NCBI GenBank assembly: GCA_018223125.1 | Contig: JAAEZA010000009.1 | Location: forward strand, 1 to 64,000 | Origin: Paracoccaceae bacterium | Lineage (GTDB): Bacteria; Pseudomonadota; Alphaproteobacteria; Rhodobacterales; Rhodobacteraceae | Direction of reading: 5' to 3' | DNA: 64,000 nucleotides | Part shown: one piece after another, positions 1 through 64,000 of the stretch | Layout: the number at the start of each line of letters is the position of its first letter | How positions within the stretch are numbered: position 1 is the first letter of the stretch | Notes under the pieces: generated by a model | Told to the model about the DNA's origin: nothing | The model's database searches: none | The model's input: the letters and a program-made list of their open reading frames with translations, nothing else | Program-made: the position numbers and the translations under genes

Positions 1-1
1 G

Positions 2-55
2 TCGCTTTCCATCGCGAACCAGGCACCGTCCAACGTTCTGAGCCTGTTCCAGTAA
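2..55 (+). CDS. fliC: flagellin C-terminus (5'-truncated by window edge)
   Basis: Frame 2 reads SLSIANQAPSNVLSLFQ*, a typical flagellin C-terminal D0 sequence, directly upstream of flaF/flbT; absent from the ORF track because it is truncated. Confidence 0.85.
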   Translation, partial: SLSIANQAPSNVLSLFQ

Positions 56-83
56 CCGTAACCCGGGAATACTAAATCTGGCG

Positions 84-109
84 CTCCGACCCTGAGAACG
101 GGGTCGGAG
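84..109 (+). terminator. intercistronic hairpin between fliC and flaF
   Basis: CTCCGACCC-N8-GGGTCGGAG perfect 9-bp stem, no T-tract. Confidence 0.55.
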
Positions 110-151
110 ACATCAAGCCACTCTCATAACCCCACCAGAAGGTGATACCTC

Positions 152-547
152 ATGAGTCTTTCCGCCTATAAAAACACAATCAAAGCAACAGAATCCCCCC
201 GCGCGATCGAGCGCCGGGTTCTAAGCCAGATGAACCAGCGTCTGGGTGCCCACCAGTCCGAATATGACGCAACCGAAGCCGGTGGCGCACGACTGGGCAT
301 TCTTGCAGGCCCGCTGCGCGAGGCGCTGAATGATAACGTCCGGCTCTGGCTGGAGTTCAAAGCCGATCTCAGCAAACCCGGCAACACACTTCCCCCTGAA
401 TTGCGCGCCGGTCTTTTGTCGCTGGCAATTTTTGTAGAGCGTCAGACAAGTCTGATCCTGAGCGGGCAGGGCACTGTTAAGGCACTGATGGATGTGAACG
501 CCCCCCTTATCGCGGCGCTTCAGACCCAAGGGTCGGAGGCAGCATAA
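152..547 (+). CDS. flaF: flagellar biosynthesis regulator FlaF
   Basis: Translation and position between fliC and flbT. Confidence 0.9.
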   Translation: MSLSAYKNTIKATESPRAIERRVLSQMNQRLGAHQSEYDATEAGGARLGILAGPLREALNDNVRLWLEFKADLSKPGNTLPPELRAGLLSLAIFVERQTSLILSGQGTVKALMDVNAPLIAALQTQGSEAA

Positions 548-969
548 TGGGGCTGGTCCTGAAAGTGAAAGCCGGCGACAGGGTCGTTGTGAACGGTGCT
601 GTGCTGCGCAATGCCAGCCGCAACCAGATGATTGTCGAAATCGAAAACCAGTCCGATGTTTTGCGGGCTGAAGAAATTCTTGCGGAATCCATGGCCAGCA
701 CACCGGTGCGCCGTTTGTGCCACCTGATCCAGATTGCAATGGTCAGTCGGGATGACCGGGCTACGCTGTTCCCGCGAATATACGAAGCCATTGCAGAACT
801 GGAAGCCGCATTGTCCAAGAGTCAGGGCCAGACATTGCGCGATACACGGGCGCTGGTGGAGGAAAACAACCTTTACGCGGCCTACCGCCGGCTTCTGCCG
901 GTTATTACCTATGAAGACGAACTGCTGGCGCTGGCTGCTGTTGCGCCGGTCAAGGAGATTGCGTCGTGA
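547..969 (+). CDS. flbT: flagellar biosynthesis repressor FlbT
   Basis: MGLVLKVKAGDRVVVNGAVLRNASRNQMIVEIENQSDVLRAEEIL is FlbT-like; overlaps flaF stop. Confidence 0.92.
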   Translation: MGLVLKVKAGDRVVVNGAVLRNASRNQMIVEIENQSDVLRAEEILAESMASTPVRRLCHLIQIAMVSRDDRATLFPRIYEAIAELEAALSKSQGQTLRDTRALVEENNLYAAYRRLLPVITYEDELLALAAVAPVKEIAS

Positions 970-1772
970 TCTCTACCAGCGGCCTGTCCCCGTTTGTTGG
1001 CATCAGTCTGGTCCGTGAAAACCGCGAAGTCTTTGAAGCCGACGTGCAGCGCGATCCCACATCAGCGCGGGAAATCGAAGCCTTCCGCGAACGGATTGCT
1101 TCCATTGGCACCATCGACGAACTGGTTGAGGACTATGAAGTTTTCAGTTTCGTGATGAAGTCTTTCGGACTGGAAGATGAAATCTATGCCAAGGCGATGA
1201 TGAAAGAGATCATCACCTCTGACACAGAAGACAGTTCCTCTCTGGTCAATAAACTCTCTGATTCCAATTACACCAGCATCAACGAAGAACTCGGGTTTTC
1301 TACAGACGGGCTTGCCGGAGAAAATTTTCAGGACGCCGCGTGGATTGACAGTATGGTGGCACGTTACACGACCCAACGTCTGATCGACACCCAGAGCGAA
1401 GTGAACGAAAGTGTCGGTGTGGCGCTGACTTTCGATCAGAAGATCCAGTCCATGACAAACTGGTATTCCATTCTTGCGGATGTGGAACTGACCAGTTTTT
1501 TCACAACCGCATTCGGCCTGCCGGACGCCTTTGACAGCGCGGATATCGATGCAAAGAAGGCCATGTTCGAAAGCCGTCTTTCCATCGAGGAACTGCAAGA
1601 TCCCGAAGTGCGTGAAAAGCTGATCCGGCAGTATTCGGCCTTTGCGGATGTGATAAACAGTCAGGAAACCCAAAGCGCAGCGGTCACACTTCTGAGCAAC
1701 GGAACGGATTACACACAAGTCACGATCGACATTGATATGGTTCAGGGGTTTTCCGCGTCAAAGTACCTGTAA
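966..1772 (+). CDS. DUF1217-family flagellar-associated protein
   Basis: 268 aa, repeated 'SFGLEDE/AFGLPDAFDS' style segments typical of DUF1217 proteins next to flbT. Confidence 0.7.
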   Translation: MISTSGLSPFVGISLVRENREVFEADVQRDPTSAREIEAFRERIASIGTIDELVEDYEVFSFVMKSFGLEDEIYAKAMMKEIITSDTEDSSSLVNKLSDSNYTSINEELGFSTDGLAGENFQDAAWIDSMVARYTTQRLIDTQSEVNESVGVALTFDQKIQSMTNWYSILADVELTSFFTTAFGLPDAFDSADIDAKKAMFESRLSIEELQDPEVREKLIRQYSAFADVINSQETQSAAVTLLSNGTDYTQVTIDIDMVQGFSASKYL

Positions 1773-1798
1773 CGCGCTGAACTGTAATGATTGAAGAA

Positions 1799-1828
1799 GC
1801 GCCGGAGCCTTGGTCCGGCGTTTCTTTT
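1799..1828 (+). terminator. Rho-independent terminator
   Basis: CGCCGGA-gccttgg-TCCGGCG followed by TTTCTTTT, at a convergent boundary. Confidence 0.8.
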
Positions 1829-1833
1829 CCGGT

Positions 1834-2850
1834 TCAGTCCTCGATCATTTCGTCTTCTGTGCTTGGCAGGCGGATCACTTCCTGACTGACCAGATCATTG
1901 GTGATGTCGATAAGCGCCGCCTGTGCCTCGCGGGTTTCGCGGGCGCGGACCGGTCCCATTTCTTTCATCTCTGTCTCCAGCATCTCGCGCATCCGCTGGG
2001 TGAGGGCGGACATAAAGGCTTCGCGCACATCGGCCTTCGCCCCCCGCAGGGCCAGCGCAAGGGTGTTGCCCTCTGCCAGTCGCATGATCCGCTGCAACGC
2101 GCCACCGTCCAGTTTGATCATATCGTCGAAGGTGAACATCTTCTTCTTGATCTCTTCCAGCTCTGCCGGAATCCGCTGTTCGAGATTGGCCGACAGCCCC
2201 TCGAATGCGCCTGCGTCCATCTTGTTGAACATATCCGCAAGCCGCTGGTGGGGATCAAGGTTGGACTTTCGTGTGGCAGTGGACAGGAAGTCCGTCACGA
2301 TGACAGATTCCAGATTTTCCAGCACACTGCGGGACAGGCTGCCCAGACCGATCATCCGGGTGGTAATTTCTGTCATCCGTTCGGCCCCGAACAGCGGCAG
2401 AACGCGGGCGGACACCGCAGGTTTCATACGGGACATGATCGCTGCAATCGTCTGGTCGTGTTCTCCGGACAGCCATGTGGCTATCGTTTGTTCGTTGACT
2501 GCCGCCAAAGCGTCCCAGACGTTCTGCCCGTGGGTGGGCGAGCGCAGATCGCCCAGAATATCGGTAACAGCATCATCCGTCATAAAGCCGGACAGCATCC
2601 GTTCGGCAATCTGGACAGAACCTTCCACACCCGCCCCGCCGGAAACAGTTTCGGAAAAGTCGCGGATGACGGTTTCGACCACGCTGGCAGGAATTGTTCC
2701 CAGCCGTGACATGGCCTGTATGACCGCCTGAATTTCAGACCGCGCCATTTTTTTCATCAGGGCCGAACCCCGCTCCTCACCGATGCACAGGAACAAAACG
2801 GCGGCTTTTTCAGCGCCCGAGAGCGAGAATTCTTCTATGTCGAGTTGCAT
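1834..2850 (-). CDS. fliG: flagellar motor switch protein FliG
   Basis: FliG-like sequence (LSGAEKAAVLFLCIGEERGSALMKKMARSEIQAVIQAMSRLG). Confidence 0.9.
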   Translation of the reverse strand: MQLDIEEFSLSGAEKAAVLFLCIGEERGSALMKKMARSEIQAVIQAMSRLGTIPASVVETVIRDFSETVSGGAGVEGSVQIAERMLSGFMTDDAVTDILGDLRSPTHGQNVWDALAAVNEQTIATWLSGEHDQTIAAIMSRMKPAVSARVLPLFGAERMTEITTRMIGLGSLSRSVLENLESVIVTDFLSTATRKSNLDPHQRLADMFNKMDAGAFEGLSANLEQRIPAELEEIKKKMFTFDDMIKLDGGALQRIMRLAEGNTLALALRGAKADVREAFMSALTQRMREMLETEMKEMGPVRARETREAQAALIDITNDLVSQEVIRLPSTEDEMIED

Positions 2851-2887
2851 GGGCTAGGGGCTCCATATTGTCAGGGCGCGGCCGGTA

Positions 2888-3754
2888 CTAACCGGCGGCA
2901 TAGGATTGGATCAACGAACCGGCAAGGCGATACCAGCCGTCGATCGCAACGAAAAAGATCACTTTGAAGGGCAGGGAAATCAGGACGGGAGACAACATCA
3001 TCATACCGGCCCCCATCAGGATTGCGGCAACGATCAGATCAATAGCGAGAAAGGGAACAAAGATCAGAAAACCGATGGTAAAGGCACGCCGAAGTTCAGA
3101 GATCATGAAAGAGGGCACCAGCACGGACCACGCCAGTTCGGAGCGATCTGCGGGCAGGGTGATCTCTCCGTTTTCGACCAGATCTTCCACAGGAGTTGCG
3201 GGGTCAACGGTGCCGTTTTGCACTGAAAACCCCTGAAACAGCGACAGATCCTTGTCACGGGTGTTGCTGGCCATGAATTTATGGAACGGCGCTGCAATGC
3301 GCTCTACCGCTTGCTCTTCAGTGATTGATCCGGCGATCAGGGGGGAAAGGCCGTTGTCCCAACTGTCCTGAAACACTGGCTGCATGGTGAAAAATGTCAG
3401 GAACATCGCCAGCGAAGTGATCACCATATTGGGGGGCGACTGGTTCAGCCCAAGGGCCATACGCAGGATCGACAGCACGATCACGAAGCGGGTGAAAGAG
3501 GTCATGACGATCAACAGACCCGGCGCGACAGACAGAACCGTCAGAAGGCCGAACATCTGCAACAGACGCCCTGACAGTTCGCCGCTTTCATCGGCGTTCG
3601 GGTCAAGCGCGTCGGCAAGATCCCCGATCAGGGAGCCAACGCCGGTGTCTTGCGCTGCCACAACCGTGGCCCCCAGCGCGAGTGCCAAGCCGGCAATAAG
3701 AAGGGCGGCTGCAATCCGCAGTAAACTGTGGTTCAGCGCGCCCGATGGCATCAA
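2888..3754 (-). CDS. fliP: flagellar export apparatus protein FliP
   Basis: FVIVLSILRMALGLNQSPPNMVITSLAMFLTFF and C-terminal LISLPFKVIFFVAIDGWYRLAGSLIQSY. Confidence 0.95.
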   Translation of the reverse strand: MMPSGALNHSLLRIAAALLIAGLALALGATVVAAQDTGVGSLIGDLADALDPNADESGELSGRLLQMFGLLTVLSVAPGLLIVMTSFTRFVIVLSILRMALGLNQSPPNMVITSLAMFLTFFTMQPVFQDSWDNGLSPLIAGSITEEQAVERIAAPFHKFMASNTRDKDLSLFQGFSVQNGTVDPATPVEDLVENGEITLPADRSELAWSVLVPSFMISELRRAFTIGFLIFVPFLAIDLIVAAILMGAGMMMLSPVLISLPFKVIFFVAIDGWYRLAGSLIQSYAAG

Positions 3755-4092
3755 CGGCTCTCCGAAACGTGGTCTTTGACGATCTCGGTCAGGTTGATAC
3801 CCAATCCGCCATCGCCGATTTTCACCAGATCCCCGCGCGCAACGAGCCGGTCGTTGATCATCACATCAAGGGGTTGTCCGATCCGCTTGTCCAGTTCCAC
3901 AACCGACCCGCGGGTCAGGGACAAAAGCTGTGCCACAGGCATACGGGTCTGGCCCAATACAACCTGAACATCCAGAGACACGTTCAGCATTGCATTCACG
4001 CTTTGTCCGCCGTCTGCGTCCTTTTCGGACGAAAGTTTGTCGATCTCTTCGGCAGCGAGATCGTTCAGAATGCTGCGGGGTTCGTCGTTCAT
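3751..4092 (-). CDS. fliN: flagellar motor switch protein FliN
   Basis: SpoA-domain sequence LDVQVVLGQTRMPVAQLLSLTRGSVVELDKRIGQPLDVMINDRLVARGDLV. Confidence 0.92.
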   Translation of the reverse strand: MNDEPRSILNDLAAEEIDKLSSEKDADGGQSVNAMLNVSLDVQVVLGQTRMPVAQLLSLTRGSVVELDKRIGQPLDVMINDRLVARGDLVKIGDGGLGINLTEIVKDHVSESR

Positions 4093-4733
4093 AATCGCTT
4101 TCCAGATGATTTCGGATCAGGTTTCGGGTTCTTCAAAAGAAGCAGGATATCCCCGCACAAATTGTCAAAGTTATATTCCGAGCGGCCGTTTTCCCAGTTC
4201 GCTTCGACTGCTACGGGGCGCAGTTTCGGATCTTCGATGACTTTCAGTTCGATTTTGGCATCCTTGGGTCGGGCAAATTCCTGCGCCAGAAACCCGTAAC
4301 CGGAGGGCACGCGCACTTCGAGCCACTGGCTCCCCATTGCGCGGCGGGAAATGTCTACCAGTTCCGCAGCGACCCGATCCCGCCCCAGTATGGATACCAG
4401 ATCAGGGAACAGTTTTTCGCAGAAGTCCCGCATAAAGAGCGTCATTTCCTGTTCAAGAGCGGCACAATATTCGCTGTGTTCGTTGAACAGGTCTTCCAGC
4501 TTCGGGGCCAGCGCTTCAAGAAATTCGGCCCGCTTGGCTTCGGCGCTTTGCAGCATTGCCGCTTCGCCAGCCTTGAACCCTTCGGCATGGGCTTGCGCCT
4601 TGGCGGCTTCGACCGCTTCAGCGATGGCGGCATCCATTTCCGCGCGGGTGAAGCTTTCGTCGCGGGAAACGGAAAAAACCGCTTCGACGCGGTCTTCCTC
4701 GTCCAGATCAGGCAGGCTCAGAATGCTTTTCAT
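4089..4733 (-). CDS. fliH: FliH-like flagellar assembly protein
   Basis: Coiled A/E-rich N-half with QAHAEGFKAGE segment, position between fliF and fliN. Confidence 0.65.
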   Translation of the reverse strand: MKSILSLPDLDEEDRVEAVFSVSRDESFTRAEMDAAIAEAVEAAKAQAHAEGFKAGEAAMLQSAEAKRAEFLEALAPKLEDLFNEHSEYCAALEQEMTLFMRDFCEKLFPDLVSILGRDRVAAELVDISRRAMGSQWLEVRVPSGYGFLAQEFARPKDAKIELKVIEDPKLRPVAVEANWENGRSEYNFDNLCGDILLLLKNPKPDPKSSGKRL

Positions 4734-4741
4734 TTTAACGA

Positions 4742-6385
4742 TCAGCCTTTCTGGTTAATCCAGCCACGGATCGTGCGCAGGGAGGTTTCAGGATCGGTTT
4801 CAATGAACTTGTTCAAGCCGTCGATATGGCGCCGCATGACATTACCCGAAACAGAGGCAATGGATACAAATTCTTCGCCCTCTTCCACGGTTTCTGGTGG
4901 ATTGTCAGGATCCGGAGCCGTCTCGTCAGGCTCTGCGGTTGTGGCGTCCCGCAGGGTAGGGTCTGCATTTTGCGCTGCCGCGCCGGTTTGGGCTTCTGCG
5001 GCGTCCCCTGCTTCAGCCATCATTTTGTTCACCGCCCGCATCAGGGGGCGAATGCCAAAGAACAGCAGCAGGCCCACAACAACAATTGCAGATACGGAAC
5101 GCAGGATGGAGCCGAAGTTCATCGCAATCACATCGGTCAGGCCGCCTCCGGCACTATCGCCTTGCAGGGTCGCGCCGACAGCAAACTGCATCGAATCGAC
5201 CGTTACCTGATCGCCCCGTTCCTCGCTGATGCCTGCGGCTGAATGGGCAAGGGCCGTCAGGCGGGTGATATCTTCGGCACTGCGCGGAGTGTATTCACCT
5301 TCATCGTTCCATATCCCGTTGACGACGACCGCCACAGTCAGACGCTTGATCGCACCGGGTTCGCGGATCATTTCCGAACGGGTGCTGCCGATTTCAAAAG
5401 AAGTTTCGTCACGGCTGGATGTGCTCGATTCCGACCGGCCGGCAGCCCCTGCTCCGTTATCGATTCCCGGCAGGTTGTTGGCCACATCTACCGTGCTGTT
5501 AGCGCCGTCGGAGGTTTGGGACTGATCGGTGACCGACACGACAGAGCGGGGCACCTGCTGGTCGGGATCAAAGGATTCCTGAACGACGACTTCCCGTGAT
5601 GTATCCAGATCGGCAGTTACGCGGACGCGAACGTTTTCAGCACCCACGTGGGCGGCAAGTATGCTTTCAACGTTCCGGCGCAGCCGCTCTTCAATCTCGG
5701 CGCGGGCGGAATTCAGGCCGGTGCCTTCGGAGATATCCTCTTCGCTGAGAATCGCCTGACCGGACCCGTTCAGAATCGTTACGTGATCCGGAGAGAGCCT
5801 TGGGACAGCAGCGGAGACCAGACTGCGCACGGCCAAAGCCTGACTGCGGTCCAGCGGGGTGCCGCGTCTGGCGTGGATCACAACAGAGGCCGAGGCTTCG
5901 GGCCGTTCCTGAGAAAAGGTTTCCCGTTCGGGAAGAACAAGGTGAACGCGGGCGCGCTCAACATTTCGAATGGTCTCGATAGAGCGGGCGAGTTCCCCTT
6001 CAAGGGCGCGCAAGCGGTTGATCTGCTGAAGGAAACTGTTCATCCCCAAACCGGAACTCTGGTCGAACAATTCCCATCCCGCGTTTCCTTCGGCGGGCAA
6101 ACCTGCCTGCGCAAGGGCCATGCGGGCGCGGGCTATTTCGTTTTCGGGCAGGGACAACATGGTCCCGTCCGCAGAGATCCGAGGAGAGAAACCGGCTTTC
6201 TCAAGCTCGCTCACCATACGGGAGGAATCAGAGGCGCTGGCGTCCATCACCAGAGGCCGCAGATTGGGAGTCATCGCAACGCTCAACCCGATCAGAAGGG
6301 CGGCGGTCAGGCCGAGAGCTGTCGCTCCCATAAGAATAAGACGTTTACGCCCCAGCCCTTTCAGGTTCTCGATAAGATTGTTCAA
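4742..6385 (-). CDS. fliF: flagellar MS-ring protein FliF
   Basis: 547 aa; FliF hallmarks LRALEGELARSIETIRNVERARVHLVLPERETF and C-terminal TM/acidic tail. Confidence 0.95.
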   Translation of the reverse strand: MNNLIENLKGLGRKRLILMGATALGLTAALLIGLSVAMTPNLRPLVMDASASDSSRMVSELEKAGFSPRISADGTMLSLPENEIARARMALAQAGLPAEGNAGWELFDQSSGLGMNSFLQQINRLRALEGELARSIETIRNVERARVHLVLPERETFSQERPEASASVVIHARRGTPLDRSQALAVRSLVSAAVPRLSPDHVTILNGSGQAILSEEDISEGTGLNSARAEIEERLRRNVESILAAHVGAENVRVRVTADLDTSREVVVQESFDPDQQVPRSVVSVTDQSQTSDGANSTVDVANNLPGIDNGAGAAGRSESSTSSRDETSFEIGSTRSEMIREPGAIKRLTVAVVVNGIWNDEGEYTPRSAEDITRLTALAHSAAGISEERGDQVTVDSMQFAVGATLQGDSAGGGLTDVIAMNFGSILRSVSAIVVVGLLLFFGIRPLMRAVNKMMAEAGDAAEAQTGAAAQNADPTLRDATTAEPDETAPDPDNPPETVEEGEEFVSIASVSGNVMRRHIDGLNKFIETDPETSLRTIRGWINQKG

Positions 6386-6558
6386 AGTTTTACTGACTTT
6401 TTCGGAGCGGATACATTTGCGAATTTAGAAAAAATAATATTCTTTAAGCCCTACAGCTACAAGTTGTTTATTCGCATACGCACGGTCTTGGGACGCTTTC
6501 CTTTGGGTGCCGGGTACGATACATTTGCGAAAAATCCAAACGTGCTGGGCCCTTTTTC

Positions 6559-7035
6559 ATGACTGATTCACCACCGGACGTCGCCAAGAGCGGTAAGGGC
6601 ATGAAACTGATTGCTGTTTTGCTTCTGGCGGGGTTCGTGGCAGGGACTGTCGCGGGGGTTTTTGCCTATAAAGCGATGGCCCCGACCCAAACCGAAAAGG
6701 TTGAGGTTGTCGAGAAGGTTAATATGGTGCAGGTGGATGTTGGCCGGATTACCCTGTCCCTTCAGGCCGGAAATGGTGGCATCCAGCGGCATTTGCTGGT
6801 CAATCCGATTGTGCTGCTGGAAGAAACTGATTCCGAAGACGGATTGTCCTCGGACGAGATGAAAGCCCTTCTGCGGGACAGTTTCGTCGAATATCTGTCC
6901 CAACTGTCCGTGCGCGACGTGTCCGGCAGCGCAGGCATGAGCATCATGCGCAGCGAGTTGAAACGCCGCGCCGCCGCACGGCTTGAAGACCGCACGGTTT
7001 CACGTATCCTCTTTCAGGATTTCGTGATTCAATAA
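6559..7035 (+). CDS. fliL: flagellar basal body-associated protein FliL
   Basis: N-terminal TM, C-terminal SVRDVSG...LEDRTVSRILFQDFVIQ; precedes fliM. Confidence 0.85.
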   Translation: MTDSPPDVAKSGKGMKLIAVLLLAGFVAGTVAGVFAYKAMAPTQTEKVEVVEKVNMVQVDVGRITLSLQAGNGGIQRHLLVNPIVLLEETDSEDGLSSDEMKALLRDSFVEYLSQLSVRDVSGSAGMSIMRSELKRRAAARLEDRTVSRILFQDFVIQ

Positions 7036-7048
7036 CGAAAGAAAACGA

Positions 7049-8041
7049 ATGCAAGCCAACACGACCGCATTACCAGTGACCGATTCCGAGATGACCCGCT
7101 CTATTCAGGAAGAGCTGATCTCTCAGGCGTCTGCCGGTATTGTCGAACTGCCGATGTTGGACATCATTTTCGCGCGGATGGCAGTGTCGCTTGTATCTGC
7201 GTTCAAATCCAAGGCTGCATTCCTGTGCGACATTCATTTTGACAATGTGGAATACCGGAACTGGGAAGACGTTGCAGGCGAACTTGATCCCTTTGGTATT
7301 TGCGCGAACGTAGAGGCAAAGCCATGGGACGGCAGTCTTGCGATCAGTCTCGACAGTGCCATGATCTTTTCTGCGCTGGAGTTGCAAATGGGCGGGACGC
7401 CGCGTCCTGATTCCGCCCCGAAACGCCCTGTGTCCGTGATAGAGCGCCAGATCGCGCGCCAGCTTGCCGAAGTTGTTCTTACCGATTTCTCTGCGAATGT
7501 GTCCCGCCTGACCGAGGCGCGCTTTCTGCTGGATACAATGGAAACACCCCAGCAAATGGCGGCAATGCAAGGTGGTAAAACCCCTTGTGCCGTGGGGAAG
7601 ATGTCTGTCGAGATCGGTCCCTGCAAGGGCAGTTTTTCGATCATTATTCCCATGGCAACCCTTGAACCTGTGCAAGACAAATTCTCCAAAGTGTTTCTCG
7701 GGGATAAACTGGGCGGCGACAAATCCTGGCGTGAGCATATCCTGAGCACGATCAACGGTTCCAGCGTCAAGGTTACCGCACGGGTGCACCAGCTAAGCAT
7801 TCCGCTGGTCGATATTCTTGAATGGAAACCGGGCACTGTGATTGATCTTGGTGTCTCCGAAGACAAGGAAATCAGCATCATCTGCTCGGGCATTCCGGTT
7901 TTTCAGGGCTATGCGGGCAAGCATAAGGGCGGGCGCGTCGGTTTCCGTGTCGTGCGTGAAATTGAAGGGGGCGATCTGAACCCTGCTGAGGCTGATACCC
8001 TTGGAATCCAGCAACCGGATGCGGAGGGGCGTGAAGAATGA
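7049..8041 (+). CDS. fliM: flagellar motor switch protein FliM
   Basis: FliM/SpoA-like sequence after fliL. Confidence 0.85.
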   Translation: MQANTTALPVTDSEMTRSIQEELISQASAGIVELPMLDIIFARMAVSLVSAFKSKAAFLCDIHFDNVEYRNWEDVAGELDPFGICANVEAKPWDGSLAISLDSAMIFSALELQMGGTPRPDSAPKRPVSVIERQIARQLAEVVLTDFSANVSRLTEARFLLDTMETPQQMAAMQGGKTPCAVGKMSVEIGPCKGSFSIIIPMATLEPVQDKFSKVFLGDKLGGDKSWREHILSTINGSSVKVTARVHQLSIPLVDILEWKPGTVIDLGVSEDKEISIICSGIPVFQGYAGKHKGGRVGFRVVREIEGGDLNPAEADTLGIQQPDAEGREE

Positions 8042-8325
8042 ACGATCTGATCGTAAACGGTGTCCTGCTGGTCCTTTTGATTTCGCTTGGCATCTTTGTA
8101 ATCCGGCTGAACCGCAAGATAGACAGGCTGCGCGCGGCACTTCTGGAAGTTGGACCAACCTTGGAAGCCTATGAAGCTGCGATAGCCAAGCACAAGGAAA
8201 GCCTTAGCAATTTCAGCGTGCAGCTTGATGAAACCACCCGCGCCACCGGCAAGCAGCCGGAGATTGCCGAAGAAGAGGATCTGTCGCGGATTTTCTATAA
8301 GGCCTTTGGGGAAAAGGTGAAGTGA
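8038..8325 (+). CDS. small membrane-anchored flagellar-cluster protein (DUF6468-like)
   Basis: 95 aa, N-terminal TM and coiled-coil; between fliM and a motE-like gene. Confidence 0.5.
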   Translation: MNDLIVNGVLLVLLISLGIFVIRLNRKIDRLRAALLEVGPTLEAYEAAIAKHKESLSNFSVQLDETTRATGKQPEIAEEEDLSRIFYKAFGEKVK

Positions 8326-8936
8326 TGGGCAAGAAGCTGGCCGCCACTGTTATCGTCCTTGCGGGACTCGCAAGTTTTAAGGGGGCTTCCATTTACGATG
8401 CCTTCCGCGCCAGCCCAGCTCAGGCCAAGGCTGCAGAGGAAGCGGCGCCGGAAACAGTGGCCGAAAGCGAACCGGTCGAGCAGAGCGGCGCAGAGGCTGC
8501 CCCCGCAACGCCGGAAGAACTTCTGGTGGCGATCGCAATGGAGCGGGACAGGCTGGCGCAAAGGAAGCAGCAACTGGACGAGCGGGAAGCGACAATCGCG
8601 CTCGCCCAAAGCACACTTGATGCCAAAGCTGCCGAACTGACCGCGCTCAAAAACGAACTGGACCACCTGCTCAGCCGGTCGGTGCGGGAAAACACGGACG
8701 ATGTGGCGCGCCTTGTGGAAATCTATAAGGCCATGAAGCCGGTGCAGGCTGCAACCATCATGAATGAAGCCGGAATCGAGGTGGCGGTTCTGGTGCTTTC
8801 TGCGATGGAGCCGCGCAATTCCGGCCCGATCATTGCCCTGATGCAGCCCACACGGGCAAGGGCAATTTCAACGATCATTCTGGAGCGCTCCCGTCTGCCG
8901 GGCGATCAGAAACTGGTTAATATTACACTGGATTAA
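8322..8936 (+). CDS. MotE-like periplasmic flagellar protein (MgtE N-domain-like)
   Basis: Signal/TM plus coiled coil, then LVEIYKAMKPVQAATIMNEAGIEVAVLVLSAMEPRNSGPIIALMQPTRARAIS. Confidence 0.7.
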   Translation: MMGKKLAATVIVLAGLASFKGASIYDAFRASPAQAKAAEEAAPETVAESEPVEQSGAEAAPATPEELLVAIAMERDRLAQRKQQLDEREATIALAQSTLDAKAAELTALKNELDHLLSRSVRENTDDVARLVEIYKAMKPVQAATIMNEAGIEVAVLVLSAMEPRNSGPIIALMQPTRARAISTIILERSRLPGDQKLVNITLD

Positions 8937-8940
8937 GGGG

Positions 8941-10071
8941 TTATTCGTCTTCCAGATGGCGCAGACTGGCGCCGGCCGGTGGTTTGCGGCGGATTTTCTT
9001 TTTCAGATCCAGCACGAAAGACACAAGCTGCGCCACCTCCGCCCAATGGGCTTCGGGGATCGTCTGGTCAAAATCGCAGGTGGCATGAAGCGCGCGGGCC
9101 AGTTCGCGGCTTTCGAGAACGGGAACTTCGTGGGCGTAGGCCAGTTTACGGATGTTCGCCGCCACAAGATCGGTGCCTTTTGCGACGCAAACAGGGGCTG
9201 TGTCCTTCCCCCGTTCATAGCGCAGGGCGACGGCGTAATGGGTCGGGTTGGTGACCACCAGAGTGGCGGTGGGAACTGTTTTCTGCATACGGATGCGGGC
9301 CCGTTGACGCCGGATCATATCCCGTTTGGCCTTGATCAGGGGATCGCCTTCGGCGTCCTTGAGATCATCCCGCACCTCTTTCAGCGACATGCGTTGTTTC
9401 TGGGCGTGCCGGTATCGCTTCCACGCAATATCGGCCAGTGTGATCGGGATCATCAAAAGCACAATCCACGCGAGCATGAGCGAGGATTGTTTGGTCAGCA
9501 TCGCAGGCAGATATTCCGGCAGCATAACGCCCCCCGGAACCATCGCGCGAACCACGCTTTGGGCGATGATCGCAACAAGGATGCTGACCAGCACAAGTTT
9601 GATAAAACTCTTGCCGAATTCCACCAGATTGTTGACGCCGAAGATCCTTTTTATACCAGAAAGGGGAGAAATCTTGTTCGGCTTCGGCGTGATCCTTTCC
9701 TTGGATACCACAAAGGGACCTTGCAACAGACCCGAAAGCATGGCGGCGGCAAGCATGATGCCAAGAACCCCCGCCCCGATAACGGTTGCCTGCCGGACCG
9801 GGGAAACGAGCGCCGTTCGCAGATCATGGATTGCGGTGAGGCCGGAGCCGATTTCCATGGAGGCCGCAAGGTCGAACAGCGATCCGAGCGCGACTGCCCC
9901 GACAGCAGCCTGCTGGGGTAAAAACAACCCGATTGCCGCGAGCAATGCCCCGTAAATCAACAGGTGGCCGACCTCTTTGGAAATCGGCACATCGCCTTTT
10001 TCACGGGCTTTTCGCAGCTTCTGTTCCGTGGCCTGTTCGGTCTTGGAGCCATCGTCTTCCGGTTCTGCCAT
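8941..10071 (-). CDS. flhB: flagellar export protein FlhB
   Basis: NPTHYAVALRYERGKDTAP autocleavage motif region. Confidence 0.96.
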   Translation of the reverse strand: MAEPEDDGSKTEQATEQKLRKAREKGDVPISKEVGHLLIYGALLAAIGLFLPQQAAVGAVALGSLFDLAASMEIGSGLTAIHDLRTALVSPVRQATVIGAGVLGIMLAAAMLSGLLQGPFVVSKERITPKPNKISPLSGIKRIFGVNNLVEFGKSFIKLVLVSILVAIIAQSVVRAMVPGGVMLPEYLPAMLTKQSSLMLAWIVLLMIPITLADIAWKRYRHAQKQRMSLKEVRDDLKDAEGDPLIKAKRDMIRRQRARIRMQKTVPTATLVVTNPTHYAVALRYERGKDTAPVCVAKGTDLVAANIRKLAYAHEVPVLESRELARALHATCDFDQTIPEAHWAEVAQLVSFVLDLKKKIRRKPPAGASLRHLEDE

Positions 10072-10073
10072 CC

Positions 10074-10835
10074 CTAGCGGACCAGTGTTTCAAACCACAA
10101 CGAAAGCTGTTCGTTCTGGTAAATCATGATGGCCGGAGCGGTGATGGCGAGCAGACCAAGCCCGGCGATGATCAATCCGGGACCGGCGACAAAAAACACC
10201 TGCATTGCCGGCATGACCCGATTGGCCAGCCCCATGCCGAGGTTCAGCAGCAGGCTTAATGCGAAAAACGAAGCACCCAGAGTGGCGGCGATATAAAACG
10301 CCCCTCCACCAATCCGTGCGATCTGATCGGCCAGATCACCGATTATGATCTGGCCGGGGGGCAGAATTGCATAAGAGCGCATAAGTCCTGTCAGGAAAAC
10401 ATGGTGTGTGTTGGTCAGAAAAATACAGGCGACCGCGCCGAAGGTCAGCAGGGTCGATATAGTCGATCCGCTCTCGGGGCTGCCCTGATAAGGCGCCAGA
10501 GAGTTGCTTAGACCGGCTGCAAAACCGGTAAGCGCGCCCAGAATGTGGAAAGCGGCCATAAACAGGCGGGCGCCGATCCCGATAAATACCCCGACCAGCA
10601 CCTCCAGCGCCAGCAGCAGGACAAAGGCCGTGGTAACGTCAGGCGCTTCCAGAACCGGAAGGGCGGGCATCAGTGCAAGGGACAGCGCGATACCGAGGCT
10701 GATCTTGAAACGCGGCGGGATCTGGGTTTCCCCAAATCCCGGGAGCAGCAGGACTGCGGTGCCGATACGGGCAAAAATCAGGGCGGTCATCAGCACCCAG
10801 CTCTCGGTCAGTTGTGCGATAAACCCGCCGCCCAT
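10074..10835 (-). CDS. fliR: flagellar export protein FliR
   Basis: Polytopic FliR-like sequence between flhA and flhB. Confidence 0.9.
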   Translation of the reverse strand: MGGGFIAQLTESWVLMTALIFARIGTAVLLLPGFGETQIPPRFKISLGIALSLALMPALPVLEAPDVTTAFVLLLALEVLVGVFIGIGARLFMAAFHILGALTGFAAGLSNSLAPYQGSPESGSTISTLLTFGAVACIFLTNTHHVFLTGLMRSYAILPPGQIIIGDLADQIARIGGGAFYIAATLGASFFALSLLLNLGMGLANRVMPAMQVFFVAGPGLIIAGLGLLAITAPAIMIYQNEQLSLWFETLVR

Positions 10836-10837
10836 GC

Positions 10838-12937
10838 CTATTCACCGATCTGCGCGACGGTTTTCAGTTTGGCCTTCCAGTGGATTTCCGAGAATGACAG
10901 GATGGGTGTCATCGGCGCGATCCGTTCCAGCATGGACCGTATAATCGGGCGGTATTCGGGGCTGACAACAAGGGCGGGCCATTCGTCCTTTGCCGCATAA
11001 GCCTGAAGCACACCGCGGGCAGCACGGCCGAATTCCTGCACTTTGGCGGGTGGCATTGTGCAGGTGGTATCGTCGCCCTGCACTTTTACGGTGCTGGCAA
11101 ATTCCTGCTCCCAAGTGCCGCCAAGCGTGATGGTCTGGATAAATCCGTCTGCCCCTTCCTGTGATTTGCAAATCTGCGCAGACAGGGCCTTGCGAACCTG
11201 TTCGGCTACAAGTGTTGCATTTGTGGTCGCTGTAGAGGCTTCGGCGATAGTTTCTGCGATCAGGGGCAGGTTGCGCACAGAGACCCGTTCGGACAGCAGT
11301 TTGCGCAACACATTGCGGAACAGGATCACAGGCGTCGGGGTCGCGATGTCCTGAATAAGCTTGCGATAGGCCGGATCAAGGCTGTTCAACAGTTCCCGTG
11401 CCACGCCGTATGTCATCATTTCGGGCATGTTCTCTTTCAGCGTCTCGGTCAGATGAGTGACGATCACGCTTTCAGGATCAACCACGGTAAAACCGGCGGC
11501 TTCCGCTTCGGGTGCAGAGGCGGTGTCGATCCAGACGGCGGGCAGGCCGAAGGTTGGCTCCTTGACCCGTTCGCCGGAGAGCATTGTGCCTTCACCCGCC
11601 GGATCAATCACCAAGCGGCTGCCCGGGCGCAGTTCCCCTTCGGCCACCTCAACCCCTTGAACCTTAACAACATATCCTTTGCTGTTGGAAATATCGCCGT
11701 CCTTGATCCGCACAGGCGGGAGCAGAAAACCGTACTCGCGCTGGAACATGTCCCGCAAGCTTTTGATCTTGCCGGGCAGGGCGGCTGTGTCGTTGTTCAG
11801 CATTACGATAAGGCTGCGCCCCATCTCCAGCGTTACAGTGTCGATACCGGCAGTGGCTTCGGGTTCGACAGCTTCTTTGGCGGCTTCGGTCTTTTCCATT
11901 TCCGTCGCAGTGGCCAGATCGGCCCGTTGGGTTTCGCGGGAATAAAGACCGAAGGCTACCAGAACCGCGGCCACAATCGCAAACAGCAGGAATGGAAAGC
12001 CCGGCAACAGGCCCATGAGAAAGGTAAGCGCCGCCGCGACAAACATCGCTTTGGGATTGCCCGAAAGCTGGGTGGTCACAGCCTCGTTTGCGGCCCCGAC
12101 CGTGGCGCCTTTGGTGACAATAATGCCTGCGGCAATGGAAACGATCAGGGCGGGGATCTGTGTAACCAGCCCGTCGCCAATCGTCAGGACCGTAAAATTG
12201 TGCAGCGCATCGGACACATTCATTCCGTGGCGGGTGATGCCGATAAGGATGCCGCCAACCACATTGATCAGGGTGATGATAATGCCTGCAACTGCATCTC
12301 CCCGAACAAACTTCGCAGCACCGTCCATCGCGCCGAAGAAGCCGCTTTCGTCTTCAACTTCCTTGCGGCGCGCGCGGGCTTCCTGTTCGTTAATCATCCC
12401 CGCGCCAAGGTCGGCATCAATAGCCATCTGCTTGCCCGGCATCGCATCCAGAGAGAACCGCGCGGCAACTTCTGCAATGCGGGTAGAGCCTTTGGTGATA
12501 ACGATGAAATTGATTGCCACAAGGATGCAGAACATCACTGTCCCGATAACATAATCGCCCCCGACCACAAAATCGGCGATACCCTGAATAACGTTGCCCG
12601 CCGCATCTGTGCCGGTCTGCCCTTCGGACAGGATCAACCGCGAAGAGGCCACGTTCAGCGACAGCCGCATCATGGTGACGATCAGCAAAAGCGTGGGGAA
12701 GCTGCTGAATTCAAGGGGTTTTCGCACCCAAAGCGCCACCATGAGAACCAGTACAGACACGGAAACAGACAGTGCGAGCCCGATGTCGAGAAGCATGGCC
12801 GGAAGCGGCACAAAAAGGATCGCCAGAACGGTACAGATCGCAATCGCAAAGGTGACATCCCGATGCTGGGACATGATCCCCATGCGGGCTGCGAAACGAT
12901 CAAGGACAGTCGGCTTCTGCCGGTCTGCTTGTGCCAT
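10838..12937 (-). CDS. flhA: flagellar export gate protein FlhA
   Basis: 699 aa; FHIPEP-type sequence MAIDADLGAGMINEQEARARRKEVEDESGFFGAMDGAAKFVRGDAVAGIIITLIN. Confidence 0.97.
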   Translation of the reverse strand: MAQADRQKPTVLDRFAARMGIMSQHRDVTFAIAICTVLAILFVPLPAMLLDIGLALSVSVSVLVLMVALWVRKPLEFSSFPTLLLIVTMMRLSLNVASSRLILSEGQTGTDAAGNVIQGIADFVVGGDYVIGTVMFCILVAINFIVITKGSTRIAEVAARFSLDAMPGKQMAIDADLGAGMINEQEARARRKEVEDESGFFGAMDGAAKFVRGDAVAGIIITLINVVGGILIGITRHGMNVSDALHNFTVLTIGDGLVTQIPALIVSIAAGIIVTKGATVGAANEAVTTQLSGNPKAMFVAAALTFLMGLLPGFPFLLFAIVAAVLVAFGLYSRETQRADLATATEMEKTEAAKEAVEPEATAGIDTVTLEMGRSLIVMLNNDTAALPGKIKSLRDMFQREYGFLLPPVRIKDGDISNSKGYVVKVQGVEVAEGELRPGSRLVIDPAGEGTMLSGERVKEPTFGLPAVWIDTASAPEAEAAGFTVVDPESVIVTHLTETLKENMPEMMTYGVARELLNSLDPAYRKLIQDIATPTPVILFRNVLRKLLSERVSVRNLPLIAETIAEASTATTNATLVAEQVRKALSAQICKSQEGADGFIQTITLGGTWEQEFASTVKVQGDDTTCTMPPAKVQEFGRAARGVLQAYAAKDEWPALVVSPEYRPIIRSMLERIAPMTPILSFSEIHWKAKLKTVAQIGE

Positions 12938-12990
12938 GGACGGGGCTCTCGACTTGTGGCCCGATTGGGCAGAGGGTTAGGACACCGGAT

Positions 12991-13440
12991 TTACGGAAGG
13001 GGTGTGCCGGTTTGGAGGCTGGAAATATTCTGGCGTTTCGCAGCCTGCGGTTCCTGCGCGGAAGGCAGTTTCAAAAGCCGGCGGATAAACCGTTTTACCT
13101 TGCGTTTTTCGCGAACCGGTTCGCGCAGCGGGTTCATGCGGGGCCGCAGGGAAACCACGGGTGCGGCAGTGCCCTTTTGCGGTTGCGCGGTTGTCGGTGT
13201 TTCTGCGGTTTCGGCTTCGCTCTCTCCCAGTTCTCTCAGGCTTGGCAGTTGGTCACCGTAAGGCCCGTCAAGGGATGGAACCTCGTTGAGCGTGGCCTGA
13301 ACGGGCGGCGCAACGATCGAGCTTTGGTGGAAACCGCCGGTCGCCGGTGCGGCGCCTTTGAAAGCGAACAACCCTTGTGCCTGACCTGCCGCCGGAATGA
13401 TCAGCGGAACAAGAAGGACAATCGTTAGAAATCTACGCAT
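12991..13440 (-). CDS. small secreted/anchored hypothetical, Pro- and basic-rich
   Basis: Hydrophobic N-terminus MRRFLTIVLLVPLIIPAAGQAQG; between fliQ and flhA. Confidence 0.6.
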   Translation of the reverse strand: MRRFLTIVLLVPLIIPAAGQAQGLFAFKGAAPATGGFHQSSIVAPPVQATLNEVPSLDGPYGDQLPSLRELGESEAETAETPTTAQPQKGTAAPVVSLRPRMNPLREPVREKRKVKRFIRRLLKLPSAQEPQAAKRQNISSLQTGTPLP

Positions 13441-13442
13441 AA

Positions 13443-13712
13443 TTACAAACCTCCGTTTATAATAAGGTCGAATGACTGGTCGCTGAGCTTGGTCAGCGCG
13501 GAATAGATCAGCGGCAGGGATACCGCCACAGCGACAAAAATCGCGGCCACCTTTGGCACAAAGGTCAGGGTCATCTCCTGTACCGATGTAAGCGCCTGAA
13601 ACAGCGCGATCAGCAAGCCGACACCCATAGCAACCAGCAAGGTCGGACCTGCTGCAATCAGGATGGTCCAGATCGTGTCTACAACCACCTCATGGATGTC
13701 GGTCGCGCCCAT
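13443..13712 (-). CDS. fliQ: flagellar export protein FliQ
   Basis: 89 aa, two TMs, GLLIALFQALTSVQEMTLTFVPK. Confidence 0.93.
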   Translation of the reverse strand: MGATDIHEVVVDTIWTILIAAGPTLLVAMGVGLLIALFQALTSVQEMTLTFVPKVAAIFVAVAVSLPLIYSALTKLSDQSFDLIINGGL

Positions 13713-13713
13713 A

Positions 13714-14025
13714 TCAGACGGTCATCCTCAGGACTTCCTGATAGGCCCCGACAACTTTGTCCCGAACGGCAACGGCGGTTTCAATGGCAGTTTCCATCGC
13801 CATGGTTGCCTCGACAACCTCTTGTGTAGACAGTTTTCCGTGCAGTCCGGCAACAGCAGCACGGTCCCCCTCGCGTACGGCCTGAACCGTATCGCGTGCG
13901 GTGTTTTCAAGAACCTCGGCAAAGCTCGGGCCGGTTGGTTCGGTTTTCTGGGGGGTGGGTGTGGCAGGAAGTGTTTGGCCGATTTTATAGGCGCGCAGCG
14001 CACCTGTCGAAAAGGCAGTATCCAT
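13714..14025 (-). CDS. fliE: flagellar hook-basal body protein FliE
   Basis: MAMETAIETAVAVRDKVVGAYQEVLRMTV C-terminus, between fliQ and flgC. Confidence 0.85.
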   Translation of the reverse strand: MDTAFSTGALRAYKIGQTLPATPTPQKTEPTGPSFAEVLENTARDTVQAVREGDRAAVAGLHGKLSTQEVVEATMAMETAIETAVAVRDKVVGAYQEVLRMTV

Positions 14026-14036
14026 TTAAGGGCTTT

Positions 14037-14456
14037 CTATTTGTCGAGCATGTCCAGGGTCAGGCGGCGCATTTCCCGTCCCGTTGCGATCATGTTCAGG
14101 TTTGCTTCGTAACTGCGGGCAGCCTCACGCATATTAGCCATTTCAAGCAATGGCTCCACATTCGGACGCTCGATAAATCCCTCTTCGTTGGACAGCGGAT
14201 GAGAGGGTTCGTATTGCATTTGCAGCGGCGAGTCGTCCTGGGTCACGTTTTTCACAGAGACCATATTCGCCCCTGTTTCACGGTCCAGAATTTCACCGAA
14301 AGTCACAACTTTGCGCCGGTAGGTATCCCCGCCCGGGGCACCGACAGTGTCAGCATTGGCGATATTCTCGGAAATCACCCTAAGGCGCTCGGACTGGGCC
14401 TTCAGGGCCGAACCGGCGGTGCGCCCGATGGCGCTCAGACTATCAAGATCAGACAT
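14037..14456 (-). CDS. flgC: flagellar rod protein FlgC
   Basis: ENIANADTVGAPGGDTYRRK and C-terminal MREAARSYEANLNMIATGREM; start at MSDLDSL (shorter than ORF track). Confidence 0.93.
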   Translation of the reverse strand: MSDLDSLSAIGRTAGSALKAQSERLRVISENIANADTVGAPGGDTYRRKVVTFGEILDRETGANMVSVKNVTQDDSPLQMQYEPSHPLSNEEGFIERPNVEPLLEMANMREAARSYEANLNMIATGREMRRLTLDMLDK

Positions 14457-14458
14457 GA

Positions 14459-14797
14459 TTATTTCCCGTTCACCATAGAAATCATCGCATGGGCCTTGCC
14501 ATAAAGTTTGGAGGCCAGACGGTACTGGCTGGAGGTGGACGCCGCGAGCAGCGACTGTTCTTCCAGAACGACAGTGTTGTTGTCCATGGACGAGCCCCAA
14601 ACATTTTCAGCTTGCCGCACCGCGACCGTACGATCGTTTTGCTGGGACAGATAGCTTTCGAAACTTTCCACATCCCGCGCCTTGTAATTCGGCGTATCGG
14701 AGTTGGCGATGTTCTCGGCGATGACCTTCTGCCGCTCGGCCAGCCAGTTCATTCTCTGACTGGCGGTTTGCAACCATGAAGTGGATTCATCGCTCAT
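14459..14797 (-). CDS. flgB: flagellar rod protein FlgB
   Basis: IAENIANSDTPNYKARDVESFESYL; start at MSDESTSW. Confidence 0.93.
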   Translation of the reverse strand: MSDESTSWLQTASQRMNWLAERQKVIAENIANSDTPNYKARDVESFESYLSQQNDRTVAVRQAENVWGSSMDNNTVVLEEQSLLAASTSSQYRLASKLYGKAHAMISMVNGK

Positions 14798-14838
14798 GTT
14801 TTGTCCTTGCGAAAAAATCAATCGTAGGTGTTTATACA

Positions 14839-16245
14839 ATGGATATACCTATGATTGAAAGCCTGCTTATGGAGCGCCCAACAACTTTTTCGCAATTGCG
14901 AAGCGAGATGCGTAAAATTCCGTCATCGCTGGTGTCGGGAAAGGTTATTAGCGTGGGCGGTTTGGGTTTGATGGCCTCCGGACTGGGCGAAAGTGCCAAA
15001 ATCGGGGATCGGGCGCTGGTCGCCGGACGAATCCCAGCCGAGGTTGTGGCAACCGATTCCGAAGGGATTCGCCTGCTACCGTTTGGCACTTGGGACGGGA
15101 TCGGGCGGGGCGATCGTGTCGAACTGATGCCGGGAGCCGGAGACATCTTTCCGGGGCAGGATTGGATCGGCCGCGTGGTCGACGCTTTTGGCGAACCGCT
15201 GGACGGGCTGGACCTGCCGGACGGGCCTTGCGGCTACCCGTTGCGCAACACTCCGCCCGATGCGTTTGACCGGCGGGTAATGGGCGGAAAGCTGGAAACC
15301 GGTATCCGCGCGATTGACGTGTTTACACCGATTTGCAGGGGGCAACGGCTGGGGATTTTTGCCGGTTCCGGTGTCGGTAAATCGACGCTGATGGCCATGT
15401 TGGCGCGTCAGGCGAATGCGGATGTCATCGTGATCGGGCTGGTCGGGGAACGGGGACGGGAAGTTCAGGATTTCCTGACGCGCGATCTCGGGCCGGAAGG
15501 CATGGCCCGTTCTGCGGTGGTTGTGGCAACCTCGGACCAGCCTCCGCTGATGCGGCGGCAGGCTGCCTTTGCGGCCACGTCGATTGCAGAATTTTACCGC
15601 GATCAGGGCAAACAGGTTCTTTTGATGCTGGATAGTGTGACGCGGTTTGCAACCGCACAGCGGGAAATCGGGCTCGCCGCCGGCGAACCCCCTGCCACGC
15701 GCGGCTATACGCCCACAGTGTTTACCGAATTGCCCCGTTTGTTAGAGCGGTCCGGTCCGGGATCCGCGCACAAGGAGGGCGGGGATATTACAGCCCTTTA
15801 CACGGTTTTGGTGGACGGCGACGATATGAACGAACCGGTCGCTGATACGGTCAGGGGTATTCTGGACGGGCATATCGTTCTGGACCGGAAGATTGCAGAG
15901 TCCGGGCGCTATCCCGCTATAAACATTGCAAAATCCGTGTCTCGGTCGCTGCCGGATTGCCACATTGCCATCGAACTTGCCATTATGTCCGCCGCACGAC
16001 GTGCCCTTGCCCGACACGCGGATATAGAGGATCTGGCCCGCATCGGCGCCTATCGCACCGGAACTGATCCGGACACGGATGCTGCGATCCGTTTTGCCAA
16101 ACTTGCAGACGGTTTTCTGGGGCAGGGCGTGCGCGCGCCCCAAAGCAGCGAAGAAGCTTTTGCGACCCTTTACGGCCTGCTGGAAGAGGCGGGTGTTAAG
16201 GTCGATATGCCAGAGCTTCCGACCCAATACGATAACGTTGTCTGA
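14839..16245 (+). CDS. fliI: flagellar export ATPase FliI
   Basis: Walker A FAGSGVGKST, Walker B QVLLMLDSVTRFA; start at MDIPMIES. Confidence 0.95.
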   Translation: MDIPMIESLLMERPTTFSQLRSEMRKIPSSLVSGKVISVGGLGLMASGLGESAKIGDRALVAGRIPAEVVATDSEGIRLLPFGTWDGIGRGDRVELMPGAGDIFPGQDWIGRVVDAFGEPLDGLDLPDGPCGYPLRNTPPDAFDRRVMGGKLETGIRAIDVFTPICRGQRLGIFAGSGVGKSTLMAMLARQANADVIVIGLVGERGREVQDFLTRDLGPEGMARSAVVVATSDQPPLMRRQAAFAATSIAEFYRDQGKQVLLMLDSVTRFATAQREIGLAAGEPPATRGYTPTVFTELPRLLERSGPGSAHKEGGDITALYTVLVDGDDMNEPVADTVRGILDGHIVLDRKIAESGRYPAINIAKSVSRSLPDCHIAIELAIMSAARRALARHADIEDLARIGAYRTGTDPDTDAAIRFAKLADGFLGQGVRAPQSSEEAFATLYGLLEEAGVKVDMPELPTQYDNVV

Positions 16246-16248
16246 GGA

Positions 16249-16680
16249 TCAGCGCGCCTGATTGTCGTCTGTAATTCTGCGAAGGAGGATCATCTCGTCC
16301 GCTTCTGTCTGGGCAGACTGCCGGATCGCACGGCGGATGTTGTCTTTGACCTCCTCGCGCAGTTTTTCCGAGGATCGGACCTCGCGGTAGGCCTCCAGAA
16401 CTTTATCGCGCTGGGTTTCGATCCGCCGTTCCACATCGTCAATAAGGCGGGACAGACGCTGGTTCTCTTTTCGCACGATGTTCAGGAAGCGCCCGCGATA
16501 GGGCATGGCTTCAACCATCGTAACAGAGGCGCCTTCCTTGCGGCTTTGGTCCAGCCGGTTCCGCTCTGACACCAGGCGATCAGCTTCCCCCTGCAAAGCA
16601 GCAAGAGTGCTGGCTTGGGTTTCCATTTCCTGCGTGTGCAACCGCGCAAGCAAGGCGTAGGTTTTTTCCCGCTCCTTCAT
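16249..16680 (-). CDS. fliJ: FliJ-like coiled-coil protein
   Basis: 143-aa coiled coil between fliI and motA; weak sequence features. Confidence 0.45.
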   Translation of the reverse strand: MKEREKTYALLARLHTQEMETQASTLAALQGEADRLVSERNRLDQSRKEGASVTMVEAMPYRGRFLNIVRKENQRLSRLIDDVERRIETQRDKVLEAYREVRSSEKLREEVKDNIRRAIRQSAQTEADEMILLRRITDDNQAR

Positions 16681-17546
16681 GCCGCCCGCGCCAGATTGCG
16701 TTGGGACTCATCTACGGTGTTGAAGCTGGGGCGCAGCCGTTCGGGGATGTTGCCCCGTCCGATTTCAACGCAGACATTCGGGGGGTGGCCCTGTGTCATC
16801 GCAACAACAGTATCGCGGATAACTTTGGCAAAACTGTAGTCCGCTTCCTCAATAGAGGCGATCCGGTCGGCCACAGGTTGCACCACACAATAAGCCAGAA
16901 ACACCCCGAGGAACGTGCCCACCAGTGCGCCGCCGATCATCATGCCCAGAACCTCCGGCGGTTTGTCCACAGAGGACATTGTCTTGATAACCCCGAGAAC
17001 AGCCGCAACAATCCCGATGGCAGGCAGGCCGTCGGCCATTTTTGCAATGGCATGTCCGCCGATCAAACGTTCCTCAAGTGTTGTTTCGATCCGCTTTTCA
17101 ATGACGTCTTCCATCTGGTGCGGGTTGTCAAAATTAAGCGAGATCATCCGCAGGCTGTCGGAGATCAGCATCACAGAGGAGGCGTCTTTCAAAATACGCG
17201 GGTATCTGGTGAAAATGTCAGATTCTTGCGGGTTTTCAATATGTTGTTCCATCTCAACCGGCGAAGCGTTCCGTTGCAGACGTGCCAGTTCGAACAACAG
17301 CATTAGCACGTCGTTATAATCCGCGGCCTTCCAGCGCGGCCCGGCAAAGGCCCGCTTCAACCCGCCGAACGTCAGCTTCAGGCTTTGCAGATCGCTCGAA
17401 ACAATAAGGGCCCCGATAGAGGCCCCGGCGATCATCATTCCCTCAAAGGGCAGCGCGTGAAGGATCACATCGAAATTGCCACCCGACAGGCTGAAGCCTC
17501 CGAAAACGAGCAGCAATATGACGAGCAGCCCAATTGGGATTAACAT
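16677..17546 (-). CDS. motA: flagellar motor stator protein MotA
   Basis: MotA-like sequence with GVIKTMSSVDKPPEVLGMMIGGALVGTFLGVFLAY. Confidence 0.93.
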   Translation of the reverse strand: MLIPIGLLVILLLVFGGFSLSGGNFDVILHALPFEGMMIAGASIGALIVSSDLQSLKLTFGGLKRAFAGPRWKAADYNDVLMLLFELARLQRNASPVEMEQHIENPQESDIFTRYPRILKDASSVMLISDSLRMISLNFDNPHQMEDVIEKRIETTLEERLIGGHAIAKMADGLPAIGIVAAVLGVIKTMSSVDKPPEVLGMMIGGALVGTFLGVFLAYCVVQPVADRIASIEEADYSFAKVIRDTVVAMTQGHPPNVCVEIGRGNIPERLRPSFNTVDESQRNLARAA

Positions 17547-17592
17547 GGTTTACGTCTCCGAAGTATGTCTTGGCACAAGCATAGGTTATTTC

Positions 17593-17607
17593 TTTTTTTC
17601 GCAAAAG
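17593..17607 (-). promoter_or_regulatory. TTGCGAAAAA-type flagellar motif upstream of motA
   Basis: Reverse strand CTTTTGCGAAAAAAA. Confidence 0.5.
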
Positions 17608-17678
17608 ATGCAGCTTGCGAGAATGCGAATTTTATTATAATTTTTCAGACATTCTCGAACCAGAATTGGACCTGTAAG

Positions 17679-18659
17679 GTGAGTGTTAACGTAAAGACCC
17701 CCTTCATTCGATTGTTCGAGAATTCCGAGATTGTCCAAAACTTTGAATGGCCCGAAGAAGTCGCTCTGGCTGTGGTGGTCAGGGACGGGCGTATCGTACA
17801 GATGCAGCCTTATCACGACGGAGAAAATCCGGCCGGTGTCGTCGCCCGACTGCAAGCTCTGGAACAGGTTCGGGTGCCACAAACACTCGCGGTCTATCCA
17901 CGGCTGGAAGGCTACCCCGAGATCGACATGGGGTTTTCCGAAGATATTGTGCTTCTCTCCGGAATAGAAACAGCCCTGAACCTGCCGGATTCCGAACTGC
18001 GCGAAGAAATCGAAAACTTCGTGGTGAATTTCGAATTTGCGCGGGACATGGGGATTGCGATGCCGCAGGCGGCAACACCTGCTGACGTTACCCCTGTGAA
18101 AGATACCCCCGAGGCGGCGCATCCGGCCCCGACCAAACCCACCCAGAATGCACAAAACACACCTGCCGTGCCGCAGGGGTTTGTGCCTTTGGACAGTGTC
18201 GCGCCGGCGCAGTCATATCTGGAGGGCGTCCACTACAGCCAATCCGCAAAAGGTGAAGCGGTTTTGACCCTTGCGGCCAGCGGTCCGACAGTCTCGCTGA
18301 GCGAAGGGGATATTCTGCTGCGGGAAGACCGGACAGGTTTTGCAATCTCTGCCTCGGTGTGCATTGCGAACAACCGGCCGGTAGCAGAGATCCGGCTCCC
18401 TTCTGCCTTTATTCCGGTAAGCCTTGTCCCGACGGGTGCAACCGTACATCCGGTTGTCTCTGAATCCGGCGGGCTGGTGTACGTTACCTTTACCGGCGGG
18501 CCGGTGGTTTCGAAATCCCACAAGATCCTTGCCGGACTTTTTGCAGCTTACTTTTTCGCAACAGTGGTGTTCTTCGGGTTCTGGACAACCGGCAGCTTTA
18601 TCAATCCGGATAATCCGGAAGGGACTGTGGACGCTTTGCGTAACGAGCTGTTCAAGTAA
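17679..18659 (+). CDS. uncharacterised flagellar-cluster protein with C-terminal TM segment
   Basis: About 326 aa from a GTG start; C-terminal hydrophobic ILAGLFAAYFFATVVFFGFWTTG; no recognised family. Confidence 0.6.
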   Translation: MSVNVKTPFIRLFENSEIVQNFEWPEEVALAVVVRDGRIVQMQPYHDGENPAGVVARLQALEQVRVPQTLAVYPRLEGYPEIDMGFSEDIVLLSGIETALNLPDSELREEIENFVVNFEFARDMGIAMPQAATPADVTPVKDTPEAAHPAPTKPTQNAQNTPAVPQGFVPLDSVAPAQSYLEGVHYSQSAKGEAVLTLAASGPTVSLSEGDILLREDRTGFAISASVCIANNRPVAEIRLPSAFIPVSLVPTGATVHPVVSESGGLVYVTFTGGPVVSKSHKILAGLFAAYFFATVVFFGFWTTGSFINPDNPEGTVDALRNELFK

Positions 18660-18689
18660 CCGGCTGAAGGCACCCCGAAAGGAACCATC

Positions 18690-19589
18690 CTAGAGATAGT
18701 TCAGCAGGCTCATACCGTTCAGTCGTGATGTGATCTGATAGCTGACTTCCAGTTGCTGGATAAGCTGGTTCAACCGCAGCGCTGTTTCCTCGGGATCGGC
18801 CGTTTCCACACCCGCGATGGCATTGTTGTAGATGTTGAGCCTCGTGCTCTGATCGTCGATCTTTGCGCTCAGGATGCTCTGGTTGTTACCGATCGCTGCC
18901 TCGATCGAGGTCAGTCCGCTCAGGCCTTCGTTCATCAAAGAGGTCACATTGTCTCTTATCAGTTCGAAATCGCCGTCCGACAGACTGTTCAGATCGGTCG
19001 ACAGCACAAGGTTCAACGCATCAAACACCGCAGTCAGCGCCGGATCATCCGCACGGATGCCGTAGTTCAGTGTCGTGGTATCATCAATCGGTGCAGAAGC
19101 CGTTCCGCTTGTGTCGCCCGAATAGGTTACAGCGGTTCCGGAGCCGTCGATTTCCAGAGGTTTCTGATCTGTCGCCAGCCCCGAAAACAGGAATTCGCCG
19201 TTATAGGTGGTGTTCAGGGCGGAAACGATGGTTTCCAGCGTATGCGCGGCCTGCTGCTGGTATTCGTCGCGGTTCATAGAGGTGATCGCGCCGCTTACAG
19301 AAAGATCCTGAAAACTGCTTGCTTCGGCTTTCAGGCCGGAAATCGCTGTGTAGATCACATCCAGCTTGCCTTCCAACAATTCGTTGGAGGTTTTGTAAGA
19401 CGAAGTTGCCGCCAGATGGGACCGCATCAACAGGCTTTGCGTCGCTGCACCGGGATTTTCGGCAAAGACATCTGCCTTGACGCCGGTTGCGGTTTCTTTT
19501 GTCAGCGTGGCCAGTTCTTCGTTCTGGCGGGCAATAACGGTCCGCATGTTCAGGGACTGCTGGCTGGTGCTAACTGTACTGATGGTCAT
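18690..19589 (-). CDS. flgL: hook-filament junction protein FlgL
   Basis: Flagellin-like N-terminus, position next to flgK. Confidence 0.85.
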   Translation of the reverse strand: MTISTVSTSQQSLNMRTVIARQNEELATLTKETATGVKADVFAENPGAATQSLLMRSHLAATSSYKTSNELLEGKLDVIYTAISGLKAEASSFQDLSVSGAITSMNRDEYQQQAAHTLETIVSALNTTYNGEFLFSGLATDQKPLEIDGSGTAVTYSGDTSGTASAPIDDTTTLNYGIRADDPALTAVFDALNLVLSTDLNSLSDGDFELIRDNVTSLMNEGLSGLTSIEAAIGNNQSILSAKIDDQSTRLNIYNNAIAGVETADPEETALRLNQLIQQLEVSYQITSRLNGMSLLNYL

Positions 19590-19605
19590 ATCGGATTCCT
19601 TCCCG

Positions 19606-21003
19606 TCAGAACGACTGGATAAGCGTGTCGAGCATTTGGTTGATCGAGGTCAAGACCCGCGCATTGGCGGCGTAGCTTTGTTCGATCACAAGCAACTTTT
19701 GCAGTTCGTCATCAATATTCACCCCTTCGAAATTGCTGCGTGATGCGGCAATTGTTTCGCCGGCGGATTGGGTGGTCTGGGTCGCCGCTTCGGCTGTGGC
19801 GCGCAGGCTTTGCTGTTGAGAGACCAGAGCCGGTGCCAGTTCAGCGAGAGTCAGGCTGTCCCCAAGTCCCGCCAGATCGACGGTCAGGCTTTGGTTGAAT
19901 CCGTCAAGCATCGCAGTGATATAGCTGCTGTCCCCGAGCGGCGTTGCCGGATCGCCGCCACTTTGCAGCAGGGAGGGAGAGCCACCGGCGGTATTGTCGA
20001 CCTCTCCGTTCACTTCGATCCGTCCCGCCAGCCCTTCGACAGACGCGGGATCATACACGTTGCCAGCGTCGGTAAACAGTCCGGTGCCACCGGAGCCAAA
20101 CGGGTTGGCATCCTGCATGGTTGAAACCAGACCGGCGGCCAACGCATCCAGCTGGGCGAACAGCTGCGGAAGCTGTTCATCGCGAAGTTCAAACAACCCG
20201 CTCAGGCTGCCCTGCATCACACCGCGGCCTTCGCCGTTTGGGGTAATGTCAACAGCGCCCGCAGAAAGCGTGCCTGCCACGGGATCGTAACTGATTGATT
20301 TCGCAGTATTGCCGATGACCAGTTCGGTTCCGGCGCCGGTATACAGGTTGATGGTGCCATCGTTTGACGTCACCGTCTGGATGTCCATGAAGCTGCTCAT
20401 ATCATCCAGCTTCTGGTCCATTTCGTCGAGATATCCCGCCTGTGTCACCGATCCGTCTTCAGAGCGCAGGATTTTCTGGTTCAGCGCTGCGATTTCCTCC
20501 AGCACTTCGTTCGCGGAGGACACATCGTAACGGATGTTACGCTCGACCTCTGAATTGATGTCGTCAACCGTTCCGGACAGATCGTTCAACTGCGATGCCA
20601 TGGCTTTGGCGGCGGTCACAACCTGTATCTGGGTGGATTCTTCTGAAGGCAGGGTCGACAGCAGAACCAGCGAGTTTTGCAGTTCGGACAGTTTGGCCGC
20701 AGGCGAAATTTCGTCATCGGGCTGACCGAGGAAACTCGTGTAGGCGCTCAGCCCGTCGGAGACTGTGGACTGCTGCGCCAGTTTGGACATGTTTTCACGG
20801 TCCAGCCGCTGAAGCAGCGTATCGACACTGCGTTCAACGGAAGTGACGGAAACGCCGCCTGTCACCTCGGTGGAAAGGTTGGCCCATTTTCTGGTGACGC
20901 CTTCGGTTCCGGAATTCGCCATATTCCGGGAGACGATATCGGTTTGTTGCGCGGCGACGGTCAAACCGGATCGCGCAATACTCAGTGCAGAAGACAGGCT
21001 CAT
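19606..21003 (-). CDS. flgK: hook-filament junction protein FlgK
   Basis: ALSIARSGLTVAAQQTDIVSRNMANSGTEGVTRK and C-terminal YAANARVLTSINQMLDTLI. Confidence 0.93.
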   Translation of the reverse strand: MSLSSALSIARSGLTVAAQQTDIVSRNMANSGTEGVTRKWANLSTEVTGGVSVTSVERSVDTLLQRLDRENMSKLAQQSTVSDGLSAYTSFLGQPDDEISPAAKLSELQNSLVLLSTLPSEESTQIQVVTAAKAMASQLNDLSGTVDDINSEVERNIRYDVSSANEVLEEIAALNQKILRSEDGSVTQAGYLDEMDQKLDDMSSFMDIQTVTSNDGTINLYTGAGTELVIGNTAKSISYDPVAGTLSAGAVDITPNGEGRGVMQGSLSGLFELRDEQLPQLFAQLDALAAGLVSTMQDANPFGSGGTGLFTDAGNVYDPASVEGLAGRIEVNGEVDNTAGGSPSLLQSGGDPATPLGDSSYITAMLDGFNQSLTVDLAGLGDSLTLAELAPALVSQQQSLRATAEAATQTTQSAGETIAASRSNFEGVNIDDELQKLLVIEQSYAANARVLTSINQMLDTLIQSF

Positions 21004-21014
21004 GTCAGCTTATC

Positions 21015-22301
21015 CTAGCGTTTCAGATTGTTGACTTCTTGCATCATCTCATCCGACGTGGTGATGGATTTTGCATTGGAAGAATAGGCGCGCTGAACCT
21101 GAATCAGTTCTGTCATTTCCTGCGCAATGTCCACGTTGGAGGCTTCGGTTGCGCCCGCTTCAATGGTTCCGGCACCCGATCCGGCCACGTTCATCACGGC
21201 CTCGCCAGAGCCAAGCGTCAGGGCGTAGGCATTGCCAGAAGTTTCTTCCATTGCTCCGGGGCTTGTGACTGTTGCCACGGCGATCTGATACAGCGCCTGA
21301 CGTTCGCCATTTTCAAAAATGCCGATCAGATTGCCTTCCGCGTCGATCTCGGATTTTTCAACCGCAGAGGCAGACCAGCCGTCAACGGTCATCTGCTGGG
21401 GTTCGTAATCCCCGTCAAACTGGGTGATGCCGGTAAAGGTGCCGACCGCGCCAAGGGCCACAACCAGATTTTGTGGCGCTGTTCCGTTGTCGATGGTCAA
21501 AGTCATATTGCCATCTGCATCCACCGAAAAATCCGCAGGTGCAGTCAGTCCGGGATCAGCGGTAAACGCATAGGACGCAGGCGCCCCTGCTGTTGCACCG
21601 GAGTCCGAAAAGACCACTTCAACAGTGCCGTAAACCGTGCCGTCGTCGCCCGACACCTCGATGCTCCAAGTGTTTTCCGTGGTGTCGGAAGGGGTCCATG
21701 CAAAGCTGAGCCCTTCCTGTTCGCCAAGCGCGGTATAATAGGACATGCTGGACACAAAAGGGTCTTCGGCAACGCCGGTGCCCGTCAGGCTGGAAGGCAG
21801 GTTGCCTTCTATCTTGCCCGCAGTCGACATTTCCGCGGTCATGGCCGCAGTCCCCATTTTAACGGCCTCAAGATCGCTGAAGGTGTTGCGATCCACGCCG
21901 GTGATGCTGCCGTCTTCATAGCCGTAGCCAGCCAGATAATATCCAGCGGCGTTAACCATATAGCCGTTCTTATCCACTTCAAAAGAGCCTGCACGGGTCA
22001 GCAGGAAGTTTGACGCGTCCTTGCTGTCAGGGTCTTTCATCACAACAAAGAAACCGTCTCCGTCTACCGCGAGATCCGTTTCGGATGTAGATCCGATAAT
22101 CGCGCCGCCGGTTTCAATATCCTTGCGGTCGACACTGCTGACAGAGCCGGATTCCCCAACCACCTGACTGACCATCTGGGTAAAATTGCGCTTATAGCCG
22201 ATCGTGCTGGAATTCGCGATATTGTTGGAAATCGTGGCAACGGACTGAGAATTTACCTTAAGGCCCGCGACGCCTGCCTGCATGGCATTCTGAATGGACA
22301 T
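21015..22301 (-). CDS. flgE: flagellar hook protein FlgE
   Basis: ISNNIANSSTIGYKRNFTQMVSQV and C-terminal VQRAYSSNAKSITTSDEMMQEVNNLKR; start at MSIQNAMQ. Confidence 0.93.
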   Translation of the reverse strand: MSIQNAMQAGVAGLKVNSQSVATISNNIANSSTIGYKRNFTQMVSQVVGESGSVSSVDRKDIETGGAIIGSTSETDLAVDGDGFFVVMKDPDSKDASNFLLTRAGSFEVDKNGYMVNAAGYYLAGYGYEDGSITGVDRNTFSDLEAVKMGTAAMTAEMSTAGKIEGNLPSSLTGTGVAEDPFVSSMSYYTALGEQEGLSFAWTPSDTTENTWSIEVSGDDGTVYGTVEVVFSDSGATAGAPASYAFTADPGLTAPADFSVDADGNMTLTIDNGTAPQNLVVALGAVGTFTGITQFDGDYEPQQMTVDGWSASAVEKSEIDAEGNLIGIFENGERQALYQIAVATVTSPGAMEETSGNAYALTLGSGEAVMNVAGSGAGTIEAGATEASNVDIAQEMTELIQVQRAYSSNAKSITTSDEMMQEVNNLKR

Positions 22302-22363
22302 TCCTGTTTCCCTTTCGGATTTTCCAGACAAGTTCAGGCCTGTCCGGTTCTGTTGTTCTTCCT

Positions 22364-24097
22364 TCAGTCGGACGTGTTTAACGCCGCAACCGCCTCAAGA
22401 GCCGATGTGGCCCGCTCAACAATCCCGCGTGCAGCTTCTACCGAAAGCGGGGAGATTTGGGGCGCTTCTGCGGCCCGGATGGTGGTGAGCCGCGCCACTT
22501 TTTCGCGCGAGTCGCCGATAAGACTTTGCAAGTAGCCGGATACATCGGACTGCCCGCGGGCAGCTGCGATGCGGGCGGCGTGAATACCTTCTGCGGATGG
22601 CAGCGCGCCCGCCCGCGACAGGGCGGAAAGTGCTGCGTCCTCATTGTTTTTGCTTAAGGCGTAGCGTCCGATTTCAAGTGAAACCGTCGCGTCGCCTTCG
22701 TTTGCCGGTGTGCCGCCGGCCAAAAGTTCAATTTTCGCAAATTCTGGATCAAGGTCTTTCACGCGTTCCACCGGACGGCGGGCGATCGAATTTCTTGCGG
22801 CAGCAGGTATATCTTCCCGCTGATACCGCCTTGCCTGTTCCAGCAACAACCGGTCCAGCAGGGCAGGGGAGATTTCGGCTTGCTCTTGTTCCAGCAACCC
22901 GTCCCAAATATCTGCGTATTCAGCTTCGGCAGCGACCGTCAGCCCCGCCCGCGCGAAACGTCCGGCCAGAGCACCGCGAACCTCTACCCGCTGTGTATGG
23001 GCGCTCATGTAAGGTTCAAGACGTCGCACCATGGCCAGAGAGTCCGGCAGGCTCATAGCGTCTGCCTCGATCGCCTCTGCCATTTGACCCAATATCACGG
23101 CGATCCGTCGTTCTGCCAATTCTGCTTCGGGTGTTTCGGGGTGGTCGGCGTGCAGTGATGCCATGGAAATGATTGCGGTTTCCGCATCCCCGAGATCTTC
23201 GGAAACCCGCGCCAGCAAGGCGCGCATTCTCAGCGCCAGCGCGTCGCCGCGCCAGCGGGCCAGGCCTTCTACCAGAAGATCCCGCACACGTTCCCGCACC
23301 GCGCGATCGGGGTTTTCAAGCGCCATATTGGCCAGTTCGATCCGCGCCTGTGCTGCTGCGCGGTCCTGATGCTCTGATGCCCAGGCAAAAAAATCAAAGG
23401 CATTCTGGTTTTGCCGTTCTGCGCGCGCCAGAAGACCGCGCATCAGCAGCATCTGTGATGTTCCGGCAAGGTCTGTACCCATTTCCGAGGCATTTAGAAG
23501 GCTTCTTGCAAAATCCAGATCTTTATTCGCAACTGCTGCATCAAAGAGCACCGGCACAAGGCGACCGGCGACTGCCGGACTGTGCCGCTCGAGCCGTGTG
23601 GACGCAGACCGCAGCAAATCGGTTTCAACAGAATCGCCCGCCGACAAACCGGCTACAACCGACCACACAGGATCCAGTCGCAGGGCCGCCGGAACCTCTC
23701 TATCTGCCGTTCGATCGCCGGAAAGGATGTCAATCATGGCCAGATAAGCACGCGCGCGTTCGCTTTCATCCTGCGTGGCACCGTTAAGACTGTATTCTAC
23801 TAAATCTTGTGCTTCGGGAAGCATCATCCAGCTGATAAGGAACTGGGCATAATCCAGTGCTGCTGTCGAACGTCGGGCCGGTTCAGCAGTCGCAAAATTT
23901 GCTGAAAAAGCCTGCTGTGCCGTATTAAACTGTGTGTTTTCAAAGCGTGTGTCGAGTTGAGACTCCGGAAGGGGCGGCATTTCTGCCTCTATATGTTGTG
24001 GTGTTTCATCCGCTGCATACGCAGGGTAGGATAGCGCCCCGATCAGCCCCGCCACAACCGCAACCAGCCCGAAAAACCGTCGGGCGGTAAATATCAT
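22364..24097 (-). CDS. uncharacterised exported helical-repeat (TPR-like) protein
   Basis: Signal peptide MIFTARRFFGLVAVVAGLIGALSYPAYA (start moved to 24097), Ala/Leu-rich helical repeats. Confidence 0.6.
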   Translation of the reverse strand: MIFTARRFFGLVAVVAGLIGALSYPAYAADETPQHIEAEMPPLPESQLDTRFENTQFNTAQQAFSANFATAEPARRSTAALDYAQFLISWMMLPEAQDLVEYSLNGATQDESERARAYLAMIDILSGDRTADREVPAALRLDPVWSVVAGLSAGDSVETDLLRSASTRLERHSPAVAGRLVPVLFDAAVANKDLDFARSLLNASEMGTDLAGTSQMLLMRGLLARAERQNQNAFDFFAWASEHQDRAAAQARIELANMALENPDRAVRERVRDLLVEGLARWRGDALALRMRALLARVSEDLGDAETAIISMASLHADHPETPEAELAERRIAVILGQMAEAIEADAMSLPDSLAMVRRLEPYMSAHTQRVEVRGALAGRFARAGLTVAAEAEYADIWDGLLEQEQAEISPALLDRLLLEQARRYQREDIPAAARNSIARRPVERVKDLDPEFAKIELLAGGTPANEGDATVSLEIGRYALSKNNEDAALSALSRAGALPSAEGIHAARIAAARGQSDVSGYLQSLIGDSREKVARLTTIRAAEAPQISPLSVEAARGIVERATSALEAVAALNTSD

Positions 24098-24156
24098 TCG
24101 GTGGTGGGCAAACTGATGCACGGATTTACCAGCCCTTTTTCCGGTATCTTTTTTAA

Positions 24157-24184
24157 TTTTTCGCATTTCTAGGGTATGCGAAAA
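24157..24184. promoter_or_regulatory. divergent inverted pair of flagellar motifs
   Basis: TTTTTCGCAT-N9-ATGCGAAAA perfect inverted repeat between 22364-24097(-) and flgF(+). Confidence 0.6.
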
Positions 24185-24260
24185 CACAACATAATGTATA
24201 GTTTATGATGTTGGCACAGATCAACCAGAAATAATCACCCGTTACGGAGACCTGCATCTT

Positions 24261-25001
24261 ATGGATAATATTGCATATCTTGCCATTTCCCGTGCAGCCC
24301 TGCTTCAGCGTGCTACGGATGTTGCGGCCAATAACGTGGCGAACGCAAACACCGACGGATTTCGCGCCTCTACTTCGGTGTTCGAAAGCATGATCTCTGA
24401 CACCAATACAAAAGACGACCTGCGGCGGATGTCCTATGCGATCGACGGCGGCACATATGCGAACCTTGAAGAGGGCGTGTTGGTGAAGACGTCCAACGCG
24501 CTGGATGTCGCGTTGACCGGCAGCGGCTGGTTCGGTTTCCAGACAGCGACAGGACAGACCGCATTGGGGCGCGCCGGTAATTTTGTCATGAACGGTCAAG
24601 GGGATCTGGTTACGCTGACAGGTGATCTGGTTCTGGATGAAGGCGGTGCGCCGATCAACATCCCACCGGGTTCCGGTTCAATAGAGATTGCGAAGGACGG
24701 AATGATCACCGACGCCAGAGGCGAGGAAATCGCGCGGATCGGGGTGTTTCAGGCAGATAATGTGGATAATTGGGCACAGGTTGGCGGGGCGAAACTGGCG
24801 CCGCGCGACGGGGCCGTTGCCCTTGTCCCTGTGTTGGAACCGCAAATGGCACAAGGCTTTGTCGAAAAGTCGAACGTGAACCCGATTTTGGAGATGTCAC
24901 GCATGATTACCCTTCAACGGGAATACGAAAGCTCCATGAATCTGGTGAATATTGGCGATGACCTGCGCAAGCAAACCCTTAGCAGCCTCGCCCCGAAATA
25001 A
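24261..25001 (+). CDS. flgF: flagellar proximal rod protein FlgF
   Basis: ATDVAANNVANANTDGFRAS and rod-protein C-terminus. Confidence 0.92.
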   Translation: MDNIAYLAISRAALLQRATDVAANNVANANTDGFRASTSVFESMISDTNTKDDLRRMSYAIDGGTYANLEEGVLVKTSNALDVALTGSGWFGFQTATGQTALGRAGNFVMNGQGDLVTLTGDLVLDEGGAPINIPPGSGSIEIAKDGMITDARGEEIARIGVFQADNVDNWAQVGGAKLAPRDGAVALVPVLEPQMAQGFVEKSNVNPILEMSRMITLQREYESSMNLVNIGDDLRKQTLSSLAPK

Positions 25002-25049
25002 TCCTGCGCAAAGCATTTGCGAAAAAGAATACGTTAAGCGGAGATCACA

Positions 25050-25832
25050 ATGAAGACCCTTGGAATTGCAGCAACAGGTATGCAGGCGCAACAGATTAAC
25101 GTTGACGTGATTGCCAACAACATCGCCAATGCCAATACCACCGGATACAAGGCAGGGCGTGCCACGTTTACAGATCTGATCTATCAGACGCTGGAACGGG
25201 AAGGGGCGGCCAACGCGGATGGCACTGTCCGGCCCGTCGGGGTGGATATCGGGCTTGGTGTGCACGCGACAGGTGTTGTACGCCTCAATACACAGGGCGG
25301 TCTGGTCCAAACGGACAACCAGCTTGACCTTGCGATTGACGGGGATGGTTACTTCATCATCACCCGCGCAGACGGTAGCACGGCATACAGCCGCGCAGGC
25401 AACCTGATCCTGTCTCCCGAGGGCGAGATCGTAACACTGGATGGCAACCTGCTGGAACCTGCGCTTGTGGTGCCGGACGATGTGCAGGAAATCGAAATTA
25501 CGCAAGAAGGTCTGGTTCTGGCTTATACTGCCAATGCAATCGAACCTGATGAAATCGGGCAACTGACGCTCGCCACATTCATCAATGACGCCGGTCTGAA
25601 GCCTATCGGGAACAACCTCCTGCTTGAAACGGCAGCCTCCGGCGAGCCGATGGTCGGCAACCCCGGCGACGAGGCTTATGGCATTCTGCGTCAGGGCTAT
25701 CTTGAAAACTCGAACGTTGATCCGATCAAACAGATGACCGACCTGATCACGGCACAGCGCAGCTATGAACTCGGGGCGAAAGCCTTGAAAGCAGCTGACG
25801 AGATGATGCAGACGGCCAACCAGATCCGATAA
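25050..25832 (+). CDS. flgG: flagellar distal rod protein FlgG
   Basis: IANNIANANTTGYKAGRATFTDLIYQ; GYLENSNVDPIKQMTDLITAQRSYELGAKALKAADEMMQTANQIR. Confidence 0.96.
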   Translation: MKTLGIAATGMQAQQINVDVIANNIANANTTGYKAGRATFTDLIYQTLEREGAANADGTVRPVGVDIGLGVHATGVVRLNTQGGLVQTDNQLDLAIDGDGYFIITRADGSTAYSRAGNLILSPEGEIVTLDGNLLEPALVVPDDVQEIEITQEGLVLAYTANAIEPDEIGQLTLATFINDAGLKPIGNNLLLETAASGEPMVGNPGDEAYGILRQGYLENSNVDPIKQMTDLITAQRSYELGAKALKAADEMMQTANQIR

Positions 25833-26524
25833 TGGCAACGACGCGTGTGATCAAAGCCGTGATGGCGTTTCTGCTGGTGTGCTGGGGCGGCATGCTACAG
25901 GCGGACGATCACCTTTTTGCAGGCACGCCGGTTTCTCTTCTTGTGGAAGAGCAACTGTTGGCCGCCAGCCTACAGGACATTCCCGAAGACGGCCGGATCG
26001 AGCTGAAACTGCCAAGGGGCTTGCCCGAAAAAGGGGCGCGGCTGGAAGGATTTTCCTTCGATCCCCGTTCAGGCATGTTTGCAACGCGGCTGATCACGAC
26101 CGAAGGGGAGAGTATCGGTTTTCGCGGACAGGCAATTGTCGCGGTTCCGGTGTACGTGCCCGTGCGCCGTATTCCGGCAGGGACATTGCTTAGCGAAAAG
26201 GATTTCCGCACAACTGATATCGCCCTGAATACCCTGCCTTCCAAATCCCTGCGGAAACAGCAGGACATCGTAGGAATGGAATCTCGCAGAATCCTTTTGG
26301 AAGGGCGTCCGGTTCTTGAGGGATCGCTTTCGGAACCGCTTGTAATCGAACGGGGCGACAAGGTGACGATTGTGCTCTCGAACGGGGGATTGAACCTCAG
26401 CGCGCCCGGGAAATCGCTTGAAGACGGGGCGAAAGGCGATGACGTGCGCATAGTAAACCTGAGCTCTAACATAGCTCTGACAGCAACCGTGGTGAGAGAA
26501 GGTCTGGTCGAAGTAGCACCCTAG
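25832..26524 (+). CDS. flgA: P-ring chaperone FlgA
   Basis: SAF-like C-domain VPVRRIPAGTLLSEKDFRTTDIAL...LGRPV...LSEPLVIERGDKVTIVLSNGGLNL. Confidence 0.88.
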   Translation: MATTRVIKAVMAFLLVCWGGMLQADDHLFAGTPVSLLVEEQLLAASLQDIPEDGRIELKLPRGLPEKGARLEGFSFDPRSGMFATRLITTEGESIGFRGQAIVAVPVYVPVRRIPAGTLLSEKDFRTTDIALNTLPSKSLRKQQDIVGMESRRILLEGRPVLEGSLSEPLVIERGDKVTIVLSNGGLNLSAPGKSLEDGAKGDDVRIVNLSSNIALTATVVREGLVEVAP

Positions 26525-26599
26525 GTGCGGGCGGGCCGGATAACAGGAACCAAGACAGGAACATCCCGAAGATATTCGCGGAGCAACAAAGAGACAGCA

Positions 26600-27367
26600 A
26601 TGAGACAGAAGTCCCGTACATTTGCGAAAATTCTAATTCTATCGTGTTTCGGACTTGTCGCCTGCGACCAGTATAAAGAACACCGCAATCCGGAAATGTC
26701 AGAGATCGAAGTGAGCGCAGTGTCCATGCCAGAGGCCAACGTGGTGCATGTGCCCATGCCCGAACCGGAGCCGGTCCGGATTCCGCAGCGGGCAGAGGCG
26801 TCTTCCCTGTGGCAGACCGGCTCCACCGGATTTTTCGGCGATCATCGTGCATCGCGCGTCGGTGATATTCTAACCGTTCTGATCGAAATCGACGATGAAG
26901 CGGAATTGGAAAACGAATCTCGCAGGTCACGTTCTTCAGGCAATGAAATCGACGGGTCTACCTTCCTTGGCTACGGCAGCAAACTGGACGCGATCCTGCC
27001 CGGCATCAATGAAGATGATCTGCCAACCGGCTCTATCATCGATCTGTCCTCCGGCAGCACATCGCGGGGACAGGGGAGCATTGCGCGCAACGAGAAAGTC
27101 AGTCTGAAAGTGGCGGTCATGATTATCCGTCGCCTTGCCAATAACAACATGGTTATTGCCGGCCGTCAGGAAGTGAAGGTGAACAACGAACTGCGCGAGT
27201 TGCGGGTTGCCGGTATTATCCGCCCCGTTGATGTGGATATGAGCAATGCGATCCCTTACGAAAAAATCGCAGAGGCGCGCATTTCTTATGGCGGGAAGGG
27301 TCAGCTGTCCCGTGTACAAACACCCCGCTATGGCGAGGATGTTCTGGACGTGATTCTTCCGTATTAA
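26600..27367 (+). CDS. flgH: flagellar L-ring lipoprotein FlgH
   Basis: Lipobox ...LVAC; VRPVDVDMSNAIPYEKIAEARISYGGKGQL-like C-terminus. Confidence 0.93.
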   Translation: MRQKSRTFAKILILSCFGLVACDQYKEHRNPEMSEIEVSAVSMPEANVVHVPMPEPEPVRIPQRAEASSLWQTGSTGFFGDHRASRVGDILTVLIEIDDEAELENESRRSRSSGNEIDGSTFLGYGSKLDAILPGINEDDLPTGSIIDLSSGSTSRGQGSIARNEKVSLKVAVMIIRRLANNNMVIAGRQEVKVNNELRELRVAGIIRPVDVDMSNAIPYEKIAEARISYGGKGQLSRVQTPRYGEDVLDVILPY

Positions 27368-27380
27368 GGCAGCACAAAAA

Positions 27381-27833
27381 ATGCGCAGGATATTCTTCAA
27401 AGGCACAAAAGATGGTGGGGTCGGCAAATTGCGGTTTGGTCTTCTCGCCGTTCTCTTGCTGGTGTGCCTTGGTGCGGGGGGCGGTCTGGGATTTACAGTT
27501 GGGGGAATGCTGTTCGCAGCTCCCCCTAAGGAAAAGCAGCAAAACACCACGGAAATTACGCTTGAAAAGATGACGATCAACGTGGTCGGGCGCGGGACCC
27601 TGATCTTTGATGCCCGCCTTGGCGTGTTTTCCGCTTCCAACGAAGTACCGGACCTTCAGTATCTCAGGGACACTACCCTAAGGCTGGCGACTGCGGCGGG
27701 ATCATTTCCTCTTGTACGGCAAAGTGAAAAAGTCATTCCGGCTGTTAATCATGCGCTCGGGCTTATGGCAAACCGGAACGGTTTTTCAGGTATTTCCATC
27801 GAAAACGCGGCTCTTTATCAAACCGGATTGTAG
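27381..27833 (+). CDS. small single-TM protein, possibly FliL-like
   Basis: 150 aa, one TM then periplasmic domain, directly follows flgH; family uncertain. Confidence 0.5.
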   Translation: MRRIFFKGTKDGGVGKLRFGLLAVLLLVCLGAGGGLGFTVGGMLFAAPPKEKQQNTTEITLEKMTINVVGRGTLIFDARLGVFSASNEVPDLQYLRDTTLRLATAAGSFPLVRQSEKVIPAVNHALGLMANRNGFSGISIENAALYQTGL

Positions 27834-27980
27834 CGGGTTCCGACGCAATGAAACCGGGCTGGTGCGAGGTTGCATGGCGCTTTATCGGGTGAAATTGTTT
27901 CGCAAACGTTACGTTGTAGGATTTACGCAAAAACTCTACCTTTGCGTGTCAAATTTGTTTGAATATTAATTTTTTACATG

Positions 27981-27997
27981 GCACAAATTAATTGTGC
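27981..27997. promoter_or_regulatory. inverted repeat GCACAAATTAATTGTGC
   Basis: GCACAA-ATTAA-TTGTGC in an AT-rich intergenic region. Confidence 0.5.
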
Positions 27998-28048
27998 TGA
28001 CCCGCCGTTATACATTTGCCTTTAATCCGCCGAATACCCGAGAAGAAT

Positions 28049-28687
28049 ATGCCCGAATTGTCCTACCCCGTGCGATCCGCCCCTTACAAGCACGCAGCTT
28101 CGGACAGGTCTTTCAGTGCTGTTGGTCATGCCGAACCAATGTCACAGGAAATGCCGTCTGCTTCCCGGCACACCCAGATTGAACGGGCGGCACAGGCTGT
28201 AGTGAATTTTTGCCAACCGCTTTCGAATTTTCTCAATCGCGGAGCACAGGGGCAGGGGGCACCGATGCCCGTTCTGGATATGACCGTTCTTGCGCTGGAT
28301 GCTTTTTCGGATGTTAAGGGGGGCGATGGCAAGCAACCGGACTGGCGTGTTGTTTCCGGTCGGGTGACCCGTCAGGAGAGCGCGGAAAGCTTGTATCACA
28401 AAGGCATCTGGCTGGAATCAGAGGACGGCTACATTCTGGATTTCAACCGGCCCGGCCTGTCCGATGGCATCCGCGTGACCCGCAAGGATGCCGGTGCGCT
28501 GGCTGAATATCGGGCCGAGAAACCTTTGAATGCGCCCAAAACAAGCAGTCTTTTACCGGTATGGCGGGGCGAGGCTTCGGGATTTGAAGGGTTTGCGAGC
28601 CAGCAACAGATGCGTAGTTCCTATCTGGCCATGATACAGGGTGTTACTGCAATCATGACAACCCCGCTTGCCCATCTGCACTTCTGA
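28049..28687 (+). CDS. uncharacterised flagellar-cluster protein
   Basis: About 212 aa ORF from MPELSYPVRS; no recognised family. Confidence 0.5.
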   Translation: MPELSYPVRSAPYKHAASDRSFSAVGHAEPMSQEMPSASRHTQIERAAQAVVNFCQPLSNFLNRGAQGQGAPMPVLDMTVLALDAFSDVKGGDGKQPDWRVVSGRVTRQESAESLYHKGIWLESEDGYILDFNRPGLSDGIRVTRKDAGALAEYRAEKPLNAPKTSSLLPVWRGEASGFEGFASQQQMRSSYLAMIQGVTAIMTTPLAHLHF

Positions 28688-28718
28688 TCAGAATATTTTT
28701 CGCAAACTTTAGCGACAC

Positions 28719-29312
28719 CTAACCGAACCAGACCCTGCGGTCGCCGGAATCTACGTGGATGAAGCGCCCGCGGTAATGTCCGGTGCCACCGATCTCCAAC
28801 CACTGGGCGTATCGCGCTACATTGGCTACATCACCGCCTTTGACCACGAAATCCACTGCTCTGCCGCGCAGGTGCAGTGAATTTACCGCAGGGCGATAGC
28901 CTTCGCTGCGCAGATAGTCGTTGGTTCTTTTGGTCCGAAAGCCGGAATTGATCCGGATTTCTCCCGACAGGCCATCCCGCACCGCCGCGGTGCGGATGGC
29001 GGCAAGTCCCCAATATAGGCGTACATCCATTTGCACGACCTGATCCTGCCGCCAGTCCCGCAGCAGGTGGTTAATTTTGTTCACGGCGGCCAGATCGTAT
29101 CCGGAAGCGCCGAAGAAACGGACCTTTTCGCGTTCCTTCGTATGGGGATTGTAAAGGTCAAGATAGGGTTCGATCAGCGGAACCAGTTGGTCAAGTTTGC
29201 TGTTCTTGCGCACGGGTTCGGGTATGTTCAGCCCGTCATCTGCAAAGGTCGGAAGGACGGGCAAAAGGGCGCTGGCAAGACCGCTACAAATGATCCTGCG
29301 TCTCGAAATCAT
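28719..29312 (-). CDS. exported DUF882/YcbK-like M15-fold peptidase
   Basis: Arg-rich signal MISRRRIICSGLASALLPVLPTFA; INSGFRTKRTNDYLR, SLHLRGRAVDF (H-x6-D), FIHVDSG. Confidence 0.8.
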   Translation of the reverse strand: MISRRRIICSGLASALLPVLPTFADDGLNIPEPVRKNSKLDQLVPLIEPYLDLYNPHTKEREKVRFFGASGYDLAAVNKINHLLRDWRQDQVVQMDVRLYWGLAAIRTAAVRDGLSGEIRINSGFRTKRTNDYLRSEGYRPAVNSLHLRGRAVDFVVKGGDVANVARYAQWLEIGGTGHYRGRFIHVDSGDRRVWFG

Positions 29313-29357
29313 ATGTTTCCCCTCATTAACATTTTTCGCAAAATCTTGAGCACGTTG

Positions 29358-30014
29358 TTACTCGATCTTGACGATCTCTCCGCTACTGGCTTCCAAACCG
29401 TTTTCAAGGTTAAGCAGTTGCGCGCCGCCCACATAGGACACCGAAGCGACCCGATCGCGGATGTAAGTGTTGTACCCGCCTGTCGCATCCTGCGCAGCCA
29501 TCGAGATGGTGTAAATCCCCGCCGGCAACAGGATGCCGCTGTCGTCGAGCCCGTCCCAGGACACCTCATGTAACACAGCCGCAGTTCCCGGCAGGTCTTC
29601 GATCAAGCGCAAGACATTCCCGTCCGCATCACTGATTATCGCAGTCGCAGAGGTCGCTTCTCCCTCAATCTCATAGCTGAAGGTTACGGGAGTTCCGCTT
29701 GCATCCAGTTCGACCGCGCTGGCCGGAACGGTGACTGTACGACCGATCAGTGTAGCTTCGGACATGGAAGCCGTCATCGCAAGCGTGGAGCGCAACTGCT
29801 CCAATTGGGAATTCGTATTCACCGTCTGCTCCACTTGGGTCAGGGTGGCGATTTGCGAGATAAATTCGGTCGCATCCAAAGGCTCCAACGGATCCTGATT
29901 CTGGACCTGCGCCACCAGCAGGTTCAGGAAGGTCTCGTAATCGTCGGAAAGTTGGGACAGGGAGCTTTCCGCTGTCCCTGTGACCGATGCGCTGGAAATG
30001 GATGTAATGCTCAT
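29358..30014 (-). CDS. flgD: hook cap protein FlgD
   Basis: DYETFLNLLVAQVQNQDPLEPLDATEFISQIATLTQVEQTVNTNSQLEQL. Confidence 0.95.
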   Translation of the reverse strand: MSITSISSASVTGTAESSLSQLSDDYETFLNLLVAQVQNQDPLEPLDATEFISQIATLTQVEQTVNTNSQLEQLRSTLAMTASMSEATLIGRTVTVPASAVELDASGTPVTFSYEIEGEATSATAIISDADGNVLRLIEDLPGTAAVLHEVSWDGLDDSGILLPAGIYTISMAAQDATGGYNTYIRDRVASVSYVGGAQLLNLENGLEASSGEIVKIE

Positions 30015-30026
30015 ATCTGTGACCTG

Positions 30027-31697
<1,671 letters not shown>

Positions 31698-31699
31698 TG

Positions 31700-32428
31700 T
31701 CAGTTCTCCGAATTCATGAAACCCGCTGTAACGCCACGTTTCAGCAAGAAGGACCTCATGCGGGATCTTGCGCGTTGTTCAATTTTTCGCATTTTTTCGG
31801 GCGAAATGTCAAGCCTGGCAGCCACTTCATCTACCGGTTCTTCTTCAAGGAAACGGGCACGAATGATTTCCGTTTCTTCCGCATTCAGAGCCTTGACCGC
31901 AAGTTTGATCATACGTGCCGAATGCTCGGCTAAATCTTTGTTAACTAACGAAGATTCCGCAGTGCAGCTTGGCTGGTCGCTTGTCGTTTCGAACATATCA
32001 TCAATATCGGAAACATATTGCGCCTCTCGCACCAAGGCGGCTTCGGGTGCGGCCATCCGGCCATTTCTTGCATTGCGCAGGTGCAGTTCGGGAATATCGA
32101 CCAGTTGCGACAGAAAATCGGCCTCCCGCTGCATGGAAGATCGAACAAACATTTTCGCATATGCAAAAAACGGCACGCCGGGTATTGGCACATAGTTTGA
32201 CAGGGATTTCAGCATCGCCTCGACACCGGCCGAAACAAGATCGTCTTGCAGTTCCCGTGAGCGCGCCATACTTCGCGCCATGGACTGAACCTTGGACAGG
32301 TTTTCCGTTACAATTTGCGTCAGGGTTTGCGGGTCATAAGTGACCGCATGCGCCCTGAGGCATCCATTAGTTTCGCCACCATCATTGCCTGAAACAATCG
32401 CGGCGCTATCCCGCATGTGCTTGCCCAA
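31700..32428 (-). CDS. sigma-70 family RNA polymerase sigma factor
   Basis: Region-2-like LQDDLVSAGVEAMLKSLSNYVP...FFAYAKMFVRSSMQREA and region-4-like LNAEETEIIRARFLEEEPVDEVAARLDISPEKMRKIEQRARSRMR. Confidence 0.85.
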   Translation of the reverse strand: MGKHMRDSAAIVSGNDGGETNGCLRAHAVTYDPQTLTQIVTENLSKVQSMARSMARSRELQDDLVSAGVEAMLKSLSNYVPIPGVPFFAYAKMFVRSSMQREADFLSQLVDIPELHLRNARNGRMAAPEAALVREAQYVSDIDDMFETTSDQPSCTAESSLVNKDLAEHSARMIKLAVKALNAEETEIIRARFLEEEPVDEVAARLDISPEKMRKIEQRARSRMRSFLLKRGVTAGFMNSEN

Positions 32429-32668
32429 ATTCTTTATCGGGTGCTTTCAGAAAACCCGCCTGCGCGGAAATCTCCCGTAGCACCGTACCCTTTGACCTCA
32501 TGCCGGGCGGATGTTTCCGCCCGATCGTTGTATTTCCCCCATGATTGGAGGTGTATTTTTGAAATTGGGCTATTTTATGTTTTTTCGCAAGTCTTATGGA
32601 ACTACGTTAGCCAAATAGAACCATTGGCAAAATGGTCACAACGGGCAAAAGCAGGACATCAGGCGATT

Positions 32669-33574
32669 ATGATTTCGAACCATGACAACCATGCCATCAT
32701 AATAAAAAGGCCGAAAAAAGCGGTGAAGGGCCATCACGGCGGCAACTGGAAGGTGGCCTATGCGGATTTCATGACCGCGCTTATGGCATTTTTCCTTCTG
32801 CTGTGGATTCTGTCAGGATCAGACGAAGAGCAACTTCGCGGTCTTGCGGATTATTTCACACCGGCGGCAGTGCCGTTGGTGGAAATCAGCGGCATCGGGA
32901 CAGAGATCACCGCCCGTAAGGAGCCTGAAAGCGAGCTGGATCCCGTGGCGGCCTCCACCCCGACCGGCCCGCAAGAAGTCGGCCCGATGGACGAAGATTC
33001 TTCGGAAACCCGCACGGGTGCGGTTAATCCGTGGCTTGAACTCGATCAGGAAACAACCAAGCCCGAAGAAGAGGCTGAACAAACGCTTGAACACCAATTG
33101 GCCGCGGTGCAATCCCAGATCGAGGAAAGCTTTGCTACGACGCCGGAACTTGAAGCCCTTTCCGACAATCTGATGGTTTCTCTCAAAGAAGACGGGATGA
33201 CCGTGGAAATCATCGACCTTGGCGAACGTCCGATGTTTGACACAGCCAGCGCCCGACCCAGCGAGGAACTGCTGGACATTCTCGCAGAACTGGCCCCGGC
33301 CATCGCAGAACTGCCGCTTGAAATCCGTATCACAGGTCATACCGACGCCCATCCGTTCCGCAGTGCGGACGGATACGGGAACTGGGAACTGTCGACCGAT
33401 CGCGCCAATGCCATGCGCCGCGCCATGCTGGACGAGGGGATAGCCGCCCACCGGATCGTAAGCGTTGCCGGTGTTGCAGCAGCATCGCCGTTGATAAAAA
33501 CGGATCCCAAAGACGCCCGCAACCGGCGCGTTACCATAGATCTGACCCTTCCGCCGCAACAATGGACCGAGTGA
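32669..33574 (+). CDS. motB: flagellar stator protein MotB
   Basis: GNWKVAYADFMTALMAFFLLLWILSG plug/TM and OmpA-like ITGHTDAHPF...NWELSTDRANAMRRAM; start at MISNHDN. Confidence 0.93.
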   Translation: MISNHDNHAIIIKRPKKAVKGHHGGNWKVAYADFMTALMAFFLLLWILSGSDEEQLRGLADYFTPAAVPLVEISGIGTEITARKEPESELDPVAASTPTGPQEVGPMDEDSSETRTGAVNPWLELDQETTKPEEEAEQTLEHQLAAVQSQIEESFATTPELEALSDNLMVSLKEDGMTVEIIDLGERPMFDTASARPSEELLDILAELAPAIAELPLEIRITGHTDAHPFRSADGYGNWELSTDRANAMRRAMLDEGIAAHRIVSVAGVAAASPLIKTDPKDARNRRVTIDLTLPPQQWTE

Positions 33575-33793
33575 TTCACCGGTCTTAGATCTGTGAAATA
33601 AGAAATCAAACTCTAGCTTTTCAGCAATTTTCTGCCTTATCCTGAAGCGCGGACGGCATCGTTGCGCCTGAAATCAGACAGTGGCATTTTAAAAGCCGAA
33701 TCCATTTTTACCTATAAAAAGCCTAAGTTTGACCGCAATTACTGGCTTAAAACCGCCCACAGCAACGGATTTCTCCGATTTGCTTGAATAGTG

Positions 33794-33808
33794 TTAACTT
33801 CGAATTAA
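33794..33808. promoter_or_regulatory. CtrA-type box TTAA-N7-TTAA
   Basis: gTTAActtcgaaTTAAt: exact full-site spacing. Confidence 0.65.
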
Positions 33809-33847
33809 TATCCTATCAGTTTGATGTGAGCTGAAAAAGGCAAGCGC

Positions 33848-33934
33848 ATGAAAAGCAGTAAGATTTCAGAAATTTTCGACTGCTGCCAAAATGCGCAGAT
33901 GCAGGGTGCGAATTATCGTTGCGGACTTGAATAG
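33848..33934 (+). CDS. putative 28-aa leader peptide MKSSKISEIFDCCQNAQMQGANYRCGLE
   Basis: ATG-to-TAG short ORF between the CtrA box and the 34025 gene; weak RBS; unproven. Confidence 0.3.
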   Translation: MKSSKISEIFDCCQNAQMQGANYRCGLE

Positions 33935-33935
33935 A

Positions 33936-34020
33936 ACGGGCCTACCCGAGAGAGGTTGCAACGACCCGAGTAATGAGTGGCTGTATATCCCTGTTTTTAG
34001 GGGTCGTGCGGAGGAAGACA
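33936..34020 (+). promoter_or_regulatory. structured 5' leader with alternative pairings over the RBS region
   Basis: CGGG-CCTA-CCCG; ACGACCC(33961-33967)/GGGTCGT(34001-34007); competing CCCT(33989-33992)/AGGG(33999-34002); RBS GGAGGAAG follows. Confidence 0.45.
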
Positions 34021-34024
34021 GTTT

Positions 34025-35845
34025 ATGTCGTTAGAAAAAAAGAATCCCGATTACAACGTGGATGTCGCGTCTCCGACCGCTGCGGCCGCCAACCGGTTGC
34101 GCTTTGATGTGGAAGAAATCACACCGGATATTGCCGCACGTATGCTGGAGCAGGGCGTCAGCCGGCCGCCTGACAGCAAGGCCGTCGCCACTTATGCGCA
34201 AGCAATGGAAAACGGCGCGTGGATATTAAACGGCCAGCCCGTCATTTTTGACGAAGAAGACCGTGTTATTGACGGCATCCAACGTCTGAACGCCTGTATC
34301 AAGGCGAAGACCCCGTTCAAGACCATCGTCGCACGGGGGGTGCGCGCGGATACCCTGCACACGATCGACCAACATCGTCGCCGGTCCTATCCCGGCATTC
34401 TGGAAAGCCGTGGCATCCGCGAAGCTGGCAAGGTCCAGCGGACCATGTCCAAGCTGATCCGTATAGAAAACGGAAGTCTCGGACGTGAAAATCCGCCGAT
34501 CAGCTACTCCCGATATGATCGTGTTCTGGATGCAAATCCCGAAATTCTGGAAGCGCGGGACATATCCGAAAAAGTGCGCGGCACACGTTTGCACTCTACG
34601 GCGCGCCCCGTCCTGATCTACATGGCGCTGCGCGCCGGTCATAAGGCGGAATTGATGAGCTTCCTGCGAGAGCTTGGCCCGAACGCCACCTCCGGTCTGG
34701 ATTCACCGCCCGGAATGTTCAGCATGCAGACCAGCATTCTGGAACAGAACGGCATGGGCCTGAATGTTGATGAAATCCTTGCTTTGGCCATACTGGCCTT
34801 TAACGACCACATCGAAGGCAAGAAGGTATCCAGAAACTACATCTGGAAAAAAGATTTTGGCGACACGCCTTTGGATGAACACGGACAACCGCTGAGCAAG
34901 GCCGCGCTGGTTGCGCAGGCTCCGCCCAATCTCGGGTTGCCGACCATGACAGGCTATCCCGGCTTGCGGGAAGGGCGGTATGACACTTTTTCCGAAACTG
35001 ACGAATTTGGCGGGCGCACGGACGAGCAGGTAAAACGGGGCGCGGAAACAGACAACGGCGTCGAGCAAGTCAAAATGATGACCGTAACCCCAGACATGGC
35101 GCGGGACTGGTTGCGGTTCAATACCGGAAACCGCGAAATCCAGAAAAACCATATCGCGATGATCAAGCGCGATATTCTGAGTTCCAACTGGATGATGAAC
35201 GCGCAACCCATCTGCTTCACCGAAAATCCCTTGGTGCAGGACAACAGCAAAGCACCGCGTCTGCTGAACGGGCAACACAGGTTGCACGCCATAATAGAGG
35301 CCGATACCGCGATTGATGTCCCGATTGCGACCGGAATTCCCGAACAGGCCTTTGCGACTTTTGACACTCACGCCAAACGGACGGTCCGGCGCGCAGGGAA
35401 TCGGGTGGACGACCGTGTTCTTGCGGCCGCGGCCAAACTTCAGTGGAAACAGGACAACGCCCTGCCGTTGACCGGATCGGGCAACAGCCCGTCAGCGACT
35501 GAAATCCTCAACACTTTGAAAGACCACCCAGATCTTGCGGCCGGTTTCTCCCGGTCTCGCCGCAGCGGTATGAAGGAGCTGGGGTCTGCGGGGGTGATGA
35601 CCTATTTCATTTATCGTGTGCAACGGGATCACAATGAATGGGGCGCCGAGTTTCTTGACGGGATCGAATACGGCACGAATCTTGAACGCGGCGATCCGGT
35701 TTTGAACCTGCGCAATCTGGTGCGGGGGCGCCGAAAATCCCTAAGCCGGCGCGAAACGCTGACCCTTCTGATCGAGCATTGGGAGGCGTATAAGGACTGG
35801 AAAGCTAAGCAGACAAACAAGAAAGAACATCTGAAGATTATCTGA
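34025..35845 (+). CDS. tandem ParB-like-domain protein
   Basis: Two internally homologous segments: ITPDIAARML...NGQPVIFDE...IDGIQRLNA...IDQHRRRS and VTPDMARDWL...MNAQPICFTE...LNGQHRLHA...FDTHAKRT. Confidence 0.65.
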   Translation: MSLEKKNPDYNVDVASPTAAAANRLRFDVEEITPDIAARMLEQGVSRPPDSKAVATYAQAMENGAWILNGQPVIFDEEDRVIDGIQRLNACIKAKTPFKTIVARGVRADTLHTIDQHRRRSYPGILESRGIREAGKVQRTMSKLIRIENGSLGRENPPISYSRYDRVLDANPEILEARDISEKVRGTRLHSTARPVLIYMALRAGHKAELMSFLRELGPNATSGLDSPPGMFSMQTSILEQNGMGLNVDEILALAILAFNDHIEGKKVSRNYIWKKDFGDTPLDEHGQPLSKAALVAQAPPNLGLPTMTGYPGLREGRYDTFSETDEFGGRTDEQVKRGAETDNGVEQVKMMTVTPDMARDWLRFNTGNREIQKNHIAMIKRDILSSNWMMNAQPICFTENPLVQDNSKAPRLLNGQHRLHAIIEADTAIDVPIATGIPEQAFATFDTHAKRTVRRAGNRVDDRVLAAAAKLQWKQDNALPLTGSGNSPSATEILNTLKDHPDLAAGFSRSRRSGMKELGSAGVMTYFIYRVQRDHNEWGAEFLDGIEYGTNLERGDPVLNLRNLVRGRRKSLSRRETLTLLIEHWEAYKDWKAKQTNKKEHLKII

Positions 35846-35865
35846 CGCGTGAAGGCAATTCGCAG

Positions 35866-35908
35866 CCGGATGACCCTGTGTTTGGTTTGTCAGGGTTCCG
35901 TTATCCGG
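35866..35908 (+). terminator. stem-loop after the ParB-like gene
   Basis: CCGGAT..CCCTG / CAGGG..ATCCGG nested stem, no T-tract. Confidence 0.5.
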
Positions 35909-35923
35909 TCAAACACCCCGCGC

Positions 35924-36688
35924 CTAAACCTGAATGACCACACAGTCATGGCGGGCGCAGTTTTGTAAAACCGGTTCGGGTAAAACTGCGCCAGTCACCA
36001 CAATATCGTAATCCCAGACGTGGCCGGTCTGACAGGCCAGTTCCAGTCCGCTTTTGGTATTGTCTAAAACCAGTATGCTTTTTCGCGCGGATTTCGCGAT
36101 GGCCTTGCGGGCGGTCACTTCGTCAGAGTTGTAATCCATCACCCTGCCGGATTTTGACAGGCCACCACAGCTGAAGACCGCATAATCCACGCAATATTTG
36201 TCAAAAAATTCCAGCGCAGAGGCACCGATCATATCCAGATCCCGCATTCGCACGGCACCACCGGCCAGTTCAACCACAACGCCGGGCGCATGTTGCAGGG
36301 CGCAGACAGCATGGATGCTGTTTGACGCCACAAACAGGTCTTTATGAGAGGCCAGAAACCGCGCGCAGGTTTCCACCGTGGTGCCGGTTCCAAGGGCGAT
36401 GCGGGCACGGTCGGGGATCAGACCTTTCACGGCAAGCGCAATGCGCTGTTTTTCCTGCCGTGAAATGCCGGCGCGGGGCAGGTAGCCGATGTTTTCACCC
36501 TGCTGGCGCAGTTGCACCCTGCCGTTGCGGCGTTGGACAAATCCGGTCTCGTCCAGATTGCGCAAATCCGTGCGTATTGTCTGGACCGACACGCAAAGCT
36601 GCGCTGAAAGGTCGGCGGCTGACAGAGACCCGTTTGCCGACAGTAACGCGATGATTTCATCCCGCCGCTCTGTTACCTCCCGTCGCAC
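35924..36688 (-). CDS. DeoR-family transcriptional regulator
   Basis: RRDEIIALLSANGSLSAADLSAQLCVSVQTIRTDLRNLDETGFVQRRNGRVQL N-terminal wHTH; GTG start at 36688 preferred. Confidence 0.9.
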   Translation of the reverse strand: MRREVTERRDEIIALLSANGSLSAADLSAQLCVSVQTIRTDLRNLDETGFVQRRNGRVQLRQQGENIGYLPRAGISRQEKQRIALAVKGLIPDRARIALGTGTTVETCARFLASHKDLFVASNSIHAVCALQHAPGVVVELAGGAVRMRDLDMIGASALEFFDKYCVDYAVFSCGGLSKSGRVMDYNSDEVTARKAIAKSARKSILVLDNTKSGLELACQTGHVWDYDIVVTGAVLPEPVLQNCARHDCVVIQV

Positions 36689-36859
36689 AAATGCTTTCCT
36701 TCGAAAATTACCGGTTTTTTCCGAAAGGGTAGGTAAAACGCTAACCCACTGCAATATAATTAAAACTTTTAACTTAATGTAGCATAACTGTCATAAATCT
36801 CGGGAATAAGGCCACCTGTGAAAACCTTTCGTTCGAAAGAAAAATTTCAGGAGAGCCCT

Positions 36860-37828
36860 ATGAAGTCCCTCATCACAACCGCCGCTTTCGCGCTTTTGGC
36901 AGGCACTGCCATGGCCGATACGATCACGCTTTATACCTCGCAGCCGAATGCCGATGCACAGCGGACTGTCGACGCCTTTATGGCCGCAAATCCGGGCACC
37001 GAAGTTGAATGGGTCCGCGATGGCACCACCAAACTGATGGCCCGCTTGCGCGCCGAAATCGAAGCAGGCAACCCGCAACCCGATGTGCTTTTGATCGCTG
37101 ATACCGTAACGCTGGAAGGTATGGCGCAGGAAGGTCTGCTGACCGCCTATCAATCCCCTGAAGCCGCTGAATATGATGCCACTCTCTATTCCGGTGAAGG
37201 TTACTACCACTCCACCAAACTGATCACTACGGGTATCGTTTACAACACAGGTATCGAAACCGCTCCGACATCGTGGAAAGACCTTTCGGATGATGCGATC
37301 AAAGGGCAAATTGCAATGCCTTCGCCGCTCTATTCCGGCGCGGCCCTGATCCACCTTGCAACCCTGACCGGCGATGAAACGCTGGGTTGGAACTATTACG
37401 AAACACTCGCCGCGAACGAAGCCCGTGCGCAAGGTGGCAACGGGGGCACATTCAAAGCCGTTGCCTCCGGTGAAAAACCTTATGGCATGGTCGTAGATTT
37501 CCTTGCCATCCGCAACAAAGCCGACGGATCCCCAGTGGATTTTGTGTTCCCTGAAGAGGGCGTGTCTTATGTGACAGAGCCTGTGGCGATCATGTCCTCC
37601 GCCAAGAACGTGGAAGGGGCGCAGAAATTCGTCGACTTCCTGCTGAGCGACGCTGGTCAGAACCTTGTGCTCGACATGGGTTATATTCCTGCCCGTAACG
37701 GCATGGGTGTGCCAGAAGGTTTCCCTGCCCGCGAAGACATCAAGCTGATGGCCTTTGATCCTGCCCAAGCCCTGCAAGACGCAGAAGCCAACAAAGCCAA
37801 ATTCGCAGAGCTTTTCGGCGCGCAATGA
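36860..37828 (+). CDS. ABC transporter substrate-binding protein (Fbp/AfuA-type)
   Basis: Signal peptide and ITLYTSQPNADAQRTVDAFMAANPGTEVEWVRDGTTKLMARLRAE. Confidence 0.88.
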   Translation: MKSLITTAAFALLAGTAMADTITLYTSQPNADAQRTVDAFMAANPGTEVEWVRDGTTKLMARLRAEIEAGNPQPDVLLIADTVTLEGMAQEGLLTAYQSPEAAEYDATLYSGEGYYHSTKLITTGIVYNTGIETAPTSWKDLSDDAIKGQIAMPSPLYSGAALIHLATLTGDETLGWNYYETLAANEARAQGGNGGTFKAVASGEKPYGMVVDFLAIRNKADGSPVDFVFPEEGVSYVTEPVAIMSSAKNVEGAQKFVDFLLSDAGQNLVLDMGYIPARNGMGVPEGFPAREDIKLMAFDPAQALQDAEANKAKFAELFGAQ

Positions 37829-39531
37829 TGAGCGCCACGAAACATCAAGGAGGCAGCCGGTCCGAGGATCGGCTGCTCTCTGCTATTCTGGTTCTGGCGA
37901 TCTGCCTGACGCTTGCGCCGGTATTGCGCCTTTTCGTGGAAGGCGTCACGGATCAGGGCAGCCCCAGTCTTGGCCTGATGCGTGATGTGCTGGCACAGCC
38001 GTCAACGCTCGGTGCGCTGAAGCATTCTCTGGTTACAGCCGGTTTTGGCACACTGGTCTCTCTGGTGCTGGGTTCTGCCTTTGCCTTTCTGGTCGCGCTG
38101 ACGGATTTGCGCGCCAAGGCGGCGCTGGTGTTCTGCCTGATGATTCCGATGATGATCCCGCCCCAGATCACCGCCCTGTCGTGGACCCAGATCATGGGCC
38201 CGTCATCGGTTCTTTTGAAAACGCTGGGAATTGCGCCACCACTTGGTGCGAAGCAGCCGCTGTATTCGCCTGAAGGGATCATCTTTCTTCTGGGCATCCA
38301 GCATATGTCGATCATTTTCCTGACCTTGCGTGCCGGTTTGCGCGCAATCCCCCAAGACGTGGTAGAGGCAGCACGCATCAGCGGAGCCAAAGGCTTGCGG
38401 ACATGGTGGCAGGTGGTGATGCCCCTGACGCTGCCCAGTCTGGCTGCTGGCACGGCAATAACCTTTGTAACCGCGCTTGGGAATTTCGGCATACCTGCCA
38501 TGCTCGGCATACCTGCCGGTTATGCAACCTTGCCCACTCTCGTTTATCAAAAGCTTGCCGGCATGGGGACAACAGTGCTTGCTGAAGTTTCGGTTCTTGC
38601 CATGCTGATCGGGGCGGTGGCCGTGGCGGGCATTCTTGTGCAACGGCTCTTTCAAAGCCGCCAGAAACTGCACCTTGTGGGCAGCACCTCCAGACCGCTG
38701 GCCCTGCCGCTGGGGGCGGCACGCCTGCCGGTTGAAATCTGTCTTTGGGCGGTGGTCTTTGCAATCCTCGTCCTGCCCATGTTCGGGCTTCTGGCCACGT
38801 CGCTGGTGCCAGCCTATGGCGTGTCGCTGCGCCTTGATACGGTTACGCTGGCGTCATGGTACGAGGTTCTGTTCCGCCAGCCGGTCACATCGCGGGCCTT
38901 TACCAATTCTTTCGGTCTGGCGGCAGGGGCCTCTGTTGCGCTGATGGTGATATGCCTGCCGCTGGCGTGGCTAATGGAGCGGCGCCAGACCCGTCTGGCA
39001 CGTCTGTTCGACAGCCTGCTGGATCTGCCTTACGCGCTGCCGGGGGTGGTGCTGTCCATTGCGATGATCCTGCTGTTAATCAAGCTGCCCTTCACCGAGG
39101 CCACGCTCTACGGCACCATCTGGATCATCTTTCTGGCCTATATCGCCCGCTTCTTTGCGGTCATGTTCCGTCCGGTTCAGGCCAGCCTGAAGCAGTTTGA
39201 TCCGGCAATGGATGAAGCCGCCCAATCGGTCGGGGCGTCCTTGTACCGGCGTTTGCGCGATGTGATCTTTCCCCTTTCCGCCCCGGCGGCGGCAGCGGGG
39301 GCGATCCTTGTGTTTCTGACAGCCTTTAACGAACTTACAGTTTCCGCGCTTTTGTGGTCCTCGGGCACCGAGACGCTTGGCGTGGTGATTTTCAATCTTG
39401 ATGACAGCGGCGAAACCGGCATGGCCAGCGCCCTGGCGATGACCATCGTTCTGGTGGTGATTGTCCTGATGGCCCTGATCCAGCTTTTCTCCCGCCGTTT
39501 CCCAAAAGGAGTTGTCCCATGGCAGACATAG
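37825..39531 (+). CDS. ABC transporter permease (fused two-domain, Fbp/Afu-type)
   Basis: Two permease domains; EAA-like motifs VVEAARISGAKGLRTWWQVVMPLTLP and MDEAAQSVGASLYRRLRDVIFPLSAP. Confidence 0.92.
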   Translation: MMSATKHQGGSRSEDRLLSAILVLAICLTLAPVLRLFVEGVTDQGSPSLGLMRDVLAQPSTLGALKHSLVTAGFGTLVSLVLGSAFAFLVALTDLRAKAALVFCLMIPMMIPPQITALSWTQIMGPSSVLLKTLGIAPPLGAKQPLYSPEGIIFLLGIQHMSIIFLTLRAGLRAIPQDVVEAARISGAKGLRTWWQVVMPLTLPSLAAGTAITFVTALGNFGIPAMLGIPAGYATLPTLVYQKLAGMGTTVLAEVSVLAMLIGAVAVAGILVQRLFQSRQKLHLVGSTSRPLALPLGAARLPVEICLWAVVFAILVLPMFGLLATSLVPAYGVSLRLDTVTLASWYEVLFRQPVTSRAFTNSFGLAAGASVALMVICLPLAWLMERRQTRLARLFDSLLDLPYALPGVVLSIAMILLLIKLPFTEATLYGTIWIIFLAYIARFFAVMFRPVQASLKQFDPAMDEAAQSVGASLYRRLRDVIFPLSAPAAAAGAILVFLTAFNELTVSALLWSSGTETLGVVIFNLDDSGETGMASALAMTIVLVVIVLMALIQLFSRRFPKGVVPWQT

Positions 39532-40568
39532 ACCTGTCTTCGATTGGCAAGACATTTGCAGGCACGCCTGCCTTGCAAGACATCACAACGCGGTTTGACG
39601 ATGGCGCGTTTATCGCGTTGTTGGGCCCGTCGGGCTGCGGGAAGACCACGCTGCTGCGTATTCTGGCTGGTTTTGAAGAGCCGACGGCAGGATCCTTGCA
39701 CATCGGCAATCGCGAAATGGCCAATGCGCAAACTGGTGCGAACCTGCCGCCCGAACAGCGCAATATCGGGTTTGTGTTCCAATCCTATGCGCTGTGGCCC
39801 CATATGTCGGTGCGCCGCAATGTGTCCTATCCGCTGGAAATCCGCGGTCTGTCACGGGCTGAAACCCGCAGGAATACGGATGCGGCCCTCGCCTCGACCG
39901 GGCTTGAACGTTATGCAGACCGTATGCCGTCCGATCTGTCGGGCGGGCAGCGCCAGAGGGTGGCTCTGGCCCGCTGTCTTGTGTCTGATCCTTGTGCTGT
40001 CCTGCTGGACGAACCGCTGGCCAATCTGGATGTGGCACTGCGCGCGACGATGCAGGGGGTCTTTACCGATTTTCACAAACGCACCGGCGCAACGATGGTT
40101 TACGTGACCCATGATCAGGCAGAGGCAATGGCCATGGCCGACAGGATTGCGGTGATGGATCAGGGGCGGATCCAGCAGTTTGACACCCCCCAGAACCTCT
40201 ATGAGCGTCCCAAAAACCGCTTTGTGGCAGAGTTCGTCGGACGCGGCACGGTGGTGCCGGTGCAGCAGTTCAGAACCGACGGTACAGCACAACAGGCACG
40301 AATACTCGGGACCGAGGTGTCGGTTCAATCCGCACAACATGCGGCAAGGGTCAGCCACGTTTGCCTGCGCCCCGAAAACCTGACCATCACCGAAACCGGC
40401 CATCTGCGCAGCAAGGTTGCGCGCGTTACCTATATGGGCGGCAAATACCTGCTGGAAACCGTGACCGACTGCGGCGCCCGCCTGTTTGCAGAAACCCGCG
40501 CCCGCTTTGATGTCGGGGCACAACTGGGCCTGACAATCACAACACCTTGGGCATTTTCAGAGGATTAA
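39519..40568 (+). CDS. ABC transporter ATP-binding protein
   Basis: GPSGCGKTTLLR, LSGGQRQRVALARCL, VLLDEPLANLD. Confidence 0.97.
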   Translation: MADIDLSSIGKTFAGTPALQDITTRFDDGAFIALLGPSGCGKTTLLRILAGFEEPTAGSLHIGNREMANAQTGANLPPEQRNIGFVFQSYALWPHMSVRRNVSYPLEIRGLSRAETRRNTDAALASTGLERYADRMPSDLSGGQRQRVALARCLVSDPCAVLLDEPLANLDVALRATMQGVFTDFHKRTGATMVYVTHDQAEAMAMADRIAVMDQGRIQQFDTPQNLYERPKNRFVAEFVGRGTVVPVQQFRTDGTAQQARILGTEVSVQSAQHAARVSHVCLRPENLTITETGHLRSKVARVTYMGGKYLLETVTDCGARLFAETRARFDVGAQLGLTITTPWAFSED

Positions 40569-41636
40569 ATGCAGACAATACAACTACTCTCGGGCATCGG
40601 GGATAAAGGCCCGGCCTGTGTGCAACTGACCGTGGATGACCGGATCTGGCTGCTGGACTGCGGCTTCGGTCCCGAAGCCAATGGCCATTTCGATCCGGAC
40701 TGGCTGGACGGGGCAAAAGCCGTGTTCATAACCCATGACCATATCGATCACATCGGCGGTGCGTCCCATGCGGTTGAAGCCGGATTGCCGATCTATGCCA
40801 CAGCCCAAACCGCCAAGGCGCTGCCTCCGGCGGCCAATGTGCACCTTTTGCCCGAACAGGGCGAGAGCGTGATCGACGGTGTGAAACTGACAACGGGGCG
40901 CAACGGCCACGCCATGGGCGGTGTCTGGTTCCACTTTGATCTGGGGGAGGGGCTGTTTTATTCCGGCGACTGGTCCGAAGAATCCGACTGGTTTTCATTT
41001 GACACACCGCCCCCTGCTGCAACGGCTGTGCTGGACTGTTCCTATCACCTTGATGATGTGCCCCAATCCGAACGCCTTGACGCGCTCGATGCGCTTTTGG
41101 ACGGGGTTGAAGGACAGGTGCTTTTGCCTGTGCCACCCTCGGGGCGGGCAGGGGAAATGGCCCTGCACCTGATCCGCCGCTTTGGTAGTGACAGCGTGAT
41201 GCTGGACCCTGAATGTCAGGAGACCCTTCGCGCCGCGCTGGCCGGAGGCTCGGTCAGCGCGGACGCCCACAAAATTGCGCCGCTGCTGGATCGCGGGCCG
41301 ATGGAACAGGCGCGGTTTCTGATATGCGATACGCCCAACGCAGATGGAGGCGCGGCTTGGGGCTATGTGCGGGCCTGGCATGAAAGCGGGCGCTTGGGGC
41401 GCGATGCCCATGTGATCTTTACCGGCCATATGACAGCCCATGCACGGGGCATTTGCAGCGTGCCGGGGGGGTATTTCCAACGCTGGAACGTCCACCCTCC
41501 ACTGCGCGACCAGATCAAAATGTTGGACCGCCTCGGCGCCAAGCGTTTCGCCCCTGCATTTTGCACACAACCCGAAAGTTACCTTGTCGAAGGGCTGGAT
41601 GCGGAAGTGTTCTTTCATGATCGGGTGCGGCTGTGA
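40569..41636 (+). CDS. MBL-fold metallohydrolase
   Basis: FITHDHIDHIGG (HxHxDH) motif. Confidence 0.9.
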   Translation: MQTIQLLSGIGDKGPACVQLTVDDRIWLLDCGFGPEANGHFDPDWLDGAKAVFITHDHIDHIGGASHAVEAGLPIYATAQTAKALPPAANVHLLPEQGESVIDGVKLTTGRNGHAMGGVWFHFDLGEGLFYSGDWSEESDWFSFDTPPPAATAVLDCSYHLDDVPQSERLDALDALLDGVEGQVLLPVPPSGRAGEMALHLIRRFGSDSVMLDPECQETLRAALAGGSVSADAHKIAPLLDRGPMEQARFLICDTPNADGGAAWGYVRAWHESGRLGRDAHVIFTGHMTAHARGICSVPGGYFQRWNVHPPLRDQIKMLDRLGAKRFAPAFCTQPESYLVEGLDAEVFFHDRVRL

Positions 41637-42178
41637 ACCGCGCGCCCCTGCCAACCCGCAGCTTTTGCCTGATCCGCCACGGCGAAACGACAGCAAATGC
41701 CAATGACATCATTGCAGGGGTGACGGATGTGCCCCTGACCCAGAAAGGCCGTGATCAGGCGCAGGCCCTGTCAGGGCGGGACTGGCCGGAGCCGATCGCC
41801 CTTTACGCCAGCCCGATGACGCGGGCTTGCCATACTGCGCAGCTTGCTTTTCCGGACCGCAGCTTCACGCAGCACGCCGGATTATGCGAACGCAACTGGG
41901 GTGTGTTTGAGGGCCAGCCCCTTTGCAGACAGCCCGAGAGAGAGACCACACCGGATCAGGGCGAAAGCTGGCCGGATATGCTGGCACGGGTGGAAGCGTC
42001 AATCACTGAAATCTGCGCTGCCAATGATAAGGCGCTGCCGGTTCTCGTCTGCCACTCCGGCATCATCCGCGCGGCCCGTGTGCTCTGGACGACGGGCGAC
42101 GTCGGCCAGCGCCCCCCCAATGCAACACCGCTCCTGTTTCACAGGACAGACAATAAAATGATGGAAAAGACCTTATGA
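41633..42178 (+). CDS. histidine phosphatase family protein (phosphoglycerate mutase-like)
   Basis: LIRHGETTANANDIIAGVTDVPLTQKGRDQA. Confidence 0.93.
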   Translation: MNRAPLPTRSFCLIRHGETTANANDIIAGVTDVPLTQKGRDQAQALSGRDWPEPIALYASPMTRACHTAQLAFPDRSFTQHAGLCERNWGVFEGQPLCRQPERETTPDQGESWPDMLARVEASITEICAANDKALPVLVCHSGIIRAARVLWTTGDVGQRPPNATPLLFHRTDNKMMEKTL

Positions 42179-42639
42179 CCCAAGCAACCGAAACCCCCTG
42201 TGTCGTGTTTGATGTGGATGGCACATTGGCCGAATTTGATGCGGACCGGCTTGGTCATCTGGTGCATGGCGTTGAAAAACACTGGGATGAATTTCACAAC
42301 GCAATGGCAGAGGCCGCGGTGATTGATCCGGTTGCAAAACTGATGCGCCGGCTGAAGGAAAGCGGTGAAACCATTGTGATCTGTTCGGGGCGCCCCAAGG
42401 GCTGGGCCGAACACACAATCGCGTGGCTGCGCAAACATGATTTGCCGTTTGACGGGATTTATCTGCGGGCAGAGGATCAGGACGAAGCCTCTGATCCCGA
42501 AGTAAAACGCCGTGCGCTGAGTGAGATGAAAGCGGACGGCTTAAAGCCGTGGCTGGTGGTTGATGACCGCTCTTCAGTGGTCGAGGCATGGCGCGGCGAA
42601 GGGCTCGTTTGCCTTCAATGTGCACCCGGAGATTTCTAG
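42175..42639 (+). CDS. HAD-like phosphatase
   Basis: VVFDVDGTLAEFD; ETIVICSGRPKGW. Confidence 0.85.
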   Translation: MTQATETPCVVFDVDGTLAEFDADRLGHLVHGVEKHWDEFHNAMAEAAVIDPVAKLMRRLKESGETIVICSGRPKGWAEHTIAWLRKHDLPFDGIYLRAEDQDEASDPEVKRRALSEMKADGLKPWLVVDDRSSVVEAWRGEGLVCLQCAPGDF

Positions 42640-42679
42640 AACAGGGTCCGGAGGGATGCGATACCCGCCGGACCCTGTT
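42640..42679. terminator. bidirectional terminator
   Basis: AACAGGGTCCGG-N16-CCGGACCCTGTT perfect 12-bp stem at convergent genes. Confidence 0.85.
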
Positions 42680-42704
42680 TGATCTCTACCTTGCGGCTCT
42701 GGTC

Positions 42705-43925
42705 CTAAACGGCCGTTTGCGCCGGTTCGGGTGCGGATGCCTTGTTCGCAAAGCCGAAAAACAAAAGGGTTGCGAGTCCGGCAGGTAAAAACAGGCCGAG
42801 CGTCATCGGCAGGGCTGTCCCGGTTCCGCCGAGTGCAACACAGGATGATACTGTGAAAGCGATGGCAAACTGACAGGCCCCCAGCAGTGCAGAGCCCATG
42901 CCCGCCCCTGCATCTGCAAGCTCCATCGTGATCGACATCGCGTTGGCAGACAGCAAGCCCACCATGCCAATAGAGATCCAGAGCGGTACGATAAAGACCC
43001 ACAGATTCGCCGAGCCCGAGACCAGCACCAATGTCAGGGCGGCCACAACAAAGAGCGGAAGTCCTGCGCGTAAAATCTGCGCGGGGCTGAAACGACGGAG
43101 CAGGACACCGTTAACCCGCCCGAAGATAATCAAAGCCGCCGCAATTGCCGCAAACGCTATGCCAAACGCGATTGGACTCAAGCCGAACCTCCCCTGCAAA
43201 ACACCGGAAGACCCTGTGATAAAGGCAAACATGCCCCCTTGGACCGACCCCGCCACCAAAGTCATTGTGACGATTTTTCCGCTCGACAGTAGCTGCTTTG
43301 CGGTTTGAACTCCCTGAGCAAACGGGCGTTTCTTCCGCTGTGCAGCAGGCAGTGTTTCGGGCAATACTGTCACAGTCAGTACAAAAGCCACCCCGCTGAT
43401 CAGCGCCATTGTCGCAAAGATGGAACGCCAGCCGAAAGCCCCGAGCAGCAGGCTGCCAAGGTTCGGGGACAGGATCGGCCCAAGCGTCAGCAACATGACA
43501 AGAACCGTCATCACCTGTGCCGCCCGTTGGCCTTCGTACAAGTCCTTAACCGCGGCGCGCCCCACAACCATACCCGCACTTGCACCGATTGCCTGCACAA
43601 AGCGAAGCGTATTGAACCAGCCGATATCGTTCATCAGGGGAAGGGCGACGGAGGTTGCGGTGAACAAGGCAGTTCCCGCCAAAAGCGGCCCCTTGCGCCC
43701 GCAGGCATCCGTAAGCGGGCCAATCAAAAGCTGGCCAACACATAGCCCGAGAAAAAAGACAGAGAGCGAAAACTCGGCCGCCGTGTGGCTGGCCGTCATT
43801 GACGCTGCCAGATCCCCGAGGGCAGCAAGGTACATGTCGGTCGCCAGCGGCGGAAAGAGAGAAAGCAGGCCAAGCACCGCAGTAACGGCAGCCGCGTGTT
43901 TGGGGGAAAGGGAGATTCGGGACAT
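42705..43925 (-). CDS. Bcr/CflA-type MFS multidrug efflux transporter
   Basis: LFPPLATDMYLAALGDLAASM...LLIGPLTDACGRKGPLL. Confidence 0.88.
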   Translation of the reverse strand: MSRISLSPKHAAAVTAVLGLLSLFPPLATDMYLAALGDLAASMTASHTAAEFSLSVFFLGLCVGQLLIGPLTDACGRKGPLLAGTALFTATSVALPLMNDIGWFNTLRFVQAIGASAGMVVGRAAVKDLYEGQRAAQVMTVLVMLLTLGPILSPNLGSLLLGAFGWRSIFATMALISGVAFVLTVTVLPETLPAAQRKKRPFAQGVQTAKQLLSSGKIVTMTLVAGSVQGGMFAFITGSSGVLQGRFGLSPIAFGIAFAAIAAALIIFGRVNGVLLRRFSPAQILRAGLPLFVVAALTLVLVSGSANLWVFIVPLWISIGMVGLLSANAMSITMELADAGAGMGSALLGACQFAIAFTVSSCVALGGTGTALPMTLGLFLPAGLATLLFFGFANKASAPEPAQTAV

Positions 43926-43941
43926 CAGGGAACCTGTAGAA

Positions 43942-43990
43942 ATTAATAGACTGTAGTCTATTTTTAGTTACTTGACCCCAGTCTATTAAT
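43942..43990. promoter_or_regulatory. TetR operator pair
   Basis: ATAGACT-GT-AGTCTAT (43946-43961) plus AGTCTATTAAT (43980-43990) mirroring ATTAATAGACT (43942-43952). Confidence 0.75.
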
Positions 43991-44033
43991 CCAGTCAAAG
44001 TCTCGTGAAAAGGTGTAAGCAGAAGGTAAACAG

Positions 44034-44603
44034 ATGGGCGAGGCAACCGGCGGGCGTCCGTTTAACGCCGAAGCGGGCACAGCGTTAAAAGCAGCCGCTT
44101 TACAGCTCGTCCGTGCGAACGGGTATGACAATGTTTCCATTGCAGCCATCGCGAAGGCCGCCGGCGTTGCACGTCAGACCCTTTACAATCGCTGGGCGAC
44201 CAAAGCCGATCTGATCCTTGAAGCGGTATTCGAAGAAACCCACGCCTATGCAGCCGAACCGGATTTCGATACGGGAAGGGATTGCCGGGTGCTGTTGGAA
44301 GAATTTCTTGTCAATGTCTTCAAACATCTTGAAATTGACGGCGACACATTGCGCGCCCTGATTGCTGCGGCCCAGCATGACAGCGGGTTTCAGGCGTCGT
44401 TCCATGCCGGTTTCGTAAAGCCGCGGGAAAGGATGATCACCGCTCTTCTGGTGCGGGCGCAAGACACCGGAGAGCTGCCAAGCTCGCGCAATCCCGAAAC
44501 GATCTCAACCCTGATCCACGGCGCCTTCTGGTACCGGCTTCTGAATAAGGGGGCGTTAAACTCCGCCTTTGCCAGAGAGATTGTGTCGAACATTTTCGAC
44601 TAA
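44034..44603 (+). CDS. TetR/AcrR-family regulator
   Basis: LVRANGYDNVSIAAIAKAAGVARQTLYNRWATKADLI HTH. Confidence 0.93.
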   Translation: MGEATGGRPFNAEAGTALKAAALQLVRANGYDNVSIAAIAKAAGVARQTLYNRWATKADLILEAVFEETHAYAAEPDFDTGRDCRVLLEEFLVNVFKHLEIDGDTLRALIAAAQHDSGFQASFHAGFVKPRERMITALLVRAQDTGELPSSRNPETISTLIHGAFWYRLLNKGALNSAFAREIVSNIFD

Positions 44604-44663
44604 TTTGCAGCGGCTGTCAGCCAAAGCAGATTTGCGCCCAAGTTTCATCCGGCCATTACGCTT

Positions 44664-44681
44664 ATGTCATCGCCCTGTCAT
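44664..44681 (+). promoter_or_regulatory. Pho-box-like direct repeat
   Basis: ATGTCAT-cgcc-CTGTCAT (7-4-7), 48 nt upstream of the ATG at 44730. Confidence 0.6.
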
Positions 44682-44729
44682 GAAGCGCGCCAATTACTGC
44701 GCGAAAACCACAGACATCGGGAAACCAGA

Positions 44730-46880
44730 ATGGCACTTAAACTGTCCGGCTTGGCCTCAATCCTTGCGATTGCAGCCACAGGCGCCGCCGCCGAAATGAA
44801 CTTCAACCGCATCAGCAGCTTTGCGACTTTTAAAAACAACGCCGAGGCAGCCGCCGAATCCTCCGCAGAAATCATTAGTGTTTCGGGTGACGGAATGACG
44901 CTGGTCTATTCCGACAGTCCGCTTGGCGTCCTTGGCCTGATCGACATTACAGACCCTCAGAATCCCAAGCCCAAAGGCAACATCACTCTCGGGGGCGAAC
45001 CGACTGCTGTGTCGGTGCTGGGCAATGTGGCCATGGCCGGAGTTAACACATCCCAAAGCTACACCGCCCCTTCCGGTGTGTTGAAAGCCTTTGACATCAC
45101 CACCAAAGCAGAGCTCGTACAATGCGATCTTGGCGGTCAGCCCGACAGCACCGCCATTGCTCCGGACGGCAGCTTTATCGCCATCGCCATTGAAAACGAG
45201 CGGGACGAGGATTTGGGCGACGGTGGTCTTGGCCAGATGCCCGGCGGCTTTGTGGTGACCTTTGACATCGAAAACGGCATTCCGGCTTGTGACAGCATGG
45301 TTAAGGTCAATGTGGATAATCTGGCCGGGATCGGGCCAAACGATCCCGAACCGGAATTTGTCGATGTGAACGCCATGGGTGAAATCGTCGTCACCCTTCA
45401 GGAAAACAACCATATCGTAGTGATCGACAAGGCCGGTACGGTCCTCAGCCATTTTTCCGCTGGCTCTGTAAACCTGAAGGACATTGATGCCACGGACGAA
45501 CGGGGCGCATTGCGCTTTGACGAAAGCCAGATGGGGCGCCTGCGGGAACCGGACGGGGTTCAGTGGATTGATGATGATCACTTTGCGATCGCCAATGAAG
45601 GCGACATGAACGGCGGTGCCCGTGGCTGGACCATTTTCAACAAGGACGGCACGCAAGTATATGAAGCGGGCAACAGCTTTGAACACGCGATTGTTCAGCT
45701 TGGCCATTACCCAGACAAACGCTCTGATGCGAAAGGGGCCGAGCCTGAGGGCATGGAATTCGCCATGTTTGAAGGTACTCCATATGTCTTCATTCTGGCC
45801 GAGCGGGCCTCTGTTGTCGGGGTTTACGATGTGTCCGAGCCTGCCGCACCTACCCTGAAACAGATGTTGCCCTCGGGCATCGCGCCGGAAGGTGCAATTG
45901 CGATCCCTGCGCGCGGTTTGTTCGTCACCGCCAATGAAGCGGACCTGATCGAAGACGGCGGCATCCGCAGCCATGTGATGATCTACGAATACCAGAATGC
46001 ACCCGCCACCTATCCTCAAATCACGTCCGAAGGTGCCGAAAAGCTGATCGGTTGGGGTGCCCTGTCAGGCATGGTGGCTGGTGATGACGGCATGATTTAC
46101 GCGGTGAATGATAGTTTTTACGGCTACCAGCCAACGATCTTTACGATTGATACCACAACCGTTCCTGCGCGCATTACCCGTGCCCTGCCAATTACACGGG
46201 GTGGCTTTCCTGCACAAAAGCTGGATCTGGAAGGCATCACGCGGGATGGTGAGGGCGGTTTCTGGCTCGCCAGTGAAGGTCGTACCGACCGGATGATCCC
46301 CCACGGGCTTTACCACGTGAACGCCAAGGGCGAGATCAAACAGGAAATCAACCTGCCTGCCGAACTTCTCGCCGTTGAAAAACGCTTCGGGTTTGAAGGG
46401 GTCACAAAGATTGGCGACATTTTGTGGATGGCCGTGCAGCGGGAATGGAAAGACGATCCGGCGGATCACGTGAAGCTGGTTTCTTACAACACAAAGACCA
46501 CGGAATGGGGCGCAGTGCTCTATCCCAAAGCCTCTGTCGGCACAGGCTGGGTCGGGCTGTCAGAGATCGTTGCACATGAGGATAATGTCTATGTTGTCGA
46601 GCGGGACAACCAGATCGGCGACAAGGCTGCGATCAAGAAAATCTACCGTATTTCTGCCAGTCAGATGGAGCCTGCCCCTCTTGGTGGTGAACTGCCGGTT
46701 GTCACGAAAGAAGAGGTGAAGGATCTCATTCCGGACCTCAAAGCCAACAACGGCTATGTGGTGGATAAAGTCGAAGGCCTTGCGGTTTTTGGTGACGGCA
46801 CGGCTTGGGTCAGCACGGACAATGACGGTGTAGATGACAGTTCTGGCGAGACCTTCTTCTGGTCGCTGGGCCAGCTTTAA
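44730..46880 (+). CDS. exported phytase-esterase-like / choice-of-anchor-type beta-propeller protein
   Basis: Signal peptide; GLIDITDPQNPK, DVSEPAAPTLKQ...APEGAI, and C-half LDLEGITRDGEGGFWLASEGRTDRMIP...EGVTKIGD. Confidence 0.75.
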   Translation: MALKLSGLASILAIAATGAAAEMNFNRISSFATFKNNAEAAAESSAEIISVSGDGMTLVYSDSPLGVLGLIDITDPQNPKPKGNITLGGEPTAVSVLGNVAMAGVNTSQSYTAPSGVLKAFDITTKAELVQCDLGGQPDSTAIAPDGSFIAIAIENERDEDLGDGGLGQMPGGFVVTFDIENGIPACDSMVKVNVDNLAGIGPNDPEPEFVDVNAMGEIVVTLQENNHIVVIDKAGTVLSHFSAGSVNLKDIDATDERGALRFDESQMGRLREPDGVQWIDDDHFAIANEGDMNGGARGWTIFNKDGTQVYEAGNSFEHAIVQLGHYPDKRSDAKGAEPEGMEFAMFEGTPYVFILAERASVVGVYDVSEPAAPTLKQMLPSGIAPEGAIAIPARGLFVTANEADLIEDGGIRSHVMIYEYQNAPATYPQITSEGAEKLIGWGALSGMVAGDDGMIYAVNDSFYGYQPTIFTIDTTTVPARITRALPITRGGFPAQKLDLEGITRDGEGGFWLASEGRTDRMIPHGLYHVNAKGEIKQEINLPAELLAVEKRFGFEGVTKIGDILWMAVQREWKDDPADHVKLVSYNTKTTEWGAVLYPKASVGTGWVGLSEIVAHEDNVYVVERDNQIGDKAAIKKIYRISASQMEPAPLGGELPVVTKEEVKDLIPDLKANNGYVVDKVEGLAVFGDGTAWVSTDNDGVDDSSGETFFWSLGQL

Positions 46881-46981
46881 TATGAAGTAAAAAGCGGCAC
46901 GGCGCGGGCCATCGGCTTTTGCGCTGTGCCAGTCGCAAACCGCGGAACGGACGGGTCGATTTCAGGATATCGCTGAAAGCC

Positions 46982-47686
46982 TTAGGACGGCGGTCCCGCT
47001 TTATCCTCTGCCCCCCTGTCATCCTCTAGCGCGTGTCTTGCTTTTTGCCAGCCTGCAATGTGGTGGGCACGCAGTAACTCGCGCAACAATGGGCCTTCCC
47101 GTCGCGCGAAGGCTTCGGCGATCTGTTCGTGTTCGCGCACCGCGCGTTCCCAGCGGGACCGGTCCCTGTTTCCCGCAAACCGGAAGCGGCGGATGCGGGC
47201 GCATTCTGCAGCATAGACACGGGACAGCGCCGGATTATGGGCGGCATCGATAATGTTCTGATGGATCTCCTGATTAAGATGAAAGTAGCTCATCAGGTCG
47301 GAGTCTTCAAAAGCCGCGACCATACGGGTGTGCAATTCTGCAACCTTGTCTATTTCCGCCTGCGTGGCCCGTTCGGCCGCCCGTTCTGCACCAATGGTTT
47401 CCAGCCCGATCAGCACTTCGATAGAGGCTTCCACGTCGTCCATTGTAAAGGCAACGACCGTAGCACCGACATTGGGCTGGATTGAAATCAGCCCCTCGCG
47501 CTCAAGTATCTTGAAGGCCTCGCGCAGGGGCGTGCGGGAAATCTTCAGTTGTTCAACCAGAACCCGTTCATTCACACGACTGCCGGATTCGAGATCTCCG
47601 CGGGTGATCATATCGCGCAAAAGCTCGGTCACATAGGCAGAGCGGGTGCCACGGGGCGGTTCGGTCGGGCTTGTCTGTTTTGTCAT
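46982..47686 (-). CDS. GntR-family (FadR/FCD) regulator
   Basis: LRDMITRGDLESGSRVNERVLVEQLKISRTPLREAFKILEREGLI; start at MTKQTSP. Confidence 0.92.
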   Translation of the reverse strand: MTKQTSPTEPPRGTRSAYVTELLRDMITRGDLESGSRVNERVLVEQLKISRTPLREAFKILEREGLISIQPNVGATVVAFTMDDVEASIEVLIGLETIGAERAAERATQAEIDKVAELHTRMVAAFEDSDLMSYFHLNQEIHQNIIDAAHNPALSRVYAAECARIRRFRFAGNRDRSRWERAVREHEQIAEAFARREGPLLRELLRAHHIAGWQKARHALEDDRGAEDKAGPPS

Positions 47687-47695
47687 GATCTTGGA

Positions 47696-47828
47696 TTGCA
47701 TGCAAAAACTGCAAACGGCAACAATTTTAACAAACTTTGTTTGACATTCGGCAATGTTGCATGCAATTTGCGTCAAATTCGGGTCATATTCGGCCCAAAA
47801 GTGAATACTGCCCCGTTATTGCATGCAA
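47696..47828. promoter_or_regulatory. three TTGCATGCAA operators
   Basis: Exact palindromes at 47696-47705, 47757-47766, 47819-47828. Confidence 0.85.
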
Positions 47829-47849
47829 GCCGGGGCATGGGAGGACATC

Positions 47850-49250
47850 ATGAATTACCACGGTTATTTTGACCGGGGCACGCGCAATGTAGAGTGCTGC
47901 ATCATCGGGACGGGCGGATTCGGCCGCAGTTTTCTGGCGCAGGGGCTTGTAGTCCCCGGGCTGTCTGTCCGTGTTGCCGTTGACCGTGATGTTCGTATCG
48001 CTGCCGATAGTCTGCGTTCCGTCGGCGTTGAGGAAACAGAAATCCGCCCGTGTCAGGACGCCGAAGCAGCGCTTCAGGCGTGGCGCGACGGGGCCTTTAT
48101 TGCTACGGACAGTTTTGCTGCCGTGGCAGAGTTGCCCGTTGATGTGGTTGTCGAGGCCACGGGCGATCCCGAAGTTGGCGCCCGCCATGTGCGTCTGGCC
48201 ATCGAGAATGGCAAGCACGTTGCTCTCGTCTCCAAAGAGGTCGACAGCGTCATTGGTCCGGGCCTTGCGGCAATGGCCCAAGAAGCGGGCGTGATTGTCT
48301 CGCCCGTTGACGGGGACCAGCCGAGCCTGCTGATCGGGTTGATCACATGGGCCGAGGTGCTGGGGCTTGAGATTATCTGCGCCGGTAAATCCAGCGAATA
48401 CGATTTTGTCTATGACGCGGCGCGCGGAACACTGGATTGTAATGGCGAAACCTACGCCGTCCCCGAATTTGCCGGACTGGAGCGTTTGGGCGATACAGCG
48501 GCTGCGGACATGGTTGCCCGCCGTGCAGAAGCAACCCGCGCCCTGCCACAACGGGCAGTGCCGGATCTGTGCGAAATGACCATTGTTGCGAATTCTTGTG
48601 ATATGCGCCCCGACCGTCCCGACCTGCATTGCCCGATTGCCCGCATTGACGAAGTGCCTTCGATCCTGTGTGCCAAAGCCGACGGTGGCATTCTTACGCA
48701 GGAAAATGTGCTGGATGTGTTCCACTGTCTGCGCAGGCCGGATGAGACCAGCTTTGCCGGCGGTGTCTTTGTCGTTGTGCGCTGCCGACACGACGAAACA
48801 TGGGACATGCTGCGCGGCAAGGGCCATGTTCTCAGCCGCAACGGACGCACCGCGATGGTCTATATCCCGCGCCATCTGCTCGGGATGGAGGCTGCGACAA
48901 CAATCTTTGAAATCGCTTTGCGGGGTGTATCTTCGGGTGCTGCGCAACCGCGCCATTGTGTTGATCTGACTGCCTTTGCAGACCGGGATTTCAAGGCGGG
49001 CGACCGGCTTGAAATGGGCGGGCATCACCATTCCATCGAAGGGGTTTCGGCCCGCATGGACGCCGCTGCACCGCTGACAGCGCAAACTGCTGCCCCGTTC
49101 TACATCGCCTCGAACCGGACCCTGCTGCGGGATGTGCGCGCGGGGGAACCGATCCGCATGGCCGATCTGGATCTGTCCGGCGAAAGCGATCTTCTGCGGT
49201 TGCGCGAAGAACAGGACCGCCGCGCCGCAACTTTGAAAGAGGCCATCTGA
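47850..49250 (+). CDS. Rossmann + SAF-domain oxidoreductase (homoserine-dehydrogenase-like)
   Basis: CCIIGTGGFGRSFLAQGL NAD motif; C-terminal ASNRTLLRDVRAGEPIRMADLDLSGES SAF-like. Confidence 0.75.
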   Translation: MNYHGYFDRGTRNVECCIIGTGGFGRSFLAQGLVVPGLSVRVAVDRDVRIAADSLRSVGVEETEIRPCQDAEAALQAWRDGAFIATDSFAAVAELPVDVVVEATGDPEVGARHVRLAIENGKHVALVSKEVDSVIGPGLAAMAQEAGVIVSPVDGDQPSLLIGLITWAEVLGLEIICAGKSSEYDFVYDAARGTLDCNGETYAVPEFAGLERLGDTAAADMVARRAEATRALPQRAVPDLCEMTIVANSCDMRPDRPDLHCPIARIDEVPSILCAKADGGILTQENVLDVFHCLRRPDETSFAGGVFVVVRCRHDETWDMLRGKGHVLSRNGRTAMVYIPRHLLGMEAATTIFEIALRGVSSGAAQPRHCVDLTAFADRDFKAGDRLEMGGHHHSIEGVSARMDAAAPLTAQTAAPFYIASNRTLLRDVRAGEPIRMADLDLSGESDLLRLREEQDRRAATLKEAI

Positions 49251-49332
49251 CGACCGTCTTGACACTGCCCCCGCGCTGGGAGGCGCTTGGGACTTGAAGA
49301 ACCACATGCATACAAACTATGGGAGGACCATC

Positions 49333-50292
49333 ATGCATTTTACCCGTCGCACATTCACCCTTACCTCTGCGGCTTTCGCGCTGACGCTTGCAGCACCAGC
49401 GCTGGCCGAGGAAACCGCGTTCAAACCTGCGAAAATGACGGCTTTCGTGGCCGCTGGCGCAGGTGGGGGCACGGACAACTTTGCCCGTACCGTCCAGCCC
49501 ATGCTGGAAAAACGGCTCGGCACCAATATCACCATCATCAACCTGCCCTCCGCCTCCGGTGCGATGGCCCACCAGCGCACGGCGCAAAGCGAGCCGAACG
49601 GCGAGTCCATCGAATTTGCGTCCTCGACATTTATCACCAGCCGCGCGGCCGGACAGAACCCGATCGGTCTGGACCAGCTGACACCCGTTGCGCGGATGCA
49701 ATCGGATGTTTTGACCCTTGTGGTCAACACCGAGAAATACAACACGCTGGAAGACTTCCTGACCTATGCCAAAGAAAACCCCGGCAAAGTCATCATCGGT
49801 GGCACCCATGCGGCCAGTGTGGACCGGATGGCGTTTCTGGGTCTGAACGATGCGGCGGGGCTTGATCTGGCCTACATTCCCTATGACAACGAAGGCAGCG
49901 CCTCTGCCAACCTGCTGAGCGGCAACATCGACGGTATGTTCAACGAAATCAGCGCCATTCAGGGGTATATCGAATCTGGCGAGATGAAACCCATCCTTGC
50001 GCTGGCCGATGAACGGCTGGAGGCCTATCCAGACCTGCCAACCACGGTTGAAAACGGCTGGAACCTGACATTCGGGAACGAACGGGGCGTCTTTATCAAT
50101 GCCAAGACCCCGCCTGAAACAATTGCGATCATTGAAGCTGCGTTTCAGGACGTCTTCAATTCCGGGGAATATCAGGCCTACGCCAAAAGCGCGAACCTGC
50201 ATGTGCGTCCCGGCTTCCTTGGCAGCGAAGACTACCGCGCTGTGCTGGAAGAGAACCTTGCATACTTTGAAAAACTGCTGTCATTGAAGTGA
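49333..50292 (+). CDS. tctC: TTT transporter substrate-binding protein (TctC)
   Basis: Signal peptide; MTAFVAAGAGGGTDNFARTVQPMLEKRLG. Confidence 0.9.
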   Translation: MHFTRRTFTLTSAAFALTLAAPALAEETAFKPAKMTAFVAAGAGGGTDNFARTVQPMLEKRLGTNITIINLPSASGAMAHQRTAQSEPNGESIEFASSTFITSRAAGQNPIGLDQLTPVARMQSDVLTLVVNTEKYNTLEDFLTYAKENPGKVIIGGTHAASVDRMAFLGLNDAAGLDLAYIPYDNEGSASANLLSGNIDGMFNEISAIQGYIESGEMKPILALADERLEAYPDLPTTVENGWNLTFGNERGVFINAKTPPETIAIIEAAFQDVFNSGEYQAYAKSANLHVRPGFLGSEDYRAVLEENLAYFEKLLSLK

Positions 50293-50302
50293 CCTAAATC
50301 CG

Positions 50303-50341
50303 GCGCCGCGGCGGGCCGCTTATTGTGGCTGGCCGCGGCGC
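50303..50341 (+). other. intercistronic hairpin tctC-tctB
   Basis: GCGCCGCGGC / GCCGCGGCGC perfect 10-bp arms. Confidence 0.7.
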
Positions 50342-50372
50342 TATTTGCTTCGTATTTCCAAGGCGATCCTTC

Positions 50373-50867
50373 ATGTCCGCACGTCTTTATTCCTTCATTC
50401 TTGTCACGGCCTTTAGCGGTGTGGTGCTTTTGTGGCTGGCCCTGCAACTCCCCGGCGGTGCCTCTGTAACCACGCTGATCGGGCCGCGCACATGGCCGCT
50501 GTTTGTGATCCTTGCGATGCTTGCCTTTTTGGCGCTGGCGTTTGTTCTGCTGATCCTGCGGGGGCCGGACCACTTCGTCACCAAGGACGAGGAACTGCCG
50601 CCCGAAGAAGCGGTGCCGGACGATGCTGTCCTGCGCGAGGATGCAAGCGGGTATCGCTGGCGCTTTCTTGCGGTGCTGGCTGTTACGGTTGCCTATACGG
50701 TCGCGATGGAGTTCACCGGATATCTTGCCGCCACAGCCGTCTTTGCCGCCATTGTGAACGCTATTCTGGGCGAACGCCGCCCGTTGCGCATCCTGCTTAC
50801 GACGGTTGCCGCTGTTCTGATGGTCGCCCTTGTGTTTGACCGCTTGTTGCATATTCCGCTGCCCTGA
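50373..50867 (+). CDS. tctB: TTT transporter small membrane subunit (TctB)
   Basis: 4-TM small protein between tctC and tctA. Confidence 0.85.
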   Translation: MSARLYSFILVTAFSGVVLLWLALQLPGGASVTTLIGPRTWPLFVILAMLAFLALAFVLLILRGPDHFVTKDEELPPEEAVPDDAVLREDASGYRWRFLAVLAVTVAYTVAMEFTGYLAATAVFAAIVNAILGERRPLRILLTTVAAVLMVALVFDRLLHIPLP

Positions 50868-50899
50868 CCCTGCGCGTGACCCCCTGAAAAGGACATAAA

Positions 50900-52399
50900 A
50901 TGATAGAAGACCTTATTGGCGGCTTGGGCGTTGTGATGCAGCCGCTCAACCTTTTGATCCTGGCCTCTGCGGTGCTGATCGGCTTTATCGGGGGGGCCCT
51001 GCCGGGGATCAGCGGTGTTATTCTGGTGGTGATCCTGCTGCCAGTGACCTACACGATGGAACCCACCGGCGCCTTTATGTTGCTGACGGCGATCTATGCC
51101 TCCAGTGTGTTTTCCGGCCTGATTACAGCGATCCTTTACCGCGCGCCCGGCACACCCGAAGCGGTGATGACGGCACTTGACGGGTATCCGATGACGCAGA
51201 AGGGCGAAGCGGGCAAGGCGCTTGGCATTGGTATCCTGTCCTCGGCTTTTGGTGGCATCGTGGGCACCATAGTGCTGATCGTGGCCACGCCGATGTTGGC
51301 GGATATTGCCTTGCAGTTTTCCTCGCCCGAGTTTTTTGCACTGGCCGTTCTGGGTCTGACGGTTGTCGCCTCACTTGGCGGCAATCTGTTGCTCGGCCTG
51401 ACTGGCGTGTGTATCGGCCTGCTGATTGCCTCTGTCGGGCTGGACCCGCTGACAGGTGCGGCGCGGTTTACCTTTGGCAGCCTGCATTTGATGAGCGGGA
51501 TCAACCTGATCCCCGTGATCATCGGCCTGTTTGCGATTTCCGAAGTGCTGAAACGCTGTCAGGAGGGAGACATCCACCTGTCCACCAAATCCTTCAGGAT
51601 CCGCATTTTTGACTGGCCGGTGATCCGCGAAATCCGTGGCACCGTCGCGCGGTCCTCTATTATTGGCACCGCCATCGGCATCCTGCCGGGCATCGGGGCA
51701 TCGACCGCCGCTATGGTGGCCTACAGTGAAACCGTGCGCTGGTCCAAGGACCGCAAACGCTTCGGGCGCGGGGCAGCCGAAGGCGTGGCGGCACCGGAAT
51801 CGGCCAATAACGCTGCCGCCATCGGGGCGCTGGTGCCGCTCTTTGCGCTTCGTATTCCGGGGTCGGGTACAACGGCTGTTATTCTGGGGGCGTTCATCGT
51901 CCACGGCCTGACCCCCGGACCGACCTTTATGACCGGCAACAGTGACCTGATCTATGCGGTGTTTGTGGGGCTGATGCTGGTTAACGTGCTGATCCTTGTC
52001 TTTTCCAAACCCTTCATCGCGGTGCTGTCCAGACTGCTGGATGTGCCTTATTCCGCCTTGGGTCCGGTTATCGTGATCTGCTGTATTGTCGGCACCTATT
52101 CCGTGCAGAATTCGATGATGGATGTCTGGCTGATGTTGGGGTTCGGGCTGGCAGGCTTTCTGCTCGAAAAAATCGGCTTTCCACTGGTGTCCATTATCCT
52201 TGGCGTGGTGCTCGGCCCCATAGCGGAAAGCGAGCTGCGCCGCTCTCTGGCGATGTCGCGCGGGGATTTTTCGATCTTCGCAGAACGCCCGATTAGCGCG
52301 ATCCTGCTGGGGTTGGCCGTAATTCTGGTCAGTGCGACTGTACTGGCCCCGATGCTGCAACGTCGCAAGTTGCGCAAAACCGCGGCAAAGCAAAGCTGA
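50900..52399 (+). CDS. tctA: TTT transporter large membrane subunit (TctA)
   Basis: GALPGISGVILVVILLPVTYTMEPTGAFMLLTAIY; GILPGIGASTAAMVAY. Confidence 0.95.
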   Translation: MIEDLIGGLGVVMQPLNLLILASAVLIGFIGGALPGISGVILVVILLPVTYTMEPTGAFMLLTAIYASSVFSGLITAILYRAPGTPEAVMTALDGYPMTQKGEAGKALGIGILSSAFGGIVGTIVLIVATPMLADIALQFSSPEFFALAVLGLTVVASLGGNLLLGLTGVCIGLLIASVGLDPLTGAARFTFGSLHLMSGINLIPVIIGLFAISEVLKRCQEGDIHLSTKSFRIRIFDWPVIREIRGTVARSSIIGTAIGILPGIGASTAAMVAYSETVRWSKDRKRFGRGAAEGVAAPESANNAAAIGALVPLFALRIPGSGTTAVILGAFIVHGLTPGPTFMTGNSDLIYAVFVGLMLVNVLILVFSKPFIAVLSRLLDVPYSALGPVIVICCIVGTYSVQNSMMDVWLMLGFGLAGFLLEKIGFPLVSIILGVVLGPIAESELRRSLAMSRGDFSIFAERPISAILLGLAVILVSATVLAPMLQRRKLRKTAAKQS

Positions 52400-52423
52400 C
52401 AGCCAGAGCCTATTGCCACCACA

Positions 52424-52458
52424 AAACAGCCCCGCAGGTCCGGCCTGCGGGGCTGTTT
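52424..52458. terminator. bidirectional Rho-independent terminator
   Basis: AAACAGCCCCGCAGG-tccgg-CCTGCGGGGCTGTTT perfect 15-bp stem. Confidence 0.92.
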
Positions 52459-52479
52459 CATTTCAAGACTACCGTTGGA

Positions 52480-53985
52480 TCAAACGCCTTCGGGCAACAG
52501 GGCGTCGGGGATGTTCTGGTAACAAACCGGCCGCAGGAAGCGACGGATGGACAAGGTGCCAACCGAAGTTGCGCCGAAGTTCGTCGAAGCAGGGTAGGGG
52601 CCGCCATGTACCATACTGTCCGCCACTTCTACACCGGTCGGGAACCCGTTCACCAAAAGCCGTCCGGCCTTGCGCTCGATCAGCGGCATCAGGGATCTGG
52701 CAAGTTCGGTGTCGCCGTCATCCATATGCAGCGTGCAGGTCAACTGTCCCTGTATGGACTTGGCAATCTGCGCCATTTCATCCGTATCCTGCGCTTCCAC
52801 CACAATACCGAGCGGGCCGAAGACTTCTTCCTGCAACTCGTTATCGGCCAGCCAGTCACGGGCCGTGACACGGTAGAGGCCAGGTTTCGCGCTGCGTCCC
52901 TCACAAGGGGTCGCAAGGATTTCCGTGACTGTATCTGTGCCGGACACCCGTTCAACGCCACGGTGGTAGGCCTGTGCAATGCCGTCTGTCAGCATGATCT
53001 GTTGGTCCGCATCCCGCATCGCGTCTGTGGCAGCGCTGATGAAAGCTTCGGCCCCCGGCAGCACGACCGTCACGCCCGGATTGGTGCAGAACTGGCCCGC
53101 CCCCATCGTCAGTGATCCTGCCCAGTTCGCACCGATTTCAGCGCCGCGGGATCTGGCGGCTTCGGGCAACAGGAACATCGGATTGACCGAACCGAGCTCT
53201 CCGAAGAAGGGAATCGGGTTGGGCCGCGCGGTACACAGATCGAACAAGGCACGTCCGCCCGCCAGCGATCCGGTAAACCCGACCGCATTGATCAGCGGAT
53301 TCTGCACCAGTGCGGCACCGGTTTCACGGTCTCCATCCTGCACCAGACTGAAGACGCCCGGATGGATACCGGTCTTTTCTATCGCGGCATGAACAGCCTC
53401 GGCGATGATTTCACCTGTGCCGGGATGGGCGGGATGACCCTTCACCACCACCGGACAGCCTGCGGCCAGCGCGGCGGCCGTGTCCCCGCCTGCTGTTGAA
53501 AAGGCCAGCGGAAAGTTGGACGCGCCAAACACCGCAACCGGCCCGATGGGGCGCTGGATCATCTTGAGATCGGGGCGCGGCAGGGGGTTGCGATCCGGCA
53601 AGGCTGCATCGTGCCGCCGGTCAAGGTAGTCACCGGCTATGATGTGATCGGCGAACAGGCGCAACTGTCCCGTTGTGCGGCCCCGCTCTCCTTGCAGGCG
53701 GGCTTCGGGCAGGCCGGATTCCTGCGCCCCGATTTCGGTGATCGCATCGGCGCGGGCCTCGATTTCGTCGGCAATGGCGTTCAGAAAATCCGCGCGGGTC
53801 TGGCGGCTGGAGTAGCCGAAAGACCAGAAGGCATCTTCGGCAGCGGCGCAGGCCTGATCTACAAGATCGGGGGTGCCTTTGAAGAATGTGTGTTCCGGCC
53901 CCTGGGCAGGGGAGGAGGTAAAGGTTTCCCCACCTCCGACCCAAGTGCCTGCGATCAGGTGTTTTCCATGTGGAGTAAAGGTCAT
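52480..53985 (-). CDS. aldehyde dehydrogenase, alpha-ketoglutaric semialdehyde dehydrogenase-like
   Basis: FGASNFPLAFSTAGGDTAAALAAGCPVVVKGHPAHPGTGE, GELGSVNP, GQFCTNPG. Confidence 0.88.
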   Translation of the reverse strand: MTFTPHGKHLIAGTWVGGGETFTSSPAQGPEHTFFKGTPDLVDQACAAAEDAFWSFGYSSRQTRADFLNAIADEIEARADAITEIGAQESGLPEARLQGERGRTTGQLRLFADHIIAGDYLDRRHDAALPDRNPLPRPDLKMIQRPIGPVAVFGASNFPLAFSTAGGDTAAALAAGCPVVVKGHPAHPGTGEIIAEAVHAAIEKTGIHPGVFSLVQDGDRETGAALVQNPLINAVGFTGSLAGGRALFDLCTARPNPIPFFGELGSVNPMFLLPEAARSRGAEIGANWAGSLTMGAGQFCTNPGVTVVLPGAEAFISAATDAMRDADQQIMLTDGIAQAYHRGVERVSGTDTVTEILATPCEGRSAKPGLYRVTARDWLADNELQEEVFGPLGIVVEAQDTDEMAQIAKSIQGQLTCTLHMDDGDTELARSLMPLIERKAGRLLVNGFPTGVEVADSMVHGGPYPASTNFGATSVGTLSIRRFLRPVCYQNIPDALLPEGV

Positions 53986-54029
53986 CTTTTTTCTTTCGTC
54001 TTGAAGGGGAATAGCAGGGGAGGGCGCGA

Positions 54030-54899
54030 TCAGGATTTTTCGGGGTCAAGCAGGGTGCTGACGTAATCATTCCCGCGCCCGCGTGTTTCCAGATCGGACA
54101 GCCGGTCTGCGATGACACCGGCCAGAGCGGTACGTTCCGGCGCCACAGAATTTACGAGGTCACGGGCATAGCGCAGGTCTTTGGCGGAATTGCGAATGGT
54201 GAATTTCGAACTGTCAAACCGCCCCTCCAGCGCCTCCGGAACCGTCTTTTCCAATGTGCCGGAACGTGCCGCCCCCGCCATCATGATTTCAAACAGGGCA
54301 TGGCTGTCGACGCCCGTTTTACGGGCACATTGAAAAGCATCCGCCAGCAGAACCGCCGTTCCTTGCGATACAAGGTTGTTGAGCAGTTTTGCAGCGTGGC
54401 CGCGACCGGCTTCGCCGAAGCGGCGCACCAGTTTGGAATAACTGCCCACAAAGGTTTCAATCGCGCTGAAATGCTGTTCTGCGCAACCAACAAGGGAACT
54501 GAGGCTCCCTTCCTGCGCCTGTTCCGGCCCGCCCGTAACAGGCGCATCCGCAAAAATTGCGCCCCTTGCCTGCAGGCGTTCGGCCATGGCTTCGCTGACC
54601 TCCGGTCGGGACGTAGAGGTATCAATCCAGATTTGTCCGTGGCGGAATTGCGTTAGCACCTGTCCGGCAAAAGCCTCTACCGCTTCGGCGTTGGGCAGGC
54701 AGGTGAATACAACATCACAGGATTGCACCAGCGTGGCAGGGTCGGGGGCTTCACTGGCGCCTTGTGCGATGAGCCGCTCCACCGGTGCACGGTTCTTGTG
54801 GGCCAGCAGGCTGACGGAATACCCGTCGGCAAGCAGGCATGAGGCCATGCCTGATCCCATCAGGCCGACCCCGACAAAACCGATACGCTGACTGCTCAC
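54030..54899 (-). CDS. NAD(P)-dependent beta-hydroxyacid dehydrogenase (HIBADH/LtnD-like)
   Basis: IGFVGVGLMGSGMASCLL; FADAPVTGGPEQA. Confidence 0.88.
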   Translation of the reverse strand: MSSQRIGFVGVGLMGSGMASCLLADGYSVSLLAHKNRAPVERLIAQGASEAPDPATLVQSCDVVFTCLPNAEAVEAFAGQVLTQFRHGQIWIDTSTSRPEVSEAMAERLQARGAIFADAPVTGGPEQAQEGSLSSLVGCAEQHFSAIETFVGSYSKLVRRFGEAGRGHAAKLLNNLVSQGTAVLLADAFQCARKTGVDSHALFEIMMAGAARSGTLEKTVPEALEGRFDSSKFTIRNSAKDLRYARDLVNSVAPERTALAGVIADRLSDLETRGRGNDYVSTLLDPEKS

Positions 54900-55909
54900 G
54901 CGGCAGCTCCGGCCTCTGCCCTGGCGGTTTTGGCCATACGCACCAGCAGATCAAACGCCTGCCGCGTTGCGCCGACATTGGCTATGCCCTTGCCTGCAAT
55001 GTCGAAAGCGGTGCCATGGGCGGGTGTGGCCACGGGGATTGGCAACCCACCGGCAACGGTAACGCCCCGTTCAAACCCCATCAGTTTGATCGCGATCTGT
55101 CCCTGATCGTGGTACATGGTCACCACCGCATCCACTTCGCCCCGTTTCGCCTTCAGGAAAACCGTGTCCGAAGGCCACGGCCCTGTCACGTTCATCTGCC
55201 GGTCCTGAAACGCGCGGACCACGGGTTCGATCACGTCGATTTCCTCGCGTCCGAACTTGCCATTGTCACCTGCGTGCGGGTTCAGCGCAGCTACCGCCAC
55301 ATGGGGGCGCGTCCTGCCGGAGCGCGCCAGCGTAGCATGGGCAAGCTTGATGGCTTTTTCGATGGCTGGCCCGTCAATATTGGCCGCCACGTCCTTCAGG
55401 CCGATATGGCTGGTCACGCGCGTGGTCATCAGATCGTCAAGCACGTTGATTTCGGAATGATAACCGGTAAAGCCCAGATACCGCGCCATATAGCGGTGTT
55501 CATCCTCGGCGTTCAGGCCCGCGGATGTCATGGCGGCCTTGTTGAAAGGGGCAAACATCACCCCGTCCACCAGTCCTGCCTGCGCCAGATCCAGCGCCTT
55601 GTCGAGACACCGCAAAGAGGTCGTCCCCCCTGCCACCGTCACTTCGGCGATCCTGATGTCATCGGGCGCGATTGTGTCCATGTCCAGATGGGCAAGTCCG
55701 CTGAACGCTGGCACGCCGGATTCTTCAATGGTGTTCAGTTCCACCGGCAATCCGGCCTGCGCCGCGCCCTGCTGCCACAGATGTGCATCCCCCACCAACA
55801 GGATATCTGCCGCCGTACAGACACCGTCTTCGGACAAGAGTTTGGCGACGAGTTCGGGGCCGATGCCAGACGGATCACCGGGTACGATTGCAATTTTGGG
55901 CCGCGTCAT
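54896..55909 (-). CDS. pdxA2: PdxA-family 4-phospho-hydroxyacid dehydrogenase
   Basis: IAIVPGDPSGIGPELVAKLL; TMYHDQGQIAIKLMGFERGVTVAGGLPIPVATPAHGTAFDIAGKG. Confidence 0.9.
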   Translation of the reverse strand: MTRPKIAIVPGDPSGIGPELVAKLLSEDGVCTAADILLVGDAHLWQQGAAQAGLPVELNTIEESGVPAFSGLAHLDMDTIAPDDIRIAEVTVAGGTTSLRCLDKALDLAQAGLVDGVMFAPFNKAAMTSAGLNAEDEHRYMARYLGFTGYHSEINVLDDLMTTRVTSHIGLKDVAANIDGPAIEKAIKLAHATLARSGRTRPHVAVAALNPHAGDNGKFGREEIDVIEPVVRAFQDRQMNVTGPWPSDTVFLKAKRGEVDAVVTMYHDQGQIAIKLMGFERGVTVAGGLPIPVATPAHGTAFDIAGKGIANVGATRQAFDLLVRMAKTARAEAGAAA

Positions 55910-56631
55910 TCGGGCTTCCCTTCTGTATTGATCTGTGCATCCGCCTCTGCCTTGGCGTTGGCGATGTTGGTTTCTGCGGTGCGAAGGTGCTGTTTGAGTG
56001 CGGTGCGGGCCGCTGCTGCGTCACGGGCTTTCAGGGCGGCAACGATTTCCAGATGCTCCCGAAGGGTGATTTCCTGACTGGCGGTACGCTGGGAAGACAG
56101 GAAACGGACCCGCCAGAGCCGCGCGTTATAGACGGCATGGGTTTCATAAAGCGCATGATTGCCCGAAGCGGCGACAATCGCCGTGTGAAATGCCATGTCG
56201 CGCCGGAAGGCTTCAAGCGGTTCATCCCCGTCGCGCAAATCGGTGATCGAGGTGTTCAGCTTTTCGATTTCTGCCAGTTCACTGTCGCTGGCGGTTTCAC
56301 AGGCCAGTTCCCCTGCGAGCGCCTCTAGTGCGCCCTGTACGCGCAGCCAGTCGTTGATTTCTTCAAGCGAAGGATCCGCGACAAAGGGGCGGCGGGTCGG
56401 ACCGTAAGAGATCAGACCCTCGCTTTCCAGAATGCGCAGCGCCTCTTTAAGCGGGGTGCGTGATATACCGAAGGCTTCGGCCAGATCACGTTCGCGCACC
56501 GGCATTCCCGGGGCGAGTTTCCCGAGCAGAATAAATTCCCGCAGATTGTCCGCAGCATCCGATGCCAGTGATTTGCGGGGCTTCAACTCGGCAAAATTCC
56601 GCAGCTCGTAGGTCCAGCCCGTGTCATTCAT
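55906..56631 (-). CDS. GntR-family (FadR/FCD) regulator
   Basis: LREFILLGKLAPGMPVRERDLAEAFGISRTPLKEALRILESEGLI. Confidence 0.92.
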   Translation of the reverse strand: MNDTGWTYELRNFAELKPRKSLASDAADNLREFILLGKLAPGMPVRERDLAEAFGISRTPLKEALRILESEGLISYGPTRRPFVADPSLEEINDWLRVQGALEALAGELACETASDSELAEIEKLNTSITDLRDGDEPLEAFRRDMAFHTAIVAASGNHALYETHAVYNARLWRVRFLSSQRTASQEITLREHLEIVAALKARDAAAARTALKQHLRTAETNIANAKAEADAQINTEGKPE

Positions 56632-56632
56632 G

Positions 56633-57544
56633 TCATTTCCCCCATTTCAGTACCATAGGATCAAGCGGCCGCAGAAGATCAATCATCCGGCTGCGGATCG
56701 CAGGGTGCAGGGGCGGGATCGGATGGCGGCAGAATTCGGAAGCAATCACGCCGCCTTCAACCATCGCAGCCTTGCACGATTGCCAGCCACACTGACGGTT
56801 CTCGTGGTTGATGGCCATAGCAACGCGGCCATAAGACTCTGTTGCGCCAGCAACGTCACCGGCATGATGTTTGACAATCACCGGCTTGATCTGGTCCACA
56901 ATCATGCCACTGGTCATCGACCCTGTTGCGCCGGCATCCAGATCCGCCAGCAGGGTGATGGCCTCTTCCCCGTCAAACGGGCCTTCAATCGCATCCCCGC
57001 CCTCATCAATCAGGTCGCGGATTTTATTGGCCGCGCGCGGGCATTCGATTTTGAACAGGCGGACTTCTTCAATTTCGCGCGCCATGCGCACCAGCAGGGG
57101 CACGGGCAGATCGACCCCTGACAGGGGCGCATCCTGCACCATGATGGGGATGCCCGCCTTTCCGACTGCCGCGAACTGCTCGAAACTCTGCTGCGGTGTC
57201 CCCTTCAACAATGCGCCGTGATAGGGCGGCATCATCATCACGATATCCGCCCCCAGATCCTTTGCGAACTGTGCCCGTTCCACTGCGATCTGTGTGGCAT
57301 AATGGCTTATGGTGACGATCACCGGCACGCGCCCGCCCACATGTTCAACACTTAGCCGCGTCAGAACCGCACGTTCCTCATCCGAAAGCAGGAACTGTTC
57401 GGAAAAATTAGCGAGAATGCAAATCCCGTCTGCGCCCTGATCAATCAGGCAGTCCAGAACACGCTTCATCCCTACAAGATCAAGGGAGCCGTCGTCGTGA
57501 AAAGGGGTTGGCGCAACGGGCCATATTCCTGTGTAATGGGTCAT
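56633..57544 (-). CDS. DapA/DHDPS-family aldolase or dehydratase
   Basis: [53 protein letters not shown]. Confidence 0.88.
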
Positions 57545-58716
57545 TCTGTAATCTCGAAATTTTTCAAATGCTTGTCGGAGATGCTGATCCCGAGTCCCGG
57601 TGTATCGTCATCCAGTTGAAGATACCCGTCCACCGCTTCGGCATCGCCTTCAAAGATATAATAGAACAATTCATTGCCCACCTCGACATCGAAAACAGGG
57701 AAGTATTCGCTGATCGGGCAGTTCGTATTGGCCATTGTCAGATGATAGTTGTGCATCTGCCCTGCGTGCGGGATCACCGGAATTTGCGCAGCCTCGGCAA
57801 TTGCGTTGATCTTCTGGGCCGCCGTGATCCCGCCGACACGGTTGGTATCATATTGCAGGACGCTGACAGCCTTGCGGTTGATCAGTTCGGCACAGCCGAT
57901 CACGCTGAACTCGTGCTCGCCGCCGGAAATCGGGACACTGCCCATCGCGTTCAATACGGCGTAGCCCGCAACATCATCTGCAATCACCGGCTCTTCCAGC
58001 CAGCGGGGTTCGTATTTCTCCAGCTTGGGCAGCATCCGCTTGGCGTAATCAAGGTTCCAGCCCATGTAGCATTCCAGCATAAGATCAACGTCATAGCCCA
58101 GAACCTCGCGCAGGGCCTCAACCCGTTTGAGATTTTCGCGCATGCCTTGCATACCGTCCTTCGGGCCAAAGCCGAAACGGCTCTTGAAGCCCTGATAGCC
58201 GTGGCTTGCGGCTTCTTCGGCTTCCCGCTGCATGGCGTCGATACTGTCTGCATAAAGTTTGGAATAATAGACGGGGATCTTTTCCTTGGTGCGTCCGCCA
58301 AGCAGTTTGAACACGGGTTTGCCCACCAGTTTGCCCATCAGATCCCAGATCGCGATATCAATCGCGCTGATCGCTGTCATGCCGATCCCCTTGCGGCCCC
58401 AGGCATGGGTGCGCCGGTACATCTTTTCCCAGATATAGGCGTAGTCGAAAGGGTCTTCCCCGATCACAAGGGGGGCATACCAGTCGTCAATTGCTTTCTT
58501 GACCACACTCGGGGCGAGGGCGGCATTCCCGATGCCGATTGTGCCGTCTTCGGTTTCCACCTCTACGGTCAGCCACTGGTGAAAGCGGAAGGATGCCATC
58601 GCATCCCCTTTCATCCACAGGGCATCAGAAGCATTGGTGCAGAAATTCCCGTGTGGCGGCACAGTCGGGCCTTTCCAGTTCCAAACGCGGGTACGAACAG
58701 ATTTGATTTTGGTCAT
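57541..58716 (-). CDS. enolase-superfamily sugar-acid dehydratase (L-rhamnonate dehydratase-like)
   Basis: [15 protein letters not shown]...[35 protein letters not shown]...ISGGEHEFS. Confidence 0.82.
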
Positions 58717-58719
58717 GGA

Positions 58720-60225
58720 TTACTCCCCAGTAGAAACCAGTGGGTCACGTTGCCGGAACAGACGGATAAACATCGGTCCGAACAGCGCGAGAAAGGTGAG
58801 AATGAAAAACAGTAGGCTTAACGGGCGGGTGAACATCAGCCACCATTGGTCGTCGAGCATGATCAGGGATTGACCAAGCCGCTTTTCCAGCATTCCGCCA
58901 AGGATCAGTCCGATGGCCAGAGGCACAACCGAATAGCCGAAACGGCGCATGAAATATCCGACAACGCCGGAGGCCAGTGCGATGTAGACGTCCAGCATCG
59001 ACTGCTGCAACGCATAGGCCCCCACGATCGAAAAGCAAAAGACGACAGGCCACAGGATCTGCACGGGAACGAAGGTGACGCGGGCAAACAGTTTTGCGCC
59101 GAACAGTCCCACAAAAACGAAAGTGATATTCACCAGCAGCATGGCCCAGAAGATTGCATAGGCAAATTCCGCCTGTTCGGTAAACATGGTCGGCCCCGGT
59201 TGCAAACCGTGCACCATCAGACCGGCCAGAATAACCGCTGCCGTCGGGCTGCCCGGAATGCCGAGCGCAAGTGTCGGAACCATCGCCCCGCCCGTGGCAG
59301 AGTTGTTGGCAGCTTCGGAGCCTGCGATGCCCTCAATAGAGCCCTTGCCGAATTCTTCGGGGGTCTTTGACCAGCGCCGTGCCTCGTTATAGCCGATCAT
59401 CGACGCCACGGTGGCCCCTTCGGCGGGCAGGATACCGATGAAAGTGCCGATACCCGAACTGCGCAGGATTGTTTTCCAGACACGGGAATAATCCTCGCGG
59501 CTTGGCAGTTTGATGGCTTTCATCTGGATCAGCTTGCGATCGCGGTTGCGTTGCTCGGCCTGCACCAGAAGCTCTGAAATCCCGAAGATACCGATCATGA
59601 CAGGGACAAACCCGATACCTTCGGACAGTTCGTTAAAGCCAAAGGTGAACCGATCCACCGTGGTCAGCAGATCCTTGCCCACAGTCGCAAGCAGGATGCC
59701 CAAAGATCCGGCGATAATGTTTCGCAACGGCGTACCGTCGCCAATAGAGGCCAGCATGGAAATCCCGAAAACGGTCAGGGCAAAATACTCGGGCGGCGCG
59801 AAATTATAGGCCATACGTGCCATCATCGGGGCGGCAAGCATCAGACAGACGACCGAGATAATACCACCGATTGTCGAAGACACTGTCGCCATGCCAAGCG
59901 CGCGGCCTGCTTCGCCGCGTTGCGCCATCGGGAACCCGTCCAGACAGGTGGTGGCGCTGGCAGATGTGCCCGGTGTGTTGATCAGGATGGCGGTGATCGC
60001 GCCTGCAAAGGTCGCCGCACAATAAATCGTGGTCAGGATCGCAATGGCCGGAACCGGATCCATTGTGATCGTAAAGGGCAACAGCAAAGCTGCGCCGGTG
60101 GTTGCGTTCAATCCGGGCAATGCGCCGATGATGACGCCCCCCAACGTGGCCGCAAACAACAGGACCAGCAGTTGCGGGTCCAGAAGAACATATAGCCCTG
60201 CGAAGAAAGGTTCCATCAGGCTCAC
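58720..60225 (-). CDS. tctA: TTT transporter TctA
   Basis: GALPGLNATTGAALLLPFTITMDPVPAIAILTTIYCAATFAGAITAIL. Confidence 0.95.
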   Translation of the reverse strand: MSLMEPFFAGLYVLLDPQLLVLLFAATLGGVIIGALPGLNATTGAALLLPFTITMDPVPAIAILTTIYCAATFAGAITAILINTPGTSASATTCLDGFPMAQRGEAGRALGMATVSSTIGGIISVVCLMLAAPMMARMAYNFAPPEYFALTVFGISMLASIGDGTPLRNIIAGSLGILLATVGKDLLTTVDRFTFGFNELSEGIGFVPVMIGIFGISELLVQAEQRNRDRKLIQMKAIKLPSREDYSRVWKTILRSSGIGTFIGILPAEGATVASMIGYNEARRWSKTPEEFGKGSIEGIAGSEAANNSATGGAMVPTLALGIPGSPTAAVILAGLMVHGLQPGPTMFTEQAEFAYAIFWAMLLVNITFVFVGLFGAKLFARVTFVPVQILWPVVFCFSIVGAYALQQSMLDVYIALASGVVGYFMRRFGYSVVPLAIGLILGGMLEKRLGQSLIMLDDQWWLMFTRPLSLLFFILTFLALFGPMFIRLFRQRDPLVSTGE

Positions 60226-60665
60226 CCGTACCAGAGATTGGTTAACAGACCGCGCGGGAAGCGGATCTTGAAGACCAGATCAAACAGAAGAAAAATAAGC
60301 GCCGGACTGACGACAGCCACCAGTCCGATGCCCCAGATGCGGCGCTCGCCCCAGGACCACGCAAGACCGGCAGCAAAAACGCCAAGGCCAAGGAACAGGT
60401 CAACCTGCGCCACCAGCGCAAAGACTACGAACAGCCCGATGCTGGCCCAGACGTTCATTTTAACGGGATCATGTTCGACCGGTTTGTCGAAAATCATCAC
60501 CAGTACCGACAGGGCCGCAATCAGCAGCAACACCATCTGTGGAAAATCCGCAGGCTGCATGCCGCGCACGAAAATAGGGGGGACGCGGTCGAATTGGGTC
60601 GTAAGCCAGTATGCCACGATACAAAACGCAATTGTGCCGCAAGGAACCGCATAACGGGTCATCAA
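60222..60665 (-). CDS. tctB: TTT transporter TctB
   Basis: Small multi-TM protein between tctC and tctA. Confidence 0.85.
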   Translation of the reverse strand: MMTRYAVPCGTIAFCIVAYWLTTQFDRVPPIFVRGMQPADFPQMVLLLIAALSVLVMIFDKPVEHDPVKMNVWASIGLFVVFALVAQVDLFLGLGVFAAGLAWSWGERRIWGIGLVAVVSPALIFLLFDLVFKIRFPRGLLTNLWYG

Positions 60666-60690
60666 TGGACTCCAGATCTTGGGGGAATAT

Positions 60691-60718
60691 CCGGTCCGCC
60701 TTTTGCTGTGCGGACCGG
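60691..60718 (-). other. intercistronic hairpin tctC-tctB
   Basis: CCGGTCCGC-N10-GCGGACCGG perfect 9-bp arms. Confidence 0.75.
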
Positions 60719-60732
60719 TTTGTTCCGAAAGG

Positions 60733-61677
60733 TTACTCTATGAAGCCAAGCTCTTTGAGCGCGGAATTCATGTCCGCCTGCATGGAGGTCAGCTGATTGC
60801 CCCAAACATCCGCGCCTGCGACAGAGGTTGAATCCAGTCCCACAGATGTCAGGAAGCCCTGATACACAGTGTGGTTCATCGCCTTGACCAGCGCCTCTTC
60901 GATCTTTGCCGCCACGTCGTCAGGCGTGTCTGCATGCACAACGAAACCGCGAACGGTTGAATAATTTGCATCAATTCCCAGTTCCTGCGCAGTGGACACA
61001 TCCGGCAGGCCGTTCATCCGCTCGGGGGCCAGAACCACCATCGGGCAGATATCACCGGCCGAGATTTGTGAGCCGGCTTCGGCCAGATTGAGAACAGCGA
61101 CATCGACAGCACCGGCAACCAACTGCGTGGCCAGTTCACCGCCACCTTCAAACGGGACGATTTTCGGGGTTGCCAGTTCGCCGCGGCGGGCAAACATGAA
61201 GGCGGACACATCGTCAATGCCGCCCAGATGGGTCGTGCCATAGGTCAGCGGCGTGTCTTTCTGTGCGTCGACAAATGCCTGCGCCGAGTCGTAAACGCCG
61301 CAGCGTGTCATCAGGATTTGCGGATCGTCGGTGCCCCGCGCGATCGGGCGCACATCATCCAGCGTCATATCGGTTTTGCCCAAAGCAACCGTAGCCGAAT
61401 GGCCGATTGTGAAGGTCAGGATGCTGTGCCCGTCCGGTTCTTGCGTCAGGTAGTAATCCATAGCAGAAGCCCCGCCGCCGCCGCTCTTGTTCACAACAAC
61501 CATATCAGTGCCGAGTTCACGGCGGGCGCGGATCATCATCATCCGTGTGGTTACGTCTGTTCCGCCACCGTTACCGGCGTGGGTGATTACTTCAATCGTC
61601 TTAGTTGGAAATTCATCTGCGGTAACTTCACCGCCAACAACAGCGGCGACCGCCGCCATAACAAGCAATTTCTTCAT
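60733..61677 (-). CDS. tctC: TTT transporter substrate-binding protein TctC
   Basis: MKKLLVMAAVAAVVGGEVTA signal; IEVITHAGNGGGTDVTTRMMMIRARRELG; start at 61677. Confidence 0.9.
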   Translation of the reverse strand: MKKLLVMAAVAAVVGGEVTADEFPTKTIEVITHAGNGGGTDVTTRMMMIRARRELGTDMVVVNKSGGGGASAMDYYLTQEPDGHSILTFTIGHSATVALGKTDMTLDDVRPIARGTDDPQILMTRCGVYDSAQAFVDAQKDTPLTYGTTHLGGIDDVSAFMFARRGELATPKIVPFEGGGELATQLVAGAVDVAVLNLAEAGSQISAGDICPMVVLAPERMNGLPDVSTAQELGIDANYSTVRGFVVHADTPDDVAAKIEEALVKAMNHTVYQGFLTSVGLDSTSVAGADVWGNQLTSMQADMNSALKELGFIE

Positions 61678-61733
61678 GGTGTCCTCCCTTGAATCAAGCG
61701 CAACTTGCGCCCGGTCAATGGGGTAGCATGGCA

Positions 61734-61763
61734 TTTGGAATTTTGGAATACCAAAATTTCAAA
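61734..61763. promoter_or_regulatory. GntR-type operator upstream of the sugar-acid operon
   Basis: TTTGGAATTTTGG-AATA-CCAAAATTTCAAA, 12 of 13 arm positions pair. Confidence 0.75.
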
Positions 61764-61931
61764 ATATGCGGAAAAGTGGGATAGAGCACAGATCATTGAA
61801 ATTGCGTGAATAATTCTAAAACAACGGGGCCACCGATGTATCGCATAACTTTAATTATGTTAATTTAATAGAAACTCAGGTCGCCACGCACCCCGGAATC
61901 CTGTGCCGCAGCAATGGCGTGGCTTGCCGGA

Positions 61932-63311
61932 TCAGATTTCCCTGACGGGAAGTAGATCAATTTCGATCCAGAAGGTTGTTCCTTCACCTTCTACCGAATG
62001 GAAACCGATGGTGCCGCCCAGCAGCTCTATCAATCTCTGTGAGATATTCAGCCCGAGTCCGCTGCCTTTGATCGCGCTGACTGTTCCCGGATTGACCTGA
62101 TAAAAAGACGAGAAGATTGCTTTTTGCTGTTCCTGCGGAATGCCCATACCGTGATCGACAACCTCGATCCGCGCCTTTTGGCCCCGTTTCTTCAACCTGA
62201 TTTCGACGGTTTGTCCTGACGATGAAAACTTGGTTGCGTTAGAGATCAGGTTCACCAGAACCTGAACAACCCGGGATTCGTCTGTCCGTGCGATCAACTC
62301 CGCATCCTGCGAGGCTATGGCATAGGTCACTCCGAACCGCTCTGCATAGGGTTGGCAACTTTCAACGGCGCTGGCCACGATTTCATTCAGGTCTGCCCGC
62401 TCGGGGTTTATGGTGACTTTACCTTCCTCTAACGCCTGTGCATCCAATACGTCATTGATCAGCGCCAGAAGGCGATCCCCGTTGCGGGATGCGACATCAA
62501 CCAGTTTCAGCGCCATTTCATCCTGTGTTTCGCCGGAGAGATGCCGCTTTAGCAGCGAAAGCCCGCCAAGGATAGACGTTAAAGGTGTGCGCAGTTCGTG
62601 GCTGACCACCGTCATGAAGTTCATTTTCATTTGTGCTGCGGATGATGCCTCTTTTGCCAGTTGGCGCATTGCTGTTTCGGCATTCCTTGCCCGTCTGAGA
62701 TCAAACAAAAGCAGGATCGTGAAGGTAAATATCAGGCTGAAAATCATAACGCCCAGAAAACGCAGGGCGTTTGACAGGGACAGCAGGCTTGCACTGGCTT
62801 CGACCGTCGAATCCGTCTTGGCATGGGCCACATTTAGGAGGAAGTTTCGTATTTGCAGATCATACCCGTCGAGTTGCGCAAGGATTTCTTGCACAAGTGT
62901 GGCACGCCTCTCGTCCGATAAAGATGCAGCGGACAGTTCGACTATGGCCGGTTCGATTGTCACAAAGGTTTCTTTAAGGTCTGTGACAGCTTCGTCGCTT
63001 ACCCCAAGGGTTTTCAAAGTGCGGGGCAGCTTGCCGGTTTTAATAATGTTGATCCGGCTCCATGCGATATCAAACCGCAAGCTAATGGCCTCGCCGGTTT
63101 TATAGCCGAGCGCGAATTCTCCCAAATCATTCTGCAAACGCAGCAGTTCAAATTGCAATTGTGAAGCAACCCACAACGGATCGCTTTGTCCGGAAGGTTG
63201 AATACTGCGCACCTTGCCGTTCAGCTCATGGACAGTCGACATTCCGAAGATTGCCGCAGCCAGAAACAGTGTCAGAAGCACACCACGGATTAATTTACCG
63301 AAAGAGATCAC
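61932..63311 (-). CDS. membrane sensor histidine kinase
   Basis: MNFMTVVSHELRTPLTSILGGLSLL H-box; NLISNATKFSSSGQ N-box; DHGMGIPQEQQ, GSGLGLNISQRLIELLGGTIGF. Confidence 0.95.
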   Translation of the reverse strand: MISFGKLIRGVLLTLFLAAAIFGMSTVHELNGKVRSIQPSGQSDPLWVASQLQFELLRLQNDLGEFALGYKTGEAISLRFDIAWSRINIIKTGKLPRTLKTLGVSDEAVTDLKETFVTIEPAIVELSAASLSDERRATLVQEILAQLDGYDLQIRNFLLNVAHAKTDSTVEASASLLSLSNALRFLGVMIFSLIFTFTILLLFDLRRARNAETAMRQLAKEASSAAQMKMNFMTVVSHELRTPLTSILGGLSLLKRHLSGETQDEMALKLVDVASRNGDRLLALINDVLDAQALEEGKVTINPERADLNEIVASAVESCQPYAERFGVTYAIASQDAELIARTDESRVVQVLVNLISNATKFSSSGQTVEIRLKKRGQKARIEVVDHGMGIPQEQQKAIFSSFYQVNPGTVSAIKGSGLGLNISQRLIELLGGTIGFHSVEGEGTTFWIEIDLLPVREI

Positions 63312-63781
63312 TTCACGCTTATGCTCGATAGCTGCCAGATCAGTCTGTCACTGTATAGGCTGTCCGAAAGTTCGGGATGGTCGTCCATCGGATAGATGAT
63401 CCAGATCGGCCCTTTATCACGCACCGACATTTTTTCGCCATTCTGGTGGACCGCAAGAATAACATCATACTTGAAGGCATCCGATGCGGGCACATCGACA
63501 GAAAAATCGTTCAGCGCGGTCATGCGCAACATTGCGTCTTCCTTGATGTCCGTTTGCTCCAGTACGTATCGCAGGCTCGGCCCCTGAAACACGGTGCTGC
63601 CCTCCACGTAATGGTTGCTGGTTGTTACTGTCGTCTGCGGCATCGCCAGAATATCGTCGAGCGAATAGCTCTGCGATGTGGAATGGGTGGAAACCGTCAG
63701 AATTGCCTGAGCGAAACCTGATACCGGCATTGCAAGGAAAAATGCGGAAATAACGGCTATAAGATAATTTCGGAACTTCAT
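63308..63781 (-). CDS. exported molybdopterin-oxidoreductase-like protein
   Basis: MKFRNYLIAVISAFFLAMPVSGFAQA signal; QGPSLRYVLEQTDI..ALNDFSVDVPASDAFKYDVILAVHQNGEKMSVRDKGPIWIIYPMDDHPEL. Confidence 0.75.
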   Translation of the reverse strand: MKFRNYLIAVISAFFLAMPVSGFAQAILTVSTHSTSQSYSLDDILAMPQTTVTTSNHYVEGSTVFQGPSLRYVLEQTDIKEDAMLRMTALNDFSVDVPASDAFKYDVILAVHQNGEKMSVRDKGPIWIIYPMDDHPELSDSLYSDRLIWQLSSISVK

Positions 63782-63866
63782 AACAAAACCCTCACTGGAT
63801 ACGCTCGACTTGTTGAAATTGATGTAGCTGTTTTTTATGCCTTGGCCACAAGCCAGACTTGCGCGC

Positions 63867-63889
63867 CTCAAAGACAGATCATCTTTGAG
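63867..63889. promoter_or_regulatory. inverted repeat upstream of the 63308-63781 gene
   Basis: CTCAAAGA-N7-TCTTTGAG. Confidence 0.45.
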
Positions 63890-64000
63890 TTGAATTCAGA
63901 ATAGGGGGCGGGTACGCTTACTTGTCAATAGTTCAGGGTCCGATTTTAACTTATTTCCGCGGACTGTAGGGTTGCGGACATGGTTCTGCCCGAAAAAGGC

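Follow-up and report, generated by a model that had tools for sequence, protein, structure and literature searches.

What does a protein made of two diverged ParB-like units do beside a flagellar gene cluster? The question is raised by the 64,000-nucleotide stretch of DNA analysed here (hereafter the window; contig JAAEZA010000009.1 of a bacterium of the Paracoccaceae), in which an initial annotation, made from the letters alone, had placed a 606-aa open reading frame with two ParB-like copies, one of them thought degenerate, and had called it a candidate for an uncharacterised system. The open reading frame is present where it was placed, and our analysis suggests that its product is probably an uncharacterised switch controlling flagellar clusters, rather than the product of a defence or partition gene. 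The gene, its two lobes and their motifs are as follows.

34025..35845, + strand: gene of the two-lobed ParB-like protein, 606 aa (open reading frame with an ATG start; internal repeat, E 8e-10; PHROG 5931 matched twice, E 2.9e-74; dN/dS ~0.04)
34097..34849, + strand: N-lobe, residues 25-275, a ParB-like domain and a basic helical domain (PHROG 5931 over lobe positions 2-246, E 7.9e-33; all N-lobes in one clade, support 1.0)
34229..34240, + strand: box I-like motif of the N-lobe, N69-G70-Q71-P72 (all 29 orthologues keep N69 and P72)
34271..34288, + strand: phosphate (GxxR) motif of the N-lobe, D83-G84-I-Q-R87-L88 (D, G, R and L invariant in 29 orthologues)
35057..35833, + strand: C-lobe, residues 345-603, a ParB-like domain and a basic helical domain (PHROG 5931, E 8.1e-40; AF2 pLDDT 88.5; top Foldseek matches ParB, Noc and KorB)
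35198..35212, + strand: box I-like motif of the C-lobe, N392-A-Q-P-I396 (invariant in 29 orthologues)
35267..35284, + strand: phosphate motif of the C-lobe, N415-G-Q-H-R419-L420 (invariant in 29 orthologues)

The gene is real and under strong purifying selection, with dN 0.008 and dS 0.203 against the 98%-identical orthologue of Amylibacter cionae, and dN 0.033 and dS 0.454 between two Maritimibacter orthologues. BLASTP of residues 1-300 against 301-606 aligns 32-121 with ~354-453 at 27% identity (100 aa; E 8e-10), and the local alignment of the two halves scores 105, where 500 shuffles average 34.4 (sd 5.2) and reach 66 at most; this bears out the claim of two diverged copies. These had been drawn at about residues 25-130 and 350-470; the homology stands, and the extent does not. 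A profile built from either lobe matches almost the whole of its counterpart (residues 25-260 and 347-603), so that the repeat unit comes to ~245 aa, and the duplication includes the helical part as well as the ParB-like ~100 aa in both copies. The helical domains of the two lobes are basic, with pI values of 9.3 and 9.8.

The first copy had been called degenerate, and the motifs tell otherwise. We take the N392-A-Q-P-I396 motif of the C-lobe to resemble the QPI loop of ParB. Every lobe compared, whether N-lobe (34/34), C-lobe (34/34) or single-lobe relative (13/13), has the GxxR phosphate motif (box II), the form of which differs between the lobes, the N-lobe signature being DGxQRL and the C-lobe signature NGQHRL; both are strict in the 29 closest orthologues (alignment A1) with one exception, an N-lobe in which the second residue before R differs. 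In a survey of the ParB fold, mutants in which the R of GxxR is changed to A served as the non-binding control (PMC12704722). The idea of one active and one degenerate lobe therefore fails, because GxxR is found in every lobe examined and D83-G84-x-x-R87-L88 is invariant in 29/29 orthologues; as judged from the alignments, two differing sites, both conserved, would fit better than a degenerate first site.

Structural modelling agrees with the ParB/Srx-type fold that had been guessed for the protein. AF2 gives a full-length model of moderate quality (pLDDT 74.7, pTM 0.45), with CDP-bound ParB as its best PDB match (E 0.02) and matches to phage ParB-like or 'HTH' proteins down to E 1.4e-10, while a model of the C-lobe only, for which 39 lobe sequences were used, is of good quality (pLDDT 88.5, pTM 0.78). 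All of the top 12 PDB matches of the C-lobe in Foldseek are ParB, Noc, KorB or PadC and cover most of the lobe, with probabilities of 0.92-1.00, E values of 0.007-0.16 (none at or below 0.001) and TM scores of ~0.3-0.5; Srx is matched only at E > 1. Given these E values and TM scores, the models support the fold and general layout at the level of the ParB-CTPase (ParB/Srx) fold, not of detail. Searches of PDB sequences with the protein returned chance matches only. Pfam detects no classical HTH in the two-lobed protein and the Foldseek E values are marginal, so the case for DNA binding is made from weak structural similarity together with charge.

Family models place the protein outside the families they describe. 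Pfam and NCBIfam give no match to the 606-aa protein even at E 10, ParB and HTH models included, and their DndB/DGQHR family models do not match it either. The PADLOC models of anti-phage defence are silent at E 10 as well, and no defence neighbours were seen, which sets aside the defence role at which the initial annotation had hinted. PHROG 5931, a phage family whose function is not assigned and on which we found nothing in the literature, matches each lobe separately over its whole length; the view that the protein belongs to no known family holds. Its relatives in 77 phage records and on plasmids are single-lobed in the records opened, and Pfam supports no extra domains in the phage relatives; a scan of IMG/VR with the full protein returned no relatives, although tblastn finds the single-lobe ones of phages. 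The tree of lobes groups all N-lobes together (support 1.0) and all C-lobes likewise (0.997), with the single-lobe proteins between them. Because each kind of lobe forms one group, the two-lobed form would most simply have arisen once, before its spread, the lobes having been separate ever since; its origin may lie in a tandem duplication or in the fusion of two related genes.

In the window, motB and the flagellar cluster lie upstream of the gene and a DeoR-type regulator lies downstream, as had been described. The features of this neighbourhood are listed here.

10838..12937, - strand: flhA, the basis for typing the cluster as fla2 (59% to FlhA of Marinovum algicola DG898 pMaD5)
29358..31697, - strand: flgD and fliK (Pfam FlgD, E 9.6e-20; Flg_hook, E 3e-4)
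31700..32428, - strand: sigma-70-type factor of the flagellar cluster (Pfam Sigma70_r2/r4), with a counterpart in the fla2 reference cluster
32417..33574, + strand: motB, the adjacent flagellar gene (Pfam MotB_plug and OmpA)
33575..34024, + strand: 450-nt intergenic leader from motB to the gene, presumed promoter/operator, of lower G+C in the sequence (dip to 0.456)

What had been called the gene's own regulatory leader is just this intergenic stretch, in which a promoter scan found no sigma-70-like promoter and Rfam gave no match. In locus L003, which is near-identical, motB is not in frame with the first ~70 codons of the listed motB open reading frame, and the true motB start probably lies downstream of the listed start. 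The flagellar cluster (1-33574) begins at the contig edge, with flaF at ~161; no FlgI matching the Acetobacteraceae query used below was found in the window, and it may lie beyond the contig end. Two open reading frames inside the cluster, 17565-18659 and 22364-24187, have no Pfam match, and the latter has a weak match (27%) in a hypothetical gene that occupies the corresponding position on pMaD5, the fla2 reference plasmid.

Does the link to flagellar genes extend beyond the window? The gene is rare in Rhodobacterales: in a sample with roughly one genome per genus, 1 of 348 has it, and within the window's genus two do. Its orthologues nevertheless have a recurrent flagellar-cluster context, so that the gene is not the stand-alone one it was taken for: in the window and in loci L003, L004, L005, L010, L012 and L025 it flanks a flagellar cluster or is part of one. 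In the window and the first three of these loci it stands at the cluster end, an internal segment being inverted between lineages; in L010 it lies between the fliF-fliM-fliN-fliP-fliG genes and an OmpR-type regulator together with motB-fliK-flgD; in L012 it adjoins motA, with the whole cluster on the same contig; and in L025 it lies behind motB. The cluster of L004 is in a 4.7-Mb chromosome. By its FlhA, the window cluster is closest to the fla2 reference pMaD5 and distinct from fla1. FlhA of the fla2 type (54-60%, with a cut-off of at least 54%) occurs in 8 of 120 sampled genomes, nearly all others reaching at most 44% and one giving a partial match at 48%, as against 8 of the 11 other Rhodobacterales genomes with the two-lobed gene (Fisher p 1e-6). 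None of the eight sampled fla2 genomes carries the two-lobed gene, which is also absent from the published reference plasmid pMaD5. Because most sampled fla2 clusters are without it, the gene is an accessory of these clusters, not a core member, and is not essential for fla2 motility. In L006, L007, L008 and L011 the gene was not seen beside flagellar genes, and some of the surroundings are plasmid-like; the last three genomes have no fla2 FlhA, and that of L006 has it on another contig. Among these loci (L006/L043, L007/L044, L008/L045 and L011/L047), an SNF2-type helicase adjoins three and a topoisomerase lies near two. An alignment of the DNA upstream of the Rhodobacterales orthologues revealed no shared motif.

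A second set of flagellar clusters carries the gene in Acetobacteraceae. Roseomonas marmotae and Pseudoroseomonas cervicalis have it on plasmids, inside the cluster, with flagellin-flaF-flbT-bactofilin on one side and flgI-flgL-flgK on the other; on a Rhodovastum plasmid the flagellin/flaF/flbT/bactofilin side alone was seen next to it, and in L013-L030 the same gene order recurs wherever there is enough sequence. Of 298 Acetobacteraceae genomes, 244 have an FlgI, which is of this cluster's type in just 12 (at least 66% identity, range 66-99%, with the next best at 60%). All 12 have a strong match to the two-lobed gene, which is so matched in 13 genomes in total, the thirteenth having it on a 3.3-kb contig; the hypergeometric p for this co-occurrence is 1.6e-20, for genomes that are related and not phylogenetically independent. 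In 12 close orthologues a conserved element precedes the gene, and it occurs once only in each locus.

L013-L018, L021, L026, L029, L030, L040 and L041 (e.g. L041:14766), upstream of the gene: TTTTTGC-N14-GCGAAAAA element

In most of the 12 loci TAAACG comes next; the more distant orthologues L023, L024, L027, L028, L036 and L042 are without the element, which could serve another factor. Fla2 clusters are reported to spread by horizontal transfer and to be often plasmid-borne (PMC12363192). The gene recurs in horizontally moving flagellar clusters across Rhodobacterales and Acetobacteraceae, and we found no paper that treats ParB together with a flagellar gene cluster and Rhodobacteraceae.

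Two-lobed proteins that are more diverged, in Acetobacteraceae and in genome G592, are found in polysaccharide clusters with exosortase, polysaccharide export and glycosyltransferase-like genes. A small XRE-type HTH gene lies near the two-lobed gene in eight of these loci (L037, L050, L052, L113, L114, L115, L116 and L118). In three, the two-lobed module is part of a longer protein.

L113:9408-12452, L117:2566-5583 and L118:7179-10220: two-lobed module fused to GAF and HisKA_2, in exosortase/polysaccharide clusters

Pfam detects GAF and HisKA_2 in L113 and L117, and L118 is near-identical to L117, the C-terminal half of which aligns with ordinary histidine kinases. A small response-regulator (receiver-domain) gene adjoins all three fusions, and the protein of L115 has the two lobes and GAF only.

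The ParB fold, two intact phosphate motifs, basic helical domains, genomic contexts and upstream element together lead us to propose a cluster switch. The protein would be a single-chain 'pseudo-dimer' of two ParB-type units, each with a helical domain after its nucleotide-binding domain; its ancestors would be single-unit proteins like those of phages and plasmids, and it would belong to horizontally mobile flagellar clusters, of the fla2 type in Rhodobacterales and of a distinct type in Acetobacteraceae. Each lobe would bind nucleotide and the basic helical domains would bind DNA, possibly with the geometry of a clamp, and the bound state would set the expression of the flagellar cluster. 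That a single-chain pseudo-dimeric ParB-fold switch regulates the surface-structure cluster that carries its gene is the reading we prefer, and it seems to us about evenly balanced between right and wrong. We hold more tentatively, and with some doubt, the wider claim that such proteins make up a hitherto overlooked family of asymmetric ParB-type clamps, each a single chain whose two nucleotide sites are not equivalent; they would be private switches travelling with horizontally transferred flagella or polysaccharide clusters and would also be wired into histidine kinases.

The kinase fusions lend themselves to a different explanation, in which the lobes are a nucleotide-sensing signalling module with no DNA binding of its own and report an NTP or other ligand to a kinase or response regulator, the kinase partner of the flagellar version being a separate protein. 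The joining of lobes to GAF and HisKA_2, the kinase-like half of L117, the response-regulator genes beside the fusions and the OmpR-type regulator beside the L010 gene all speak for it. However, the flagellar versions have no kinase domain, the helical domains are basic, the lobe resembles the N and M domains of ParB, and a kinase fusion could also add a sensor to a DNA-binding module; we consider this explanation unlikely. It is improbable that the protein maintains or positions the replicon or locus with the flagellar cluster, as an orphan ParB with a centromere-binding or anchoring role: the fold is that of ParB and many such clusters are plasmid-borne (fla2: PMC12363192), but chromosomal clusters have the gene too (L004), pMaD5 is without it, and no convincing open frame with a ParA-like deviant Walker-A motif turned up in a crude pattern test of ~8 kb flanks at ~45 loci. 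The last result, together with the lack of a ParB or HTH model match, argues against a ParABS partition role, in line with the earlier view that this is not ordinary partitioning.

Might the protein instead be a ParB/Srx-superfamily enzyme, a small-molecule kinase like SerK or SbnI, or a nuclease, that modifies some part of the flagellum or envelope? Its DG-x-QR and NGQHR motifs are like those of DGQHR and DUF262 proteins (PMC4619093), and SbnI unites kinase and regulator roles, as summarised in PMC9641203. We give this little credence, as the similarity of the whole lobe is to ParB, Noc and KorB and not to Srx, and histidine kinases are the only catalytic domains found fused. Chance lodging of phage-derived cargo at flagellar clusters, with no role there, would accord with single-unit relatives that are phage and plasmid genes of unassigned function and with the plasmid-like or non-flagellar surroundings of L006, L007, L008 and L011; it is very improbable in view of the strong purifying selection, a linkage that persists through several cluster arrangements and a co-occurrence that is complete in one cluster type.

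How does the proposed cluster switch compare with known systems? The phage proteins of PHROG 5931, labelled 'ParB-like nuclease domain' in actinobacteriophage records, share the full-lobe match and retain GxxR; they differ in having one lobe, mostly a DGQHR motif and a phage or plasmid context, and none was in a flagellar context in the records viewed. KorB, a ParB-family regulator, is a homodimer, as are Noc and chromosomal ParB. Constructs of their N-domain and middle domain resemble most of a lobe in our models, whereas the two-lobed protein has two unequal units in one chain, with no ParA found and no Pfam match. If the proposed reading is true, this would be a ParB-type switch in one chain with two unequal sites, in which the clamp mechanism becomes testable lobe by lobe. 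DndB, an ATP-dependent transcriptional repressor (PMC12704722), and the other DGQHR and DUF262 (GmrS) ParB-fold proteins have a DGQHR/DGQQR-type P motif (PMC4619093) like that seen here, but their family models do not match the two-lobed protein and no dnd or HNH partner was seen. The 2025 survey of PMC12704722 reports many orphan ParB-fold members without assigned roles, and its domain-fusion analysis was based on PF02195; since the two-lobed protein does not match PF02195, the survey may have missed this family. The fla2 clusters of Rhodobacterales (PMC12363192) are of the same type as the window cluster by FlhA, and the main text of that paper does not mention ParB; the proposed switch, if true, bears on the question raised there of how two flagellar clusters are coordinated in one cell.

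Two further parallels to the proposed regulatory role are single-unit proteins. EdeB, a ParB-family activator of the edeine cluster (PMC9641203), is a regulator situated in its own cluster, a role that we propose by analogy for the two-lobed protein; EdeB is a single unit of 256 aa from Bacillota, in a secondary-metabolite cluster. VirB of Shigella, a transcriptional antisilencer with a CTP-dependent switch shown by experiment (PMC10770331), is an orphan ParB-fold protein that controls secretion-apparatus genes of the replicon on which it is itself encoded. NTP-switched DNA binding would, on this analogy, be common to both, although VirB is one unit and the two-lobed protein has two units, no Pfam HTH and is known here from sequence and models. 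If the proposed reading is true, it would show how a flagellar cluster moving between species can bring its own regulator, and the kinase fusions would give a direct link of the ParB fold to two-component signalling. Precedents for orphan ParB-fold regulators that are carried along with their target genes exist in VirB (PMC10770331) and EdeB (PMC9641203); new here, and unmentioned in the main texts searched (supplements and subscription papers lay outside the search), are the fused pair of unequal units, its association with flagellar clusters and the histidine-kinase fusions of its relatives.
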